NCBI GenBank assembly: GCA_944381115.1
Contig: CALWJV010000015.1
Span: 1-64,000 of the forward strand
Direction of reading: 5' to 3'
DNA from: an uncultured Clostridia bacterium
Lineage (GTDB): Bacteria; Bacillota; Clostridia; Oscillospirales; CAG-272
DNA length: 64,000 nucleotides
Shown here: positions 1-64,000 of the stretch, one piece after another
Layout of the letters: every line of letters begins with the position of its first letter
Numbering within the stretch: the stretch's first letter is position 1
Position numbers and translations under genes: made by a program
Notes under the pieces: model-generated
What the model saw: only the letters and a program-made list of their open reading frames with translations
Told to the model about the DNA's origin: nothing
Database searches by the model: none

Positions 1-364
<364 letters not shown>

Positions 365-418
365 CTTCCTTTTCCTTTTCGTTTCTTTATTTGGTTTTCA
401 GTGAATTTTTTACTGAGT

Positions 419-537
419 TAGTAAGTGCGTTTAACAATCAGGGTACACCCGTTCCCATCCCGAACACGGTAGTTAAGCTGATCTGTGCCCACGATACTCG
501 GTCGGCGACGACCCGGAAAAATAGGTCCGTGCTTACA
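419..537 (+). rRNA. 5S ribosomal RNA
   Basis: The conserved 5S core CCCATCCCGAACACGG lies near 456-471, and the ends pair as helix I (GTAAG at 421 with CTTAC at 532). The length is close to the usual 117-120 nt. The ends are placed by the helix and may be off by a few bases. Confidence 0.95.
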
Positions 538-543
538 TCTAAT

Positions 544-579
544 AAAAAATCCTTTTCGAAAAGAAGAGGATTTTTTATT
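544..579 (+). terminator. rrn operon intrinsic terminator
   Basis: AATCCT and AGGATT arms, with a further TTTTCGAAAA palindrome inside, are followed by a T run. It lies just after the 5S gene, as expected for the end of an rRNA operon. Confidence 0.8.
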
Positions 580-611
580 TTGTAAAATATTATTTTTTCT
601 GAAAATTATAT

Positions 612-863
612 TTATTGTTCGCTTTCTGAATGGACGTCAAGTGGTTCGACTGAGTCTACGCAAAAAATACCGAATTCGTTTTCTTTACCTGTAATTTTGA
701 CCTCCATTCCTTCGTAATTTTTTAATGATTCATTATCAAATGGGTTGTCACCGTTTTTATAAATTTCGGTAACACTGCCGTCTTTTTCCTTTATAAACGG
801 TGTCATTTTCTCGCTTTTTGAACCTTCATTTGATAATTTGAATTTTATTATGCCGGTTTTCAT
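612..863 (-). CDS. small hypothetical protein, third gene of the C25-like cassette
   Basis: The product is an 83-residue soluble protein that I do not recognise. It has no signal peptide, membrane segment or cysteine cluster. The middle is charged, and the C-terminal half (roughly residues 48-75) reads like short beta strands around a GMEVKITGKENEFG segment. The start has a GGAG ribosome site, and the gene begins about 20 bases after the stop of the upstream protease-like gene, so it is almost certainly the last gene of that operon. A role as partner, substrate or regulator of the protease is possible but unsupported beyond position. Confidence 0.7.
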   Translation of the reverse strand: MKTGIIKFKLSNEGSKSEKMTPFIKEKDGSVTEIYKNGDNPFDNESLKNYEGMEVKITGKENEFGIFCVDSVEPLDVHSESEQ

Positions 864-883
864 ATTTATCTCCGATTATTTAC

Positions 884-1807
884 TTATTTTGAAATATACT
901 TGCTTTTGACACTTCCGTCTGCATTAAAAAATACTTTTAATATTTTTGAAATGTTGCCGGTTCCAGTATTTTTGCTATAAACAGCTTGATAATCTCCGGT
1001 ACATTCATCTATAAAATATAAGGGTTTTACATCAATCAATTGCGGTGCGCTTTCTTCTACAAACGACTTAAGAACATGGTCCATGTTTTCCTCAACATAT
1101 GCAGATTTTACGTTTACGGATTTTTGCTCCATACCTTCAACAATACGGTAAGAACGGTAAGAAAGGTTATTTTTTTCAAATGATTTATATTTTAATTTTG
1201 GTTTAAATTTATTTTCAGAGTTAAGTACTGCGTATGATGGATCACCATATAGAGCAAACTCCATTAAAGTTTTCAAACTGCAATCGTCCCAACCGCTTTC
1301 ATTTAAATGTGCAAGTGCATTGTTAAAAGATTCTCCGGAACTGTATCCTTCAATAATGTTTTCAATAAAATATTTTTCTATTATGTCTGCACAGCGAAGT
1401 TTTCCGTCAGTACAACCATAGGCTATTTGTGTTGAGCCTACAAAAGCACAGCACCCTTTTACAAGTGCAGTATTTAACATGCTTTCTTTATTATAACCGT
1501 CATTATACGGTCTTGCGCCGTAACATGCTTCTACGGCAAGTATATCGGGTAATTTCTTTATTCCTAAAGCAGGTTGTATATTATTTATGTTTTCACCATA
1601 CCAACAGTGGGTTGTTGATGCACCGTGTAAATTGAACATAAGTATATTATATTGTTCAAGAGAGCCTTTAAATTCAAATACATTATTTTCAGGAGAGTAA
1701 AAAATATCTGTACTTATTTCTTTAGCTATATTTTTTGAGGTTTTTTCCCAGGATTGAGTTGAAAGGAAAAAGGTATTAAGTTTTTCTATTGAAATTTTTG
1801 ATTTCAT
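884..1807 (-). CDS. gingipain/caspase-like (peptidase C25-type) protein, catalytic half
   Basis: The 307-residue product resembles the catalytic half of clan CD cysteine peptidases of the gingipain (C25) type. The histidine motif NLHGAS places His61, and EACYGA places Cys95, in the order and near the spacing expected for the His/Cys dyad. CCAFVGSTQ and ALYGDPSY segments typical of C25 proteins follow. The C-terminal region (about 230-307) is beta-rich and unassigned. There is no signal peptide, so it should act in the cytoplasm, unlike secreted gingipains. The start codon overlaps the stop of the upstream gene by four bases (ATGA), and that gene carries the matching N-terminal half of the fold. 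Either two chains assemble or the gene is split by a frameshift. Family call fairly sure; activity unknown. Confidence 0.75.
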   Translation of the reverse strand: MKSKISIEKLNTFFLSTQSWEKTSKNIAKEISTDIFYSPENNVFEFKGSLEQYNILMFNLHGASTTHCWYGENINNIQPALGIKKLPDILAVEACYGARPYNDGYNKESMLNTALVKGCCAFVGSTQIAYGCTDGKLRCADIIEKYFIENIIEGYSSGESFNNALAHLNESGWDDCSLKTLMEFALYGDPSYAVLNSENKFKPKLKYKSFEKNNLSYRSYRIVEGMEQKSVNVKSAYVEENMDHVLKSFVEESAPQLIDVKPLYFIDECTGDYQAVYSKNTGTGNISKILKVFFNADGSVKSKYISK

Positions 1808-2553
1808 AGTGTTTTTAAGTAAGAGAATGCTTCTTTAAACTCACTTTTAGCAGATGTAGGTATCCTTCCGACTTTTATCTTTGCATCAAAGTCATAAAGT
1901 ATATCTTCAAATGGAGACATGGTGTCGAGGGTAATGTATGGTAGATCAGAAAAGACATATTTATCGTTGTCCTTGCTTTTGTTTTCCCATCTAATGTTAG
2001 GTACAGTTGAAAAATCACCGATAATCATAATATATTCCGGATTTGCAATATCGTAAATTTTCTTAATGATATCAACTGAATTTTGAATTTCACCTGTATA
2101 AATATTTTTTACCGCTTGATTTGCAAGATCCAAAACATAATAGTCAACACCGTTTTTTTGTTTAAAATCAATATATTCTGAAAGTTTTTTTCTTATTGTA
2201 TTAATTAGAGAACTTCCGCAACCTTTTGTATTAGTTAATATTATACCAGTTCGTTTATTTTGATTTTCTGCGGATTTTGTTACTTTTGACCAATTAAGTT
2301 TGTAATTATCTTTTTGAAAAATACTGAAGTGTAAATCGTCTGTATTACTTGTCCTGTTATAAAGATTTGCTTGAGTATTTTCTGCAATTACAGGTATATT
2401 TGAGACAAAAGAAAAAAATTCAGATTTCGAGGTATTTTTATCAAGGGTTGTACGGGTCGGAGCAGAGGTAACGGAAAGTTTATTTCCGCATAAACTGCAT
2501 ACCGCTGTACCGTCCGGGTATATAGATTTACAATATTTACATACAATTGACAT
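1804..2553 (-). CDS. zinc-ribbon protein with N-terminal half of a C25-like domain
   Basis: The 249-residue product starts with a zinc ribbon (CKYC at 5-8, CSLC at 19-22), then a polar linker to about residue 100. From about 100 it looks like the first half of a C25/gingipain fold: IIGDFSTVPN, a SDLPY segment and VGRIPTSAKSEFKEAFSYL are the familiar GD, DLPY and GRIP motifs before the catalytic half. It ends just where the catalytic His/Cys half should begin, and that half is encoded by the next gene in the -1 frame with an ATGA overlap. A good GGAG site precedes the ATG. The zinc ribbon suggests binding to a nucleic acid or protein partner. Function is inferred only from fold motifs. Confidence 0.75.
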   Translation of the reverse strand: MSIVCKYCKSIYPDGTAVCSLCGNKLSVTSAPTRTTLDKNTSKSEFFSFVSNIPVIAENTQANLYNRTSNTDDLHFSIFQKDNYKLNWSKVTKSAENQNKRTGIILTNTKGCGSSLINTIRKKLSEYIDFKQKNGVDYYVLDLANQAVKNIYTGEIQNSVDIIKKIYDIANPEYIMIIGDFSTVPNIRWENKSKDNDKYVFSDLPYITLDTMSPFEDILYDFDAKIKVGRIPTSAKSEFKEAFSYLKTL

Positions 2554-2649
2554 TTATTTTCTCCGTTATGCCGAAAATGATAAGTATTTGTAAAAAGTCA
2601 AATAACTAATTTTTCCAGAATTAAAAAAGTAAATATATATTATAAAATA

Positions 2650-2686
2650 ACTTTAAATAAGGCGCATTTCGTTTGAAATGCGCCTT
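2650..2686 (-). terminator. intrinsic terminator after the surface lipoprotein gene
   Basis: A perfect 12-bp inverted repeat (AAGGCGCATTTC / GAAATGCGCCTT) with a 4-base loop lies five bases beyond the stop codon at 2692 and is followed on the minus strand by an A/T-rich tail. It should separate the lipoprotein gene from the protease-like operon. Confidence 0.75.
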
Positions 2687-2691
2687 GAATT

Positions 2692-5655
2692 TTAACTAAG
2701 GGGAGTAAGATATACAGGTTCGGCATCTGGTACAACGTCTACATAGACATATTTTGAGCCGTCAGCATTAACCTTAACATCTATCTCGTTCGTTCCATCA
2801 GATACACTCTTCCAAATGGTGGGAACAGATACCTTTACTGTAAGAGGCATATTGAAGATATCGTTTTCTTCTTCTTGATCCGTTAATGTAATTTGTATTC
2901 TGTTGGCTTCTTTGTCGTAAGTTGATGTTACCTCTGCGGTGCCCCATTCTATATAATAGAGGAGAGCATCTGTAAATGTTGCTACCCATACGTTTTTATC
3001 ATTTGTATATTTAAATAGTTCCTCAGCGTCATTTTCTGAAATATACCATCTGCCTGAGGGAGTTGAGTCTATTTCATGGATACAGAACGGTGCCCAGCCT
3101 CCTTTTTCAATGGCAGCGTCAATATAATCTGTCCAGAAAAATACCGGATCATCGGGACGAACCATAAATCCAGGAATTTGCATGCGGAAGTTTATGTCCT
3201 GAAGCTGTTCTTTTTGTATTACATAGTTTTCATAATTTGATGTTGTGTGGAATGTTGAGCGTGAACCAATATATCTGTTGTTTTCAATTGCTTCTGATAA
3301 AAGTTGTTTAAAGTATGTGTGATATGTAGGAATAATCTGTCCTTCAGGTGATACATAATCAGTTGTTTTTACTCCAATACCGGGTTCAATGAGAGCAACA
3401 TTTCTCATCTGAGGGAAGAGATCGCTAATGATCTGCTGTGAAGCATAAAATTCCTTGGTGAAGCTACCTTTCGGAACGGTTAATTGCTTTATGTTATTGG
3501 AATTGTCTACATATGTATACTCACCGCCGTCGTCATTTACACCCCACGGAGCATGAGTATGGGTGTGAGAAACGATTTCTGCACGATCTCCGACGCCATT
3601 GAGTATATCGTTCCAGTAATTAATTTTGTATTGATTTACTGCTGAGTAAACATACTTTCCGTTGTCCATTACATAGTATTTTTTACCGTCGGATGAATCA
3701 GTCGCCTCTTGGAGGGTAGCAAAATCTTTTGTCCATATAGCAAATGAGAAAGACAGATTGTTATATTTAAGAAGCATGGATTTTGCAAATGTTGCAGTGT
3801 CTTCATAGCCGTCATCAATTACATAAGATACTACGGCGTCTGTTCCGTTTTTATTTACTATTTGGGCACTTGGCTCAAAGTTTTCAGGGTCGCCCAGTGC
3901 TTTAAATGTAATGGTATAAGTAGTTTCGGACGAACCGTCAGAACTTGTTATGGTTACTGTTGCAACACCGCCGTTTAATACGGTTGCCTGAGTTATTTGA
4001 ACAGTTGCAGCGGGGGAAACTGAACTTGCACTTACCGTCGGGTAACCGAAATATGCGTTTGCCAAAGTTGTATATGCTATTACATCTGGTTTAAAGCCTG
4101 CAAGAGGTGTTGAGCCAAGAACAATATTTTCTGCAGTAGAAATGCTGATTGTTTCCGCGGCTTTTTCTCTGAGTTCATTGTAGTTTGTCATAAAGTCATC
4201 ATATGTCTGGCTGTAAAGTACCAACGCTTTTTTTGTTTCATCGGTTTCGGAAATATTTGCCCAATATTGTTCGAACTCGCTTGTAATACCGAATCCTTCA
4301 AGTACAATCATAAAGTTCTCGGCAGTTCCCACAAAAGGACCTTTTCTGAGTGTATCTGCAGTTATCGATTTTACAGACTTTGGAATGAAAATCTTTTCGA
4401 GTTTTGCACATTCATTAAATGCGTACGAACCGATTGATTCGACCTTATTTCCGAAAGATACGGATGTAAGAGATACACATTCTGCAAAGCAGTAATTCGG
4501 TATTTCTGTTATTTTTTCAGGAAGATCAACTATCCTTAGTTTTTCGCATCCTCTGAATGTACCGATTCCAATCGATTCAAGGTTAGAACTCAGATGAAGT
4601 TCCTCAAGATTTAAGCAGTTGCGGAATACATTTGATTCGAGAGTCGTGATACTATCGGGCATGTATACATATTTGAAAGTTGCATCTTCAAATACACGAC
4701 TTGCAATCGATGTAATCGGCTTTTCGTTATAAGATTCCGGAATTATCAAGTAATTTGCTTCTCCGGTGTAATTGGTTACCATGTAACTGTTGCCATCGGC
4801 TGCAAGCCCGTAACCGAGACCGCCGGAGTGATAGTCTTCATTCAAAATAACAAGTGTTGTTTTCATCGGTTCCGGAGCCTGGTAATTTGGGTCATCGGTC
4901 CAGAACTTTGCATATACGGTGTGGGTGCCAATACTTATGACACCATTACCTTCGTATTCAACGTAAAGACCTTCAGGAAGCGTTCCGGATATTTCAACAT
5001 TTTTTTCCGAACCGTCAAATATAGCAAATGTAGGATTGAATTCGATACCTTCCGTGTCAAATATTTTTCTTTCGATTGTAAGTGTAACTGTTTGATCTGG
5101 TATTGGCTCATAATTTTTTTCATTTGTATGTGTAAACTTTGCGGTTATCTGATATTCGCCCGCTACTTTAGGTTCTTGACCGTGATAATCATATGTAACA
5201 GATACACCTTCGGGAAGATACCTTTCGTCAATCTTCAGTGTTTGTACCTGTCCGTTGTAGGAAACGGTGGTGTTTTTGAAATCTTTGGTACTTTCGGTCA
5301 GGTCGTATATAGCTTTTTTAATTGTGATCTTAGCGGTTTTCTGTGCTTCCGGTATTTCTACTCCGTCCAGCAAGAATTTGGCGGTAACCGTATATTCGCC
5401 AACCTCAACATTACCGTTACCTTCGTACTTTACTTTGATTCCGTAAGGGAGTCTGTTATACTGAAGGCGTGTCGTTACGGTAAGATTTTTGGGTTTTCCG
5501 TTATAGACCACGATTTTATCCTTGAATGAAACCTTTTCAAGTTCCTCCAAAATGACTTCTTTAGAAACTTCATCTTCGTCTGAGCATGAGAAAAGGAATA
5601 TGCCGGCGGTGATGATTACTAAAGCAATTAAAACTAATGAAAGATATTTCTTCAT
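2692..5655 (-). CDS. surface lipoprotein: Ig-like repeats, leucine-rich repeats, NodB-type deacetylase
   Basis: The 987-residue protein starts with a lipoprotein signal peptide ending in LFSC, so Cys24 should be lipidated and the protein anchored outside the membrane. About 40-270 holds three similar beta-rich repeats of the MBG/Ig-like type (each with a VxYNG or similar start and a YTVTAKF-like end). About 300-440 holds BspA-type leucine-rich repeats. About 600-900 is a polysaccharide-deacetylase (NodB) domain: YVIDDGYED gives the metal/catalytic Asp pair (Asp614-Asp615) and SHTHTH at 696-701 the metal-binding histidines. It probably deacetylates a surface or dietary polysaccharide while the repeats hold it to glycan or protein. 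A GGGGG site precedes the ATG and a promoter lies upstream. Confidence 0.85.
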   Translation of the reverse strand: MKKYLSLVLIALVIITAGIFLFSCSDEDEVSKEVILEELEKVSFKDKIVVYNGKPKNLTVTTRLQYNRLPYGIKVKYEGNGNVEVGEYTVTAKFLLDGVEIPEAQKTAKITIKKAIYDLTESTKDFKNTTVSYNGQVQTLKIDERYLPEGVSVTYDYHGQEPKVAGEYQITAKFTHTNEKNYEPIPDQTVTLTIERKIFDTEGIEFNPTFAIFDGSEKNVEISGTLPEGLYVEYEGNGVISIGTHTVYAKFWTDDPNYQAPEPMKTTLVILNEDYHSGGLGYGLAADGNSYMVTNYTGEANYLIIPESYNEKPITSIASRVFEDATFKYVYMPDSITTLESNVFRNCLNLEELHLSSNLESIGIGTFRGCEKLRIVDLPEKITEIPNYCFAECVSLTSVSFGNKVESIGSYAFNECAKLEKIFIPKSVKSITADTLRKGPFVGTAENFMIVLEGFGITSEFEQYWANISETDETKKALVLYSQTYDDFMTNYNELREKAAETISISTAENIVLGSTPLAGFKPDVIAYTTLANAYFGYPTVSASSVSPAATVQITQATVLNGGVATVTITSSDGSSETTYTITFKALGDPENFEPSAQIVNKNGTDAVVSYVIDDGYEDTATFAKSMLLKYNNLSFSFAIWTKDFATLQEATDSSDGKKYYVMDNGKYVYSAVNQYKINYWNDILNGVGDRAEIVSHTHTHAPWGVNDDGGEYTYVDNSNNIKQLTVPKGSFTKEFYASQQIISDLFPQMRNVALIEPGIGVKTTDYVSPEGQIIPTYHTYFKQLLSEAIENNRYIGSRSTFHTTSNYENYVIQKEQLQDINFRMQIPGFMVRPDDPVFFWTDYIDAAIEKGGWAPFCIHEIDSTPSGRWYISENDAEELFKYTNDKNVWVATFTDALLYYIEWGTAEVTSTYDKEANRIQITLTDQEEENDIFNMPLTVKVSVPTIWKSVSDGTNEIDVKVNADGSKYVYVDVVPDAEPVYLTPLS

Positions 5656-5687
5656 AAATCCCCCTATGTTTATATCATTTTAATAGT

Positions 5688-5716
5688 ATTTTATCATAAT
5701 CAGCCTTAAAAGTAAA
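5688..5716 (-). promoter_or_regulatory. sigma-A-type promoter of the lipoprotein gene
   Basis: On the minus strand TTTACT, a 17-base spacer and TAAAAT lie about 35 bases before the ATG of the lipoprotein gene. The -35 box matches the consensus at four of six positions. Confidence 0.55.
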
Positions 5717-5826
5717 GAGGTAAAGTGTTTAAAATTCCGTTGAACATATTGTGCATTGTATACAATCTTAAATTATAATATATAACATTAAAGTAAGAAA
5801 TGGTGTAAAAAAAATTGAAAAAAGAG

Positions 5827-5855
5827 TTGACAAAAAATCAAATTTATGCTATAAT
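5827..5855 (+). promoter_or_regulatory. sigma-A promoter of the pheST operon
   Basis: A perfect TTGACA box, a 17-base spacer and a perfect TATAAT box. Transcription should start near 5862, just before the T-box leader. Confidence 0.9.
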
Positions 5856-5861
5856 ACTTAA

Positions 5862-6130
5862 AAATATAATTTAAATTAACTTTGAAAGCGTATAAGTAAA
5901 TTAAGGCAAAAAGTTATTTCAGAGACGGAAAAGGCGTAGGCTGTGACCTTTCCGGAACTGCCTTGATTGAATTTCAGCGCCGGAGTTTCCTTTGAAAATT
6001 GCATGATATATGCAAATTAAATAGGATGTAACCGCTGCATTAAAGCGGAAAAGTGCAAAGATCTCTGTCTTTGAAATAGGGTGGTACCGCGGTTTCCCGT
6101 CCCTTTCTTTGACAGGGCTTATTTTTTTGC
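5862..6130 (+). promoter_or_regulatory. T-box leader (Phe, predicted UUC specifier) of pheST
   Basis: The leader carries the T-box sequence AGGGTGGTACCGCGG at 6078-6092, whose TGGT can pair with the ACCA end of uncharged tRNA. Stem I has AGTA on its 5' side and GAATTTCA on the 3' side, with AGGC/GCCT pairing above, so the specifier should be TTC (Phe) at 5973-5975. A short CCCT/AGGG hairpin and a T run follow at about 6101-6130 as the terminator. When tRNA-Phe is uncharged, the antiterminator should form and pheST be transcribed. The downstream genes independently agree with the Phe call. Confidence 0.93.
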
Positions 6131-6187
6131 AAAAAGTTTATAAGTTTTGTTAAGTATTAAGGCAAAAAGTTAGAAAGGAATTTTACA

Positions 6188-7186
6188 ATGAAAAACCACA
6201 TTTCTGAAATTAAAGAAGATTTTAGCGGTAAACTTGAAACAGTTACTGCTACCGAAGGGTTGCAGATTATTGAGTCATCGTTTAAAAAAACCGTCAAAGA
6301 ACTTTTTGGAGAAATGAAAAACATGGCTCCGGACGAAAAAAAAGAAGCCGGACAACTTATCAACGATTTAAAAAACGACTTTGAGGCGCGATTTAAGGCG
6401 ATAAAGGAAAAATTTCTTAATTCTCCTTCGGTAACCTCAGAAATGGACTTGAGCATTGCAAGTCCTGAATTTGTAAGAGGTAAGATTCATCCTCTTATCA
6501 AAGTCGGGAAAATGATGGAGGATGTTTATAAGGAAATGGGATTTTCCATTGCCTATGGTCCGGAAATTGAAAATGATAAGCATAACTACGAAATGCTTAA
6601 TATGCCTTATTATCACCCTGCACGTGACATGCAGGATACATTTTATCTCGAATATCCGAATGTGCTACTTCGTTCTCATACATCATGTGTTCAGGTCAGG
6701 TATATGCTTGAAAACAAACCACCGTTTATGATTATATCCCCTGGTGTTGTTTACCGTGTGGACGAAATAGACCCGCAGCATACGCCGTGTTTTTATCAAA
6801 TTGAAGGACTTGTTGTAGGAGAGGGGATAAACCTTGCAAATCTCAAGTGGGCAATGACCGAAAGTGCACAGCGTATTTTCGGGGAAAGTCTGAAAGTAAG
6901 ATTTTCACCTTGTTATTATCCGTATACAGAACCGTCTGCCGCTGTTGATATGAGTTGTATAATGTGTGGGGGCAAAGGTTGCCGTACATGTAAGGGTACA
7001 GGATGGATGAGAGTGGCAGGAGCCGGAATGGTACATCCGAATGTGTTTGAAGGGGTCGGATACTCAAGAGATACTGTAGGATTTGCATTCGGTTGGGGAC
7101 TGAACAGACTTCCGATGCTTTATTTCAAGATAGCAGAAATGCGTAAACTGTTTGAAAACGAACTTTCCCTTTGGGAACAACTTTGA
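6188..7186 (+). CDS. pheS: phenylalanyl-tRNA synthetase alpha subunit
   Basis: The 332-residue product is the catalytic subunit of the (alpha-beta)2 enzyme that charges tRNA-Phe. The first ~85 residues are the charged helical arm that contacts tRNA. The class II core follows: YGPEIE and motif 2 around VYRVDE and FYQIEGLVVGEG, and motif 3 FGWGLNRLPML. Between motifs 2 and 3 two CxxC pairs (CIMC, CRTC) may bind metal, as in many homologues. Length is normal. The ATG is set by a GAAAGGA site. pheT starts 18 bases downstream, and the pair lies under the Phe T-box. Confidence 0.97.
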   Translation: MKNHISEIKEDFSGKLETVTATEGLQIIESSFKKTVKELFGEMKNMAPDEKKEAGQLINDLKNDFEARFKAIKEKFLNSPSVTSEMDLSIASPEFVRGKIHPLIKVGKMMEDVYKEMGFSIAYGPEIENDKHNYEMLNMPYYHPARDMQDTFYLEYPNVLLRSHTSCVQVRYMLENKPPFMIISPGVVYRVDEIDPQHTPCFYQIEGLVVGEGINLANLKWAMTESAQRIFGESLKVRFSPCYYPYTEPSAAVDMSCIMCGGKGCRTCKGTGWMRVAGAGMVHPNVFEGVGYSRDTVGFAFGWGLNRLPMLYFKIAEMRKLFENELSLWEQL

Positions 7187-7204
7187 TTTAAGGGAGGTAA
7201 AAAA

Positions 7205-9289
7205 ATGTTTAAGTTTCCTTTTAATTGGTTAAAAGCGGTAAGCGATATCGAGGTTTCTTACGATGACCTTCTTAAATGGCTCAATGAACAGGGATTCGAA
7301 ATTGCCTCACTTGAAAAAAACGGAGAAGATACGATAATTGAAATAGAGGTCAAGGCAAACCGACCTGATATGCTTTCTATTGCAGGTGTTCTAAGAGAGG
7401 TATATATTTCAAATAAATTACCCGCACCGAAAGTTTTTGATGAAAATATTTGTCTTTCATTTGATAAAGATAATAAACTTTCTCATGAAATCAAGATAAA
7501 TTCTTCAGATGTTCACAGATATTGTGGTGTTGAGATTACAGATATTGACAATACAGTAAAAACTCCTGATTATATAATGGATGTTCTTACAAAACTTGGA
7601 GTCCCTAGTATAAACCCGGTCGTTGATATAAGTAACTATGTTCTTCTCCTTATCGGTCAGCCAAGCCATGTGTTCGATACTGATAAACTTGTCGGGAATA
7701 TCAATATTTCAAATATTGAGGAACCGATTGAGTTTTTAACACTTAACGGAAGTAAGACCGAGTTTCCGAAAGGAGCACTGATTATTTCTGATGATGAAAA
7801 ACCGATCTGCGCTGCAGGAATGATAGGCAGTCCAAATGCCGAAATAACGGCAAATACAAAAAACATTATAATAGAGTCGGCGAATTTTGACCATATCATT
7901 ATTCGCACAACATCCAAAAAAACACATGTATCGACCATGGCTTCATACCGCTACGAAAGAGGTGTGGATACCGAAATGAGTTATGTCGGAGCAAGAATCC
8001 TTACAAAAATGATAACCGATATTTGCGGAGGAAAAGTCAATACAAAAGCATACTGCTATAAAGACGCCGAATACACCCCAAACGTCCTTAAACTCACCAC
8101 CGAGAGAACAAACTCGGTACTCGGTACAAACCTTTTTCCGGATGAGATAGCAGATATTCTAAGACGCTGTTATTTTGATGTAAAGGTGCTTGACGGTACG
8201 ACCATGGAGGTAACGGTCCCGTCGTTCAGACTCGATATAGAGTTCGACGTAGATCTTATAGAAGAAGTAGGACGTATCTACGGATATCACAATATTGAAC
8301 CTCAGCCGATAAAACTTTATGCACCGTATAAGGAAAATACGGTTAACAAAAACGCAAACATGCTTCGCAATATCATGACCGGGAGCGGATTTTTTGAAAT
8401 ACTTACCTACGGATTTATTCATTCTGATGCGATGAAGATACTTGATATCAATGAAAAATCCCCGTATTACGGTGATATAAAGATTTTGAATCCGCTTTCA
8501 AATTATTTTGAACTTATGCGTCCGACAATGGCATATAACATAATTCAGACTGCCGTAAATAATCTTGCATTAGGCAAAACGGATATAAAAATATTTGAAC
8601 TCGGTAAAACTTTTAAACGCAACCCCGGACACGAGGACAGTTATGAAGATTATACTGAAAAAAATATGTTCGGCGCACTTATTACCGGCGTTAAGTATAA
8701 AAAAGGCTTTGGGGTTTCCAAGGAAATAAAGTACTCGGTTTACGATGCCGTTGCAGCCGTCAGATCAATTTTCGGCGAATACAATATACCGATTGAGATA
8801 AAAAATAACGATACTTTCGAAATGTTTGAGCGGGGTGTTGGCGCGGAAATAACGGTTGGTGGCAAACATATAGGTATAGTCGGTAAGATATCTAAAAAAG
8901 TTCTTTCCGCTTTTGAAAACGGTAAACTTGCCAAGGACGATGTTCTTTATTTTGAATTTTGTTACGAAGAACTTGAAGAAAGCAAAAAAAGTATTTCTTA
9001 CGAAAGCAACTTTCCAAGTGTTGTCAGAGAATATAATTTCATTGTTAAAAACGGAATACACTTTACCGATTACAGCAAACTGATAACGGCTGAAAGTCCG
9101 CTTATTGTAAATGTGAAGCCGATCGATGTATATTTCGGAACCGGAGTAGAAAAGGGAAGTTCTGCTGTGCTGATTAATGTTGAATATAACGCAATAACAA
9201 GGACACTTTCAACAGATGAGATCGAAATTGTTGAAAAAGGATTCAAAGAAAAACTTTTGAAAAAATTCGGCATCGAACTGAAAAAGTGA
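7205..9289 (+). CDS. pheT: phenylalanyl-tRNA synthetase beta subunit, short form without the EMAP domain
   Basis: The product pairs with PheS and carries the editing and tRNA-recognition modules. At 694 residues it is about 100 shorter than the usual ~800. The N-terminal FPFNWLKAV segment runs directly into EIEVKANRPDMLSIAGVLRE, so the tRNA-binding EMAP/OB domain normally inserted near residues 40-150 is missing. The B3/B4 editing region, B5 region, core-like domain and C-terminal anticodon-binding domain (FPSVVREYNF to the end) are all present. The reading frame is clean, so this is a natural short form and not a broken gene. A GGGAGGT site precedes the ATG. Confidence 0.95.
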   Translation: MFKFPFNWLKAVSDIEVSYDDLLKWLNEQGFEIASLEKNGEDTIIEIEVKANRPDMLSIAGVLREVYISNKLPAPKVFDENICLSFDKDNKLSHEIKINSSDVHRYCGVEITDIDNTVKTPDYIMDVLTKLGVPSINPVVDISNYVLLLIGQPSHVFDTDKLVGNINISNIEEPIEFLTLNGSKTEFPKGALIISDDEKPICAAGMIGSPNAEITANTKNIIIESANFDHIIIRTTSKKTHVSTMASYRYERGVDTEMSYVGARILTKMITDICGGKVNTKAYCYKDAEYTPNVLKLTTERTNSVLGTNLFPDEIADILRRCYFDVKVLDGTTMEVTVPSFRLDIEFDVDLIEEVGRIYGYHNIEPQPIKLYAPYKENTVNKNANMLRNIMTGSGFFEILTYGFIHSDAMKILDINEKSPYYGDIKILNPLSNYFELMRPTMAYNIIQTAVNNLALGKTDIKIFELGKTFKRNPGHEDSYEDYTEKNMFGALITGVKYKKGFGVSKEIKYSVYDAVAAVRSIFGEYNIPIEIKNNDTFEMFERGVGAEITVGGKHIGIVGKISKKVLSAFENGKLAKDDVLYFEFCYEELEESKKSISYESNFPSVVREYNFIVKNGIHFTDYSKLITAESPLIVNVKPIDVYFGTGVEKGSSAVLINVEYNAITRTLSTDEIEIVEKGFKEKLLKKFGIELKK

Positions 9290-9383
9290 CCATCGGAGGA
9301 TATACGCAAAAACAAAAAAATGACTGTGCTGGAAAGCCCCGAAATAAATATATTTAATAAAATGTAAATATTTGCAAAAAGTG

Positions 9384-9412
9384 TGGAAAGTTTCCTGCAT
9401 ATGTGTTATAAT
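9384..9412 (+). promoter_or_regulatory. possible promoter of ppdK
   Basis: TGGAAA, a 17-base spacer and a perfect TATAAT lie 40 bases before the ppdK start. The -35 box matches at four of six positions. No clear terminator separates pheT from ppdK, so read-through is also possible. Confidence 0.5.
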
Positions 9413-9452
9413 AAAAATAATAAAAACCAATTAAATTACGGAGGAAAATAAA

Positions 9453-12104
9453 ATGGCAAAGAAATATGTATACCTCTTTACCGAAGGTAACGCAAACATG
9501 CGTGAACTGCTCGGAGGTAAAGGAGCAAACCTTGCTGAAATGACAAATATTTTCAAAGACAAATTCCCGGACAGAAACCCTGTTCCCCAGGGATTTACGA
9601 TCACAACAGAAGCATGTACAAAGTACTATGAAGACGGAAGACAGATCAATGATGAGATCATGGCCGAAATCAACGAATACATTGTAAAAATGGAAGCGAT
9701 CACCGGTAAGAAGTTCGGCGACAAGGAAAACCCGCTTCTCGTTTCCGTACGTTCCGGCGCAAGAGCATCTATGCCCGGTATGATGGACACCATACTTAAC
9801 CTCGGACTTAATGAAGAAGTCGTTGAAGTCATGGCAAAGAAGAGCGGCAATGCTCGTTGGGCTTATGACTGTTACAGAAGATTCATTCAAATGTATTCCG
9901 ACGTTGTTATGGAAGTAGGAAAAAAATACTTTGAACAACTTATTGACAAAATGAAAGAAGAAAAAGGTGTAAAGTTCGATGTTGAACTTACTGCCGATGA
10001 TCTTAAAGAACTTGCAAACCAGTTCAAAGCAGAATACAAGTCAAAGATAGGTCAGGAATTCCCCTCTGATCCTAAAGAGCAACTCATGGGTGCAATAAAA
10101 GCTGTTTTCCGTTCATGGGACAACCCACGTGCCAACGTTTACAGAAGAGACAACGATATCCCGTATTCATGGGGTACCGCGGTTAACGTACAGGCAATGG
10201 CATTCGGTAACATGGGTGACGACTGCGGAACCGGTGTTGCATTCACACGTGACCCTGCGACCGGTGAAAAGAAACTTATGGGTGAGTTCCTTGTAAATGC
10301 GCAGGGGGAGGACGTCGTTGCAGGCGTACGTACACCAATGAAGATAGAAAAAATGGCAGAGAAATTCCCAGAGGCTTATGCACAGTTCGTTGAGATCTGC
10401 GGAATCCTCGAAAATCACTACCATGATATGCAGGATATGGAGTTCACCGTTGAGAACAAGAAACTCTATATGCTCCAAACAAGAAACGGTAAGAGAACCG
10501 CACAGGCTGCTCTCAAAATTGCATGTGACCTTGTTGACGAGGGAATGAAGACCGAAGAAGAAGCAGTTCTTATGATAGATCCCCGTAACCTTGATACGCT
10601 TCTTCATCCTCAGTTTGACGCAAAGGCGCTCAAAGCAGCAAAGCCCCTCGGAAGAGGTCTTGGCGCATCTCCCGGAGCCGCTTGCGGACAGGTAGTATTT
10701 ACGGCTGACGATGCTGAAAAATGGAAAGCAGCTGGTAAAAAGGTTGTTCTTGTAAGACTTGAAACATCTCCCGAAGACATCACCGGTATGAAGGCCGCTC
10801 AGGGTATACTTACGGTTCGCGGCGGTATGACATCTCATGCTGCTGTTGTTGCACGTGGAATGGGAACTTGCTGTGTTTCCGGATGCGGCGATATCAACAT
10901 GGACGAAGAGAATAAGGTATTCACGCTCGCAGGTAAGACCTTCCATGAGGGTGACTATATTTCTATAGACGGTTCCACAGGTAATATCTACGGAGAACTT
11001 ATCCCTACCGTTGACGCAAAGATAGCCGGCGAGTTCGGAAGGATCATGTCATGGGCGGACAAGTTCAGGGTTCTTAAGGTAAGAACGAACGCCGATACTC
11101 CCCGTGATGCAAAGAAAGCACGTGAACTTGGTGCTGAGGGAATCGGACTTTGCCGTACAGAGCATATGTTCTTTGAGGCTGACAGAATCGCGGCATTCCG
11201 TGAAATGATCTGCTCCGATACAGTTGAAGAAAGAGAAATTGCACTTAATAAAATACTTCCGTATCAGCAGAATGACTTCGAGGCTCTTTATGAAGTACTT
11301 GAAGGTTGCCCTGTAACTATTCGTTTCCTTGATCCTCCGCTTCATGAGTTCGTTCCTACTGAGGAATCAGACATTGCCGACCTTGCAAAAGCCCAGGGCA
11401 AGTCGATCGAAAGTATCAAAGCGATCATATCTTCTCTCCATGAATTCAACCCAATGATGGGTCATCGCGGATGTCGTCTTGCAGTTACCTACCCTGAAAT
11501 TGCAAAGATGCAGACAAAGGCCGTTATCCGCGCTGCCATAAAGGTACAGAACGCTCATAAAGATTGGAACCTTGTTCCTGAAATAATGGTACCTCTTGTA
11601 GGAGAAGCCAAAGAACTTAAGTTTGTTAAAGAGATAATCGTTAAAACTGCAGATGAGGAAATTGCCGCTGCAGGTTCTGATCTTAAGTATGAAGTAGGTA
11701 CAATGATAGAAATTCCGAGAGCATGCCTTACAGCTGATGAAATTGCAAAAGAAGCCGAATTCTTCTGTTTCGGAACAAATGACCTTACTCAAATGACATA
11801 CGGTTTTTCAAGAGACGACGCAGGAAAATTCCTCAACGCATATTACGATACAAAGATTTTTGAGAATGATCCTTTTGCAAGACTTGACCAAAACGGTGTA
11901 GGTAAACTTATGAAAATGGCAATAGAACTCGGAAAGAGCGTACGTCCTGATATGCACGTAGGTATCTGTGGCGAGCACGGTGGAGACCCGACATCTGTTG
12001 AGTTTTGTCACAATATTGGACTTTCTTACGTATCCTGCTCTCCTTTCAGAGTACCGATCGCAAGACTTGCCGCTGCACAGGCTGCCATAAAGAGCAAAAA
12101 ATAA
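9453..12104 (+). CDS. ppdK: pyruvate, phosphate dikinase
   Basis: The 883-residue enzyme interconverts pyruvate, ATP and phosphate with PEP, AMP and pyrophosphate. In anaerobes it serves as a reversible, PPi-saving step of glycolysis. The ATP-grasp domain occupies about 1-350 (GGKGANLAEM near residue 22). The phosphohistidine domain has GGMTSHAAVVARGMG with catalytic His462. The C-terminal PEP/pyruvate TIM barrel ends with the catalytic-cysteine motif GICGEHGGDP. Length is normal. Codon use is noticeably more C/G-ending than in neighbouring genes, as expected for a highly expressed gene. GGAGG site 7 bases before the ATG; terminator directly downstream. Confidence 0.98.
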   Translation: MAKKYVYLFTEGNANMRELLGGKGANLAEMTNIFKDKFPDRNPVPQGFTITTEACTKYYEDGRQINDEIMAEINEYIVKMEAITGKKFGDKENPLLVSVRSGARASMPGMMDTILNLGLNEEVVEVMAKKSGNARWAYDCYRRFIQMYSDVVMEVGKKYFEQLIDKMKEEKGVKFDVELTADDLKELANQFKAEYKSKIGQEFPSDPKEQLMGAIKAVFRSWDNPRANVYRRDNDIPYSWGTAVNVQAMAFGNMGDDCGTGVAFTRDPATGEKKLMGEFLVNAQGEDVVAGVRTPMKIEKMAEKFPEAYAQFVEICGILENHYHDMQDMEFTVENKKLYMLQTRNGKRTAQAALKIACDLVDEGMKTEEEAVLMIDPRNLDTLLHPQFDAKALKAAKPLGRGLGASPGAACGQVVFTADDAEKWKAAGKKVVLVRLETSPEDITGMKAAQGILTVRGGMTSHAAVVARGMGTCCVSGCGDINMDEENKVFTLAGKTFHEGDYISIDGSTGNIYGELIPTVDAKIAGEFGRIMSWADKFRVLKVRTNADTPRDAKKARELGAEGIGLCRTEHMFFEADRIAAFREMICSDTVEEREIALNKILPYQQNDFEALYEVLEGCPVTIRFLDPPLHEFVPTEESDIADLAKAQGKSIESIKAIISSLHEFNPMMGHRGCRLAVTYPEIAKMQTKAVIRAAIKVQNAHKDWNLVPEIMVPLVGEAKELKFVKEIIVKTADEEIAAAGSDLKYEVGTMIEIPRACLTADEIAKEAEFFCFGTNDLTQMTYGFSRDDAGKFLNAYYDTKIFENDPFARLDQNGVGKLMKMAIELGKSVRPDMHVGICGEHGGDPTSVEFCHNIGLSYVSCSPFRVPIARLAAAQAAIKSKK

Positions 12105-12126
12105 TTATTTTATGAAATGATTCGGA

Positions 12127-12159
12127 CCCGTCTCGTTAAAATTTCGAGACGGGTTTTTT
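12127..12159 (+). terminator. intrinsic terminator of ppdK
   Basis: CCCGTCTCG and CGAGACGGG form a 9-bp GC-rich stem with a 9-base loop, followed directly by TTTTTT. Confidence 0.93.
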
Positions 12160-12247
12160 GTAAAAAACTACGCATTTATATGTAATAAAACATACGGTTA
12201 AAAATTATATTTTCTGATTGTATAAATTTTTTATTAAGGAAAAAGAG

Positions 12248-13003
12248 ATGTTTTTTAATTATCATACACACACCTTCAGATGCAAGCATGCCACCGGAAG
12301 CGAGAGAGAGTATATTGAAAATGCGATTAAAAGTGGAATAAAGACTCTTGGCTTCTCCGATCATATACCTGTTGATTTTTCAAACGGATTTGTTTCCGGC
12401 TGCCGTATGACTTTTAACGAAGCCGCTGGTTATTTTGATACAGTCCGCAAACTTGCCGAAGAGTATAAGGATAAGATAAAAATACTGTGCGGATTTGAAT
12501 CGGAATATTCCCCGTCTCTTCATAAAGAACAGATGAAAAAAATTGAAAAGTATTCACCGGACTATATGATACTCGGTCAGCATTATATAGGAGAAGAGTG
12601 GGAAGGCAGGACATCGGCGTCACAGAAAACTGACGAAGGACTTTATGAGTATGTAGAGCAAACGCTGACGGCCATGAATACCGGAGATTTTTTGTATTTG
12701 GCACACCCTGATATTATAGGTTACAGATTTTCCGACATAGCAATAGAAAAGGCATACACAAGGCTATGCGAGGGGGCACGCGATATGAATATTCCTCTTG
12801 AGATAAATTTTCTAGGTATAAGAGGCGGTCGGCATTATCCTAGTATCCGTTTTTTTGAAATTGCAAAAAAAGTCGGTAATAAGGTAATATTCGGAATTGA
12901 CGCCCATTCACCGGAAGATTTTTTACATCAAAGTGCTGAAAAAAAGGCAGAGGAAATGGTTGAAAATATAGGACTTGACCTGATAACAGAGCCTATTTTG
13001 TAA
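12248..13003 (+). CDS. PHP-type phosphatase, histidinol-phosphatase HisJ/HisK family
   Basis: The product has the PHP metal-site pattern: YHTHTFRCKHA at the start, SDHIP, an E-x-E in GFESEYSP, GQHYIG, YLAHPDIIG and FGIDAHSP. It likely removes phosphate from L-histidinol phosphate. No hisN or bifunctional hisB is seen in the his operon at 58196-64000, so this gene may supply that step. I chose the ATG at 12248 because AAGGAAAAAG lies 4-11 bases upstream and the motif starts at once; an ATG 30 bases earlier lacks a ribosome site. The chosen product has 251 residues. PHP phosphatases vary in substrate, so the symbol is left empty. Confidence 0.85.
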   Translation: MFFNYHTHTFRCKHATGSEREYIENAIKSGIKTLGFSDHIPVDFSNGFVSGCRMTFNEAAGYFDTVRKLAEEYKDKIKILCGFESEYSPSLHKEQMKKIEKYSPDYMILGQHYIGEEWEGRTSASQKTDEGLYEYVEQTLTAMNTGDFLYLAHPDIIGYRFSDIAIEKAYTRLCEGARDMNIPLEINFLGIRGGRHYPSIRFFEIAKKVGNKVIFGIDAHSPEDFLHQSAEKKAEEMVENIGLDLITEPIL

Positions 13004-13052
13004 TAAAATCCTTCATGAACAAGATCGTATTATAGAAAGCGTTAAAATAAAA

Positions 13053-13082
13053 AAGCCAAGTGGGAAAACACTTGGCTTTTTC
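13053..13082. terminator. bidirectional intrinsic terminator between convergent genes
   Basis: AAGCCAAGTG and CACTTGGCTT form a 10-bp stem with an A run on one side and a T run on the other, so it can stop the PHP gene from the left and the DUF4330-like operon from the right. Confidence 0.88.
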
Positions 13083-13094
13083 AGTTAAATAAAT

Positions 13095-13613
13095 TTAAGG
13101 ATTTTCAGTTATTGATGTGATTATGACCTCGAATTCTGTTGTTGAGGTGGCAAGAGTTATTGTCATACCTGCGGCTAAAAACTGAGTTCCGTTGATGTAG
13201 CAACCATCATTTGAATTACCTTGAGCAGTAAATTTACCGGTTATTGTTTTATAGTCATCAGACTCTATCTTACTGTAAGTTCCATCTTTGTAAGGATGGT
13301 TTAATACTGAACCGACAATGTTAGGAACATAAATAATTGCCGGTTTTTTTTCAATTTCAAAAATATTCCCGAGCGAAGCGGATTTTTCAACCCATGTAAC
13401 TTTATTTTGTTCAAGTATTTTTTCTGCAACATTGTTCGGAACACTGTCTGCTTCAAATGAAACGGTGTAAGAAGTTTGTTTACCGTTGTCGATGAAAATA
13501 CCTATAATCTGAGCCCTGAAAATAATACCGATAACAATAAGGAGAATACCAATTATTATCATAACATCAATAATATTAAAGTGCTTTTTTTCTTCATAAA
13601 CGCTGTTTTGCAT
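13095..13613 (-). CDS. DUF4330-like membrane-anchored protein (second copy)
   Basis: The 172-residue product begins with a short basic cytoplasmic tail, then HFNIIDVMIIIGILLIVIG, the start of one transmembrane helix (about residues 12-35). The rest is a beta-rich domain predicted to be outside. The FNIID pattern before the helix and the short extracellular domain suit the DUF4330 family, whose function is unknown. It lies 20 bases after a related gene and behind an O-antigen-ligase-like gene, suggesting a part in polysaccharide assembly or export. GGAGG site before the ATG. Confidence 0.7.
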   Translation of the reverse strand: MQNSVYEEKKHFNIIDVMIIIGILLIVIGIIFRAQIIGIFIDNGKQTSYTVSFEADSVPNNVAEKILEQNKVTWVEKSASLGNIFEIEKKPAIIYVPNIVGSVLNHPYKDGTYSKIESDDYKTITGKFTAQGNSNDGCYINGTQFLAAGMTITLATSTTEFEVIITSITENP

Positions 13614-13633
13614 AGTATTTCCTCCTTATGTTT

Positions 13634-14134
13634 TTAATTTGTTTTTTCTGTGATTGTCAAAGAGGAGCATTCTCCGCTTACGACGACATTGTTTGTTCGT
13701 ACCGACATAGTTTTACCGACGGAGATTCTGTAACCGTCGATGTCATATAAGTCGTCTCTGTACCAAACCGGGCTTGTAATGGTAATTTTAAGAAAGATTT
13801 TTCCGTCTACTTCAGTTAAAACAGACTCTTGTGTTTGCTCGTTAATTCCGTAAATACTATAAGGGGAGGACAGTACATTTGTAACAGTTCCGAGCAGTTG
13901 ACCTGATTCGGTGTCATATATGAAATCGCCTTGTTTTATTTGATCGCTGAGTGCTTCAGGCAACGCTGAAGTGGTTATATCGTAAATTGCTTGTTTGTTT
14001 CCGCCGGATATTTTGTTTGGATTTGACCGAATAAAATTAACTGCAGTAACAGTAATGACAATAACAACCAAAACGATCAAAAGAAAATCAAAAACGTTAA
14101 AATGGTGAAATTTTTTATTTTGAGAAGTTGCCAT
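13634..14134 (-). CDS. DUF4330-like membrane-anchored protein (first copy)
   Basis: The 166-residue product has the same plan as the next gene: a short N-tail, HFNVFDFLLIVLVVIVITV as a transmembrane helix at about 12-32, then an external beta-rich domain. The two proteins appear to be paralogues from an old tandem duplication, with low identity outside the helix region. The gene starts about 27 bases after the O-antigen-ligase-like gene with a GGAGG site, so the three form one operon. Function is unknown; an accessory role to the polymerase/ligase is inferred from position. Confidence 0.7.
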   Translation of the reverse strand: MATSQNKKFHHFNVFDFLLIVLVVIVITVTAVNFIRSNPNKISGGNKQAIYDITTSALPEALSDQIKQGDFIYDTESGQLLGTVTNVLSSPYSIYGINEQTQESVLTEVDGKIFLKITITSPVWYRDDLYDIDGYRISVGKTMSVRTNNVVVSGECSSLTITEKTN

Positions 14135-14161
14135 ATTTTTTGCCTCCGAAATATAAGAAAA

Positions 14162-16378
14162 TCATTCCAAATAAGTGTCCCCGTACAGGTTTGATTCTTT
14201 GTTGCTTGTTTCAAGATCAAGTGCCGACCGTCTTGCGGAAACTGTAACTGCCATAATCAGCCAAAACAGAAGCATAACATGTGGATTATACCAGATAAAC
14301 TCATTGATCCCCCAAATGAAGGAAGCAATGATACCGCACATTCCCGAGTAACATAAAATTCTGTTGCTGCCGGATTTATCTGAACAACTCCTTCCATAAG
14401 AAAGAGAACTTTGAAGGGTGAAAAATATTATTATTGCAAATATTAAAAGTCCCATAATACCAAGAGAGATCAGTATCTGCATCAAAAGACTTCCGGCGTG
14501 TGTTAAATTTTCAGTGTTTCCGATAAAGTAAGCGGAATAAACAGAAGTGAAAGTATCGTTACCGAGTCCGATTCCGCCTATTCCGAAATCGGCAGACATT
14601 CGAAAAACAGTGTTCCAAAGATTAAACCGGTCCGAATAACTTACAAGGTTGGTAAAGAAGTTTTCAACCGAATATATTTTCAGTAAAGGTAAGAAAGGAA
14701 GAAACAAACTTATGATTATCATGTAAAGAGCAAGTCGGTTTTTCCATAGTATCAAAATTATTATATAAGCCAAAACTGCTGCAAACCATGCACCGCTTGG
14801 TAAGGTAAAGAACAAAAAGATTACGGCTGCGATATTAACTATTAACAGAACGAACCTTTGAACCTTGGGTCTGCATATAAGGAATGCAGAAAGAAGGAAC
14901 ATTCCGAGGGTCAAGACAAAATAAGAAAGAACTGAGAATGAAGAAATAACACTTGCCGAAGCGTCTCCGACATCGGTTTCAAGCGTTATGTCAAGATTAA
15001 ATCCGAGCGGTTCGCCGAGGAATCTTGCAATTATAGCATATACCGATACAACAGAGCCTATGAGAATAATAGAATTTACACTGCGTTTAAACCAGATATC
15101 ATTCCTTAAAATGCTTGCAGCAACAAAGTAAATTCCGATAAATAATACATATAATAAAACATTGCTGTTTTCTCCGAATGAAATAATTCCGCCGAAAATA
15201 ATCACAACTATAAATAACCCGACAAAAAGGTCAGGAAATTCCAGCATGAGAGTGCGCTTTCCACACAGGACTTTGAAAATGTAAGAAAGCATTATCACCC
15301 CTATGGCACATGCCAACACTGAGAGAGAAGCAAACGGGGCAATCAAAAAAAGCGATATAAGTCCTGATTCAGGACTTTTTATAACAATAAAAATGCAAAT
15401 TATCGAAAGGATAAATAACAAAATACTATGCGAAGGGAAAAAGACGGTCAAAAAACCGAGAAGGAGTCCGAGCACAATTGCTCCGCTCCCAGAAAGTTCA
15501 ATGCAATCCATTTGGTTTAAAGAATTTTTTGTTATACCGAGAAGTCTGAATCCGACCGCGGAAAAAATTCTGCTGTTAGAAAGATCCTGTGACAAAGTTT
15601 TTTTTGAGAAAATCAGAAACAAAGATCCTATCATGGTTCCACATGCAACGAACGGTGTGTAAATATTGTAAGACGATATAAAAAAATAAAGATTTATAAA
15701 AAAATGAACAAGCAGAGCAGATGTTCCGAAAGAAAATAAAATAAGTCCGTAAATTCTCGTTTTTACCAATAACAGTGACGACATGAAATTACCGGTTTTT
15801 TTAGGTATTACAGAATATGTGAAAGTCCTTCTTACTGTTTTTTTAAACGATCTGAAAAAAGAAGCAGGTTTTTCTGTGAAAAATCGATATAAAAATGATG
15901 CTTTAAAAAGTTCTGAAGTTTTGTCATAGGCGGTAAAGATCGAGGCAAAAAAACTGTTTCTTATAGTTTTTGATATTGTTTCTGCAACGAGAACAAGTAT
16001 ATGAATCAAGATACTTTCACGGCGAAGTTTGTTCGGTACACGTGAAATTTTTTCAGAAATTTTTTCTTTTTCTCCGGTATCGGATTCAAGATCCTGATCA
16101 ATACTTTTATTTTCATCAGAAGGGAGTATCATGGGTTCGATAGTTTGTTCCGGCAGTATCTCGGATTCAATTATTTCAGTGTCAGAGAGTTCGTGGTCGG
16201 ATATTCTTTGAGGATCGGTTTCTTCATCAAAAATAGAATGAATCTGACTGTTTTGAGTATTTTTTACATCAGAGTTACCAATTTTGTTATCGGGTTCTTC
16301 CGGTTTTTTTTCTTGATCAGTAAAAAAATTAATTTGGTTTGTATCCGAAGCGCTGTTTGGTTTATGCTGTCTTGCCAT
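14162..16378 (-). CDS. O-antigen ligase/polymerase-like multi-spanning membrane protein
   Basis: The 738-residue protein has an acidic, polar N-terminal region of about 120 residues, then a basic stretch and many hydrophobic segments (about 12-14 helices from residue 210 on). The long loop before the last helices contains GIGGIGLGNDTF, the kind of motif found in O-antigen ligase / Wzy_C proteins, followed by a THAGSLLMQ segment. In a Gram-positive this type of enzyme polymerises or transfers a surface polysaccharide or teichoic-type polymer. The N-terminal extension is longer than usual. A strong GGAGGG site and a good promoter lie upstream, and two DUF4330-like genes follow in the operon. 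Confidence 0.78.
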   Translation of the reverse strand: MARQHKPNSASDTNQINFFTDQEKKPEEPDNKIGNSDVKNTQNSQIHSIFDEETDPQRISDHELSDTEIIESEILPEQTIEPMILPSDENKSIDQDLESDTGEKEKISEKISRVPNKLRRESILIHILVLVAETISKTIRNSFFASIFTAYDKTSELFKASFLYRFFTEKPASFFRSFKKTVRRTFTYSVIPKKTGNFMSSLLLVKTRIYGLILFSFGTSALLVHFFINLYFFISSYNIYTPFVACGTMIGSLFLIFSKKTLSQDLSNSRIFSAVGFRLLGITKNSLNQMDCIELSGSGAIVLGLLLGFLTVFFPSHSILLFILSIICIFIVIKSPESGLISLFLIAPFASLSVLACAIGVIMLSYIFKVLCGKRTLMLEFPDLFVGLFIVVIIFGGIISFGENSNVLLYVLFIGIYFVAASILRNDIWFKRSVNSIILIGSVVSVYAIIARFLGEPLGFNLDITLETDVGDASASVISSFSVLSYFVLTLGMFLLSAFLICRPKVQRFVLLIVNIAAVIFLFFTLPSGAWFAAVLAYIIILILWKNRLALYMIIISLFLPFLPLLKIYSVENFFTNLVSYSDRFNLWNTVFRMSADFGIGGIGLGNDTFTSVYSAYFIGNTENLTHAGSLLMQILISLGIMGLLIFAIIIFFTLQSSLSYGRSCSDKSGSNRILCYSGMCGIIASFIWGINEFIWYNPHVMLLFWLIMAVTVSARRSALDLETSNKESNLYGDTYLE

Positions 16379-16412
16379 TTGTATCCCTCCTTTCGGATTA
16401 ATTTATTAATTT

Positions 16413-16441
16413 ATTATAATAATATATTTCTATTCAGTCTA
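16413..16441 (-). promoter_or_regulatory. promoter of the O-antigen-ligase-like operon
   Basis: On the minus strand TAGACT, a 17-base spacer and a perfect TATAAT lie about 35 bases before the ATG at 16378. The -35 box matches four of six positions. Confidence 0.65.
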
Positions 16442-16512
16442 CATCATTGTACCACCATAAAGATAAAAAGTCAAGTAAATTTATGAAAATAAGGGATAGA
16501 CCGGAAAATAAA

Positions 16513-16534
16513 AAACCTTTCAAGGTTGTTTTTT
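16513..16534. terminator. possible bidirectional terminator
   Basis: A short AACC-6-GGTT hairpin is flanked by an A run on the left and GTTTTTT on the right, so it could act on either strand. The stem is only four to five base pairs. Confidence 0.4.
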
Positions 16535-16656
16535 AACAAGAAAATAACTTATAAGTTAAGAAAATATAAAAAAATAATAAAGATACTTGAATTTTTCCAA
16601 AAAGTATGATATGATATAATTGTTTTAATATGCAGAAAAAGGAGAAAAATTTTAAA

Positions 16657-16854
16657 ATGGATGAACCTCCCCGAGATAACTTTAATTACATAATACTTAT
16701 AAGAATAAATTTAATTTGCTTTTTACTGTTATACACAGAAAAAGTTCCTGAAAAAAAACCGGTAAAATCAAATTATAATTTAAAAACGAAAAAAAGTATA
16801 GTTTTGAACCGGATCAGGAAAAAATATCTCTTGGTTTTAGGCAGGCAGTGTTGA
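16657..16854 (+). CDS. doubtful small ORF, possible membrane peptide or gene remnant
   Basis: A 65-codon ORF with an AAAGGAG sequence 12 bases before the ATG and an extended -10 promoter (TGATATAAT) about 40 bases upstream. The product has one short hydrophobic stretch near residues 12-25 and a very basic C-terminal half. I recognise no family. In another frame the end of the region also reads as plausible protein (…FEPDQEKISLGFRQ…), so this may be a frameshifted remnant. It could equally be non-coding. Confidence 0.25.
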   Translation: MDEPPRDNFNYIILIRINLICFLLLYTEKVPEKKPVKSNYNLKTKKSIVLNRIRKKYLLVLGRQC

Positions 16855-16933
16855 TAAAAATTTTGTAAAAATTAAACCATTTAATTATCAACATAAATAA
16901 GTCAACTATAAAACGAGGAGAAAAAATTCAGTT

Positions 16934-18214
16934 ATGGACATAACAAAAATAATAATAATGGCAGTGCTTTTGCTGTTTTCCGCCTTTTTTTCGGCAACAG
17001 AAACAGCGTTTTCGTCATTCAATAAAACAAAAATGAGGACCTTAGCAGAAAAAGGCAATAAAAAAGCTGTAAAAGTTTTAAAACTTTCGGAAAAATACGA
17101 CAGTTTGCTTTCCACGATACTCATCGGAAATAATATAGTAAACATTGCACTTTCCGCGATTTGTACGGTTCTTTTTATAAACATTTTCAAAAATCATGCA
17201 AACGGTGAAAATATCGGAACAACGGTATCAACTATAGTATCTACTGTTGCAGTTCTAATTGTCGGAGAAATAACGCCAAAAAGTATTGCAAAGGAAATAC
17301 CGGAAAGGTTTTCAATGTTTTCTGCACCTACAATATCAGTATTAATAATAATATTTAAGCCTGTTTCATGGTTTTTCCGTTTTACAAAAATTATATTTTC
17401 AAAACTTTTCAAAAGCAATGACGACAGGAAAATGACACAGGATGAACTTTTGACGTTTGTCGATGAGGTTGAGCAAGAGGGTGGTATAGACAGATCTGAA
17501 AGCGAACTTTTACGATCTGCCATTGAGTTTACTGATAGAGAAGCGTCCGATATATTAACCCCCAGAATCTCCGTTGAGGCAATTTCGGAAGATCTTACTA
17601 ATGAAGAAATATCAAGGCGCTTTAATGAAAGCGGATATTCAAGACTTCCGGTGTACAGCGGAAGTATAGACAGCATTGTCGGAATAATCCATCAAAAAGA
17701 CTTTTACAGTTCTGTTTACGGTACGGATAAGACAATAAAAAGCATAATAAAAAAACCGGTATACATACCTCTTTCAATGAAAATAAGCGATATATTAAAA
17801 CTGCTTCAGAAAAACAAATCACATATAGCCGTTGTCGTGGATGAGTACGGTGGTACAATGGGTATAATAACCATGGAAGACATTTTGGAGGAACTGGTAG
17901 GAGAAATCTGGGACGAACATGATGAGGTAGTCGAGGATTTTGTCAAACTTGATGAGCAGACTTATAAAGTACTTTGTACTATGGATCTTGATAAGATGTT
18001 TAAATATTTTGATATATCAGATGAAAGCGATTCCGCAACCGTAGGGGGATGGGTTCTTGAAAAATTCGGATATTTTCCGAAGATTGGGGAAGAATTTGAA
18101 TTTGCAAATATAACTGTCAAAGTTCTTGATGCGGACGATCAGAGAGTAAATGAAATCACCGTAACTCTTCGAAAAGAAGAGGAAGAAGAGGAAAAAGAAA
18201 AAGAGATAGGGTAA
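16934..18214 (+). CDS. CNNM/CBS-domain membrane protein (HlyC/CorC family)
   Basis: The 426-residue protein has the hemolysin C/CorC family layout. A CNNM membrane domain covers about 1-180 with three or four helices and the signatures SATETAFSSFN and VGEITPKSIAKE. A pair of CBS domains follows at about 205-325 (SRLPVYSGSIDSIVGI and AVVVDEYGGTMGIITMEDILEE). A C-terminal CorC_HlyC domain covers about 340-420. Family members are linked to Mg2+ or Co2+ efflux and homeostasis, the CBS domains sensing nucleotides. The C-terminus is an unusual run of Glu and Lys. The ATG has a GAGGAG site about 14 bases upstream, a little far. The VanZ-like gene follows after six bases. Confidence 0.9.
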   Translation: MDITKIIIMAVLLLFSAFFSATETAFSSFNKTKMRTLAEKGNKKAVKVLKLSEKYDSLLSTILIGNNIVNIALSAICTVLFINIFKNHANGENIGTTVSTIVSTVAVLIVGEITPKSIAKEIPERFSMFSAPTISVLIIIFKPVSWFFRFTKIIFSKLFKSNDDRKMTQDELLTFVDEVEQEGGIDRSESELLRSAIEFTDREASDILTPRISVEAISEDLTNEEISRRFNESGYSRLPVYSGSIDSIVGIIHQKDFYSSVYGTDKTIKSIIKKPVYIPLSMKISDILKLLQKNKSHIAVVVDEYGGTMGIITMEDILEELVGEIWDEHDEVVEDFVKLDEQTYKVLCTMDLDKMFKYFDISDESDSATVGGWVLEKFGYFPKIGEEFEFANITVKVLDADDQRVNEITVTLRKEEEEEEKEKEIG

Positions 18215-18220
18215 CATGCT

Positions 18221-18733
18221 TTGAGAAAAGGAAGATTGATCAGGATAACGTCGGCAGTAATTGCATGGTTGCTTACAGTATGTTGGGGATATTTTATATT
18301 TTCAATGAGTTCCGAGGATTCGTCTGAATCTTCGGAGACAAGCAATAAAGTTGTTGAAAATATAGCAGGAATAATAGTTCCCGGTTATGATAAACTTCCG
18401 GAATCTGAGCGTAATGAGATCAAAGACAAGATGTCATTTCCGATAAGGAAACTTGCACATTTTTCTGAATTCGCCATTATGGGTGGATTGCTTATAATGT
18501 CTTTAAAACTTACGTTTGACAATAAATTTTTTTTAAGGGTTTATATTATTTGTTCAATGGTTATGGGAAGCGCTTACGCCGTAACCGATGAATGGCATCA
18601 GGCATCAGTGCCTGGGCGCTCGCCGCAGATTACGGATGTGATGATAGATATCAGCGGAGTAATTTGCGGAATTGCCGGTGTGGCTTTTATAATTTATCTG
18701 GTAGAAAAAAAGAGGAGGCGTTTAACTACTTAA
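18221..18733 (+). CDS. VanZ-like membrane protein
   Basis: The 170-residue product shows the VanZ family pattern: an N-terminal helix, a short external loop, RKLAHFSEFAIMGGLL, then a helix, DEWHQASVPGRSPQITDVMIDI and a last helix. VanZ gives low-level teicoplanin resistance in enterococci, but most chromosomal homologues are uncharacterised. The start is a TTG just after the upstream stop, with a poor ribosome site, so translation is probably coupled to the CNNM gene; a TTG 15 bases further in is an alternative. Its last eight bases overlap the end of the convergent zeta-toxin-like gene. Confidence 0.85.
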   Translation: MRKGRLIRITSAVIAWLLTVCWGYFIFSMSSEDSSESSETSNKVVENIAGIIVPGYDKLPESERNEIKDKMSFPIRKLAHFSEFAIMGGLLIMSLKLTFDNKFFLRVYIICSMVMGSAYAVTDEWHQASVPGRSPQITDVMIDISGVICGIAGVAFIIYLVEKKRRRLTT

Positions 18734-19316
18734 ACGCCTCTTGATACCATAAAGGAAGAATAGGGTCTTCATCAAGAATTTTTCCTCCGCTGTGAATTGC
18801 AATTTGACGAAATCTTATAGTATTGTCATAGAAAAAAATTTCGTCACAAAGAGATGCAATACGGCGGAGATTTTCTGTCATAGCGTTATAACGTGTGATA
18901 ATTGCACGGTCATCAATACCGTGTCCGCCGTGTTTTACTCTGCGATGTACTCTTTCAACGGCTTTGTCGCTGCCGTCTATACCGACAAAATAAAGTATTA
19001 TTTTGTAATTTTTTTTTCTTGCTTTTTCGAGTTGACGAAAAACGACTTTTCCGGTAAGTGTACTTTCAAGATGAAAATCCGTTCCGTTTTCTATGTAATT
19101 GTCGATTAATTTTTTTGCGAATTTTGCTGCTCGTATCTGTATGATAGGATCCTGCCACGAGCCTTCTTTTTTGACTATTTCGTCAATGCTTACTCTTTCT
19201 CCGAAATTTTCGGTTTTGCTGACGATTTCGTATAAAGAGGTTTTTCCGGCTCCGTTAACACCGCCGAATATTATTACGGTAGGGGATTTTTTTGTTAAAA
19301 TCTCATTTACACTCAT
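18726..19316 (-). CDS. zeta-toxin-like P-loop kinase
   Basis: The 196-residue protein has a Walker A motif GGVNGAGKTS (Lys25), an Asp after SID near residue 46, FHLESTLTG, and RVHRRVKHGGHGI followed by an RY pair, the pattern of short zeta-toxin / UDP-N-acetylglucosamine kinase-like proteins. Known zeta toxins phosphorylate UDP-GlcNAc and block peptidoglycan synthesis, but many short chromosomal relatives are untested. It starts inside the stop codon of a 64-residue upstream gene (ATGA overlap), the usual arrangement of a toxin behind its antitoxin. Its 3' end overlaps the convergent VanZ-like gene by eight bases. No transfer signature is visible. Confidence 0.82.
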   Translation of the reverse strand: MSVNEILTKKSPTVIIFGGVNGAGKTSLYEIVSKTENFGERVSIDEIVKKEGSWQDPIIQIRAAKFAKKLIDNYIENGTDFHLESTLTGKVVFRQLEKARKKNYKIILYFVGIDGSDKAVERVHRRVKHGGHGIDDRAIITRYNAMTENLRRIASLCDEIFFYDNTIRFRQIAIHSGGKILDEDPILPLWYQEAFK

Positions 19317-19507
19317 ACAAGCCTTTCTCCTACTATTTTTTCCTGTTCGGTTTGTAGTTTCAGGTTAAGTATTTTACGGTAAAAACCTCTTTCCTCAGAA
19401 TCCGTTGTTTGAAGGATTGCAGATTCAAGGTCCTTTATTGTAATGTTACAAAAGGTATTGTAAAGAATGCTTATATTTTGGTTTTGGTTATTTTCAAGAT
19501 CCTTCAT
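19313..19507 (-). CDS. putative antitoxin-like partner of the zeta-toxin-like kinase
   Basis: A 64-residue, mostly helical and charged protein without membrane segments. It ends with a four-base ATGA overlap into the kinase gene, so the two are translationally coupled. An AAAGGCAG site precedes the ATG. The sequence does not obviously match the epsilon antitoxin, but size, order and overlap fit an antitoxin or neutralising partner. I give no family name. Confidence 0.6.
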   Translation of the reverse strand: MKDLENNQNQNISILYNTFCNITIKDLESAILQTTDSEERGFYRKILNLKLQTEQEKIVGERLV

Positions 19508-19571
19508 TTATTACTGCCTTTCTGTTGAGGAGTATTATGTAAATAGCCCCGGCAAATCGGGGCGTACCGAT

Positions 19572-19607
19572 CTGATTGAAATTTTTTGAATAAAAAATTT
19601 CAATCAG
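19572..19607 (-). terminator. intrinsic terminator of the small membrane protein gene
   Basis: A long AT-rich inverted repeat (GATTGAAATTTTTT / AAAAAATTTCAATC) overlaps the stop codon of the minus-strand gene ending at 19604. A second small hairpin (CCCCG/CGGGG) lies just beyond it near 19545-19560. Confidence 0.6.
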
Positions 19608-19849
19608 TTCTTTTTACAGTATTTTTTATATTTTGCAGCAGATCTGACCGAAGCAACAAGACAAGTACCAGCTATCAGTGCAGCACCAATGGCTATATGA
19701 AGCGGTTTGATGGTAAAATCACCCTTTATATGCATTGTAAAATAGGGGGTGGAACTTTCCTTGTTTTTAAGTTCGGTTTTGCAGTCATAATTTTTTGATA
19801 TTTCAAAATTTTTGCAGGCACAGCAGACTTTTTTCAACATATTTTTCAT
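19604..19849 (-). CDS. small cysteine-bearing membrane protein
   Basis: An 81-residue protein I do not recognise. It begins with a basic, cysteine-rich segment (VCCACKNFE, residues about 8-16, and another Cys near 23), then a polar middle, one transmembrane helix at about 49-68 (PLHIAIGAALIAGTCLVA) and a basic KKYCKK tail. A good AAAGGAA site and a promoter (TTGTAT-17-TATACT) support it as a real gene. It stands alone between the toxin-like pair and recG. Confidence 0.6.
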   Translation of the reverse strand: MKNMLKKVCCACKNFEISKNYDCKTELKNKESSTPYFTMHIKGDFTIKPLHIAIGAALIAGTCLVASVRSAAKYKKYCKKN

Positions 19850-19932
19850 ACAATATTCCTTTCTTCATTGAATTTTATATTTTAATTTCGGAAATACTTT
19901 TTAAAATTAAACAATTTTACTTGTCTGAATAT

Positions 19933-19961
19933 AGTATAACTTATTTTTTATAAAAATACAA
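19933..19961 (-). promoter_or_regulatory. promoter of the small membrane protein gene
   Basis: On the minus strand TTGTAT, 17 bases, TATACT, about 85 bases before the ATG at 19849. Confidence 0.55.
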
Positions 19962-19995
19962 GGATTTTTTATTAATTTTTAGAGAGGAGCGAGAA

Positions 19996-22137
19996 ATGAA
20001 CATAGATTTTGAAAGCCCGGTAACTGTTTTAAGCGGATGCGGGAAAAAAAGAGCAGAACATTTAAAAGTTCTCGGAATTGAAAATATCGGTCAACTTCTG
20101 CGTCATTTTCCCAGGGGATATCAAAACAGGGGCGATGTAAAACCGATAGATAAAAGTTCGGTTGGGATTCAAGGGGCTTACGTACTTACCGTCTCCTCAG
20201 TTCCTGTCAGCGTACGGATCCCCGGCGGCAGGACACTTACAAAATGCAAAGGATTTGACGGGGATAGAAGTGCTACTTTGGTATTTTTTAACCGACCGTA
20301 TGTCAAAGACATTTTAAATGTAGGATGTACATTCAGATTTTGGGGAAAACTTTCCGAGGGAAAGACGGGTTTCGAACTTTTCCCATCGGCGATCGAACCG
20401 ATAACAGACGGACGTGAACTGAAAAAACTCATACCTATTTATCCGCTTACGGAAGGAATTACGCAAAGTTTTATTTCCGGGATTATTTTAAACGCACTTA
20501 CATCATTAAGTCCCGGAGCATATAAAGAAGTGCTTCCTGAAAGAATAAGAAAGGCACTGGGAGTATGCGAAATTTCAGAAGCATACAAAAATATCCATAC
20601 CCCCGAAAACGCCGAAATGGTAGAGATCGGAAGAAACAGGTTTATTGCAGAGGAACTTTTTATATTTGCATGCTCTGTTGCCGGTGCAAAATCCGGAAGG
20701 AAAGGTATTTCCGGTAAAAAAATGGACGCAGCAAAAAGTAGATTATATGATTTTGTTGATTCACTCCCTTATACGCTAACCCGTGCTCAATCAAAGGTGA
20801 TATCTGAAATAAGAAAGGATATGACCGGTGATCACCCTATGGCAAGACTTGTTTCGGGAGATGTCGGAAGCGGCAAGACCGTCTGTGCTGCAGCGGCAGC
20901 ATACATAGCAGTCAAAAACGGTACACAGTGTGCGTTGATGGCGCCGACAGAGATACTTGCATCTCAGCATTTCAGAGAACTTTCCGGATTTTTTGAAAAA
21001 CTAAATATTAAATGCGGGTACCTTAGCGGTTCGCTCACAGCCGCACAGAAAAGGAATGTCTGTAAAAAATTGGAGAGCGGAGATATAGATTTTGTGATCG
21101 GTACACATGCTCTTCTTTCCGAAGGGGTTGTTTTTAAAGACCTTGGTCTTGTTATAACAGATGAGCAGCATCGGTTCGGAGTATTTCAAAGAGCAGGTCT
21201 TACCGAGAAAGGAGAAAGGCCCCATGTTTTGGTAATGAGCGCCACCCCGATTCCCCGAACGCTTGCGCTTATTTTGTGCGGAGACCTTGATATTTCTGTC
21301 GTAGATGAACTTCCTCCGGGAAGACAGCCAGTCGATACTATTGTAATCGGGGAACGTCACAGAGAGAGATTGAACGGGTTTATAAAAGCGCAGGTAGAAA
21401 GCGGGAAGCAGGTATATATAGTTTGTCCTGCAGTTGAAAATTCAGAAGAAGATGTAGAAAAGGACGAAAGTGATTTTATCCGATTTTACGTTGAAGTCAA
21501 CACCGAAAAATTGCCTAAACTCAAGAGTGCCGTTGAGTATGAAGAAAACTTAAGGACAAAGGTTTTTCCGCAGTTTAAAACTGCATTTATACACGGCAGA
21601 ATGAGCGGTGCTGAAAAATATGACATAATGAACCGTTTTAAAAACGGAGATATAGATATTTTGGTTTCAACGACTGTTATAGAGGTAGGAGTAAATGTTC
21701 CGAATGCAACCTTGATGATAGTTGAGAATGCAGAGAGATTCGGACTTTCACAATTGCATCAACTCAGGGGTAGAGTAGGAAGAGGAAAAGATAAAGCCTA
21801 CTGTATACTTGTTTCGGATGCATCTGGAGAAAAAGCCAAAGAGCGGCTTGAAATTATGAAAAAAGTAAGTGACGGGTATAAAATTGCAAAATACGATCTT
21901 GAAATGAGAGGTCCCGGAAATTTTATAAATTTCGGTAGTGAAAAATCGTTTCGACAGCATGGTGCGTTTGGCTTTAAACTTGCAGGACTTTGCACGGATA
22001 CCGTTATGCTTGAAAAATGTTTTGCCGAGGCCGAAAAATTAATTGCGGACGATCCCGGTCTTGTTTCAGAAGAAAACGCTTTGCTTGCAAAGGCGCTCAA
22101 AAAAACACAGGGACTTACCGTATCTACAATAAATTAA
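19996..22137 (+). CDS. recG: ATP-dependent DNA helicase RecG
   Basis: The 713-residue protein remodels stalled replication forks and Holliday junctions. The N-terminal wedge/OB domain (about 1-250) starts with VLSGCGKKRAEHLKVLGI. The helicase core has Walker A GDVGSGKT near residue 290, the DEQH box (ITDEQHRFGVFQR), MSATPIPRTLAL, and motif VI HQLRGRVGRG with the RecG-type tail. The length is slightly above the common 670-690. GAGAGGAGCG precedes the ATG. It is the first plus-strand gene after the minus-strand small protein gene and probably has its own transcript. Confidence 0.97.
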   Translation: MNIDFESPVTVLSGCGKKRAEHLKVLGIENIGQLLRHFPRGYQNRGDVKPIDKSSVGIQGAYVLTVSSVPVSVRIPGGRTLTKCKGFDGDRSATLVFFNRPYVKDILNVGCTFRFWGKLSEGKTGFELFPSAIEPITDGRELKKLIPIYPLTEGITQSFISGIILNALTSLSPGAYKEVLPERIRKALGVCEISEAYKNIHTPENAEMVEIGRNRFIAEELFIFACSVAGAKSGRKGISGKKMDAAKSRLYDFVDSLPYTLTRAQSKVISEIRKDMTGDHPMARLVSGDVGSGKTVCAAAAAYIAVKNGTQCALMAPTEILASQHFRELSGFFEKLNIKCGYLSGSLTAAQKRNVCKKLESGDIDFVIGTHALLSEGVVFKDLGLVITDEQHRFGVFQRAGLTEKGERPHVLVMSATPIPRTLALILCGDLDISVVDELPPGRQPVDTIVIGERHRERLNGFIKAQVESGKQVYIVCPAVENSEEDVEKDESDFIRFYVEVNTEKLPKLKSAVEYEENLRTKVFPQFKTAFIHGRMSGAEKYDIMNRFKNGDIDILVSTTVIEVGVNVPNATLMIVENAERFGLSQLHQLRGRVGRGKDKAYCILVSDASGEKAKERLEIMKKVSDGYKIAKYDLEMRGPGNFINFGSEKSFRQHGAFGFKLAGLCTDTVMLEKCFAEAEKLIADDPGLVSEENALLAKALKKTQGLTVSTIN

Positions 22138-22226
22138 TAGTTATATTTTCCGTGTTAACCTTTTTCTGATCTAATGAATGAAAATTAAGATCAAGTATTA
22201 CTTGTGATGAATAAAACAGTTTACGC

Positions 22227-22255
22227 TTGACACATAAAAATTTTTTAAGTATAAT
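22227..22255 (+). promoter_or_regulatory. sigma-A promoter of the flavoprotein gene
   Basis: A perfect TTGACA box, 17-base spacer and perfect TATAAT box, about 35 bases before the ATG. Confidence 0.9.
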
Positions 22256-22289
22256 AAATACAGAAAGTTAATTTAAAAGGAAAATTAAA

Positions 22290-23501
22290 ATGAAGAAGAT
22301 AGCCGTAATAGGCGGAGGTGCTGCTGGTCTTATGGCAGCAGGCACGGCTTATAAAAAAGGTGCAGATGTAATTTTATTTGAAAAAAATAAAAAACTTGGC
22401 AGAAAAATTGCAATAACGGGAAAAGGCCGATGTAATGTAACGAATGCATGTCCTGAAAATGAATTTCTTTTGAATGTAGTTACCAATTCCCGCTTTTTAT
22501 ACAGTGCAATAAACGCTTTTTCGACATATGATACAATGTCATTTTTTGAAGAAAAAGGAGTAAAACTGAAGGTAGAAAGAGGAAACAGAGTTTTTCCGGT
22601 ATCAGACAGGTCATATGATATAGTAGATGCACTTGGTTCTTATGCATCGAAAGTTAAGATCATACATGAAAAAGTAACTTCAGTTTCTGCTTCTGGAGAA
22701 AAGGTTACCGGTGTTACAGCGGGGGGAGAATTTTATCCTGTTGATGCGGTAATAATATGTACAGGTGGAATGTCATATCCCTTGACCGGATCGGACGGAG
22801 ACGGATACAGATTTGCCGAAAAACTCGGACATACAGTAATACCATTGCGTCCGGCGCTCGTTTCGATAGATACATTTGACGGTTATGACCTTGCAGGTCT
22901 ATCTTTGAAGAATGTTACACTTAACCTGACCTTGAACGGAAAAAAAGTTTACAGCGAACTTGGTGAAATGCTTTTTACTCATACGGGTATAAGCGGACCT
23001 TTGGTGCTTTCAGCATCGTCATATATGAGTAAAGCGGCAGTTTCGGATTATAAGATCAGCATAGATTTAAAGCCGGGTCTTGATAAAAGCGCACTTGACA
23101 GACGTATTCTTTTGGATTTCGAAAAATACAGTCATAAAAACTTTGATAATTCGCTTGGAGACCTTTTGCCTATACGTCTTATTCCGGTAATAATAAAAAA
23201 CAGTAAAATAGATGAAAAGAAAAAAGTTTATCAGATAACAAGAGAAGAAAGGCTTAGAATTTGTGAATTACTGAAAAATTTTCCGGTCCTGCCTAAAAAA
23301 TTTCGCCCCATAGAAGAGGCAATAGTTACTTCGGGAGGAATTTCAGTCAAAGAGATAGACCCAAGAACAATGGAGTCAAAAAAAATATCCGGTCTTTACT
23401 TTGCCGGTGAGGTGATAGATGTAGATGCACTTACAGGGGGTTTTAATTTACAGATAGCCTTTTCAACAGCTTTTCTTGCAGCGACAAATGCGGTAAAATA
23501 A
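22290..23501 (+). CDS. NAD(P)/FAD-dependent oxidoreductase, HI0933/YhiN family
   Basis: The 403-residue flavoprotein starts with the Rossmann motif GGGAAGLMAAGTA, then KKLGRKIAITGKGRCNVTN, the family hallmark, and ends with a second FAD-contact motif around LYFAGEVIDVDALTGGFNLQIAFSTA (quoted only to locate it: its core is GEVIDVDA). Family members are widespread and mostly uncharacterised; one relative, BaiN, has been linked to bile-acid 7-dehydroxylation in a gut Clostridium, but that cannot be assumed here. In many Firmicutes this gene sits just before cmk, as here, which suggests a shared operon even though the gap is 170 bases. Confidence 0.9.
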   Translation: MKKIAVIGGGAAGLMAAGTAYKKGADVILFEKNKKLGRKIAITGKGRCNVTNACPENEFLLNVVTNSRFLYSAINAFSTYDTMSFFEEKGVKLKVERGNRVFPVSDRSYDIVDALGSYASKVKIIHEKVTSVSASGEKVTGVTAGGEFYPVDAVIICTGGMSYPLTGSDGDGYRFAEKLGHTVIPLRPALVSIDTFDGYDLAGLSLKNVTLNLTLNGKKVYSELGEMLFTHTGISGPLVLSASSYMSKAAVSDYKISIDLKPGLDKSALDRRILLDFEKYSHKNFDNSLGDLLPIRLIPVIIKNSKIDEKKKVYQITREERLRICELLKNFPVLPKKFRPIEEAIVTSGGISVKEIDPRTMESKKISGLYFAGEVIDVDALTGGFNLQIAFSTAFLAATNAVK

Positions 23502-23671
23502 TATTAGAACATTGTGTACATAAATTTTCCACCGTAAAAAATTTTGGAAACTTTGGAAAATTTACGTTAAAACAAAAAAGGCAAGTATTTTTTGCTAAGA
23601 AGCAAATATAAAAGTACATGCAGAAAGATTGGACTATATTAGCCGTTAAATCGGCGGAAGTGGAGAAGATT

Positions 23672-24355
23672 ATGATAAAAATAGCGATAGATGGACCGTC
23701 CGGCTCAGGTAAAAGTACACTTGCAAAGGCACTTTCAAAAAAACTTGGTTTTGTTTATGTTGATACAGGAGCGCTTTACAGAACGATAGGCCTTTATGTA
23801 ACCGAGAACGGAATAGATTACACGGATAAAAAAGGTGTGGTCGCATCTCTCAAAAATATAAGTGTGGATCTTATGTACGATGAAAACGGAGTACAGCATG
23901 TTATGCTTAACGGAAACGATGTGGGAGACAGAATAAGGACCAGCGAGATAGCCGCCGCTGCTTCCGCAGTTTCTGCAATTCCAAAAGTCAGGGAGTTTCT
24001 TCTTGACACACAGCGAAATATGGCTAAAAAACATAATGTGATAATGGACGGAAGGGATATCGGTACTGTTATTTTCCCGGATGCACAGGTTAAGATATAC
24101 CTTGTTGCATCAAATCATGCAAGAGCGAAAAGAAGATATGAGGAACTGAAGGCAAAAGGCGAGGACATAACTGTTGAACAAGTGCTTTCAGATTTGGAAA
24201 CACGGGATAAAAATGACTCGACAAGAAAAACCGCTCCTGCAGTGCCTGCAGTTGATGCTGTATTTCTTGATACGTCATCAAATACCCCGGATGATACACT
24301 TGAAGCGGCAATGAAAATAATAAATGCAAAGTTGCCGGGGTTAAAGTTTAATTAA
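23672..24355 (+). CDS. cmk: cytidylate kinase
   Basis: The 227-residue enzyme phosphorylates CMP and dCMP. It begins IAIDGPSGSGKSTLAKALSK (P-loop), with VDTGALYRTIG, the MDGRDIGTVIFP motif and ETRDKNDSTR near the lid. I chose the ATG at 23672 because GGAG lies six bases upstream and the P-loop then falls at the usual distance; an upstream in-frame ATG would add 18 unconserved residues. It heads the cmk-plsC-ispH/rpsA run typical of Clostridia. Confidence 0.96.
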   Translation: MIKIAIDGPSGSGKSTLAKALSKKLGFVYVDTGALYRTIGLYVTENGIDYTDKKGVVASLKNISVDLMYDENGVQHVMLNGNDVGDRIRTSEIAAAASAVSAIPKVREFLLDTQRNMAKKHNVIMDGRDIGTVIFPDAQVKIYLVASNHARAKRRYEELKAKGEDITVEQVLSDLETRDKNDSTRKTAPAVPAVDAVFLDTSSNTPDDTLEAAMKIINAKLPGLKFN

Positions 24356-24487
24356 ATGTTAAAATATACCAGGTGAAGAAATATATAATGCTGTAATGAA
24401 TGGAGATATAGAATTCTAAAATAAAATACTGAAAACAGTTTGAGAAATTTAACTTTTGGAACATTTTTATGGTTACGGAGAGAACGT

Positions 24488-25336
24488 ATGAGTAAATTTT
24501 ACAGCAAGATTTATAAGTTGTTTGCAGGATTAATAAGAAAACTATACAGGATAAAAATTGTCGGCAAGGAAAATGAACCGCCTGAAGGTCCTTTTATTGT
24601 TTGTGCAAATCATATTTCATATCAGGATGTAGCCATACTCGCCGCATCTTTGAAACACCAAGTGCGGTTTTTAGCTAAGGCTGAATTGTTTAAAATTCCG
24701 ATTTTTGGCAGATTTATAAGGGCGTGCGGTGCATATCCCGTAGAAAGGGGTAAAGGTGATGTAGGCTCAATAAAAAACACACTGAAACTGATAGAAGAAG
24801 GCGAAGTAGTGGGAATTTATCCACAGGGGCACAGATATGGCGGTATTCATCCTGCGGATTCAGATGTGAAAGGCGGTATAGGACTTATTTTGACAAAAAA
24901 ACGGGTACCTGTACTGCCCGTTGCGATACAGACAAAGAATTTCAAAGTACGACTTTTCAGAAAGACAAAGGTAATAATAGGAAAGCCGATCATGTTTGAT
25001 GAGTTTCCGGAGGTAAGCGGAAAACGGAACGATCTATACAATGAAATATCATCTGCTGTTTTTTCAAATATATGCGGATTACTTGACAGTACGGTATCTC
25101 CACCGCCTAAAAACGGTAAATTTCTTACTGAGGGAGCAAAAGAAGGATTGATTCCGAGGTTGGTTTTACCTTCAAAAATGAACGGGTATGATATTAGCAA
25201 ATGTGAAACAAATAATGCAGATTCGGTAAACTGTAATCCGGATGATAATGAAAAAGAAGAAAGTGATAAAGTTTCTGAAGAGGCATTAAAAAATGCAGAA
25301 AATATACCGGATACCGAGGATGAAAAAAACATATGA
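24488..25336 (+). CDS. 1-acylglycerol-3-phosphate O-acyltransferase (PlsC family)
   Basis: The 282-residue protein belongs to the PlsC acyltransferases of phospholipid synthesis. It has the catalytic NHISYQD (H-x4-D) box and, in place of the usual FPEGTR box, YPQGHRYGG: the Glu is Gln and the Thr is His. VERGKGD and the VPVLPVAI segment also match. The last ~45 residues are an acidic tail absent from most homologues. The ATG at 24488 fits GGAGAG upstream. The stop overlaps the start of ispH by four bases. Acyl-CoA or acyl-ACP preference cannot be told. Confidence 0.88.
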   Translation: MSKFYSKIYKLFAGLIRKLYRIKIVGKENEPPEGPFIVCANHISYQDVAILAASLKHQVRFLAKAELFKIPIFGRFIRACGAYPVERGKGDVGSIKNTLKLIEEGEVVGIYPQGHRYGGIHPADSDVKGGIGLILTKKRVPVLPVAIQTKNFKVRLFRKTKVIIGKPIMFDEFPEVSGKRNDLYNEISSAVFSNICGLLDSTVSPPPKNGKFLTEGAKEGLIPRLVLPSKMNGYDISKCETNNADSVNCNPDDNEKEESDKVSEEALKNAENIPDTEDEKNI

Positions 25337-27402
25337 ATATAATTGTTGCCAAAGGTGCAGGATTTTGTTTTGGAGTAAGGCGGGCGTATAAGATCCTTGA
25401 TGACGTAGTTGAAAAAAAAGCACCGTCAGAACATATTTTTACACTCGGAAATTTTGTTCATAATCCGTTGATCGTTGAAGAATTGAAAAATCGCGGTATT
25501 CCGCCGATAGACGAAAATGAACTTAAAGAGATAGCAAAAAATTCCACAAAAGAGTCGCCGGTTACCGTTGTACTTCGCACCCACGGTGTAACTAAACAAC
25601 TTGCTGATGAACTTGACAAATATGTAAAGGCCGATATTGGTTTTAAATATGTTGACTGCACATGCCCGTGTGTGTCAAAGATACAAAGGACGGCAAAAAC
25701 AGAAACATCAAAAGACCCGGAAAAAAAGATATTGGTTATAATCGGTGACAAAAACCATCCGGAAGTAAAGGCGATAAAAAGTTACAGTGAATGTGAGACC
25801 ATCATAGCGTCAAATTTTTCTGAACTAAAAGAGATAATGGAAGCAAAAAACGAGGCATCGGGAAAGGAAATAATATGTGTTGCACAAACCACTCAAAAAC
25901 TAACAGAATGTAAATTATGTCAAAATTATTTATTAAACCGCTTTACAATTACAAGAATATATGATACAATTTGTAAAGTTACGGAAGAACGTCAAACCGA
26001 AGTTGAGAAACTTGCTGCAAAAGTAGACATGATGATAATACTTGGCGGCAGAGAAAGCTCAAACACCAACAAGTTATACGAAATATCTAAAAAAATTCAG
26101 CCAGATACTTTCTTTGTTGAGCGCATCAGTGAATTGCCTTTGGATTGCATTGCTCCGAACATTAATATGGGAATTACTGCCGGAGCATCTACGCCGGACA
26201 GTTTGATTGAGGAGGCTATTAAGGCTATGAATGAAAAAAATGAAAACTTTGCAGAACTTTTTGGTGAGAGCGAAATGCATCTGATCAAAAAGGGAGATAT
26301 CGTAAAGGGTATTGTAGTTGCAATAAATGATCGTGAACTTAAGGTTGACGTAAATTCAAACATTACCGGTATAATACCTTTATCAGAACTTTCCGATGAT
26401 AACACTGCCAAAACAACTGATTTCAAAGTCGGAGACGAAATCGAGGCAGTTGTAATAAAAACAAACGATTCCGACGGAGTTGCTGAACTTTCAAAAAAAA
26501 TTCTTGACAGCCGTGCCAACAAAGCAAAGGTTGCAGAGGCGTTTGAAAACGGCGAGATAATCGAAGGCAAGATAACTGAAGTTGCTGTTAACAAAGAGGG
26601 AGTTGCAAAGGGACTCATTCTTTCTGCACTTTCCACAAAATTTTTTATTCCCGCTTCCCAGACAGGTATTGCAAAAGGCGGTGATATATCGGTTCTTTTG
26701 GGAACAACCCAAAAGGTAAAAATTACAGAGAAAGGCAGTTACGGCAAGCGGCCTGTTGCGTCTATATCTGTAGTTGCAAAGGAAGAAAAGAACGCTGAGA
26801 TTGAAAAATTTTGGAGTACACTTTGTGAAGGTAAGACGTTTGAGGGAACAGTAAAATCCATTACAGATTACGGTGTATTTGTAAACATAGGTCCTGTTGA
26901 CGGAATGGTTCATAAATCGGAACTTTCCTGGAAACGCTTCCGTGTCCCGTCAGACATTGTATCAGTAGGTGATAAAATTAACGTTTATATTAAAGAACTT
27001 GACGCCGATAAAAAGCGTATTTCTCTGGGATGCAAAAAAGAAGAAGAGAACCCATGGAAGATTTTCACAGAAAAATATAAAGTAGGCGATGTTGTAAATG
27101 TTAAGATAGTAAATATTATAACTTACGGTGCATTTGCAGAGATCATAGACGGTGTAGACGGACTTATACACATTTCTCAGATTGCGAACAAGAGGATCGG
27201 AAATCCTGCTGAAGTACTTCATGTAGGAGATGAAGTTGAGGCTAAGATAATAGAAATAGACAACGATAAAAAGAAAGTCTCTCTTTCCATTCGTGTACTT
27301 TCAGAACCTGAAATAGAAGATGAAGTTACTGTTGACGAAATGAACGGTGAAGAATCGGTTAATGAAAAAACTGATGAAACCGGTGAAAATTCAGCAGAGT
27401 GA
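25333..27402 (+). CDS. IspH (HMBPP reductase) fused to ribosomal protein S1
   Basis: The 689-residue fusion joins two usually separate proteins. Residues 1 to about 290 are the [4Fe-4S] reductase that makes IPP and DMAPP in the last MEP step; cluster cysteines are expected at GFCFGV (Cys12), in the CTCPC segment (Cys109-113) and at Cys214, and HNP and HGV histidine motifs are present. Residues about 316-653 hold four S1 RNA-binding repeats, the last two being the clearest (TDYGVFVNIG and ITYGAFAEI). The tail is acidic. The fusion is known in many Clostridia, where it follows cmk and plsC as here. The start overlaps the plsC stop. ispG, dxr and uppS, from the same pathway, lie at 48-53 kb. Confidence 0.96.
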   Translation: MNIIVAKGAGFCFGVRRAYKILDDVVEKKAPSEHIFTLGNFVHNPLIVEELKNRGIPPIDENELKEIAKNSTKESPVTVVLRTHGVTKQLADELDKYVKADIGFKYVDCTCPCVSKIQRTAKTETSKDPEKKILVIIGDKNHPEVKAIKSYSECETIIASNFSELKEIMEAKNEASGKEIICVAQTTQKLTECKLCQNYLLNRFTITRIYDTICKVTEERQTEVEKLAAKVDMMIILGGRESSNTNKLYEISKKIQPDTFFVERISELPLDCIAPNINMGITAGASTPDSLIEEAIKAMNEKNENFAELFGESEMHLIKKGDIVKGIVVAINDRELKVDVNSNITGIIPLSELSDDNTAKTTDFKVGDEIEAVVIKTNDSDGVAELSKKILDSRANKAKVAEAFENGEIIEGKITEVAVNKEGVAKGLILSALSTKFFIPASQTGIAKGGDISVLLGTTQKVKITEKGSYGKRPVASISVVAKEEKNAEIEKFWSTLCEGKTFEGTVKSITDYGVFVNIGPVDGMVHKSELSWKRFRVPSDIVSVGDKINVYIKELDADKKRISLGCKKEEENPWKIFTEKYKVGDVVNVKIVNIITYGAFAEIIDGVDGLIHISQIANKRIGNPAEVLHVGDEVEAKIIEIDNDKKKVSLSIRVLSEPEIEDEVTVDEMNGEESVNEKTDETGENSAE

Positions 27403-27420
27403 TTGTTTAAATAAAATAAA

Positions 27421-27453
27421 AAGGACTCGCCCGATTACCGGGTGGGTCCTTTA
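27421..27453 (+). terminator. intrinsic terminator of the cmk-plsC-ispH/rpsA run
   Basis: AAGGACTCGCCCG and CGGGTGGGTCCTT pair with a five-base loop, one wobble or mismatch region, and a T-rich tail, 18 bases after the stop codon. Confidence 0.8.
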
Positions 27454-27503
27454 TTAATATAAATATTCTACACAGGAAGATTTATTAAATTTAAAATAAT
27501 TTT

Positions 27504-27530
27504 CAAAAAAAGCACGGCTCTAACCGTGAT
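27504..27530 (-). terminator. intrinsic terminator of the rsmH operon
   Basis: On the minus strand CACGG-6-CCGTG is followed by CTTTTTTT. It lies about 115 bases past the rsmH stop. Confidence 0.65.
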
Positions 27531-27642
27531 TTTTGTTTTAAAAAAGAAAATTCATTATAAAGATATAACGCAAAAAAAATTGTGTGAAAAAACTGTCGGA
27601 TAGTGTACTGTTAGAAAGTAAAGAGCAAAGAAAAATAAACAG

Positions 27643-28566
27643 TCAAATACGTTCTGCAATCCTGAGTTTTGCGCTTTTTGACCTAGGGTTTGTTTTTATC
27701 TCCTGCTCGCTTGGTAAAATTGCCCTTGAACAAATTTTTAAAGTAGGTTTTATCCCGCATACGCATATGGGAAATTTAGGCGGACATATGCAGCCTTTTG
27801 CAAGAGCAGCAAATGTTTGTTTTACAATTCTGTCTTCAAGCGAATGAAATGTTATAACTGAAAGTTTTCCGCCTGGATTCAACATTTCAGTTAATTTTCT
27901 AATTGTCGGTGAAATTATTTCAAGTTCACCGTTTACTTCTATACGTATTGCCTGAAAAGTTCGTTTTGCGGGGTGTCCCCCATCTTTGGGTGCACATGGT
28001 CCAACCGCATTTTTTACTGTTTCTGCAAGTTCCAATGTTGTTTTTATAGGTGATTTTTCTCTTGCATTTATGATATATGAAACTATTTTAGGAGCAAAAC
28101 GCTCTTCACCATAGTTTCGCAAAATATTTATCAAGGCATCTTTTGAGTAACTGTTTACTACGTCATATGCACTTTTTATGTCATTTTGATTCATTCTCAT
28201 GTCAAGGGGAGCATCCTTCATGTATGAAAATCCGCGATCAGCGTTGTCAATTTGATAGGATGAAACACCGAGATCGATTATGGCACCGTCAAGTTTTATT
28301 CCGCTAAGCACATCAGCGATTTCGGCAAAATTTTTGTTGATAAAAGTTATACGGTCTTTGAATGGTGCAAGTCGTATTTTGGCCGCATTAATTGCCTCTA
28401 GATCTCTGTCAAAACAGAAGAGTTTACCGCCTTGCGTCAACCTTCCGGCAATTTCGTAACTATGACCGCCGCCTCCTGTTGTACAGTCTGCGTATAACCC
28501 ATTTGGTTTTATATCAAGACCGTCAACGGCTTCTTTGAGCATTACCGGTATGTGGAAAAATTCCAT
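27643..28566 (-). CDS. rsmH: 16S rRNA m4C1402 methyltransferase RsmH
   Basis: The 307-residue SAM-dependent enzyme N4-methylates C1402 of 16S rRNA. Diagnostic stretches are HIPVMLKEAVDGL at the start, DCTTGGGGHS (SAM site), DLGVSSYQID, and PAKRTFQAIRIEVN followed by SVITFHSLEDRIVK. In most Firmicutes rsmH heads the division/cell-wall (dcw) cluster; here it is the last gene of a uvrC-rsmD-coaD-rsmH run, away from any division gene. AAAGGAC site upstream of the ATG. Confidence 0.96.
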   Translation of the reverse strand: MEFFHIPVMLKEAVDGLDIKPNGLYADCTTGGGGHSYEIAGRLTQGGKLFCFDRDLEAINAAKIRLAPFKDRITFINKNFAEIADVLSGIKLDGAIIDLGVSSYQIDNADRGFSYMKDAPLDMRMNQNDIKSAYDVVNSYSKDALINILRNYGEERFAPKIVSYIINAREKSPIKTTLELAETVKNAVGPCAPKDGGHPAKRTFQAIRIEVNGELEIISPTIRKLTEMLNPGGKLSVITFHSLEDRIVKQTFAALAKGCICPPKFPICVCGIKPTLKICSRAILPSEQEIKTNPRSKSAKLRIAERI

Positions 28567-28668
28567 TTATTTTTGTCCTTTCAACAATTTTTGTCGATAT
28601 TATTTTGGCATTTATGTAAATAAACATATTTTAAAACATAATTTTAAAAACAAAGCACAATAAATAAC

Positions 28669-29142
28669 TTATTTTTGTTTATTAAAAAAAGCGTTTTTCA
28701 CGCACTGTGGAACAAAATCCGTAATATCTTCTCCGGCAAAAAACATTGTTTTTACAAAGCCGGAACTTAAAAATTCTGTTTCTCTTGAAGCAGGCATAAG
28801 AAGTGTTTCTGCCTTATTATAAATTAATTTATTTATTTTTGCCATTTCATATTCGTATTCGTAGTCAGCGGTGTTTCTAATTCCTTTTACAATAACGTCA
28901 ACATTATTTTTTTCGACATATTTTGCTACAAGACCTTCGCAACAATCAATTGTTACATTAACTAAATTTTTTGTTGCTTCTTTTAGAAGTTCAAAACGTT
29001 TTTTTACATCAAAAAGGTATTTTTTATCTGAATTAACAAAAATACCGACAATAACAGTGTCAAAAAGAGACGCAGTTCGATTTATTATATCAAGGTGACC
29101 GTTAGTCACAGGGTCAAAACTCCCGCAAATAAGTGCTTTCAT
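28669..29142 (-). CDS. coaD: phosphopantetheine adenylyltransferase
   Basis: The 157-residue enzyme makes dephospho-CoA from 4'-phosphopantetheine and ATP. GSFDPVTNGHLDII carries the nucleotidyltransferase (T/H)xGH motif, KGIRNTADYEYEYEMA is the substrate-binding segment, and SSGFVK near the end matches the family. Length is normal. It starts 17 bases after rsmD, the common rsmD-coaD pairing. AAAAGGAC site upstream. Confidence 0.97.
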   Translation of the reverse strand: MKALICGSFDPVTNGHLDIINRTASLFDTVIVGIFVNSDKKYLFDVKKRFELLKEATKNLVNVTIDCCEGLVAKYVEKNNVDVIVKGIRNTADYEYEYEMAKINKLIYNKAETLLMPASRETEFLSSGFVKTMFFAGEDITDFVPQCVKNAFFNKQK

Positions 29143-29159
29143 AATCTGATGTCCTTTTC

Positions 29160-29705
29160 CTAATTTATTTTATCGTAAATTGTTATATATGTTTTCCCGT
29201 ATTTACTATGCTTTCTGATATTGAGTGAGGAGAATTCATAAGGCTCCTTTTCGTCACATTCTGTTATTATTATACCGATATCCGAAAGAAGTTCTGCGAT
29301 CAGGACTCTTTCGACAGCGTCTGACGTAAGTTTTGCAGCATATGGTGCATCGCAAAAAACAAGGTCAAATTTTTCGCCTTTAAGTTTCAGAATGGCAGAT
29401 TTGTAATCACTTACAATAACTTTAACATTAGAAAAAAGTTTTGTTTTAACGGCGTTTTTTCTGATAATTTCCGCAGCGTCTTTTGAGGAGTCGACCAAAA
29501 CGGCGTTTTTTGCTCCGCGGCTCAAAGCCTCAAGTGCCATTTGACCGCTACCTGCGAACAGGTCAAGTACTCTTCTGCCTTCAATATCAAATTGTATCAT
29601 GCTGAAAACAGCCTCTTTTACTTTTTCGGTTGTCGGTCTTGTGGAAAGACCTCCAAGCGTGTTAAGTTTTACTCCACGGGCTTTCCCTGTAATTATTCTC
29701 ATCAT
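29160..29705 (-). CDS. rsmD: 16S rRNA m2G966 methyltransferase RsmD
   Basis: The 181-residue enzyme N2-methylates G966 of 16S rRNA. RIITGKARG at the start, RPTTEKVKEAVFSMI and VLDLFAGSGQMALEALSRGA (SAM motif I) are characteristic. The catalytic motif IV, normally DPPY/F, reads CDAPYA here, with Ala in place of the first Pro; the fold is otherwise intact. Two consecutive ATGs (29705, 29702) follow an AAAGGC site. Operon with coaD downstream. Confidence 0.94.
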   Translation of the reverse strand: MMRIITGKARGVKLNTLGGLSTRPTTEKVKEAVFSMIQFDIEGRRVLDLFAGSGQMALEALSRGAKNAVLVDSSKDAAEIIRKNAVKTKLFSNVKVIVSDYKSAILKLKGEKFDLVFCDAPYAAKLTSDAVERVLIAELLSDIGIIITECDEKEPYEFSSLNIRKHSKYGKTYITIYDKIN

Positions 29706-29768
29706 TTTAGTTGCCTTTAGATTATTTTTTGGTTATTATCGTGTAATATAAGTCAAAATATGCTTGTT

Positions 29769-31604
29769 TTACAATTTTTCATTTAGGGGATTAAAATACT
29801 TGATTATAGCAAGAGCGTTAGTTTCGTTTATACCCTTAACTGTCATTAGTTCCTCTTTATTTGCAGTTTTCAATGCTGATATTGTCTTGAAATGGGATAG
29901 AAGAAACTTTGCCTTCATTGGTCCTATCCCTTCTATTTCAGTAAGCGAAGATTTTTTCAGAGTTTTTCTTTTGGCACTCATCATCCTGCCGAATGTATAC
30001 CGATGGACTTCCTCTTGCAACTTATATATAAAAATGAATACATTGGTCTCCTTTGCAATGCTTATTTCAGAAACATTATCCGTGAGCGCCCGTGTCTTGT
30101 GAAACTCGTCCTTAACCATCCCAAAAACCGGAATATCAATATTTTCATCCTTAAGCAATTTACGTATGACCGAGACATGATTTGCACCGCCATCAAGCAA
30201 TATCAGGTCGGGATATCTGTCTTCCGGATGTGATAAGCGGCGCTTTATTGCCTGACTCATGGAAGCATAATCGTCCTGACCGTCCGTACCGGTTATTTTG
30301 TAAGTACGGTATGCGCTTTTGTTAAGTTTTCCGTTTTCAGATGATATCTTTCCAGCAGTGATGTTGTCGGAGCCGAGGTTTGAAATGTCATATGCTTCTA
30401 TAAGTTCCGGGACGACCTCAAGCTTTAAAAGTTGTGCGAGTCTCAGCATTGTCTTATCATGCTTTTCCGATGTTGAAACAAAACGCTTTGCCGCTTCAGC
30501 TGCATTATCTTTTACCATTTGACAAAGTTTTTTCAAATCACCTTTTTCCGGAACGCGAAGTTTTACCTTTGTTTTGCATTTACTTTCAAGATATTCTGTA
30601 AAGTCCTCAAGCCCTTCATCTGGTGGAGTGAAATCTAACAGTATTTCCCGGGGAATGAACTCTCTTTTATTGTAAAAATCGCAAAGGAATGTTATAATAT
30701 CATTACCTTCAGCAAGTTGTTCAGATGGAAAAATTATATTTTCGGTGTCAGTGATACTGCCGTCACGTATAAAAAATACTGAAACAGAGGTACAAAATTC
30801 ATCTTTATATACTGCGATAACATCTTTTTCATCCCCCGGGAATGTTACAGCTTTCTGTTTCTGACGGCAGGCTTCAAGTACCTGTATTCTGTCGCGGTAT
30901 TTAGCTGCCGCTTCAAAATTGAGTTCTTCGGATGCCTTAAGCATTTTTTCTTCCAAATCATTTTTTACCGCGGAATAAGAACCTCTTAAAAACGCCGCTG
31001 CTTTTTTATTGAGTTCAAAATATTCTTCCTGGTTGATGCTGTTATCGCAGGGAGATGTGCAAAGTCCGATGTGTTTATAGATGCAGGGACGTACTTTACC
31101 GATATCGGCAGGAAAGTGTTTATTACATGATGCAAGTCCGAAAGTCTTTTGCGCAGTTTTCAATAGCGAGACCGCTGTTGATGTACCGCTGTAAGGGCCA
31201 AAATATTTTGCTCCGTCGTCGGCTCTTTTTCTGGTAAAAATAAGTCTTGGGTATGCTTCGTTAAATGTGAGTTTTAAATAAGGATATGACTTTCCGTCTT
31301 TAAGTTTTATATTGAACTTTGGTTTATGAAGTTTTATAAGTCGGTTTTCAAGTGCCAGCGCTTCAATGTTCGTATCGGTTAAAATATAATCAAAATCATT
31401 TACTAGGCTTACCATTCGGGCGGTTTTAATTGAGTGATTTTTTATGTCGATAAAATATGAAGAAACTCTATTTCTAATTGTTTTCGATTTTCCTACATAT
31501 ATTATTTTACCGGTCTTATCTTTCATTAAATAGACGCCCGGCGTAAGAGGAAGAGAGTTTGCTTTTTTTCTTAATGCGTTTATAATTTTTTCATTAAATT
31601 CCAT
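29769..31604 (-). CDS. uvrC: excinuclease ABC subunit C
   Basis: The 611-residue nuclease makes both incisions in nucleotide excision repair with UvrA/UvrB. The GIY-YIG domain opens the protein (GVYLMKDKTGKIIYVGKSK, about 23-41). A UvrB-contact UVR segment lies near 200-235 (DLEEKMLKASEELNFEAAAK). The RNase H-like domain includes EAYDISN and LILLDGG, and the C-terminus carries paired HhH elements (SLTEIEGIGPMKAKFLL). Length is normal. No clear Shine-Dalgarno sequence precedes the ATG. uvrA and uvrB are not in the window. Confidence 0.97.
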   Translation of the reverse strand: MEFNEKIINALRKKANSLPLTPGVYLMKDKTGKIIYVGKSKTIRNRVSSYFIDIKNHSIKTARMVSLVNDFDYILTDTNIEALALENRLIKLHKPKFNIKLKDGKSYPYLKLTFNEAYPRLIFTRKRADDGAKYFGPYSGTSTAVSLLKTAQKTFGLASCNKHFPADIGKVRPCIYKHIGLCTSPCDNSINQEEYFELNKKAAAFLRGSYSAVKNDLEEKMLKASEELNFEAAAKYRDRIQVLEACRQKQKAVTFPGDEKDVIAVYKDEFCTSVSVFFIRDGSITDTENIIFPSEQLAEGNDIITFLCDFYNKREFIPREILLDFTPPDEGLEDFTEYLESKCKTKVKLRVPEKGDLKKLCQMVKDNAAEAAKRFVSTSEKHDKTMLRLAQLLKLEVVPELIEAYDISNLGSDNITAGKISSENGKLNKSAYRTYKITGTDGQDDYASMSQAIKRRLSHPEDRYPDLILLDGGANHVSVIRKLLKDENIDIPVFGMVKDEFHKTRALTDNVSEISIAKETNVFIFIYKLQEEVHRYTFGRMMSAKRKTLKKSSLTEIEGIGPMKAKFLLSHFKTISALKTANKEELMTVKGINETNALAIIKYFNPLNEKL

Positions 31605-31830
31605 AATTATATGTTTTTAAAGATATTTTTAAGATCGTAACAGTTTTATACCGGAGATTAATTGTGGTATTTCCGATTATATATATTACTTTAAATGTTT
31701 GCTTATTAAAATAATTATTTGTCAACGGAAATTTTTAAGCCATTATCTTCAGTTTAAGGTATTTGAGATAATTTGATAAATCAAAAATCATAATTTTTGC
31801 AAAATAATTAATTTTATGCCATAAAAGATG

Positions 31831-31863
31831 GGGCAGGCAAAGACGGAGAGTCTAAGCCTGCCC
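31831..31863 (-). terminator. intrinsic terminator of the HPr-like gene
   Basis: GGGCAGGC and GCCTGCCC form an 8-bp stem just past the stop of the HPr-like gene, followed on the minus strand by ATCTTTTAT. The loop is 17 bases and the T run short. Confidence 0.65.
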
Positions 31864-31893
31864 TGTGTTTTTCATTTGTGTGATTTTAAAGGC

Positions 31894-32154
31894 TTAGTGT
31901 TCAAAGCCGTTTTGAATCATATCAACGATGCCGTCGATCGCGTCTTTTTCATCACTGCCTTCGGCTCTGAGCGTGATTTTCATATCCTTTTTAATTCCGA
32001 GTGAAATAACTCCGAGAAGACTCTTTGCGTTTACCTTGCGACCGTCAGTTTCGATCCAAATAGAACTTTTATACATATTGGCTTTTTGTACAAGATGTGG
32101 AGCGTTGCTTGCATTAAGTCCAAAAGCGTTTGTGATTGTAAGTTCGCATGTCAT
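31894..32154 (-). CDS. HPr-like protein lacking the phosphorylatable histidine (Crh-like)
   Basis: The 86-residue product is an HPr-fold protein by length and by KVNAKSLLGVISLGI, the segment around the regulatory serine (Ser45 here, Ser46 in HPr). The active-site loop, GIHARPA in HPr, reads FGLNASNAPHLV: the catalytic His is Asn14 and the essential Arg is Ser16. It therefore cannot carry phosphate in the PTS, but could still be phosphorylated on serine by HPr kinase and act as a CcpA co-repressor, as Crh does in Bacillus (there His is Gln). I chose the ATG at 32154 because GGAGGT lies eight bases upstream; the longer frame adds an unrelated 10-residue stretch. A strong promoter precedes it. 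Confidence 0.85.
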   Translation of the reverse strand: MTCELTITNAFGLNASNAPHLVQKANMYKSSIWIETDGRKVNAKSLLGVISLGIKKDMKITLRAEGSDEKDAIDGIVDMIQNGFEH

Positions 32155-32227
32155 TGGGAATACCTCCGCGCATCGTTTGCGCATAAATTTTTATATTTTT
32201 ATTTTTTATTTATATCAATACACATTA

Positions 32228-32256
32228 ATTATATCAAAAACGAAAAGAAAAATCAA
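32228..32256 (-). promoter_or_regulatory. promoter of the HPr-like gene
   Basis: On the minus strand TTGATT, 17 bases, TATAAT with a TGA extension before the -10 box; about 75 bases upstream of the start. Confidence 0.8.
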
Positions 32257-32412
32257 GTGATTTTTGGAAAAAATAAAATTATTGTTGCTTTTGTATAAAT
32301 ATAATATATTTAATACATCGCAATATATGAATAGTACTACAAAAAAATAAAGAATAAAATATGGTAAAATAACATTTTTAAAAGGACTGTTTCAAGAAAA
32401 AAATATATATAC

Positions 32413-32441
32413 TTGACAAAAAAATATATTTATGATATAAT
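32413..32441 (+). promoter_or_regulatory. sigma-A promoter of the paaK-ior operon
   Basis: A perfect TTGACA box, 17-base spacer and perfect TATAAT box, with the T-box leader beginning within ten bases. Confidence 0.92.
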
Positions 32442-32447
32442 GAAAAA

Positions 32448-32745
32448 AATGCGTAAGAGCAAAGCGAGTAGCGTTTGGACTTATCACAGAGAACTGTCGT
32501 AAGGTGTGAGGACAGAATAAGGAAAAATGTAAAGTTCTCTTTGCAAGCAAGGGCCCGGAAGCCTTATGGGGTGCGTAAGGGTCTTCGGGAACTCCCGTTA
32601 CAGAGAAAAGATATTTTTTGTATCGATAAGGACATTTTTGCAAGAAAATGTTAAAATGAGGTGGTACCACGGGGTATTTTGATATTTCGTCCTCTGTATT
32701 AAAGCGGCTGATTGCTGTCGGATATACAGAGATTTTTCTTTTTTC
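32448..32745 (+). promoter_or_regulatory. T-box leader (predicted Phe, UUC specifier) of paaK-iorA-iorB
   Basis: The T-box sequence GAGGTGGTACCACGG lies at 32659-32673, with TGGT ready to pair with ACCA of tRNA. Stem I is canonical: GCAAAG/CTTTGC at the base, AGTA on the 5' side of the specifier loop, CGTTT/AAATG and CTTAT/ATAAG above, and an AGAGA bulge with a GGTGTGAGG distal loop. The 3' side of the specifier loop reads TAAAGTTCT; by the same spacing as in the pheS leader the specifier is TTC (Phe) at 32535-32537. The terminator is CTCTGTAT / ATACAGAG plus TTTTTCTTTTTT at 32692-32743. The T-box call is firm; the specifier is a fold-by-eye inference. Confidence 0.9.
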
Positions 32746-32840
32746 AGACCCGCGAATACCGTAAACTTTTAAAAAATCATATAACAGATGTGGCTATCAA
32801 AAACGAAAGGAAGCGCAAAAAGCGCAAAAGGTTCAATGCA

Positions 32841-34163
32841 ATGAAAGCACCAAAGACACACAACATTTTATCTCCGGAATACGAATGTATGTCGAGAGAC
32901 GCAATTCGTCAACTTCAGGGAGAGCGGCTCAGAAAAGTTGTAAAAAGAGAATACGATAACGTTCCGATTTACCGTGAACGTATGGACGCCAAAGGTATAA
33001 AACCGGAAGACATCAAGGGTGTTGAAGATTTACGTTATCTTCCCTTTACTAATAAAACAGATCTTCGCGATGAATTTCCGTTTGGACTTCTTGCAGCACC
33101 GAAAAGCGAGATAGTAAGAATTCAAGGATCATCCGGAACAACCGGTAAGCCTATCGTTTCGGGTTATACTCAGAACGATGTTGACGTATGGACGGAAATG
33201 GTAGCAAGAGCGCTCGTTGCCGCAGGCGGTACAAAAGAGGACATAGTTCAGGTCTGTTATGGCTACGGACTTTTCACCGGAGGTCTCGGTGCACATCAAG
33301 GTGCAACTAAAATAGGTGCAATGACAGTGCCGATGTCAAGCGGAAATACACAGCGTCAGATAATGATGATGAAAGAACTCGGTTCAACAATGCTTTGCTG
33401 TACACCTTCATATGCTACATATCTTGGTGAGACAATAAGGGATATGGGTATAGATCCCAAAAAAGAACTTAAACTTAAATCCGGATGTTTTGGCGCTGAG
33501 CCGTGGTCGGAGGAAATGCGCGGAAAAATAGAAGAACTCCTCGATATAGATGCCTGCGATATATACGGACTTACCGAAATAGCCGGTCCCGGAGTTGCGT
33601 TTGAATGTCTCGAAAAGAAAGGAATGCATATAAACGAAGACCATGTAATTCCTGAAATAATCGATCCTGTTACCGAAGAACAGCTTCCTTACGGTACAGC
33701 AGGAGAATTAGTATTCACCACAATAACAAAAGAAGGTATGCCGATGCTCCGTTACCGTACCCATGATATCTGTGTAATTAATGCCGAACCATGTGCATGC
33801 GGAAGGACAACTGTTAGAATGGGCAGGATCACCGGAAGAACAGATGATATGATGGTAATCCGAGGGGTAAATGTATTTCCGAGTCAGATTGAATCAGTAA
33901 TAGTTTCCGTTAAGGGAGTTGCCCCGTTTTACATGATAATAGTCGACAGAGTAAATTATACCGATACCCTTGAGATACAGGTAGAACTTGACGGAGAAAA
34001 TTTCTCAGATACCGTTTCAGATCTTGAAAAGATACGCAATGAGATAGCGGAAAAGATAAAATCAGTTGTCGGTATCAGTGCGAAAATAACGCTTGTAAAT
34101 GCAAAATCGCTCCCGCGTTCTGAAGGTAAGGCAAAGCGCGTAATAGATAACCGTAAAATTTAA
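32841..34163 (+). CDS. paaK: phenylacetate-CoA ligase family AMP-forming ligase
   Basis: The 440-residue enzyme activates an aryl acetate (phenylacetate, or indole-/hydroxyphenylacetate) to its CoA thioester. The AMP-binding motif GSSGTTGKP, YGYGLFTGGLGAH, DIYGLTEIAGPG and the C-terminal DDMMVIRGVNVFP are the PaaK pattern. I start at the ATG at 32841 because AAAAGG lies nine bases upstream and conserved sequence (LSPEYECMSRD) begins soon after; a longer frame would run back into the T-box terminator. iorA and iorB follow in the same operon. The usual reading is aryl-acid catabolism, but a Phe T-box points to the reverse, biosynthetic direction. Confidence 0.9.
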   Translation: MKAPKTHNILSPEYECMSRDAIRQLQGERLRKVVKREYDNVPIYRERMDAKGIKPEDIKGVEDLRYLPFTNKTDLRDEFPFGLLAAPKSEIVRIQGSSGTTGKPIVSGYTQNDVDVWTEMVARALVAAGGTKEDIVQVCYGYGLFTGGLGAHQGATKIGAMTVPMSSGNTQRQIMMMKELGSTMLCCTPSYATYLGETIRDMGIDPKKELKLKSGCFGAEPWSEEMRGKIEELLDIDACDIYGLTEIAGPGVAFECLEKKGMHINEDHVIPEIIDPVTEEQLPYGTAGELVFTTITKEGMPMLRYRTHDICVINAEPCACGRTTVRMGRITGRTDDMMVIRGVNVFPSQIESVIVSVKGVAPFYMIIVDRVNYTDTLEIQVELDGENFSDTVSDLEKIRNEIAEKIKSVVGISAKITLVNAKSLPRSEGKAKRVIDNRKI

Positions 34164-34238
34164 ATGGAGATATTGCACTTATACTTTGACAAAAGAGTTT
34201 AAAGAAATACGCATATGTTCAGAAAGGAAAAACAAAAG

Positions 34239-35972
34239 ATGAAAAAACTCCTTATAGGTAACGAAGCGGTTGCCAGAGGTCTTTACGAAGGCGGAATAAA
34301 TGTAGTTTCCAGTTACCCGGGAACTCCATCAACAGAAATTACAGAATTTTTATCAAAATACGATGACATTCATTCAGAGTGGGCACCAAATGAAAAAGTG
34401 GCAATGGAGGTAGCATTTGGCGCATCCCTTGCAGGAGCAAGATCGGCTTGTGCTATGAAACATGTCGGACTTAATGTTGCTGCAGACCCGCTGTTTACTC
34501 TTTCTTATACGGGTGTTACCGGTGGTATCGTTATATGTGTTGCAGATGATCCGGCAATGCATTCTTCGCAAAATGAACAGGACTCGCGGCATTATGCAAT
34601 AGCGTCTAAAATACCAATGGTCGAACCTTCTGATTCCCAGGAAAGTTACAGCTTTTCTAAAGCGGCATTTGAACTATCAGAAAGATTTGACACACCTGTT
34701 ATTCTTAGAATGTGTACGAGAGTTGCACACTCACAAAGTATTGTTGATATAGGTGAGCGAGCAGATATACCGATCAAGGAATATGTAAAAAACGGAGCAA
34801 AATACATAATGATGCCCGGAAATGCAAAACTCCGTCACCCGGTAGTTGAAAAGCGTACCGAGGAATTAGCGAAATACGCAGAGAATTGCCCATTTAATAA
34901 AATTGAAATGGGAGGAACGGACATAGGTATAATTACATCGGGTACATGTTATCAGTATGTTAAAGAGGTATTTGGGGATACGGTAAGCGTACTGAAACTC
35001 GGCATGATCAATCCGTTACCCGAAAAACTTATAAAAGAATTTGCATCAAAGGTAACCCGTCTTATAGTTATTGAAGAACTTGACAGTATAATAGAGACAC
35101 ATTGCCGTAGTTTGGGGATAGAGGCAGAAGGGAAATCGCTTTTTTCTCCGATAGGTGAATACAGTCAGGAAACCGTTGCAGATGTTATACTTGGGAAAAA
35201 GAATGAGACGGTAAATATAAACACTAAGATCCCGGGACGTCCTCCTATGATGTGTGCAGGCTGTCCGCACAGAGGTATATATTATTCACTGGCAAAAAAT
35301 AAAATAACAGTTCTTGGAGATATAGGATGTTATACTCTTGGTGCGGTTCCTCCGCTTTCAGCTATCGACTCGACGCTTTGTATGGGTGCATCGGTTTCCG
35401 GACTTCACGGATTTAATATTGCAGATGGCGGCAAACATAAGACGGCCTGTGTAATAGGAGATTCAACATTTATACATTCAGGTGTTACCGGTTTGATAAA
35501 TATAGCATATAATGCAACAAATTCAACAGTAGTTATTCTTGATAACTCAATAACCGGTATGACCGGACATCAGCAAAATCCCACAACAGGCTACAATATT
35601 AAAGGAGAACCGGCGTCAAAGGTAAGTCTTGAAGATCTTTGCCACTCTGTAGGTATCAAAAGAGTAAGAGTCGTTGATCCGTATAACATAGCGGAGTGTG
35701 ATACAGCAATAAAGGAGGAGACAGCGATCGATGAGCCGTCAGTAATTATTTCCAGACGTCCCTGCATCCTTCTTAAGAATGTAAAAACACATTCTCCCGT
35801 AACGGTTGATCCGGATAAATGCCGCGGATGTCGTAAATGTATGAGCCTTGGATGTCCCGCTATTTCTTTCAAGAATAAAAAAGCAGTAATAGACCATGTT
35901 CTTTGCGTAGGCTGCGACGTATGCAAACAACTTTGCAGTTTCGGTGCAATAGAAAGCGAGGAAAGAAAATGA
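34239..35972 (+). CDS. iorA: indolepyruvate:ferredoxin oxidoreductase, alpha subunit
   Basis: The 577-residue subunit interconverts aryl pyruvates and aryl acetyl-CoA with ferredoxin as electron carrier. The N-terminal pyrimidine-binding domain starts LLIGNEAVARGLYEGG and has the SSYPGTPSTEI motif. The TPP-binding domain (about 330-500) has CAGCPHRG, GDIGCYTLG, GDSTFIHSGVTG and LDNSITGMTG. Two [4Fe-4S] motifs end the protein (CRGCRKCMSLGC and CVGCDVCKQLC). The ATG at 34239 has AAAGGA ten bases upstream. The stop overlaps the iorB start (ATGA). Coupling to reduced ferredoxin makes the reductive carboxylation direction feasible. Confidence 0.95.
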   Translation: MKKLLIGNEAVARGLYEGGINVVSSYPGTPSTEITEFLSKYDDIHSEWAPNEKVAMEVAFGASLAGARSACAMKHVGLNVAADPLFTLSYTGVTGGIVICVADDPAMHSSQNEQDSRHYAIASKIPMVEPSDSQESYSFSKAAFELSERFDTPVILRMCTRVAHSQSIVDIGERADIPIKEYVKNGAKYIMMPGNAKLRHPVVEKRTEELAKYAENCPFNKIEMGGTDIGIITSGTCYQYVKEVFGDTVSVLKLGMINPLPEKLIKEFASKVTRLIVIEELDSIIETHCRSLGIEAEGKSLFSPIGEYSQETVADVILGKKNETVNINTKIPGRPPMMCAGCPHRGIYYSLAKNKITVLGDIGCYTLGAVPPLSAIDSTLCMGASVSGLHGFNIADGGKHKTACVIGDSTFIHSGVTGLINIAYNATNSTVVILDNSITGMTGHQQNPTTGYNIKGEPASKVSLEDLCHSVGIKRVRVVDPYNIAECDTAIKEETAIDEPSVIISRRPCILLKNVKTHSPVTVDPDKCRGCRKCMSLGCPAISFKNKKAVIDHVLCVGCDVCKQLCSFGAIESEERK

Positions 35973-36544
35973 TGAAGACCACAAGTATAATGATAGTCGG
36001 AGTAGGTGGGCAGGGAACTTTGCTTGCGAGTAAACTACTAGGAAAACTTCTTCTTGGGGAAGGGTATGATGTAAAGGTTTCAGAGGTACATGGAATGAGC
36101 CAAAGAGGCGGTTCTGTTGTTACATACGTAAGATACGGAGATAAAGTATACTCTCCGGTTATAACAGAGGGAGAGGCGGATTTCATAGTATCATTTGAAA
36201 AATTGGAAGCAGCACGTTATGTCTCATGTTTGAAAAAAGACGGTAAAATCATTGCCAACAATCAGGAGATCGACCCAATGCCGGTAATTGTCGGGAATGC
36301 GGAATATCCTTCAGGTGTTCTTGAAGAGATGAGGTCGCTTGGGATACATGTTGACGAACTTGACGCACTTTCTCTTGCGGAAAAGGCAGGAAGTGCGAAA
36401 GCAGTAAATATAGTCTTAATGGGCAGACTCGCAAAATATTTAAATATAGAAAAAGAAAAATGGCATAAGGCGATAGAAAATACTGTACCGGAAAAATTTA
36501 AAGAACTTAATTTGAAGGCGTTTGATTTAGGGTATAATTATTGA
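35969..36544 (+). CDS. iorB: indolepyruvate:ferredoxin oxidoreductase, beta subunit
   Basis: The 192-residue gamma-type subunit completes IorAB. SIMIVGVGGQGTLLASKLLG is the conserved opening, followed by VSEVHGMSQRGGSVVTYVR. The start codon overlaps the iorA stop by four bases, with GAGGAAAG upstream; a second ATG three bases on is equally possible. Length is normal. Confidence 0.95.
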   Translation: MMKTTSIMIVGVGGQGTLLASKLLGKLLLGEGYDVKVSEVHGMSQRGGSVVTYVRYGDKVYSPVITEGEADFIVSFEKLEAARYVSCLKKDGKIIANNQEIDPMPVIVGNAEYPSGVLEEMRSLGIHVDELDALSLAEKAGSAKAVNIVLMGRLAKYLNIEKEKWHKAIENTVPEKFKELNLKAFDLGYNY

Positions 36545-36577
36545 TAAATATATATACATGAAAGAGAGGAACAATAT

Positions 36578-37003
36578 ATGACAGTACGTCAGATTTCGGT
36601 ATTTATAGAAAACAAGCCCGGAAATATGGTTAAAATAACCGATGCCCTCGGAAATGCGGGTGTCGATATAAGGGCAATGTCTCTGGCGGACACTCAGGAT
36701 TTTGGGATACTTCGTCTTATAGTCGATGATACAGACAGGGCAAAGAAAGCACTTAAAGACGCAGGCTGTATAACGTCGATTACAGATGTTATAGTTGCAG
36801 AACTTCCAGATGTTCCGGGAGCAATGACAAAAACTGTAAGACTCCTTGCCGAACACGGTATAAATATTGAATATATATATGCGTTTATTTCGCAGGAAAA
36901 AAACAAAAAAGCATACATAGTCTTTAGAATAAAAGATACAGAAAATGCATCCAAGGTTCTTACTGATGAAGGAATTGTACTTGCTGGAGAAGGTGTAATC
37001 TAA
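36578..37003 (+). CDS. tandem ACT-domain amino-acid-binding protein
   Basis: The 141-residue protein is two ACT domains: about 1-68 (ISVFIENKPGNMVKITDALG) and about 70-138 (AELPDVPGAMTKTVRLLAEH). Stand-alone double-ACT proteins bind amino acids and are often found next to PaaK and IorAB in anaerobes, where an aromatic amino acid is the likely ligand. It closes the operon, 33 bases after iorB with an AGAGAGGA site, and is followed by a strong terminator. A feedback or sensing role for the operon's product is inferred. Confidence 0.85.
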   Translation: MTVRQISVFIENKPGNMVKITDALGNAGVDIRAMSLADTQDFGILRLIVDDTDRAKKALKDAGCITSITDVIVAELPDVPGAMTKTVRLLAEHGINIEYIYAFISQEKNKKAYIVFRIKDTENASKVLTDEGIVLAGEGVI

Positions 37004-37071
37004 GAAAGTATAAGTAAGGTCCAAGAGGTTTTTTTGCATTAATCAAATAATATACGGATAAGGGTGAAAAA

Positions 37072-37106
37072 AGGAACGTTACTTTAATGGTAACGTTCCT
37101 TTTTTA
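37072..37106 (+). terminator. intrinsic terminator of the paaK-ior operon
   Basis: AGGAACGTTAC and GTAACGTTCCT form an 11-bp stem with a short loop, then TTTTTT. Confidence 0.93.
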
Positions 37107-37306
37107 TTTTAATATTAAATCATTAAAAATGTTAGTAAGAAAATAAATTTTTAGATAATACCGGTTTTTTGTAAATTAATCACTAACATAATTTCGTTTT
37201 TATGTAAACATACATTTTTGTAGTTTAATTTATATTATAAATCCCGCATTAAATAATTGTTTAACCTGCAGTGCGGTTTTATATTTGATTTTTTTATGGT
37301 TTTCAA

Positions 37307-37564
37307 CTAAAGCAACTCTTCTATAAATTCATGAATCCGATCAGGAAGCGAGGATGCCTTTATAACTTCTGAAAAAATTTTTTCAGCCATGGCTTTTGTT
37401 CTTGCAATATCATATACAAGAACTGTCTTTGCGGCATCCATTTCCAACTGTACAGAAAGAATGGAATAGACCGTGTTAAATTCATCGTTATCATTTTTAA
37501 AAACTGCAGGTGAAGAAATTAACTGATAAACCGGTTGCTTGGTTTTTGAAAACTCCTTGGACAT
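37307..37564 (-). CDS. small soluble protein, possibly DUF6514-like
   Basis: The 85-residue product has no signal peptide or membrane segment. The order of features, a TVYSILSVQLE strand, a VLVYDIARTKAMAEKI strand-helix and a C-terminal helix LPDRIHEFIEELL, resembles small clostridial proteins of the DUF6514 type, of unknown function. An in-frame stop four codons upstream fixes the ATG, though the ribosome site (AAAGG) is about 19 bases away. A promoter lies at 37652-37681. It stands alone. Confidence 0.6.
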   Translation of the reverse strand: MSKEFSKTKQPVYQLISSPAVFKNDNDEFNTVYSILSVQLEMDAAKTVLVYDIARTKAMAEKIFSEVIKASSLPDRIHEFIEELL

Positions 37565-37651
37565 TTTGCTGTTTTAAAATTTGCCTTTCTATAAAATTTA
37601 TAAAAATATTTTTTGTTGCTCCTGAGGGGTAAATAACTTAGGAACGAATTT

Positions 37652-37681
37652 ATTATATACCAAGATTGTATATTCTTTCAA
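37652..37681 (-). promoter_or_regulatory. promoter of the small soluble protein gene
   Basis: On the minus strand TTGAAA, 18 bases, TATAAT, giving an untranslated leader of about 80 bases. Confidence 0.7.
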
Positions 37682-38003
37682 CTTGCAAAAAAATAATTTT
37701 TTTGAGAAAAAGATCAAAAATTTATATATTAATGTATAAATATTCCATAATTATTAACATATAAATAATTTTTCAATAATAAATTATGAAATATACAATA
37801 AAATACAGAAAATAACTGAAAAAATAAGAATGTTGATTTTATAAATATGCAAAATATAACATTTAGAGATAAAATATTATTTTTTTCAAAGAAAAAATGA
37901 ATAATGCAGTATAATTGAATAAAAAAAGGATAATTTTAAAAAAAATTTATGTTATTACATAATTGAGAATAACTAAATAAGATTTTGAACGTCAGAAATG
38001 CAA
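37682..38003. other. very AT-rich gene-free stretch between divergent genes
   Basis: About 320 bases of strongly AT-biased sequence with many A and T tracts, between two divergent promoters. I see no ORF, hairpin or repeat of note. It may give upstream-element boosts to both promoters, but nothing specific supports more. Confidence 0.6.
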
Positions 38004-38032
38004 TTGACAAAATAAAAGAATTATTGTATAAT
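38004..38032 (+). promoter_or_regulatory. sigma-A promoter of the mutarotase-like gene
   Basis: A perfect TTGACA box, 17-base spacer and perfect TATAAT box 40 bases before the ATG. Confidence 0.9.
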
Positions 38033-38072
38033 CATTTTTAAAGAAGATAATTTAATGAAGGAGTACAATAAA

Positions 38073-38948
38073 ATGATATATACAATAGAAAATGATGTAA
38101 TCAAAGTTGATGTTTCAGACATTGGAGGAGAACTTCAAAGTATAATGCTTAAATCTGATAAGACTGAATACCTTTGGCAGGGAGATCCTGAATTTTGGAC
38201 CGGAAGGGCAACAAATCTTTTCCCAATATGCGGACGCCTTACCGAAGGAAAATACATATACAAAGGTAAAACATATGAAATGAATATTCACGGATTCATA
38301 AGACATGCCGTTCTTTCTGCCGAAACAATTTCAAAAACAGAGATAAAATTTACACTTAAATCAAATGATGAACTGAAAAAGCAATATCCATTTGATTTTG
38401 AATACTCAGTAACATATTCATTAAACGGTACTGAAGTCACCTGTAGTTACGATGTAAAAAACACTGGAAAAGATTATATGTATTTTGGACTTGGGGGACA
38501 CCCGGGATATAATGTTCCGTTAACTGATGGTGAAAAATTTGAAGATTATTACCTTGAATTTGACTGCGAAAAACCTATAAAACTTGTCTGTATGTCTCCG
38601 CTTTTTTATTTAGGAAAAACGGAGCCGTATCCGCTTCGCGACGGTAAGATCATAGACCTTGAACACAGTCTTTTTTCAGAGGACGCGAAATTTTTTACAG
38701 ATATGTGCAAATATGTAACATTAAAAAGCAGGAAAAGTAATAAATTTGTACGTATGGAATACCCCGGAATGAAATTTCTTGGGATATGGCATAAGCCGAA
38801 AACCGAAGCTCCGTATATATGTATTGAGCCATGGACATCGCTTCCTTCGTATGACGGAAAATTAGATGATCTAGAAACGAAGAACGAAATGACAAAGATA
38901 TCCGCTGGCGAATGTTATAATAACGGTTTTAAAATAATTGTAGGTTAA
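38073..38948 (+). CDS. aldose 1-epimerase family protein (LacX/GalM-like)
   Basis: The 291-residue beta-sandwich enzyme should interconvert sugar anomers. Candidate catalytic residues are His73/His78 in NIHGFIRHAV, His143 in GLGGHPGYNVP and the Glu in CIEPWTSLP. The whole-protein pattern (GGELQSIMLK, YLWQGDPEFW, LFPICGRL) is that of the LacX subgroup and not of classic GalM, so the true substrate is open. I start at 38073 with GAAGGAG about ten bases upstream; an ATG 18 bases earlier overlaps that site. It is followed after 40 bases by yqeG. Confidence 0.88.
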   Translation: MIYTIENDVIKVDVSDIGGELQSIMLKSDKTEYLWQGDPEFWTGRATNLFPICGRLTEGKYIYKGKTYEMNIHGFIRHAVLSAETISKTEIKFTLKSNDELKKQYPFDFEYSVTYSLNGTEVTCSYDVKNTGKDYMYFGLGGHPGYNVPLTDGEKFEDYYLEFDCEKPIKLVCMSPLFYLGKTEPYPLRDGKIIDLEHSLFSEDAKFFTDMCKYVTLKSRKSNKFVRMEYPGMKFLGIWHKPKTEAPYICIEPWTSLPSYDGKLDDLETKNEMTKISAGECYNNGFKIIVG

Positions 38949-38988
38949 GAAAAATAGATTAAAAAAATAGGAAGGGCAAGAAAAACAA

Positions 38989-39519
38989 ATGGGACTGTTT
39001 GTACCCGATTTTTATTACGATACGATATATGATGTAAAACCCGAATTGCTTAAAAAAAGGGGAGTAAGATGTATAATACTTGATATTGATAACACGCTTG
39101 TTCCGTATGAGATACCGGAGCCTACCGAAGAGGTGAGGGCTTGGTTGAAACTTATGATTGACAACGGAATGAAAATAGCATTTGTTTCAAATAATCATTC
39201 AGAACGCGTTGAACTTTTCAACAAAACGTTGTGTTTTCCCGCGTTTCCGGACAGCTGGAAGCCGTTAAAAAAAAGTTGCCTTCGTGCACTTGATGCTATG
39301 AAATGCAGTGCCCAAAATGCAGCACTTATCGGAGATCAGGTATTTACTGACGTACTTGCAGGGAAAATCGCAAAATTAAATACTACGATCTTAGTCAAAC
39401 CGATAAAGGATAAGAAAAACATTTTTTTCCGCTTTAAAAGAATGCTTGAAAAACCAGTATTGCATAAATACAAGAGAAGAGAGAGCAAAATAAACGGAAA
39501 GAAAACGGAGGAAAAGTAA
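38989..39519 (+). CDS. YqeG-family HAD IIIA phosphatase
   Basis: The 176-residue protein has the HAD nucleophile motif ILDIDNTLVPYE (Asp32, Asp34), FVSNNHSERVE and the GDQVFTDVLAGK motif with a Lys upstream. YqeG proteins are conserved in Firmicutes and plants; some act on phosphatidylglycerol phosphate, but the bacterial role is not settled. The stop is followed after one base by the endonuclease IV-like gene, so the two are co-translated. Confidence 0.9.
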   Translation: MGLFVPDFYYDTIYDVKPELLKKRGVRCIILDIDNTLVPYEIPEPTEEVRAWLKLMIDNGMKIAFVSNNHSERVELFNKTLCFPAFPDSWKPLKKSCLRALDAMKCSAQNAALIGDQVFTDVLAGKIAKLNTTILVKPIKDKKNIFFRFKRMLEKPVLHKYKRRESKINGKKTEEK

Positions 39520-39520
39520 A

Positions 39521-40381
39521 ATGGGTGCAACGTTCGGACCTGCCGGGAACAGTGAAAGTTTTTACGAAGCGGGAAACAAAAGTACATTTCAAGCACCGGA
39601 GTGGCTCAGAAATATCGGACTTGATGCTTATGAATATCAATGCGGTCAGGGTGTTCGGGGATCCGATGAAACATTTATAAAAACAGGACAGGAAGCAAAA
39701 AAATACGGGATTGCACTTTCCTTGCATGCACCGTACTTTATTTCGCTTTCAGGAGTTGAAGAAGAAAAACGCCTGAAAAGTATTGATTATATAAAGCAGT
39801 CAGTACATGCGGCAGAACTTATGGGAGCAACAAAGATAGTTATTCACACAGGATCGGCGGCAAAAATTTCAAGACAGGAAGCGGTCAGGCTGGCAAAGGA
39901 TACCATGTACAGAACTCTTGAAGCGATTCCCGCAACACAGGTTAAACTCGGACTTGAAACCATGGGAAAAGTAAATCAACTGGGTACACTTGATGAAGTA
40001 ATTGACATATGCAGCATAGATAAAAGACTATACCCTGTGGTCGATTTCGGACACCTTAACGCACGTGAGGCAGGAGGAGTATTTTTAACACAGGAAGATT
40101 ATAAAAATGTATTTGATAAAATAGAAAAGGGACTGGGTGCAGAGTATGCAGATACACTTCACTGTCATTTTTCAAAAATAGAGTATACTGTTGCCGGTGA
40201 GAAAAAACATTTAACGTTTGCCGATACGGTTTACGGACCGGAATTTGAGCCTTTGGCAGAAGTTCTGGCGAAAGAAGGTTACTCGCCGAGGATAATTTGT
40301 GAATCAGACGGAACTATGGCCGAGGATGCACTTATAATGAAAAAAATGTATGAAAATGCAAGGAGTAATTTATCCAGATAA
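39521..40381 (+). CDS. endonuclease IV-like (AP endonuclease family 2) TIM-barrel protein
   Basis: The 286-residue protein resembles deoxyribonuclease IV, which cuts DNA at abasic sites. Expected metal ligands are visible: His69 (SLHAPYF), His109 (VIHTG), Glu146 (GLETMG), Asp175 and His178 (VDFGHLN), then HCHFS and CESDG near the end. Length is close to Nfo (about 280). The divergent N-terminus (FGPAGNSESFYEAG) is typical of a clostridial subgroup labelled either endonuclease IV or TIM-barrel protein, so a sugar isomerase activity is not excluded. GGAGG site upstream of the ATG, immediately after yqeG. Confidence 0.82.
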   Translation: MGATFGPAGNSESFYEAGNKSTFQAPEWLRNIGLDAYEYQCGQGVRGSDETFIKTGQEAKKYGIALSLHAPYFISLSGVEEEKRLKSIDYIKQSVHAAELMGATKIVIHTGSAAKISRQEAVRLAKDTMYRTLEAIPATQVKLGLETMGKVNQLGTLDEVIDICSIDKRLYPVVDFGHLNAREAGGVFLTQEDYKNVFDKIEKGLGAEYADTLHCHFSKIEYTVAGEKKHLTFADTVYGPEFEPLAEVLAKEGYSPRIICESDGTMAEDALIMKKMYENARSNLSR

Positions 40382-40526
40382 AATTTTTAATTAAAACTAA
40401 AAGCAATCGGAGCGGCTTATTGAATAAATATTTTTACGATTAAAGTATTAAAGATTTTTACGTGATGATATTTTGCCTGAAAAAGGTAGCCGAAAACCGG
40501 TAAATGATCGGAGGAAATTTTGATTT

Positions 40527-41582
40527 ATGACGAGAGTTGATGCTTTCAGAGATAAAATGCCCGAGAATATTGATGCTGCACTTATAACTGATGAACTTAA
40601 TATCAGATATCTCAGCGGAGTTAATTATACCGACGGTTTTCTTCTAATAACAAGAAAAGATGCATATCTTTTTGCCGACAGCAGGTATATTGAAGTGGCG
40701 AAAAAAAAGGCAATAAAAGATTTTAAGGTAATGCTCCTTTCAGGCAGAAAAAGCGCACTAATAAAGCCGCTTATTAACATTGGAAGTACGATAGGATATG
40801 AAAATTTCAACATGACGGATGCAGTACTTGAAGGTTATAAGACCGCCATGAAGGAATACAGGTTCACCCCCCTCGGACGATTGACAGAAGAACTTCGCAA
40901 TATTAAAGATGAAAACGAAAAAAAGTTTGTAATAAAGGCACAGCGTATAGCAGAAAAGGCATTGAAAAAAATACTTGGGATTATTTCCACTGAAGTGACC
41001 GAATCCGACCTGGCGCTTGAACTTGAATATTTTATGCGGAAAAACGGAGCAGACGGCATTGCATTTGATACGATAGCAATTTCCGGAAGTCATTCATCAA
41101 TGCCGCACGGAGTTCCGGAGAGAAGAAAGGTAAAAAAAGGTTTTTTGACATTTGATTTCGGAGCAAAATATAACGGATACTGCTCTGATATGACAAGGAC
41201 AGTCTGTGTGGGTGCTCCGACCGAAGAAATGAAGCGTGTTTATAATACAGTAATGCAGGCGCAGAAAAATGCGATAGAGTTTATAGCGGCAGGAAAAAGA
41301 TGCTCGGATGTAGACAAAATTGCAAGAGATATAATAGAAAATGCAGGATACAGAGGTGCATTTTCCCACAGTCTCGGTCACGGAGTAGGCCTTTATATAC
41401 ATGAGCCTTTATCACTTTCGCCTCTTTCCGAAGGAATTTTGACAAAAGGAAATATAGTAACTGTAGAACCTGGTATATACATTGAAGGAAAATACGGTGT
41501 ACGTATAGAAGATATGGTGTATATTACAAACGAAGGAAATGAAAATCTGACAAAATTTAATAAGGAATTAATTGTTATATAA
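40527..41582 (+). CDS. M24-family Xaa-Pro aminopeptidase
   Basis: The 351-residue metallopeptidase removes residues before proline. The N-terminal creatinase-like domain (about 1-120) has DELNIRYLSGVNYTDG. The pita-bread domain holds the metal ligands: Asp pair in TFDFGAKYNGYCSDMTRT, His in SHSLGHGVGLYIHE, Glu in VTVEPGIY and Glu in VRIEDMV. Length matches the short PepP/PepQ-type enzymes of Firmicutes. In many Firmicutes this gene precedes efp, but here a riboswitch-controlled flotillin gene follows instead. A GGAGG site lies 12 bases before the ATG. Confidence 0.94.
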   Translation: MTRVDAFRDKMPENIDAALITDELNIRYLSGVNYTDGFLLITRKDAYLFADSRYIEVAKKKAIKDFKVMLLSGRKSALIKPLINIGSTIGYENFNMTDAVLEGYKTAMKEYRFTPLGRLTEELRNIKDENEKKFVIKAQRIAEKALKKILGIISTEVTESDLALELEYFMRKNGADGIAFDTIAISGSHSSMPHGVPERRKVKKGFLTFDFGAKYNGYCSDMTRTVCVGAPTEEMKRVYNTVMQAQKNAIEFIAAGKRCSDVDKIARDIIENAGYRGAFSHSLGHGVGLYIHEPLSLSPLSEGILTKGNIVTVEPGIYIEGKYGVRIEDMVYITNEGNENLTKFNKELIVI

Positions 41583-41615
41583 ATTTATATAAATTTAAGT
41601 AAACCTATAAAAATA

Positions 41616-41644
41616 TTGACAAAACAAATAAAATGTATTATAAT
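41616..41644 (+). promoter_or_regulatory. upstream sigma-A promoter in the flotillin leader region
   Basis: A perfect TTGACA box, 17-base spacer and perfect TATAAT box, 173 bases upstream of a second equally good promoter. A transcript from here would include two AT-rich hairpins (TGACT/AGTCA near 41705 and AAAATGT/ACATTTT near 41728) before the riboswitch. Confidence 0.75.
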
Positions 41645-41788
41645 GCAAGTATAATTAAAAAACAAAGCGTATAAGAACTACCGAATTTAAGTAAATTTAG
41701 AAAATGACTTTTATTAGTCACGAGCATAAAATGTTGAAAAAATACATTTTGATGTTAAAAAAATATATTTAAAAATCCATGCAATGTC

Positions 41789-41817
41789 TTGACAAAACAA
41801 TATTTTTTTGGTATAAT
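41789..41817 (+). promoter_or_regulatory. sigma-A promoter directly before the Mn2+-riboswitch-like RNA
   Basis: A perfect TTGACA box, 17-base spacer and perfect TATAAT box. The start near 41824 falls exactly at the 5' edge of the riboswitch. Confidence 0.92.
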
Positions 41818-41823
41818 AAAGTC

Positions 41824-41935
41824 AACAAAAGGGAGTAGTTACATTGCCAAACGGTGGTAATGGGGTCGTTCCGTCAGCACAGCATTAATGCTCGGGACAG
41901 ACAGATTCACTTTCGGAATCGAACAAGACTTTACA
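41824..41935 (+). promoter_or_regulatory. yybP-ykoY-type (Mn2+-sensing) riboswitch
   Basis: The RNA begins AAAGGGAGTAG, the L1 signature, and later has CCGTCAGCAC, the L3 metal-binding signature. P2 (TTAC…GTAA with TGCC/GGTG), P3 (GTTCCG/CGGGAC topped by AGCAT/ATGCT) and a last hairpin GATTC-CTTTCG-GAATC all fold, and the 3' end AACAAGACTTT matches the conserved closing strand. This is the yybP-ykoY architecture, which binds Mn2+. The closing strand is shared with the terminator downstream, so metal binding should prevent termination and turn the flotillin gene on. P1 is weak (about four pairs) if transcription starts at 41824. Confidence 0.88.
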
Positions 41936-41970
41936 TTAAGCATAATTATGCCAAAGTGTAAAGTCTTTTT
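41925..41970 (+). terminator. riboswitch-controlled intrinsic terminator
   Basis: AGACTTTACA at 41926-41935, the riboswitch closing strand, pairs perfectly with TGTAAAGTCT at 41957-41966, followed by TTTT. Its position inside the leader, 84 bases before the flotillin ATG, makes it the expression platform. Confidence 0.85.
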
Positions 41971-42053
41971 GTATTTACGAAGCCGTAGGTAAAAAAACAA
42001 GCATCTTTTGAATGACTTGCGTAAGTTAAAAATAAAAACATAAGGAGAAAAAT

Positions 42054-43454
42054 ATGATAATAGGAATTGTAATTGCAGCAGTGTTATTGATTATTTTGTT
42101 GATTCTCGGTTATATGAAAGCACCTCCGGATACGGCATACATAATTTCCGGACTGGGAAAACGCCGCACACTTATCGGAAAAGCCGGATGGAGACTTCCG
42201 TTTTTTACACGTGTAGACAAACTTTCATTACGAGTAATGCAGGTAGACGTTAAAACATCGGAAGCAGTTCCGACCATAGAGTTTATCAATGTAAACGTTG
42301 ATGGTGTTGCAAATATAAAGATATCTTCAGATCCTGTTTTCCTTGAAAGAGCAGCAGAGTCGTTGCTGGGGATGAAACGCGAGGAGATGATATTCCTTGT
42401 AACGCAGGTGCTTGAAGGTAATATGCGCGAAATAGTCGGCTCTGTGGGTCTCAAAGAAATGGTTCAGGACAGACAGGGAGTCGCAAAAAAGATTACCGAA
42501 AATGTTCTTCCCGACATGGAAAAACTTGGAATTGAAGTTGTAAACTTTAATATACAGAATTTCAAAGACGGAGCAGGAACAATAGAAAATATGGGTATTG
42601 ACAATGTTGAGCAGATAAGGAAGACAGCACAGATAGCAAAGGCAAATGCCCAAAGAGATATTGCAATAGCAACAGCAAAGGCGGAGGAAGAAGCAAACGC
42701 CGTAAGAGTTGAGGCAGAAAAGCGAATAGCAGAGCAAGATGCAGACCTTGAAGTTCAAAAAGCAGATATGCGTGTAAAAGCGGATACGAAGAAGGCAGAG
42801 GCAGACGCAGCATACAGTATTCAACAGGAAAGCCAGCGTAAGACAATTGAAATTACCAAGGCGAATGCAGATATTGCAAGGACCGAAAAAGAGGCAGAAA
42901 TTGCCGAAAAGGAAATTGCAATTAAAGAAAGAAAACTTGACGCAGAGGTCAGAAAACAGGCAGACGCAATGAAGTATAAGGCGGAAAAAGAGGCAGAAGC
43001 CCTCATGATCAAGAGACAAAGAGAGGCTGATGCAAATGCATATGAAGCAATTAAAGAAGCCGAGGCAAAAAAAGCGGAAGCAGATGCTCTGAAATTTTCT
43101 ATGGAACGAGAAGCGGAAGGTATACGTGCCAAAGGTCTTGCAGAGGCTGAAGCAATAGAAAAGAAGGCAGAGGCTCAAAAGAAGATGGGAGAAGCATCAG
43201 TTATTGAAATGTATCTTAATGCGCTTCCCGAAGTTATACGTAATGCAGCGTCCCCGCTTGCACAAACGGATAAGATCGTAATGTACGGTGAAGGCAACTC
43301 AACAAAACTTGTAAAAGACGTAATGAACAGCGCGGGTCAGATCATGGAAGGTATGAAAGCATCTACAGGTATAGATCTTAAGGAACTTATTTCCGGAGTT
43401 GCAAGGGAAAAAAGTGCGGTTGTTAATCCGGAAAAGCCGGTAAATAACATGTAA
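42054..43454 (+). CDS. flotillin-like SPFH-domain protein
   Basis: The 466-residue protein opens with a single hydrophobic segment (about 2-21), which anchors it in the membrane, followed by the SPFH/Band 7 domain (about 25-180; AYIISGLGKRRTLIGKAGW). Residues about 195-390 are a long Ala/Glu/Lys coiled coil with many AEA/EAE repeats. The C-terminal segment resembles flotillin ends (PEVIRNAASPLAQTDKIVMYG). Flotillins form large oligomers that organise fluid membrane microdomains. The usual partner NfeD is not encoded next to it. AAGGAG site before the ATG; the gene lies behind a Mn2+-riboswitch-like leader and is followed by a terminator, so it is monocistronic. Confidence 0.93.
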   Translation: MIIGIVIAAVLLIILLILGYMKAPPDTAYIISGLGKRRTLIGKAGWRLPFFTRVDKLSLRVMQVDVKTSEAVPTIEFINVNVDGVANIKISSDPVFLERAAESLLGMKREEMIFLVTQVLEGNMREIVGSVGLKEMVQDRQGVAKKITENVLPDMEKLGIEVVNFNIQNFKDGAGTIENMGIDNVEQIRKTAQIAKANAQRDIAIATAKAEEEANAVRVEAEKRIAEQDADLEVQKADMRVKADTKKAEADAAYSIQQESQRKTIEITKANADIARTEKEAEIAEKEIAIKERKLDAEVRKQADAMKYKAEKEAEALMIKRQREADANAYEAIKEAEAKKAEADALKFSMEREAEGIRAKGLAEAEAIEKKAEAQKKMGEASVIEMYLNALPEVIRNAASPLAQTDKIVMYGEGNSTKLVKDVMNSAGQIMEGMKASTGIDLKELISGVAREKSAVVNPEKPVNNM

Positions 43455-43494
43455 AAAGCAATTTAAAAGCATGTTAAAGGGTGATAAAAATAAA

Positions 43495-43536
43495 AGAACG
43501 GTTGAATTCCTAAAAACGGATTTTAACCGTTTTTTA
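43495..43536 (+). terminator. intrinsic terminator of the flotillin gene
   Basis: AACGGTT and AACCGTT pair around a 20-base loop that contains a second possible pairing, followed by TTTTT. Confidence 0.75.
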
Positions 43537-43598
43537 ATTGAAGAATAAAATATAAGAAACATAAATTATTACGTTTTTGTAAATTTTAAAAAAAAGAC

Positions 43599-43627
43599 TT
43601 GATTTATTTTGCCAGATATGGTAAAAT
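43599..43627 (+). promoter_or_regulatory. promoter of rpsB-tsf
   Basis: TTGATT, 17 bases, TAAAAT, giving an untranslated leader of about 88 bases. Confidence 0.75.
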
Positions 43628-43633
43628 ACCATA

Positions 43634-43721
43634 TAAAAATTCACACACAGTTTGGCTTTGGTGTGGGGTAACTCATGAACATACGTACTGTGGTGGAAAA
43701 AACCAAAGGAGGACATAAAAA
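43634..43721 (+). promoter_or_regulatory. possible structured rpsB leader
   Basis: The 5' untranslated region contains CACACACAGTTTGGC and TTTGGTGTGG, which can pair, ahead of AAAGGAGG. Ribosomal protein leaders in Firmicutes are often autogenous control sites, but I cannot match this one to a known S2 element. Confidence 0.3.
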
Positions 43722-44459
43722 ATGTCGGTAATTTCTATTAAACAACTGCTTGAAGCAGGCGTCCATTTCGGACATCACACAAGAAGATGGAATCCTAAAA
43801 TGCAAGAGTACATCTTTACGGAGCGTAACGGGATATACATTATTGATCTTCAGAAAACTGTAAAAAAGTTTGAAGAAGCATATATGTTTATGCGCGACGT
43901 GTCTGTTGAAAAAGGAACGGCACTTTTTGTAGGAACAAAAAAGCAGGCAGCAGATGCAATTAAGGAAGAGGCGCAGCGTTGCGGAATGTATTACGTAAAC
44001 AGCCGTTGGCCCGGCGGAATGCTTACAAACTTTAAAACGATAAAGAAAAGCATTGCACGTCTTCATCAAATTGAAAAGATGGAAGAGGACGGGATTTTTG
44101 ATGCTCTTACAAAGAAAGAGGTTTCCAAGCTTCTTAAAGAGAAGAGCGATCTTGAAAGAGATTACGGCGGAATAAAGAACATGGAAACACTTCCTTCCGT
44201 GATTTTTATTGTAGACCCTCGCAAAGAAAAGAATGCGGTAGCAGAAGCAAAGAGACTCGGAATACCTGTAGTTGCTATTGTAGACACTAACTGTGACCCT
44301 GATGATGCAGATTATGTAATCCCCGGTAACGACGATGCCATCAGAGCCATAAAACTCATCGCTTCTGTTCTTGCAGATGCCATCATTGAAGGCAGACAGG
44401 GAGAGCAGACAGAGGATGTAGAATCAGTCGTCGAAGAAGGCGAAGAAGAGGCAGAATAA
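43722..44459 (+). CDS. rpsB: 30S ribosomal protein S2
   Basis: The 245-residue protein of the small subunit begins [20 protein letters not shown], with [20 protein letters not shown] and [14 protein letters not shown], and ends in the family's acidic tail. Length is normal. AAAGGAGG site upstream. It is followed 67 bases later by tsf, the standard pairing. Confidence 0.99.
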
Positions 44460-44526
44460 TTTTTTATACTCAAACACATAAAAATACAGTGCTGCCTTAT
44501 GTAATGGCAGTAGAATGGAGAAAAAA

Positions 44527-45450
44527 ATGGCAGTTATAACAGCAAAAATGGTTGCCGAGCTCAGAGGAATGACCGGCTGCGGCGTAATGGATTGTAAAAA
44601 AGCACTTGTAGAGACAGATGGGAATTATGATGAAGCTATAAAGGTTCTTCGTGAAAAAGGGCTTGCAAAAGCAGATGCAAAGCAGTCAAGAATAGCATCT
44701 GAAGGACTTGTAGATATCATGCTTTCCGATGATAAGAAAACGGCAGTTATGATGGAGGTCAACACTGAAACAGACTTTGTTGCAAAAAATGAAAAATTTC
44801 AGAGTTACGTAAAAGGACTTCTTCGTACTGTTCTTTCATGCAGACCGGTTGATGTAGACGCGCTTATGGCATGTAAATATGACGGAACTGATGATACAGT
44901 TGAAATAACACTTAAAGAACAGACATTTATAATAGGAGAAAAACTCAGCATTCGTCGATTTGTCGTTAGAGAAGGAATAATGTCCACATATATTCACGGT
45001 AAGGGAAGCATGGGTGTAATTGTCAATTTTGACACAGATGTTGCAGATAAAGAAGGGTTTGCCGAATATTCCAAAAACATTGCACTTCAACTTGCGGCTA
45101 ACCCATGCGAGTACGTTGATCGTAACGCAGTTCCGCAGACGGTGATTGACTCAGAGCTTGAAATTATAATGGCACAGATAAAAAATGATCCTAAAAACGC
45201 CAATAAACCGGAGCCGATTGTCCAGAAAATGGCCATGGGTAAGATGGGAAAATACTACGAAGAACATTGCCTTATTGAGCAAAGTTACGTTAAAGACGAT
45301 TCAATGAGTGTTGCCCAGTATACAGAAGCGTCCGCAAAAGAAATGGGCGGATCTATTAAGATCACAGGTTTTGAATGCTTTACAAAGGGTGAAGGACTGG
45401 AAAAGAAAGAAGACAACTTTGGTGAAGAGATTGCAAAGATGCTCAAATAA
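44527..45450 (+). CDS. tsf: translation elongation factor Ts
   Basis: The 307-residue factor recycles EF-Tu-GDP. The UBA-like N-terminus ITAKMVAELRGMTGCGVMDC and TDFVAKNEKF motif are characteristic, and both dimerisation-domain halves are present. I chose the ATG at 44527: the one at 44515 overlaps the TGGAGA ribosome site that serves the later codon. A strong terminator lies 100 bases after the stop. Confidence 0.98.
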   Translation: MAVITAKMVAELRGMTGCGVMDCKKALVETDGNYDEAIKVLREKGLAKADAKQSRIASEGLVDIMLSDDKKTAVMMEVNTETDFVAKNEKFQSYVKGLLRTVLSCRPVDVDALMACKYDGTDDTVEITLKEQTFIIGEKLSIRRFVVREGIMSTYIHGKGSMGVIVNFDTDVADKEGFAEYSKNIALQLAANPCEYVDRNAVPQTVIDSELEIIMAQIKNDPKNANKPEPIVQKMAMGKMGKYYEEHCLIEQSYVKDDSMSVAQYTEASAKEMGGSIKITGFECFTKGEGLEKKEDNFGEEIAKMLK

Positions 45451-45551
45451 TAAGTTGAAAGATTAATTAAAAAGTACACCGAAGACGTAAAATTAGCTGC
45501 GATGTAAGCACATAAATTTTATGGTCGCGTCCAAATCAATCAAAAGAATTA

Positions 45552-45592
45552 AAACGGGTATTTTCCAATTTTGTTGGAGGTACCCGTTTTTA
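45552..45592 (+). terminator. intrinsic terminator of rpsB-tsf
   Basis: AAACGGGTA and TACCCGTTT pair, with TCCAA/TTGGA extending the stem inside, then a T run. Confidence 0.9.
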
Positions 45593-45630
45593 ATATTATA
45601 AAAATTAAAAAATAAATATTAATAAAATGC

Positions 45631-45659
45631 TTGCTTTTTTATAAAATATATATTATAAT
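45631..45659 (+). promoter_or_regulatory. promoter of the TIM-barrel isomerase-like gene
   Basis: TTGCTT, 17 bases, perfect TATAAT, about 70 bases before the ATG. It may also drive pyrH and the genes after it. Confidence 0.75.
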
Positions 45660-45730
45660 ATATACAATGGGAAAGTTGTGCAAAATTTTAAAATAAAAAT
45701 AAAACAAAAAGGAAGAAAGGAAGAATTTTT

Positions 45731-46591
45731 ATGGAGATATCCAGTGAATTATCCCCCTTTTATGATTATGGTGATGAAAAAAAGATAGTCAAACTTTTAA
45801 AAAAAAGCGGATTCACCGCATATGATTTCAGTATGATCGATTACAATACTCACACTCAAGCGATAATAGGCTGTGAAGATTATATTGAAAGAGCGTATTC
45901 ACTGAGAAAGTATGCGGACGAAATAGGTATAAAGTGTAATCAAACGCACGCTCCGTTTCCTTCGTTGATTAACGGGAATTATGAATATAATAAAAAAATA
46001 TTTCCGTATCTTGTAAAAGCGATAGAGGTAAGCGGAATATTAGGTGCCAAAAACTGTGTTGTACATCCTTGCAATACATTTTTCGCTGAGAAAAATGCAG
46101 AATTTTACGAAACGTTAAAAGAATATGCAGTAAAAAATAAAGTACGAATTTGTACCGAAAATATGTTTAACTGGGATAAAGAAAGTAATAAAGCCACAGT
46201 TGCCGCTTGCGCAACAGCAAAAGATTTCAAAGAACTCCTTTCACTTCTTGACAAAAATATTTTCGGTGCATGCCTTGATCTTGGACATGCGGAGTTGATT
46301 GAAAACAAAGCAAGTGCAGTAGAAATGATCCATGAGTTGGGTGACAGACTTGTGGCACTTCATATTCAGGATAATGATAAACATTACGATCTACATAATC
46401 TTCCGTATACAAATAAACTAAATTATGAAGCAATACTTAAAGCATTACAGGATGTCGGATACAAAGGAGATATAACGTTTGAGTCAGGTAATTTTATTTG
46501 TAGACTTCCGACAGAGTTATACCCTGCAGGAGCAAAATTCATGGCAGATATGGGAAAATATTTTAAAAAAATAATTTGTGATAAGACCTGA
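45731..46591 (+). CDS. sugar phosphate isomerase/epimerase-like TIM-barrel protein
   Basis: The 286-residue protein belongs to the xylose-isomerase-like TIM barrels. Likely metal ligands are the His in THAPF, the His in CVVHPC, Glu in ICTENM, Asp/His in CLDLGHAE, His in ALHIQDNDKHYD and Glu in TFESGNF. Such proteins isomerise or epimerise sugars or sugar-like compounds; the substrate cannot be told. It sits between tsf and pyrH, where most Firmicutes have no gene, with its own promoter. GGAAG-rich region before the ATG. Confidence 0.82.
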   Translation: MEISSELSPFYDYGDEKKIVKLLKKSGFTAYDFSMIDYNTHTQAIIGCEDYIERAYSLRKYADEIGIKCNQTHAPFPSLINGNYEYNKKIFPYLVKAIEVSGILGAKNCVVHPCNTFFAEKNAEFYETLKEYAVKNKVRICTENMFNWDKESNKATVAACATAKDFKELLSLLDKNIFGACLDLGHAELIENKASAVEMIHELGDRLVALHIQDNDKHYDLHNLPYTNKLNYEAILKALQDVGYKGDITFESGNFICRLPTELYPAGAKFMADMGKYFKKIICDKT

Positions 46592-46667
46592 AAAAACAAA
46601 CCGATGGATATTTTGGAAAAAATATAAAAAAGATATATATCCGAATTTGAAAGGACGGTAAAATAAA

Positions 46668-47378
46668 GTGGAAAAACCGATATATAAACGAGTTCTTCTT
46701 AAACTTTCGGGCGAAGCATTGGCAGAAGGATCAAGCGGGCTTTACAATTACGGTTTTATAGATAAGATAGCGGAACAAATAAAAAAATGTTTAGAAACAG
46801 GATCTGAGGTAGCGTTGGTCATTGGCGGCGGAAATATATGGCGCGGCAGACAGGGCGGAGGAATGGACAGAGTTCGTGCAGATAAAATGGGAATGCTTGC
46901 AACGGTCATGAATGCAATAGCAGTCCAGGATTCACTTGTAAATGCGGAAATTGATACGGAAATAATGACGCCAATAATAATACAAGGTGTAAGCGAACAA
47001 TTTTCAAAAGATAAAGCGATAAAATATCTTGAAAGCGGAAAGGTCGTAATATTCGGAGCCGGAACCGGTAATCCTTATTTTTCAACTGATACAGGAGCGC
47101 TTTTGAAGGCTGCAGAGATAGGAGCAGATGTTGCACTTTTTGCAAAAAACATAGACGGTGTTTATACTGCCGATCCAAAAAAATATTCAAATGCAGTAAA
47201 ACTTGACAGTATCACGTATGATGAGATAATAAGTAAACGCCTTGGAGTAATTGATATGACAGCAGCAGTATTCGGAATGGATAATAAAATGAAAATATTG
47301 CTTTTCGGACTAGCAAATCCGGAAAATATTTTTAAGGCTGTTAAAGGTGAAAAGATAGGAACGCTTTTGACATTTTGA
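46668..47378 (+). CDS. pyrH: uridylate kinase (UMP kinase)
   Basis: The 236-residue hexameric kinase makes UDP from UMP. KLSGEALAEG, GGGNIWRGRQ and FGAGTGNPYFSTDTGA are the family motifs. The start is a GTG at 46668 with AAAGGA upstream. It opens the conserved pyrH-frr-uppS-cdsA-dxr-rseP-ispG-polC run. Confidence 0.98.
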   Translation: MEKPIYKRVLLKLSGEALAEGSSGLYNYGFIDKIAEQIKKCLETGSEVALVIGGGNIWRGRQGGGMDRVRADKMGMLATVMNAIAVQDSLVNAEIDTEIMTPIIIQGVSEQFSKDKAIKYLESGKVVIFGAGTGNPYFSTDTGALLKAAEIGADVALFAKNIDGVYTADPKKYSNAVKLDSITYDEIISKRLGVIDMTAAVFGMDNKMKILLFGLANPENIFKAVKGEKIGTLLTF

Positions 47379-47487
47379 CTTTACAGGAAAGACAGGAAAA
47401 AATTTTGATGAAAAAAATTTAAAATATAGTGGCATGAAATTTTCAGAAAAATAAAATCACAACATAATATGGAAAGGAAAAAACGCA

Positions 47488-48042
47488 ATGAAACTTAACA
47501 CAAAAGAATTTGAAGAAAAAATGCAGAAATCAGTAGTAGGTTTTGAAAAGGAGCTTGCAACTATAAGAGCGGGAAGAGCAAACCCCGCGGTTCTTGATAA
47601 AATAACAGTCGATTACTATGGAACTCCTACACAGATAAGCGGAGTTGCTTCGGTTTCCGTTCCAGATGCAAGAACTATTATGATCACTCCATGGGATATG
47701 TCCCTTTTAAAGCAGATCGAGAAAGCAATTCTTGCTTCCGATATCGGTATCGTTCCGCAGAATGACGGAAAGGCCCTGCGTATAGCATTTCCTCCGCTTA
47801 CCGAGGACAGAAGAAAAGATATAGCAAAACAGATCCAGAAAATGACAGAAGAAGCAAAAGTTTCAATTAGAAATATACGAAGAGATGCAAACGATAAGTG
47901 TAAAGAAATGAAAAAGAAAAGCGAAATGACAGAGGATGAGCAAAAGGCTTCCGAAAAACAGATTCAGGATATGACAGATAAATATACAAAAAATCTTGAA
48001 AAAATCTGTGCTGAAAAAGAAAAGGAAATAATGTCGATTTAA
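47488..48042 (+). CDS. frr: ribosome recycling factor
   Basis: The 184-residue protein splits post-termination ribosomes with EF-G. GFEKELATIRAGRANPAVLDK and the helical C-terminus (VSIRNIRRDANDKCKEM) are diagnostic. Length is the standard 184-185. GGAAAGGA upstream. Confidence 0.98.
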   Translation: MKLNTKEFEEKMQKSVVGFEKELATIRAGRANPAVLDKITVDYYGTPTQISGVASVSVPDARTIMITPWDMSLLKQIEKAILASDIGIVPQNDGKALRIAFPPLTEDRRKDIAKQIQKMTEEAKVSIRNIRRDANDKCKEMKKKSEMTEDEQKASEKQIQDMTDKYTKNLEKICAEKEKEIMSI

Positions 48043-48137
48043 GTCCCGGCATTTTACAGTAACGCCGCAGATAAAATACTGATTACTCCGATGAAATTTT
48101 TGTGGTGCGGATACGCAAATCAAAGGGGATTTATTTT

Positions 48138-48875
48138 ATGAACGAAAGCAATGAAAGTCCTGTATACGGTGAAAACGGTGAACTTGTAAAAGTGGGTTCT
48201 GACTTAAAGCATATCGCTTTTATAATGGACGGAAACGGCAGATGGGCAAAAATGAGGGGTAAACGCCGTGATTATGGACATACTGAAGGAGCAAAGGCGT
48301 TTGAGCGTATTGTTGAATACTGCGGGAAAATAGGTATCCGTGTTATGACAGTATATGCTTTTTCGACCGAAAACTGGAAAAGACCAAAAGAAGAGGTCGA
48401 TAAAATAATGTTGCTGCTTGAAAAGTATCTTGATAAACTTTTGGCAAAAGTTTCGCAGTACGATATAAAAGTAAAGTTTATCGGAGATAAAATACCTCTT
48501 TCTGAAAAATTGAAAAAAAAGATAGCATTGGCAGAAAAGGAAACGAAGAATAAAGGCAGACTTCTTAATATAGCGCTTAACTACGGTAGCCGTGCGGAAA
48601 TAACTGAAGCAGTAAACAAACTTATAAAACGCGGAATTGGAAGAGTAACGGAAAAAGATATTTCCGATGCACTTTATACAGCCGGAGAACCGGATCCGGA
48701 TCTTATAATAAGAACAGCCGGGGAGCAACGTCTGTCAAACTTTCTTATGTGGCAGGCGGCGTATTCGGAGTTTTATTTTACAGATGTGCTTTGGCCGGAC
48801 ATGACAGATAAAGATGTAGAGAAAGCGATAAATAATTATTACAAACGAACGAGACGTTACGGCGGTCTTGCATAG
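48138..48875 (+). CDS. uppS: undecaprenyl diphosphate synthase
   Basis: The 245-residue cis-prenyltransferase builds the C55 lipid carrier for cell-wall synthesis. HIAFIMDGNGRWAKMRGKR carries the catalytic Asp; YAFSTENW and the RTAGEQRLSNFLMWQAAYSE segment complete the active site. I start at the ATG at 48138 with AAGGGG nine bases upstream; an earlier in-frame ATG adds 12 unconserved residues. dxr, ispG and ispH in this window feed its substrates. Confidence 0.96.
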   Translation: MNESNESPVYGENGELVKVGSDLKHIAFIMDGNGRWAKMRGKRRDYGHTEGAKAFERIVEYCGKIGIRVMTVYAFSTENWKRPKEEVDKIMLLLEKYLDKLLAKVSQYDIKVKFIGDKIPLSEKLKKKIALAEKETKNKGRLLNIALNYGSRAEITEAVNKLIKRGIGRVTEKDISDALYTAGEPDPDLIIRTAGEQRLSNFLMWQAAYSEFYFTDVLWPDMTDKDVEKAINNYYKRTRRYGGLA

Positions 48876-48902
48876 TCTCGAAAAAACAAAGGGAGTGGTG
48901 TT

Positions 48903-49742
48903 ATGATAAGGCGTATTATAACAGCGGTAATAGGGTTGGCAGTACTTATACCTTTCATAATTTTTTCGGACAAATGGCCGATGTTAGTGTTTACAACAGT
49001 AGTTTCTACCGTAGCGATCTGGGAGATTCTTTGCTGTGTCGGGTACAGTAAAAAGTGGTATATCGTAATTCCATCGCTTTTGGTATCGGTAGTGGTTCAA
49101 GGACTTGCAAGAACGCAGTTTTTTAATGACGATCAGTATTTGACAATAGTTTTACTTATTTACCTTGGTTTTTCTGTGTTGTTTATGACAATGGCTGTAT
49201 TTTCGAAGGGAAAGATCAAACTATATGAAGTAACACAAATTTCAGTTATGATTATGTATGTGACTTTCGGATTTGCCGCTTTAGTACTGCTACGTGATTT
49301 CGGAGAAGATGGATTCATACTCTTTCTTCTTGCGTTTCTTATACCATGGATATGCGATGCAATGGCATACTTTGTCGGCGTATTTTTCGGAAAACATAAA
49401 ATGATACCGGACGTAAGTCCTAAAAAAACTGTTGAAGGTGCCATTGGAGGAATAGTCGGTGTTGTTGTATGTACCGTGATATTCGGAGTTGTTATGCAAT
49501 TGGGATTTGAAAAAAATCCGAATTATTTTGTACTTGTTCTCATTTCATTGGTAGGCGGATTTGTCAGCCAATGGGGAGATCTTATTGCTTCATTACTAAA
49601 AAGAGAATACGGAATTAAAGATTACGGAAAAATTTTCCCCGGACATGGAGGTATGATGGACAGATTTGATTCTATAATTCCCGTTTCAATGTTCGTTTAT
49701 ATACTTTGCAGAGCATTTACCGATTATAGGATTTTCAACTGA
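48903..49742 (+). CDS. cdsA: phosphatidate cytidylyltransferase
   Basis: The 279-residue integral membrane enzyme makes CDP-diacylglycerol. About seven to eight hydrophobic segments are visible, and the signature SLLKREYGIKDYGKIFPGHG plus GMMDRFDS near the end is diagnostic. GGGAG site before the ATG. Lies between uppS and dxr in the usual order. Confidence 0.97.
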   Translation: MIRRIITAVIGLAVLIPFIIFSDKWPMLVFTTVVSTVAIWEILCCVGYSKKWYIVIPSLLVSVVVQGLARTQFFNDDQYLTIVLLIYLGFSVLFMTMAVFSKGKIKLYEVTQISVMIMYVTFGFAALVLLRDFGEDGFILFLLAFLIPWICDAMAYFVGVFFGKHKMIPDVSPKKTVEGAIGGIVGVVVCTVIFGVVMQLGFEKNPNYFVLVLISLVGGFVSQWGDLIASLLKREYGIKDYGKIFPGHGGMMDRFDSIIPVSMFVYILCRAFTDYRIFN

Positions 49743-49914
49743 AATATACTATTGTAAAATACAAAATTCATATTGTGGTTTGATAAATTATTAGAGAAAT
49801 AAATATTTATTGTAAAAAAAAGAAATTTCAGGTAAAGAAAAAGATAAACTGTAAGATAGGAGATTATCTGAAAAGGTCTGCAAGAAAATTAATTTTAGAT
49901 CAAGAGGGCGGGAA

Positions 49915-51066
49915 ATGAGTAATAAGGTTATAGCAGTGTTGGGTGCAACCGGTTCTGTAGGAACACAAGCGCTTGATGTTGCAAGGAAAAAAGGTTATAC
50001 CGTAGATACGATAAGTTGTCGCCGTGATATAAAAAAAGCGGAAAAAGCAATAAGGGAATTCAATGTAAAACTATGTGCGGTGGAAGACAGTGAGGCGGCG
50101 AGCCTTCTCAGAGCATCAATTAAAGATACGTGTTGTAAGGTAATATCGGGAGAAGGATCGGCGGTAATCGCAGCGGAGGAAACAAGTGCAGATATCGTAA
50201 TAAACTCTGTTACCGGAATTGCCGGACTTATGCCTACAGTCAAAACGCTCGAAGCAGGAAAAAAACTTGCATTGGCAAATAAAGAAAGTCTTGTCACTGC
50301 AGGAATGTATGTAATGTATCTCGCAGGAAAGAATAATAAAGAGATACTGCCTGTGGACAGTGAGCACTGTGCTGTTTGGCAATCGCTTCGCAGTGGGAAA
50401 AAAAGTGAGGTCAAAAGGCTGATACTTACGGCATCAGGAGGCCCATTTTTCTCTTATAGCAGAGAAGAGCTTGAAAAAGTGACACCTGCCGAAGCACTTA
50501 AACATCCAACATGGAATATGGGAACAAAGATAACCGTAGACAGTGCAACGCTTATGAACAAAGGGTTTGAGGTTATTGAAGCGGCATGGCTTTTCGGTAT
50601 TCCGGCAGAAAAAATAGATGTGATAATCCACCGCGAAAGCATAATTCACTCGATGGTGGAATATAACGATAATATGGTAATAGCCCAGCTCGGTGTACCG
50701 GATATGCGTTCATGCATACAGTATGCGCTGACTTACCCTGACAGATATGATTCACCTGCGGAGCAACTTGATTTTACAAAAATATCAAAACTTACCTTTT
50801 TTAAGCCGGATACAGATACATTCCCGCTTTTGAAACTTGCAAAAAAAGTTTATTCTCTCGGAGGGAGTTACGGCGCGGCACTTAACGGTGCAAATGAAGA
50901 AGCGGTCCGTCTTTTTTTGGAAGGTAAGATCAATTTAAACCGGCTTTTCGATCTTGTTGAAACGGCAACGCTTGCCTGTGGGGAAAAAAACGGTTTTTCG
51001 CTTTCTGCGGTTTATGATGCAGATGCAAGGGCCAAAGCGTATGTCAGGGAAAGATGTAAACTGTAA
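49915..51066 (+). CDS. dxr: 1-deoxy-D-xylulose 5-phosphate reductoisomerase
   Basis: The 383-residue NADPH enzyme makes MEP, the first committed step of the MEP pathway. The Rossmann motif AVLGATGSVGTQALDV, LANKESLVTAG, PVDSEHCAVWQSL (metal ligands), TASGGPFF and HPTWNMGTKITVDSATLMNK are all present. Length is normal. The 172-base gap before it is AT-rich and without a clear terminator. Confidence 0.98.
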   Translation: MSNKVIAVLGATGSVGTQALDVARKKGYTVDTISCRRDIKKAEKAIREFNVKLCAVEDSEAASLLRASIKDTCCKVISGEGSAVIAAEETSADIVINSVTGIAGLMPTVKTLEAGKKLALANKESLVTAGMYVMYLAGKNNKEILPVDSEHCAVWQSLRSGKKSEVKRLILTASGGPFFSYSREELEKVTPAEALKHPTWNMGTKITVDSATLMNKGFEVIEAAWLFGIPAEKIDVIIHRESIIHSMVEYNDNMVIAQLGVPDMRSCIQYALTYPDRYDSPAEQLDFTKISKLTFFKPDTDTFPLLKLAKKVYSLGGSYGAALNGANEEAVRLFLEGKINLNRLFDLVETATLACGEKNGFSLSAVYDADARAKAYVRERCKL

Positions 51067-51167
51067 AATGAATTCCGGATTTTGTAAATCAAGAAATTTA
51101 TTTGTAAATTGATATATGTTCAGGGCTGAACCAAATCTTAATCAATTATTAAGCAAAAGGAGATTTA

Positions 51168-52214
51168 ATGGAAATAATCAAGGTTTTTTTAATAACCGTG
51201 ATAGTATTCGGCGTCCTTATATTTGTTCATGAATTCGGCCATTTTTTAGCTGCAAGAATATTTGGTGTGCGTGTAAACGAGTTTGCAATAGGCATGGGGC
51301 CTAAACTATTTTCATATAAAAGCAAAAAAAGCGGTACCTTATATACTATCCGGGCTCTTCCGATAGGAGGATACAATAGTATGGAGGGTGAAATCGAGGA
51401 ATCCGATGAAGACGGAGCGTTTTGCTCCAAACCGGTTTGGCAAAGGATGATAATAATACTTGCCGGAGCATTTATGAATATATTGCTCGGTTTTATAATA
51501 ATGCTGATAATAGTTCTTACAACGAAAAATTATTTATCAAATACTGTAAATGTATTTAGGGCGGACGGCGCGGAAGGATATATTAGCGATTATCAAGGGC
51601 TTAAGTCAGGTGATAAAATAATAAAAGTAAACGGAAATAGGACTCACATAGCCGATGAAGTAACCTACGCAATATTTAAAGACGGAGTTGAGCCGGTAAA
51701 CGTAACCGTTATACGGGACGGAGAAAAGATTGTGATAGAAGGAGTGCAATTTCCGACCGCATCGATACAAGGCCAGGTTTACGGTGTGCGAAATTTTTCT
51801 TTAAACGTAGAAAGAAAAAATTTTACAAACACCATGAAGCATACATTTTACGGAAGTATCAATTCAATAGTTCAGGTATTTGATGCGATCAAAGGTATTA
51901 TAGTCGGTAAATACGGTTTTAACGATGTATCCGGACCTATAGGTGTCGGAGAAGCGCTCGGAGAGGCGGCGGCTATCGGAAATTCGACACTTCTGATGTT
52001 GGTGGTCTTACTTGCGATGAATATAGGAGTTTTTAATTTGTTGCCTATACCTGCGCTTGACGGAGGACGCTTTGTATTTCTTCTAATTGAGGCGATCTTC
52101 AGAAAACCGATACCGAAAAAAATAGAAGAAAATATTAATGCAGTTGGGATGCTGTTGCTTTTCGGTCTTGTTATTATAGTTGCATTTAAGGATATTTTCA
52201 AGGTGTTCATCTGA
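51168..52214 (+). CDS. rseP: site-2 zinc metalloprotease RseP (RasP)
   Basis: The 348-residue intramembrane protease has the zinc motif HEFGH in the first helix, a PDZ domain at about 120-200 (YQGLKSGDKIIKVNG) and the second metal motif NLLPIPALDGGR. In Gram-positives it cleaves anti-sigma factors and signal-peptide remnants. AAAAGGAG site before the ATG; between dxr and ispG as usual. Confidence 0.97.
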   Translation: MEIIKVFLITVIVFGVLIFVHEFGHFLAARIFGVRVNEFAIGMGPKLFSYKSKKSGTLYTIRALPIGGYNSMEGEIEESDEDGAFCSKPVWQRMIIILAGAFMNILLGFIIMLIIVLTTKNYLSNTVNVFRADGAEGYISDYQGLKSGDKIIKVNGNRTHIADEVTYAIFKDGVEPVNVTVIRDGEKIVIEGVQFPTASIQGQVYGVRNFSLNVERKNFTNTMKHTFYGSINSIVQVFDAIKGIIVGKYGFNDVSGPIGVGEALGEAAAIGNSTLLMLVVLLAMNIGVFNLLPIPALDGGRFVFLLIEAIFRKPIPKKIEENINAVGMLLLFGLVIIVAFKDIFKVFI

Positions 52215-52276
52215 CAGTACGTGAAATATAAACCTGCCGTATGGTTTAATGTGCTTTGAAATTTTGAGGAATAAAA

Positions 52277-53341
52277 ATGATAATAAACAGAAGAAAAACA
52301 AGGACGGTAAAGATCGGAAAACTTTTGGCCGGAAGTGGATACCCGATTTACGTTCAGTCAATGGCCAACAGGCCTGCGAGTGATATAGATGCATGCGTAC
52401 AGCAAGCGATTGAAATGCAGAAAAACGGATGCGACATTTTCAGATTTGCCGTACCTGAAAAATCTGCGGCAAAGGTTTTTGATGCGGCAAAAAAAGCAGG
52501 TGTTACAATGCCGCTTGTTGCTGATATTCATTTTGATTATAAAATTGCCCTTGAATGCGCAGATGCCGGAGCAGATAAAATTCGTATTAACCCGGGAAAT
52601 ATCGGAGATGAAAGCAGAATAAAAGAGGTCGTAAAGGCTTGCAGGAGGAACGATATTCCGATAAGGATAGGAGTAAACTCCGGTTCACTTGAAAAAGAGA
52701 TATTGGAGAAATATGGCTCTCCCACTCCGCAAGCTCTTGCCGAAAGTGCGATGTATCATATATCTTTGCTTGAAAAATTTGATTTTTACGATATTATAAT
52801 ATCAATAAAAGCGTCCGATCCAACAGATATGATAGCGGCAAATAAAATCTTGGCAAAAAAATGTGATTATCCGTTACATATCGGAGTGACCGAAGCAGGA
52901 AGTGAAAAAAGCGGGACTATTAAAAGTGCCATAGGTATAGGAGCATTACTTGCAGAGGGAATAGGAGATACTGTTCGGGTATCACTTACCGATGATCCGT
53001 TAAAAGAAATAGAAGCAGCAAATAACATTCTTAAAGCAGTCGGATACAGCAAAACGGGTATCAGCCTTGTTTCCTGTCCGACATGCGGAAGGACCGCAAT
53101 AGATTTGATTTCACTTGTCAGAGAATTTGAGAATAGGGAAAATGAAATCAAAACCCAAACCAAACTTACCGTTGCGCTGATGGGATGTATTGTAAACGGT
53201 CCCGGAGAGGCAAGAGAGGCAGATATAGGAATTGCCGGAGGAAAAGGCGAAGCACTTTTAATAAAAAAAGGAAAAGTAATAAAAAAAATACCGGAAGGAA
53301 AAATAATAGATACACTTATAAATGAGATAAATAATATGTGA
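52277..53341 (+). CDS. ispG: 4-hydroxy-3-methylbut-2-enyl diphosphate synthase
   Basis: The 354-residue [4Fe-4S] enzyme makes HMBPP, the substrate of IspH. VQSMANRPASDI near the start, ADIHFDYKIAL, RINPGNIG, SCPTCGRT and MGCIVNGPGEARE (cluster cysteines) match well. ispH lies 25 kb away in this window. GAGGAAT upstream of the ATG. Confidence 0.98.
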   Translation: MIINRRKTRTVKIGKLLAGSGYPIYVQSMANRPASDIDACVQQAIEMQKNGCDIFRFAVPEKSAAKVFDAAKKAGVTMPLVADIHFDYKIALECADAGADKIRINPGNIGDESRIKEVVKACRRNDIPIRIGVNSGSLEKEILEKYGSPTPQALAESAMYHISLLEKFDFYDIIISIKASDPTDMIAANKILAKKCDYPLHIGVTEAGSEKSGTIKSAIGIGALLAEGIGDTVRVSLTDDPLKEIEAANNILKAVGYSKTGISLVSCPTCGRTAIDLISLVREFENRENEIKTQTKLTVALMGCIVNGPGEAREADIGIAGGKGEALLIKKGKVIKKIPEGKIIDTLINEINNM

Positions 53342-53595
53342 TTTTGTATATTTGTATAACAAAAACTTAAAAAATATTTGCGGTGTCAGGCGGAAAAATA
53401 ATTTAAAAACAGTAAATATTACATTGTAATTTTATTTTAAGTTTTTGTATTTGAATTAGCCTTAAAGATAAAAGTACGCATTTGAAATATTTGATATGCG
53501 TTAAAATAAATATAATTAAAGCCGTATAAATTACAGTACGGTATTACGATATAAAAAAACCGTTTTTAAACATTTCGGGAAAGGAGGGAAAAGAA

Positions 53596-56500
53596 ATGGC
53601 AGAGAAAACACTGCGTGAACTGCTTAAAAGATATGATCCGTCGTCACTTCAGCGTGAGATGATAGATTCTGCAGGTAAGTATACCTGTAAAGTGGACAAG
53701 CAGCGTAAGATAATGATAATAAAGGCCGATTTCCCGAGAGTATATAAAAAAACGGAAGTAAGAAGACTTGAAAATGAAATAAAAGCAGCGTATGAACTTA
53801 ACTTTGTACATGTGATCACGCATTACGGCAGAAAATTTTTTAAAGATTCTTACATAGACGAATTAATGTCCGAACTTGAATTCAGGTGCGCCGTTGCAAA
53901 AGGATTTTTCTATGATTTTGATTATACTGTTGATAATGAGAACAGCAAAATAGAAATAAGAATAGGATTTTCAAACGGAAGCATCGATATAATGAACGAT
54001 GAAAGGACTCCAGCAACAGCATCAGAAATACTTAAGGACGAGTTTGATCTTGATTATAAGGTTGAGATAATCAGGGACATGGGAAAAGCAGAAAAACTGA
54101 ATTCCAGAATAGATGAAATGCGCCGTAAGGCGGAAGGTTTGGAGAGGATTGCAGTTGCAACGGTCCCGCAAAGTGCTTCTGTGAAGAAAAACTGTGTCGG
54201 GACAAGTTATATAAATGAAACTACCGTGCAGAGCGGGAAAATGCGCTTTAATATAAGTGATAAAACGCTCATCTTCGGTGATGAATATGAAGTAAAAAAT
54301 TTTGATGACATTGATAAATCCGGAAATCTTGACAGAAGAATAAAAATTGTTATAGGAAAACTTTTTCCGATGGAAAGCAAAGAAGTCGGGCGGGGGAAAA
54401 AACTTATACTTTTTTTTGGAATAACCAATAATGAGGCATCTCTTCCATGCAAACTTGAAATGGAAATAACCGAAGGAAAGAAATTTTTTGATAAGATATC
54501 TTCATGTCCATCGGTAATAATGCGCGGTATGATTGAAGAGGATAAATATTCCGGGGAAAACGAATTTCATCCGTATACAATGTATGAGGTAAAACAGGTA
54601 CCGACGAGAAAAGACAGTGCCGAAAAGAAAAGAGTAGAACTTCATCTTCATACCCAACTTTCACAGATGGATGCTGTTTCAGATCCTAAAGCGGTCATAA
54701 AACTTGCAAAGGAATTTGGACATCCTGCAGTTGCTATAACCGACCATTCGAACCTGCAAGCGTTTCCTCCTGCAATGGAAGCATTAAAAAAATGCGGAGG
54801 AGGAATAAAGGTAATATATGGAGTTGAAGTTTACCTTGTTGATGATACTGCAAAGGCGGTTTACGGAGAAAAAGAAGCGGTATTTACAGATGAATTTGTT
54901 GTTTTTGATATAGAAACGACAGGTTTATCTTCTGTTACGGACAAGATAATAGAGATCGGAGCGGTAAGATGCAGAGGTGATGAAATACTGGATCGGTTTG
55001 ATACTTTTATAAATCCTGACATTCCGCTTTCTGAAGAGACCACGAAACTTACTTCAATAACAGATGATGATTTAAAAGATGCACCGGGAATAAAAGAAGC
55101 GCTTACAAAGTTTCTTGATTTTTGCGGTAACAGCGTTCTTGTAGCGCACAATGCGTCGTTTGACACAGGTTTTATAAGAACGGCGTGCAATAAAAACGGA
55201 CTTGAATTCAAGTCTACATATCTTGATACGCTTGCAATATCCAGATTCGTAAATGCAGACTTGAAAAAACACAACCTGGATGCATTAAAGGCATATTTTA
55301 AACTTCCGGAATTTCAACATCACAGAGCCGATGCAGATGCGGAAATTACTGCAAAAATATTCCGTCTCATGTGCCTGAAACTCAAAGAGGACGGAATAAC
55401 GGATATAGTAACACTATCCAGAGCCATGTCGGATAGGTCAGATCCTAAAAAAATCAAGGATACATATCATTGTATTTTACTTGCAAGAACACAGGCAGGA
55501 CTCAAAAATCTATATAAGATTATTTCCAAAAGTTATCTTGATTATTTTTACTATCATGCCCGTGTACCTAAAACTTTGCTGAATGAATACAGAGAAGGAA
55601 TAATTGTAGGTTCGGCGTGTGAAGCAGGCGAACTTTTTCGCGCGATAGTAGACAGTAAGCCAAAAGATGAACTTAAAAAGATAGCAGAGTATTATGATTA
55701 TTTTGAAATACAGCCGCTTTGTAATAATGCATTCATGATAAATAAGGAGGGAGAACCATATCCTGCTCCCGGTGATTACAGCGCAGAAGGCTTTGAAACA
55801 TTAAGAAACTTTAACCGTAAAGTGGTAGCACTCGGGGAGGAACTGGGTAAGCCAGTCTGTGCGACATGCGACTCTCATTTTCTGAATCCTGAGGATGAAA
55901 TATATCGTCAGATCCTGATTCATGGTAAATTTAAAGATTCAGACAGAGATACAGGTCTTTATTTCAGAACAACCGAAGAGATGCTGAAGGAATTTGATTA
56001 TCTCGGGCAGGATAAGGCGTATGAAGTTGTAGTTGAGAATACCAACCTTATTTCTGATATGATAGATGATGGTATACTTCCCATACCTAAAGGAAGTTAT
56101 ACCCCGAAGATTGAAGGAGCGCCTGAGGAACTTCAGTATATCTGTTGGAAGAGGGCGCATGAATGGTACGGAGATCCATTGCCGCAAATAGTTGAAGACA
56201 GGTTGAACAGAGAACTAAAACCTATAATAGATAACGGATTTGCCGTTCTTTATATGATAGCACAAAAACTTATTGCAAACAGTGAAAGTAAAGGATATCT
56301 CGTTGGATCCAGAGGATCGGTCGGATCTTCATTTGTCGCTACGATGGCAGGAGTTTCCGAAGTCAACCCTTTGCCGCCGCATTACCGTTGTCCGAAATGT
56401 AAAAACAGCGAATTTTTCGTAAACGGTGAAGTAGGATCCGGGTTTGATCTTCCGGATAAGAACTGCCCAAAATGTGGGGCTAAATACATATGTGACGGTC

Positions 56501-57972
56501 ACGAAATACCGTTTGAAACTTTCCTCGGATTTAACGGAGAGAAATCACCGGATATAGACCTTAATTTTTCAGGAGATGTTCAAGCGGATGCACATAAATA
56601 CTGTGAGGTACTTTTCGGAGCGGAAAATGTTTTCAGAGCGGGAACACTCGGATCTATTGCTGAAAAGACGGCATTCGGGTTTGTAAAAAAATATATGGAA
56701 GAGACCGGGAAAAATTTAAACAAAGCCGAGGCTCAGAGACTTGCAAGCGGATGTGTAGGAGTTAAAAGGACTACCGGTCAGCATCCGGGAGGAATAGTGG
56801 TTATTCCGCATGAGTACGAAATATATGATTTTACTCCGGTCCAGCATCCGGCGGACGACCCAAACTCAGATATAATAACTACGCATTTCGATTTTAACCA
56901 TTTACACGACACGATCCTCAAACTTGACTGTCTCGGACACGATGTGCCGACAAAATATGTTTATATGGAGCGTTTTTCCGGAGTTAAGATAGCAGATGTT
57001 CCAATGAATGACAGAAAAGTGTATGATCTGCTTTTGTCGCCGGAGCCGCTCGGAGTTACCGCTGAAGAAATAGATTCAGAAACGGGAACATTTGGTCTTC
57101 CCGAACTCGGTACGCCGTTTGTACGTCAGATGCTTATTGATGCCCAGCCTAAAACATTTTCGGATCTGTTACAGATTTCCGGACTTTCTCATGGTACCGG
57201 TGTTTGGCTGGGAAATGCAAAAGAACTTATTTCGAACGGGACTTGTACTATTTCGCAGTGTGTCGGAACACGAGACTCAATTATGGTTTATCTTATTCAC
57301 GCAGGTCTTGAACCCGGGGATGCATTTAACATAATGGAGACCGTTCGAAAGAAAAACAAGTTTTTAACACCAGAAATGATGGCACTTATGAGAGCACACA
57401 ATGTTCCCGAATGGTATATAGATTCATGTAATAAGATTGAGTACATGTTTCCGAAAGCACATGCAGTTGCATACGACATTTCTGCAATAAGACTTGGGTG
57501 GTATAAAGTTTACTATCCTATTGCTTTTTATGCAGCAATGTTTACGGTCGCGCCGGGTGGATTTGACGGTGAGATAGCTATACGCGGTAAAGAGTATGTA
57601 AGGAATCAGATAAAAGAGATAAACAGCAAGGGAAAAGAAGCCACGGCAGCTGAAAAAGATCTTATACCGATTTGGCAACTTGTCGTGGAATTTTACGCAA
57701 GAGGATACAGTTTTTTACCAGTTGACCTTTACAAATCCAGGGCAAAGGTATTTGAGCCGGACGGAGATAAAATAAGAATACCGTTTTCAGTACTTCCGGG
57801 ACTTGGTATAAAAGCGGCAGAAAGTATAGAAGCAGTAGCTTCAAAAGGCGAGATATTCTCGGTTGAAGAACTTGCCCAAAAGAGTAAGATTTCAAAAACA
57901 CACATAGAAATACTAAAAAGGAATCATGTTCTTGACGGACTGAACGATACAAACCAAATGCGATTTTTTTAA
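53596..57972 (+). CDS. polC: DNA polymerase III, PolC-type alpha subunit
   Basis: The 1458-residue replicative polymerase of low-GC Gram-positives. After an N-terminal OB region come a PHP part (RVELHLHTQLSQMD, about 348), an inserted 3'-5' proofreading exonuclease at about 430-590 (FVVFDIETTGLSS; VAHNASFDTGF), the second PHP part, a zinc-binding insert (CPKC and CPKCGAKY) and the polymerase core with SPDIDLNFSGDVQ near 985. The HhH and C-terminal regions follow, ending in the short NQMRFF. Length is typical. GGAGGG site before the ATG. The 254 bases before it hold no gene or clear signal. Confidence 0.98.
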   Translation: MAEKTLRELLKRYDPSSLQREMIDSAGKYTCKVDKQRKIMIIKADFPRVYKKTEVRRLENEIKAAYELNFVHVITHYGRKFFKDSYIDELMSELEFRCAVAKGFFYDFDYTVDNENSKIEIRIGFSNGSIDIMNDERTPATASEILKDEFDLDYKVEIIRDMGKAEKLNSRIDEMRRKAEGLERIAVATVPQSASVKKNCVGTSYINETTVQSGKMRFNISDKTLIFGDEYEVKNFDDIDKSGNLDRRIKIVIGKLFPMESKEVGRGKKLILFFGITNNEASLPCKLEMEITEGKKFFDKISSCPSVIMRGMIEEDKYSGENEFHPYTMYEVKQVPTRKDSAEKKRVELHLHTQLSQMDAVSDPKAVIKLAKEFGHPAVAITDHSNLQAFPPAMEALKKCGGGIKVIYGVEVYLVDDTAKAVYGEKEAVFTDEFVVFDIETTGLSSVTDKIIEIGAVRCRGDEILDRFDTFINPDIPLSEETTKLTSITDDDLKDAPGIKEALTKFLDFCGNSVLVAHNASFDTGFIRTACNKNGLEFKSTYLDTLAISRFVNADLKKHNLDALKAYFKLPEFQHHRADADAEITAKIFRLMCLKLKEDGITDIVTLSRAMSDRSDPKKIKDTYHCILLARTQAGLKNLYKIISKSYLDYFYYHARVPKTLLNEYREGIIVGSACEAGELFRAIVDSKPKDELKKIAEYYDYFEIQPLCNNAFMINKEGEPYPAPGDYSAEGFETLRNFNRKVVALGEELGKPVCATCDSHFLNPEDEIYRQILIHGKFKDSDRDTGLYFRTTEEMLKEFDYLGQDKAYEVVVENTNLISDMIDDGILPIPKGSYTPKIEGAPEELQYICWKRAHEWYGDPLPQIVEDRLNRELKPIIDNGFAVLYMIAQKLIANSESKGYLVGSRGSVGSSFVATMAGVSEVNPLPPHYRCPKCKNSEFFVNGEVGSGFDLPDKNCPKCGAKYICDGHEIPFETFLGFNGEKSPDIDLNFSGDVQADAHKYCEVLFGAENVFRAGTLGSIAEKTAFGFVKKYMEETGKNLNKAEAQRLASGCVGVKRTTGQHPGGIVVIPHEYEIYDFTPVQHPADDPNSDIITTHFDFNHLHDTILKLDCLGHDVPTKYVYMERFSGVKIADVPMNDRKVYDLLLSPEPLGVTAEEIDSETGTFGLPELGTPFVRQMLIDAQPKTFSDLLQISGLSHGTGVWLGNAKELISNGTCTISQCVGTRDSIMVYLIHAGLEPGDAFNIMETVRKKNKFLTPEMMALMRAHNVPEWYIDSCNKIEYMFPKAHAVAYDISAIRLGWYKVYYPIAFYAAMFTVAPGGFDGEIAIRGKEYVRNQIKEINSKGKEATAAEKDLIPIWQLVVEFYARGYSFLPVDLYKSRAKVFEPDGDKIRIPFSVLPGLGIKAAESIEAVASKGEIFSVEELAQKSKISKTHIEILKRNHVLDGLNDTNQMRFF

Positions 57973-58195
57973 ACAGACAGAGAAAATAAATTTTTAAAAT
58001 CTTTGGATGTAAAAATTACAAAATAAAATAGGTAGACAATAAAAGTATCATCGGACAAAATCAGAAATTTAAATGTGAAGGATTTGTCAAGAACAAATTT
58101 TAGAATTACATTATGAAAAATTAAATTTAATTTATAACAGGTGTTTTGAAATTCGGAGAATTTTTCAAATGAGATAATAAAAGGAGAAAATAAAA

Positions 58196-59347
58196 ATGTC
58201 TGGTAATAACAGAAATATACCAAGCGGAACAAGGGATATAATGTTCGAAGAAGCAGATCTTTTTAGAAGTCTTGAAGTAAGACTTACCGAACTTTATACC
58301 AAAAGAGGTTTTTCCGAAATAATGACACCGGCAATTGAGTATTATGATGTATTTGAAACGGGAAGCACAATGGCGCAGGAGGAGATGTATAAATTTACAT
58401 CACCGGAAGGTCGTCTGCTTGTGCTACGCGCGGATAATACGACTCCAATAGCAAGAGCTGTAGCATCAAGACTTTCGGAACACATACCAACAAAACTTTT
58501 TTATCATCAAAAGGTATACAGGTTAAGTTACGGAAATAAAGGCAGGAAAAGCGAGATAAGCCAAAGCGGAGTAGAGATACTCGGCTACGGTGGTATTCAA
58601 AGCGACTTGATTTGCCTGATAACCGCTATAGAGACTCTTTCAAAGATAAGCGAAGATTATAAACTTGAACTTGGACATGTTGGTTTTTTTAACGCACTTA
58701 TATCCGATTGTGGTTTATGTGAGGAAGAAGCGGCAAAAATAAGGCGACTTGTTGAGAGAAAAGATGTAAATAAAATTTTGGGACTTGATGTTATAAAAAA
58801 GATACCGTTTCTTTTTGGAGGAAAAGAAGTATTTAAAGATGCTGAGAAACTTGCAACTGGAAATGAAAAAGCCATGCATGCTCTTTCATATCTAAAAAAA
58901 CTTTACGAAATTCTTTGCGATGCCGGATATGAGGATAAGATAATGATAGACCTCGGAATAGTTCATTCTTTGGATTATTACACAGGGTGTGTATTCAGAG
59001 GATACATGGACGGTGCAGGAGAGCCTGTGCTTGCAGGAGGAAGGTACGATACACTTATAAGTAAATTTGCAAGCGATATACCGGCGACCGGATTCGGGGT
59101 AAATATAAGCGAGATAGCAGAGACATTAATACGAAAGAATTCACCTGAAAAAAAGCGTTTTCATACCCTGATAGCATTTGACGAAAAAAGTTTTAATAGT
59201 GCACTAAAATTTCTTGAAGATACCGAAGGGGCGGTACTTTCGCATATAGGAGGCGAAAAAGAAAACATTGCATATGCAAAGAAGGAAGGATTCAGCAGAC
59301 TTATAATGTTTGAAAAAGGTGAGAAAAAAACAATTGATATAAAATAG
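58196..59347 (+). CDS. hisZ: ATP phosphoribosyltransferase regulatory subunit
   Basis: The 383-residue HisRS-like protein lacks aminoacylation activity and activates short HisG. PSGTRDIMFEEADLFR and LRADNTTPIARAVASRL are HisZ-typical; the sequence lacks the anticodon-binding domain of true HisRS. It heads the his operon, 223 bases after polC, with AAAAGGAG before the ATG. No T-box or attenuator is seen in that gap. Confidence 0.94.
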   Translation: MSGNNRNIPSGTRDIMFEEADLFRSLEVRLTELYTKRGFSEIMTPAIEYYDVFETGSTMAQEEMYKFTSPEGRLLVLRADNTTPIARAVASRLSEHIPTKLFYHQKVYRLSYGNKGRKSEISQSGVEILGYGGIQSDLICLITAIETLSKISEDYKLELGHVGFFNALISDCGLCEEEAAKIRRLVERKDVNKILGLDVIKKIPFLFGGKEVFKDAEKLATGNEKAMHALSYLKKLYEILCDAGYEDKIMIDLGIVHSLDYYTGCVFRGYMDGAGEPVLAGGRYDTLISKFASDIPATGFGVNISEIAETLIRKNSPEKKRFHTLIAFDEKSFNSALKFLEDTEGAVLSHIGGEKENIAYAKKEGFSRLIMFEKGEKKTIDIK

Positions 59348-59374
59348 TCTTTCAGTCAGAAAGGAAAAGGAGTT

Positions 59375-60037
59375 ATGTTAAGGCTTGCTCTTACGAAAGG
59401 AAGAATAGAAAAGAGCGCTTTGCAATATCTTGCAAAAGCGGGGTACGACGTATCGGAACTTGACGAAGAAAAAAAAGGAAGAAAACTGCTTTTTAAAGTA
59501 GGAAACGATATAGAAGTTGTATTGGCAAAGGCAGCTGATGTTATAACATATGTGGAGCACGGGGTATGTGACGGAGGAATAGTGGGTGAAGATACCATAA
59601 TGGAAGCAAACGCATCCATATACGAGCTTCTTGACCTTGAATTTGGCAAATGTCGCTTTGCGTTAGCTGGAATAAAGGGTAAGAATTTTTACGACGGATA
59701 CGGGCATAAGATAGTTGCTTCCAAATATCCGCATGTTACAAAAGAGTATTTTGATAGTAAAGGAATTGATGTTGAAGTAGTAAAGATAGAGGGAAGTGTT
59801 GAACTTGCACCGATACTGAAACTTTCCGATGCTATTGTTGATATAGTTGAAACAGGATCTACACTGAAAGCAAATGGACTCGAGGTTTACGAGGATGTTG
59901 CGGACATTTCAGCAAGATTTATAGCAAACATATCCCGTATTAAAATGAAAAAGAAGGAATTTGATACACTTATCAGAGCATTGAGCGGTGTTGTTGAATC
60001 AGAAAGAGCATTAAACAAGGAGAAGAGTAATGTTTAA
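59375..60037 (+). CDS. hisG: ATP phosphoribosyltransferase, short form
   Basis: The 220-residue catalytic subunit lacks the C-terminal regulatory domain and so needs HisZ. LTKGRIEKSALQYL, DGGIVGEDTIMEA and DIVETGSTLKANGL (PRPP loop) are diagnostic. AAGGAG site; the stop lies eight bases inside hisD. Confidence 0.97.
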   Translation: MLRLALTKGRIEKSALQYLAKAGYDVSELDEEKKGRKLLFKVGNDIEVVLAKAADVITYVEHGVCDGGIVGEDTIMEANASIYELLDLEFGKCRFALAGIKGKNFYDGYGHKIVASKYPHVTKEYFDSKGIDVEVVKIEGSVELAPILKLSDAIVDIVETGSTLKANGLEVYEDVADISARFIANISRIKMKKKEFDTLIRALSGVVESERALNKEKSNV

Positions 60038-61301
60038 GGTTTATACAAAGGAAAATGTCGGAAATCTTATCGAACTTTTGAAAAAAAGAGCTGGCATTGA
60101 TAATTCTGAAGTAGAAAAAATAGTAAAGGAAATAATTTCAGAGGTAAAGTTAAGGGGAGACGAGTCACTTTTTGAATACAGCGAAAAAATAGATAAAGTA
60201 AAGCTCAATAAACTCCGTATAAGTGAAGAAGAAAAGAGAGTTGCAATAGCTAAAGTTCCGGAAGAACTCAAAGAAGCAATGAAAAGAGCGGCAAAAAATA
60301 TTTTTGCATTTCACGAAAAACAGAAAACAGTGAGTTGGATTGATAATAAGGACGGAAAAATTATGGGACAACGTATAATTCCGCTCAAAAGAGTGGGGTT
60401 GTACGTTCCAGGAGGAACTGCGGCATATCCATCTTCAGTACTAATGAATGCCATTCCTGCAAAAGTTGCCGGAGTTGAAAGTATAGTAATGGTTACACCG
60501 CCCAAAAAAGAAGGTATAAATCCGGCAGTGATATATGCAGCAGAGCTTGCAGGAGTTGAAGATATTGTAACAGTTGGTGGAGCACAGGCAGTAGCGGCTC
60601 TTGCATATGGTACTGAAAGTATAGCACAGGTAGATAAAATTGTAGGACCGGGAAATATATTTGTTGCTACCGCCAAAAGACTTGTCGCAGGTACAGTTGA
60701 TATAGATATGTTTGCAGGACCGAGTGAAGTGCTAGTCATTGCGGACGAAAAAGCAAATCCTACATACGTTGCTGCAGATTTTATGAGTCAGGCAGAGCAC
60801 GACCCGATTGCGGCATCAATACTTGTTACGACGTCAAAAAAACTTGTTGAAAGCGTAAAAGAAGAAATAGAAAGACAACTTTCTTATCTTTCACGCGCCG
60901 AAATAATTAAGAATTCACTTATTTCTTACGGTTCTGCAGTAATAATGGACAGTCTTGAGCAGGCCGCGGAAATTTCGGACAAAATTGCTCCCGAACATTT
61001 GGAACTTATGGTAGAAAATCCGTTTGAACTTTTGGGGAAAGTCAGAAATGCCGGATCGGTTTTTTTAGGAGAGAATTCTCCGGAGCCGCTTGGAGATTAT
61101 TATGCAGGTCCAAATCATGTTCTACCGACAAACGGTACAGCAAGGTTCTCTTCGGCACTTTCCGTTGACAGTTTTGTAAAGAAATCAAGTTATCTTTATT
61201 ATTCAAAAGAGGCGTTGAGAAAATCAGCTGACGATATAATAATGTTTGCGAAAGCGGAGGGGCTTACAGCACACGCAAATTCAATAGAGGTAAGAAAATG
61301 A
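60030..61301 (+). CDS. hisD: histidinol dehydrogenase
   Basis: The 423-residue zinc enzyme oxidises histidinol to histidine in two NAD steps. VGLYVPGGTAAYPSSVLMNA, GPGNIFVATAKR, and EHDPIAAS with APEHLELM supply cofactor and metal contacts. Overlaps hisG by eight bases and hisC by four. Confidence 0.98.
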   Translation: MFKVYTKENVGNLIELLKKRAGIDNSEVEKIVKEIISEVKLRGDESLFEYSEKIDKVKLNKLRISEEEKRVAIAKVPEELKEAMKRAAKNIFAFHEKQKTVSWIDNKDGKIMGQRIIPLKRVGLYVPGGTAAYPSSVLMNAIPAKVAGVESIVMVTPPKKEGINPAVIYAAELAGVEDIVTVGGAQAVAALAYGTESIAQVDKIVGPGNIFVATAKRLVAGTVDIDMFAGPSEVLVIADEKANPTYVAADFMSQAEHDPIAASILVTTSKKLVESVKEEIERQLSYLSRAEIIKNSLISYGSAVIMDSLEQAAEISDKIAPEHLELMVENPFELLGKVRNAGSVFLGENSPEPLGDYYAGPNHVLPTNGTARFSSALSVDSFVKKSSYLYYSKEALRKSADDIIMFAKAEGLTAHANSIEVRK

Positions 61302-62350
61302 ATAAATACATACCTGAAAGAGTAAAACAGATGTCTGAATATGTTCCGGACGTTTCCTGTCCGAAAATAAAACTTGATGCAAATGAAAATCCGTACGATC
61401 TGCCGGAAAAAGTGGTTGCGGCTATAAACAAAGCGGTAAATTTTGAAAATATGAACAGGTACCCTGATCCGGATATGAAAGTACTTCTTTCTTCCTACGG
61501 TAAATACATAGACACTGATACGGAAAGAATGGTTGCAGGAGACGGTTCTGACGAACTTATTGCACTTATAATCAACACATTTCTTGCTGACGGAGGAAAA
61601 ATAGTTATTTGCGAACCTGATTTTTCCATGTACCGTTTTTATTCAGAGTTTGCCGGATGTCATATAGTAAGTTACAAAAAAAGCGACGGTATGGACATAG
61701 ATTTTCCAGAACTGAAAACTCTCTGTAAAAAAGAAAATGCAGGACTTGTAATAATATCTAACCCTTGCAATCCTACAAGTGTTATTTATGATAAAAAAAC
61801 GCTTCTTGATTTTACGGATAATGTCGATGCAATTACCGTAATTGACGAAGCATATATGGAATTTGCACCGAAACAGGAAAGTGTTATACCGTACACTGAG
61901 GAGAGGGATAATCTGATCGTGCTTAAGACAGTATCTAAAATAGGACTAGCAGGGCTTCGATGCGGATTTGCAATATCAAACAGAGAACTTATTTCTGCGC
62001 TGAAAAAGACAAAAAGTCCTTATAATATGAATACCGTTACACAAGCGGCAGTTGCGGCTGCGATAGATAACATTTCGGAATTTGAAGAAAATATAAACAT
62101 TATAAAAAGAGGGGTAAGATATCTATATACCTCTCTTAAACCACTTGAAGAAAAACTCGGGTTCAAAATAAGAGAAAGTAATGCAAATTTTGTTTTTCTT
62201 CGCTTTGAAAACAAAGAAAACGGAAATAAAATTGCAAATATTTTAAGGGACAAGGAAATAGCGGTAAGAATGACGGGCGGAGGTATCAGGATAACCTCTG
62301 GAAAGCCGGAAGAAAATGAAATATTAGTAAGAGAAATGAAAAAGATATAA
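61298..62350 (+). CDS. hisC: histidinol-phosphate aminotransferase
   Basis: The 350-residue PLP enzyme. KLDANENPYDLP at the start, GDGSDELI, SNPCNPTS, VIDEAYMEF and the PLP-lysine region KTVSKIGLAGLRCGFA all fit HisC. Starts in the hisD stop (ATGA). Confidence 0.97.
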   Translation: MNKYIPERVKQMSEYVPDVSCPKIKLDANENPYDLPEKVVAAINKAVNFENMNRYPDPDMKVLLSSYGKYIDTDTERMVAGDGSDELIALIINTFLADGGKIVICEPDFSMYRFYSEFAGCHIVSYKKSDGMDIDFPELKTLCKKENAGLVIISNPCNPTSVIYDKKTLLDFTDNVDAITVIDEAYMEFAPKQESVIPYTEERDNLIVLKTVSKIGLAGLRCGFAISNRELISALKKTKSPYNMNTVTQAAVAAAIDNISEFEENINIIKRGVRYLYTSLKPLEEKLGFKIRESNANFVFLRFENKENGNKIANILRDKEIAVRMTGGGIRITSGKPEENEILVREMKKI

Positions 62351-62362
62351 GGAGTATCAAAA

Positions 62363-62944
62363 ATGAGAACAGCAGAAATGATAAGAAACACAAAAGAAAC
62401 AAAAATAAAGATGTCACTTTCTCTTGATTCCGAAAAAAGCGGTCTTGAGGGAAGTAGTGGTATAGGGTTTTTTGATCATATGCTTAATTCTTTTTGTGTA
62501 CACGGCGGATTCAATGTAAAACTCGAGATGAGCGGGGACCTGCATGTAGACGCTCATCACAGTGTAGAGGATGCCGGAATAGTTCTCGGTTCTCTTTTTT
62601 CCGAGGTACTTAAAGATAAGAGCGGTATAAAACGCTATGGTTTTTCATATGTACCTATGGACGAAGCGCTTGCGTTTGCGGCAATTGATATAAGCGGTAG
62701 ACCTTACGTTGCATATAATGTACCGCTGACTGCGGCAAATGTCGGTGATTATGATGCACAACTAACAGAGGAATTTATGCGTGCTCTTGCGTTCAATATG
62801 GGTGCGACGCTGCACATAAGACTTGAATACGGTGTAAATGAACACCATATAACAGAGGCTGTTTATAAATCGGTCGCAAGAGCGGTAAGGGAAGCAGTTA
62901 AGATAAGCGGTGGCGGCGTGCTTTCAACTAAAGGATTGCTGTAA
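62363..62944 (+). CDS. hisB: imidazoleglycerol-phosphate dehydratase
   Basis: The 193-residue manganese enzyme, single-function form without the phosphatase domain. GIGFFDHMLNSF, DAHHSVEDAGI and the matching second half EYGVNEHHITEAV mark the two repeats. TAAGGAG overlaps the hisC stop. Confidence 0.98.
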   Translation: MRTAEMIRNTKETKIKMSLSLDSEKSGLEGSSGIGFFDHMLNSFCVHGGFNVKLEMSGDLHVDAHHSVEDAGIVLGSLFSEVLKDKSGIKRYGFSYVPMDEALAFAAIDISGRPYVAYNVPLTAANVGDYDAQLTEEFMRALAFNMGATLHIRLEYGVNEHHITEAVYKSVARAVREAVKISGGGVLSTKGLL

Positions 62945-63010
62945 TGTAACTACAGAAAAGGCTGACTTTACGAAAAAACAGCCATAAAAGACTGATCGGA
63001 GCATAGAAAG

Positions 63011-63631
63011 ATGAAAACAGTAGGAATAATAGACTATGGAATGGGCAATCTTCATTCGGTTGAAAATGCATTCAGATACATAGGTATAAATACATTTATT
63101 TCCAACGACAAAAGCGAACTTTCCAAGGCAGACGGACTTATTTTACCGGGGGTAGGCGCATTTCCGGATGCAATAGAACTTTTAAAAAAACTTTCATTTC
63201 CGGAGTTTATAAACGCACAGGCAAAGGAAAAACCGTTGCTCGGAATTTGTCTTGGAATGCAATTGTTATTTGAAAAAAGTTATGAATTCAAAGAGAGCAA
63301 GGGGCTTGGTTTTATAAATGGTGAAGTGGTAAGATTAAAAGCGGGGCAAACCGAAAAAAAATATAAGATTCCGCATATAGGATATAACTCAATAAGAAAG
63401 ATAAACGACTCTCCGTTGCTTAACGGGATCGATGACGGAACATATTTTTATTTTGTCCATTCATATATGGGACAGTGCCGTGAAAAAAAACAACTGACGG
63501 CGGTAACAGATTACGGTGAAGAAATCACCGCAGTGGTTTGCGAAGGGAATGTGTTCGGAACACAGTTCCACCCTGAAAAAAGCGGCGAAGCAGGTCTTGA
63601 TTTACTTTCGAATTTTGGTAAGATCCTTTAA
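63011..63631 (+). CDS. hisH: imidazole glycerol phosphate synthase, glutaminase subunit
   Basis: The 206-residue class I amidotransferase supplies ammonia to HisF. GIIDYGMGNLHSVENAFRY, the nucleophile motif GICLGMQLLFE and FGTQFHPEKSG with the catalytic His are present. HisF is not in the window. Confidence 0.98.
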   Translation: MKTVGIIDYGMGNLHSVENAFRYIGINTFISNDKSELSKADGLILPGVGAFPDAIELLKKLSFPEFINAQAKEKPLLGICLGMQLLFEKSYEFKESKGLGFINGEVVRLKAGQTEKKYKIPHIGYNSIRKINDSPLLNGIDDGTYFYFVHSYMGQCREKKQLTAVTDYGEEITAVVCEGNVFGTQFHPEKSGEAGLDLLSNFGKIL

Positions 63632-63730
63632 AAGATTTATATTATAAAGTATATAGAGACGGAAAAAATCTGACAGGCAATAAAAAATACCTGTATTATA
63701 TCATAAAAACTAACAAAAAGGAAAATATAA

Positions 63731-64000
63731 ATGATTATTTTACCTGCAATAGATATACTTGACGGAAAAGCAGTAAGGCTTTACCGGGGCGCTTACGAAA
63801 CGGCAGAAAAGGTTGCAGCAGATCCGTTTGAAGCGGCAAAAAAGTTTGAAAATGAAGGAGCAGAATACCTCCATCTTGTGGACTTGTCCGGAGCAAGATC
63901 CGGAAGTACCGAAGGGCGTGAGATAATAAGCGCAATAGCGCGTTCGGTAAGCATGAAGACCGAGGTTGGAGGCGGTATCCGTTCAATGGAAACGGTGAAA
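63731..64000 (+). CDS. hisA: phosphoribosylformimino-5-aminoimidazole carboxamide ribotide isomerase (partial)
   Basis: The first 90 codons of hisA, cut by the right window edge. MIILPAIDILDGKAVRLYRG and the VGGGIRS motif of the TIM barrel are visible. AAAAAGGA site before the ATG. hisF and hisI/hisE would be expected next. Confidence 0.95.
   Translation, partial: MIILPAIDILDGKAVRLYRGAYETAEKVAADPFEAAKKFENEGAEYLHLVDLSGARSGSTEGREIISAIARSVSMKTEVGGGIRSMETVK

Follow-up and report, generated by a model that had tools for sequence, protein, structure and literature searches.

The window, the whole 64,000-nt stretch of DNA analyzed here, contains a structured leader in front of a flotillin gene from a gut Clostridia genome. 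The encoded protein matches Band_7 (PF01145, E = 1.8e-22) and PF15975 (E = 8e-6; 26.4 bits compared to a cut-off of 27), and its best NCBIfam model is FloT (E = 1.7e-77). Since the FloT score of 261.5 bits is under the equivalog cut-off of 700, we call the protein a flotillin and do not claim FloT orthology. The SPFH and flotillin domains are also found in Bacillus subtilis FloT and FloA. Transcription is predicted to start near 41824, immediately 5' of the helix P1.1 (Table 1), and 49 of 60 flotillin leaders have a promoter-like match immediately before them. The promoter separates the leader from an upstream Xaa-Pro peptidase gene, which we therefore excluded from the transcription unit. Beyond the flotillin gene, at about 43500-43538, there is an inverted repeat accompanied by a T tract, and then rpsB. 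The first-pass annotation described the gene as apparently monocistronic, and as far as the sequence goes this holds. A second promoter with 12/12 consensus matches is located at 41616-41644, 173 nt 5' of the riboswitch promoter, and has no ORF of its own.

Table 1. Features of the flotillin locus, in window coordinates.
Feature	Position	Strand	Basis or remark
Promoter TTGACA-17-TATAAT, extended -10 (TG)	41789-41817	+	12/12 consensus matches
P1.1 5' strand AAAG, switch helix	41828-41831	+	Pairs with 41929-41932; helix covaries in 38 relatives
L1 5' strand GGAGUAG	41832-41838	+	GAGUA in 61/61 and 45/45 aligned leaders
P1.2, starting from the last G of L1	41838-41840 with 41922-41924	+	Covariation
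P2 hairpin	41842-41862	+	Fold and covariation
P3 arm	41865-41902	+	Covariation in same-genus set and 38-leader set
P3.1, A41899 bulged	41865-41872 with 41894-41902	+	Covariation
L3 5' strand GUCAGCAC, 8 nt	41873-41880	+	Alignment columns and published residue numbering
P3.2	41881-41884 with 41889-41892	+	Covariation
L3 3' side, C, 1 nt	41893	+	Opposite the 8-nt strand
P4 hairpin GATTC/GAATC	41904-41920	+	Seen in fold
Intrinsic terminator, 13-bp outer stem, T5 tract	41925-41970	+	Uses P1.1 3' strand; exclusive with P1.1
L1 3' strand AGA (41926-41928) and P1.1 3' strand CUUU (41929-41932)	41926-41932	+	AGAC in 61/61 and 45/45
Flotillin gene, 466 aa, SPFH/Band_7 and flotillin domain	42054-43454	+	Domain and family-model matches

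The 148-nt leader has a stable fold, its stability exceeding that of 200/200 shuffled sequences (z = -5.0). Its architecture is that of the yybP-ykoY riboswitches (RF00080). The Lactococcus lactis yoaB and Xanthomonas oryzae aptamers share with it the four-way junction, an L1 composed of GGAGUAG and AGA, an 8-nt L3 with an invariant A, and a P1.1 switch helix that shares its 3' strand with the terminator (PMC6754395, PMC9190785). L1, L3, P2, P3, the final GATTC/GAATC hairpin and the closing strand, all listed in the first-pass annotation, are present, and the boundaries of L1 and P1.1 had to be amended. P1.1 ends in G right before the L1 strand GGAGUAG, and is thus formed by AAAG and CUUU, only 4 bp in total. 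The closing stretch GAACAAGACTTT at 41921-41932 overlaps the terminator stem. Its CUUU is located within this stem, in agreement with the dual role that had been suggested for the strand.

Same-genus homologues identified by a DNA search were aligned and used to generate model R1, which located the leader in other genera. A covariance model, R2, drew on 28 leaders, most of them of the flotillin and OAD-beta types and one from a P-type ATPase, with P1.1 and P1.2 set beside L1. The first drawing of P1, from R1, paired AAAGTC at 41818-41823 with GACTTT; it was rejected because these bases precede the predicted start and relatives place P1.1 beside L1. A MAFFT alignment of four distinct same-genus leaders revealed compensatory changes in P3.1 and P3.2, with 6 pairs changed on both sides. 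This count was equalled by 1 of 500 shuffles. Among 38 aligned R2 matches, 91.9% of the cells pair and 25 of the 28 pairs have changed on both sides. The covariation score is 0.689, compared to 0.203 when shuffled and at most 0.139 when slid, in an alignment that was fitted to R2 and therefore leans toward the structure; the four-sequence alignment was not fitted and gave the same sign. Strong covariation is found in five helices, P1.1, P1.2, P2, P3.1 and P3.2, and the pairing that the first-pass annotation had proposed to look for in relatives is therefore present there. P4, known from the fold, is outside the structure counted in this test.

The first-pass annotation had said that the lack of a significant RF00080 match would refute its reading, and such a match was indeed lacking. 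A permissive scan of 41600-42100 produced no RF00080 match to the window leader at E <= 10. A missing match is a poor test of membership, because RF00080 also misses the Escherichia coli alx leader and is above cut-off in 0 of 146 family genomes. Its gathering threshold is moreover a convention of the database and does not define the class biologically. Family leaders before mntP-like and P-type-ATPase genes (as read from translations) plainly carry GGGGAGUAG and the L3 motif, yet score under the cut-off. The control genome of L. lactis, the source species of the crystallized yoaB aptamer, gave a match at E <= 1, not at E <= 0.01. The alx leader went undetected even at E <= 10 (401-nt segment; Rfam 15 model), and the model thus appears too narrow. 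The annotation of alx is that of a gene for a Mn2+ exporter, and its control by a riboswitch is mentioned in the title of a paper cited by PMC10550928.

R2 finds the alx leader in E. coli K-12 just upstream of alx (L145 1375-1500; E = 0.003 in 4 kb). It also recovers classical leaders outside its training set (L001, L049-L053, L055, L057, L058; 20-39 bits), located before mntP-like (MntP) and P-type ATPase genes. L001 (1508-1593; G000:C15:155989-156074) is a second yybP-ykoY leader in the genome of the window, before a P-type cation ATPase, and RF00080 gives it only 14.5 bits. It resembles the window leader in GGGGAGUAG, CCGUCA and the helices, and differs in its P1.1, CAUAG/CUUAUG, and its target. 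SSRC10 (RF02617, Streptococcus sRNA 10) is filed as an sRNA. RF02617 has no match to the window leader, and it scores 37-45 bits on L091 and L094, two class-level relatives. The SSRC10 consensus contains GGGAGuag, CGUCaaUACGg, gaGaCcu and a terminator. Because it shows L1, L3, the closing strand and the terminator, SSRC10 is probably a streptococcal yybP-ykoY leader classed as an sRNA. Much of the Mn2+ riboswitch class is overlooked by RF00080, and surveys that rely on this model therefore undercount members and targets.

The unpaired residues of L1 and L3 provide further evidence. All 106 aligned leaders have GAGUA and AGA without variation; 45 of them are from other targets and 61 from the flotillin set, which includes one second, non-flotillin match in L182. 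This invariance, together with the covariation of five helices and R2 matches common to accepted members, strongly contradicts the idea that the leader is a mere attenuator or terminator stem-loop resembling L1 and L3 by chance. The lack of an RF00080 match and the strength of the terminator alone (-17.2 kcal/mol) would be compatible with such a stem-loop, which we nevertheless consider extremely improbable. The assignment of the window RNA as a yybP-ykoY (Mn2+-type) aptamer, already made in the first-pass annotation, is strong because of its architecture, covariation, conserved L1 and L3 and the recovery of accepted members by R2. The window leader departs from the RF00080 class in its target, which is not a Mn2+ exporter, and in its sequence, which is too distant for RF00080 scoring.

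L1 of the window leader (GGAGUAG/AGA) and its L3 motif, GUCANNAC, agree with the Mn2+ site known from published work, and the invariant A is present; the stretch at 41871-41880 reads CCGTCAGCAC. In L. lactis, the contacts are G9, U39, C40, A41 (N7), U44 and C45, and the P1.1 switch helix is formed by A3-G7 and C96-C102 (PMC9190785). The contacts in X. oryzae involve A46 and the invariant A48 (PMC6754395). In the alignment columns, A41876 corresponds to the adenosine that is invariant and contacts Mn2+, A41 in L. lactis and A48 in X. oryzae, and the L. lactis contact set fits the window L3, which has the same 8-nt length. This position is A in 58/61 leaders of the flotillin set and 45/45 other leaders, and L3 usually reads G U/A C A N N A C. 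Same-genus relatives have the L3 forms CCAACA and CCGACA. These are within the range of known Mn2+ aptamers because X. oryzae has A45-A46 where others have G-U (PMC6754395). A changed ligand had been considered from these two forms, and was weakened by the X. oryzae A-A and by the wider set, in which CGUCA prevails. Mn2+ is very likely the ligand of the window leader.

Four flotillin leaders have a divergent L3 (L178 15-124, L181 2154-2259, L191 1100-1206 and L200 2115-2222). In this small clade it is CGACUAAACGG, with CGACUAAAGCGG in L200. At least three of the four have U at the position expected for the Mn2+-contacting A. Since the A48U substitution in X. oryzae abolishes the stably docked state (PMC6754395), ligand selectivity may have changed in the clade of these leaders.

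The window leader retains the invariant A and all L1 and L3 features of Mn2+ aptamers, arguing against a yybP-ykoY architecture with an altered ligand, such as Na+ or a divalent metal other than Mn2+, a kind of change for which variant riboswitch classes provide precedents. The four divergent leaders would fit such a change, as would the large share of OAD-beta proteins among class-level targets. OAD-beta proteins couple to Na+ in known systems. The Na+-I riboswitch is likewise linked to oxaloacetate decarboxylase genes, which it also controls (PMC9337991). However, no Na+-riboswitch family matches the window leader, the Na+-I riboswitch (DUF1646 motif) being absent among permissive Rfam matches to it, and most of the other targets are divalent-cation transporters. 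In addition, the OAD-beta genes under the switch at the examined loci, L226-L230 (G633, G398, G443, G371, G124), have no neighboring decarboxylase alpha subunit in the stretches read, and in L227 a terC-like gene is located directly upstream. These orphan OAD-beta proteins may be Mn2+-related transporters. An altered ligand is unlikely in our estimate, and the Mn2+ assignment is kept below.

The 3' strand of P1.1 is part of the 5' arm of the terminator, and the same overlap and a T tract are found in 59 of 60 flotillin leaders. In transcriptional yybP-ykoY switches, Mn2+ stabilizes P1.1 and causes antitermination (PMC6754395). The overlap means that this published mechanism should apply directly, and the leader is therefore predicted to be an ON switch. 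Transcription from the promoter would begin near 41824. At high cytosolic Mn2+, L1 and L3 of the four-way-junction aptamer would dock around Mg2+ and Mn2+ and stabilize P1.1 (AAAG/CUUU), keeping CUUU from the terminator and allowing RNA polymerase to enter the flotillin gene. When Mn2+ is low, CUUU would instead be taken up into the 13-bp terminator, and transcription would stop at about 41970. We consider it highly probable that this yybP-ykoY Mn2+ riboswitch turns on the monocistronic flotillin gene, with flotillin presumably induced in Mn2+ excess.

The location of the leader before flotillin, first noted in the window, is real and conserved. The 295 family genomes gave 81 flotillin matches. 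An R2 match lies 98-210 nt upstream of 28 of these, which represent 10 genera, and the other 53, including one from a same-genus species, have no leader at the threshold used. In named genomes, the leader is present at 49 of 80 flotillin loci, a sample skewed to relatives of a query built mostly from leader-bearing flotillins and including four leaderless loci with less than 250 nt of upstream sequence. The leader-bearing loci are from metagenome-assembled genomes labelled Oscillospiraceae, Oscillibacter, Lawsonibacter, Ruminococcus or unclassified Clostridia, largely from animal guts. On the flotillin tree, leader presence requires 14 changes, compared to 25 expected if shuffled, and at least 8 are forced by supported branches. 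This indicates that the leader was gained or lost repeatedly. The sole same-genus flotillin lacking it (L018 1355-1490; G002) has another structured-looking leader that starts AAAGGGGATAGGCGAGG, perhaps degenerate or a different element.

The many relatives with flotillin but no leader could suggest that a true Mn2+ riboswitch acts mainly through an unrecognized leader feature or a neighboring gene. In all 10 genera, however, flotillin directly follows the leader on the same strand, at 98-210 nt, whereas the upstream neighbors vary among loci. We give an output other than flotillin very little weight, and take flotillin as the controlled gene.

Across the class, R2 has matches in 133 of 391 genomes. 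Among the best 30 class-wide matches, flotillin is the target only in the window; the others precede genes for P-type ATPases, OAD-beta proteins, Na/Ca-exchanger-type transporters and one CitMHS-type transporter, assigned mostly from translations with six confirmed by Pfam. It thus seems that a widespread Mn2+ switch was recruited to flotillin within a particular lineage. The leader belongs to a riboswitch class already known, and its target is conserved and was not expected. Flotillin as a target of a Mn2+ riboswitch, and riboswitch control of the B. subtilis flotillins, were not found in the literature searched, which leaves out most subscription journals.

To our knowledge, Mn2+ homeostasis is not an established role of flotillin, and we know of no agreed primary function for bacterial flotillins. 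The conserved leader points to a link between Mn2+ sensing and membrane organization that has not been described before. A conserved, metal-specific switch would offer a genetic hint as to the conditions under which a cell needs more flotillin, and its placement makes the question of flotillin function directly testable. The proteins tabulated as recovered together with MeeF and MeeY, the TerC Mn2+ proteins of B. subtilis, include FloA and FloT (PMC10550928). The switch before flotillin agrees with this recovery, which makes scaffolding of Mn2+ exporters or metalating secretion complexes by flotillin plausible. Flotillin would perhaps scaffold or stabilize Mn2+ exporters in the membrane. The formation of mycobacterial metal-efflux foci without flotillin (PMC9374683) speaks against such scaffolding, and it led us to reject a connection through PacL metal-efflux platforms. 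We tentatively suggest, with somewhat less than even confidence, that in Oscillospiraceae-like gut Clostridia flotillin is a dedicated effector of Mn2+ excess, raised by the riboswitch and organizing exporters or metalated secretion complexes, and that the small clade with the exchanged adenosine may sense something different.

Two T-box leaders are located elsewhere in the window. The first, at 5873-6107, precedes pheS-like and pheT-like genes. The second, at 32445-32697, precedes a phenylacetate-CoA-ligase-like gene followed by an indolepyruvate-oxidoreductase-like gene.
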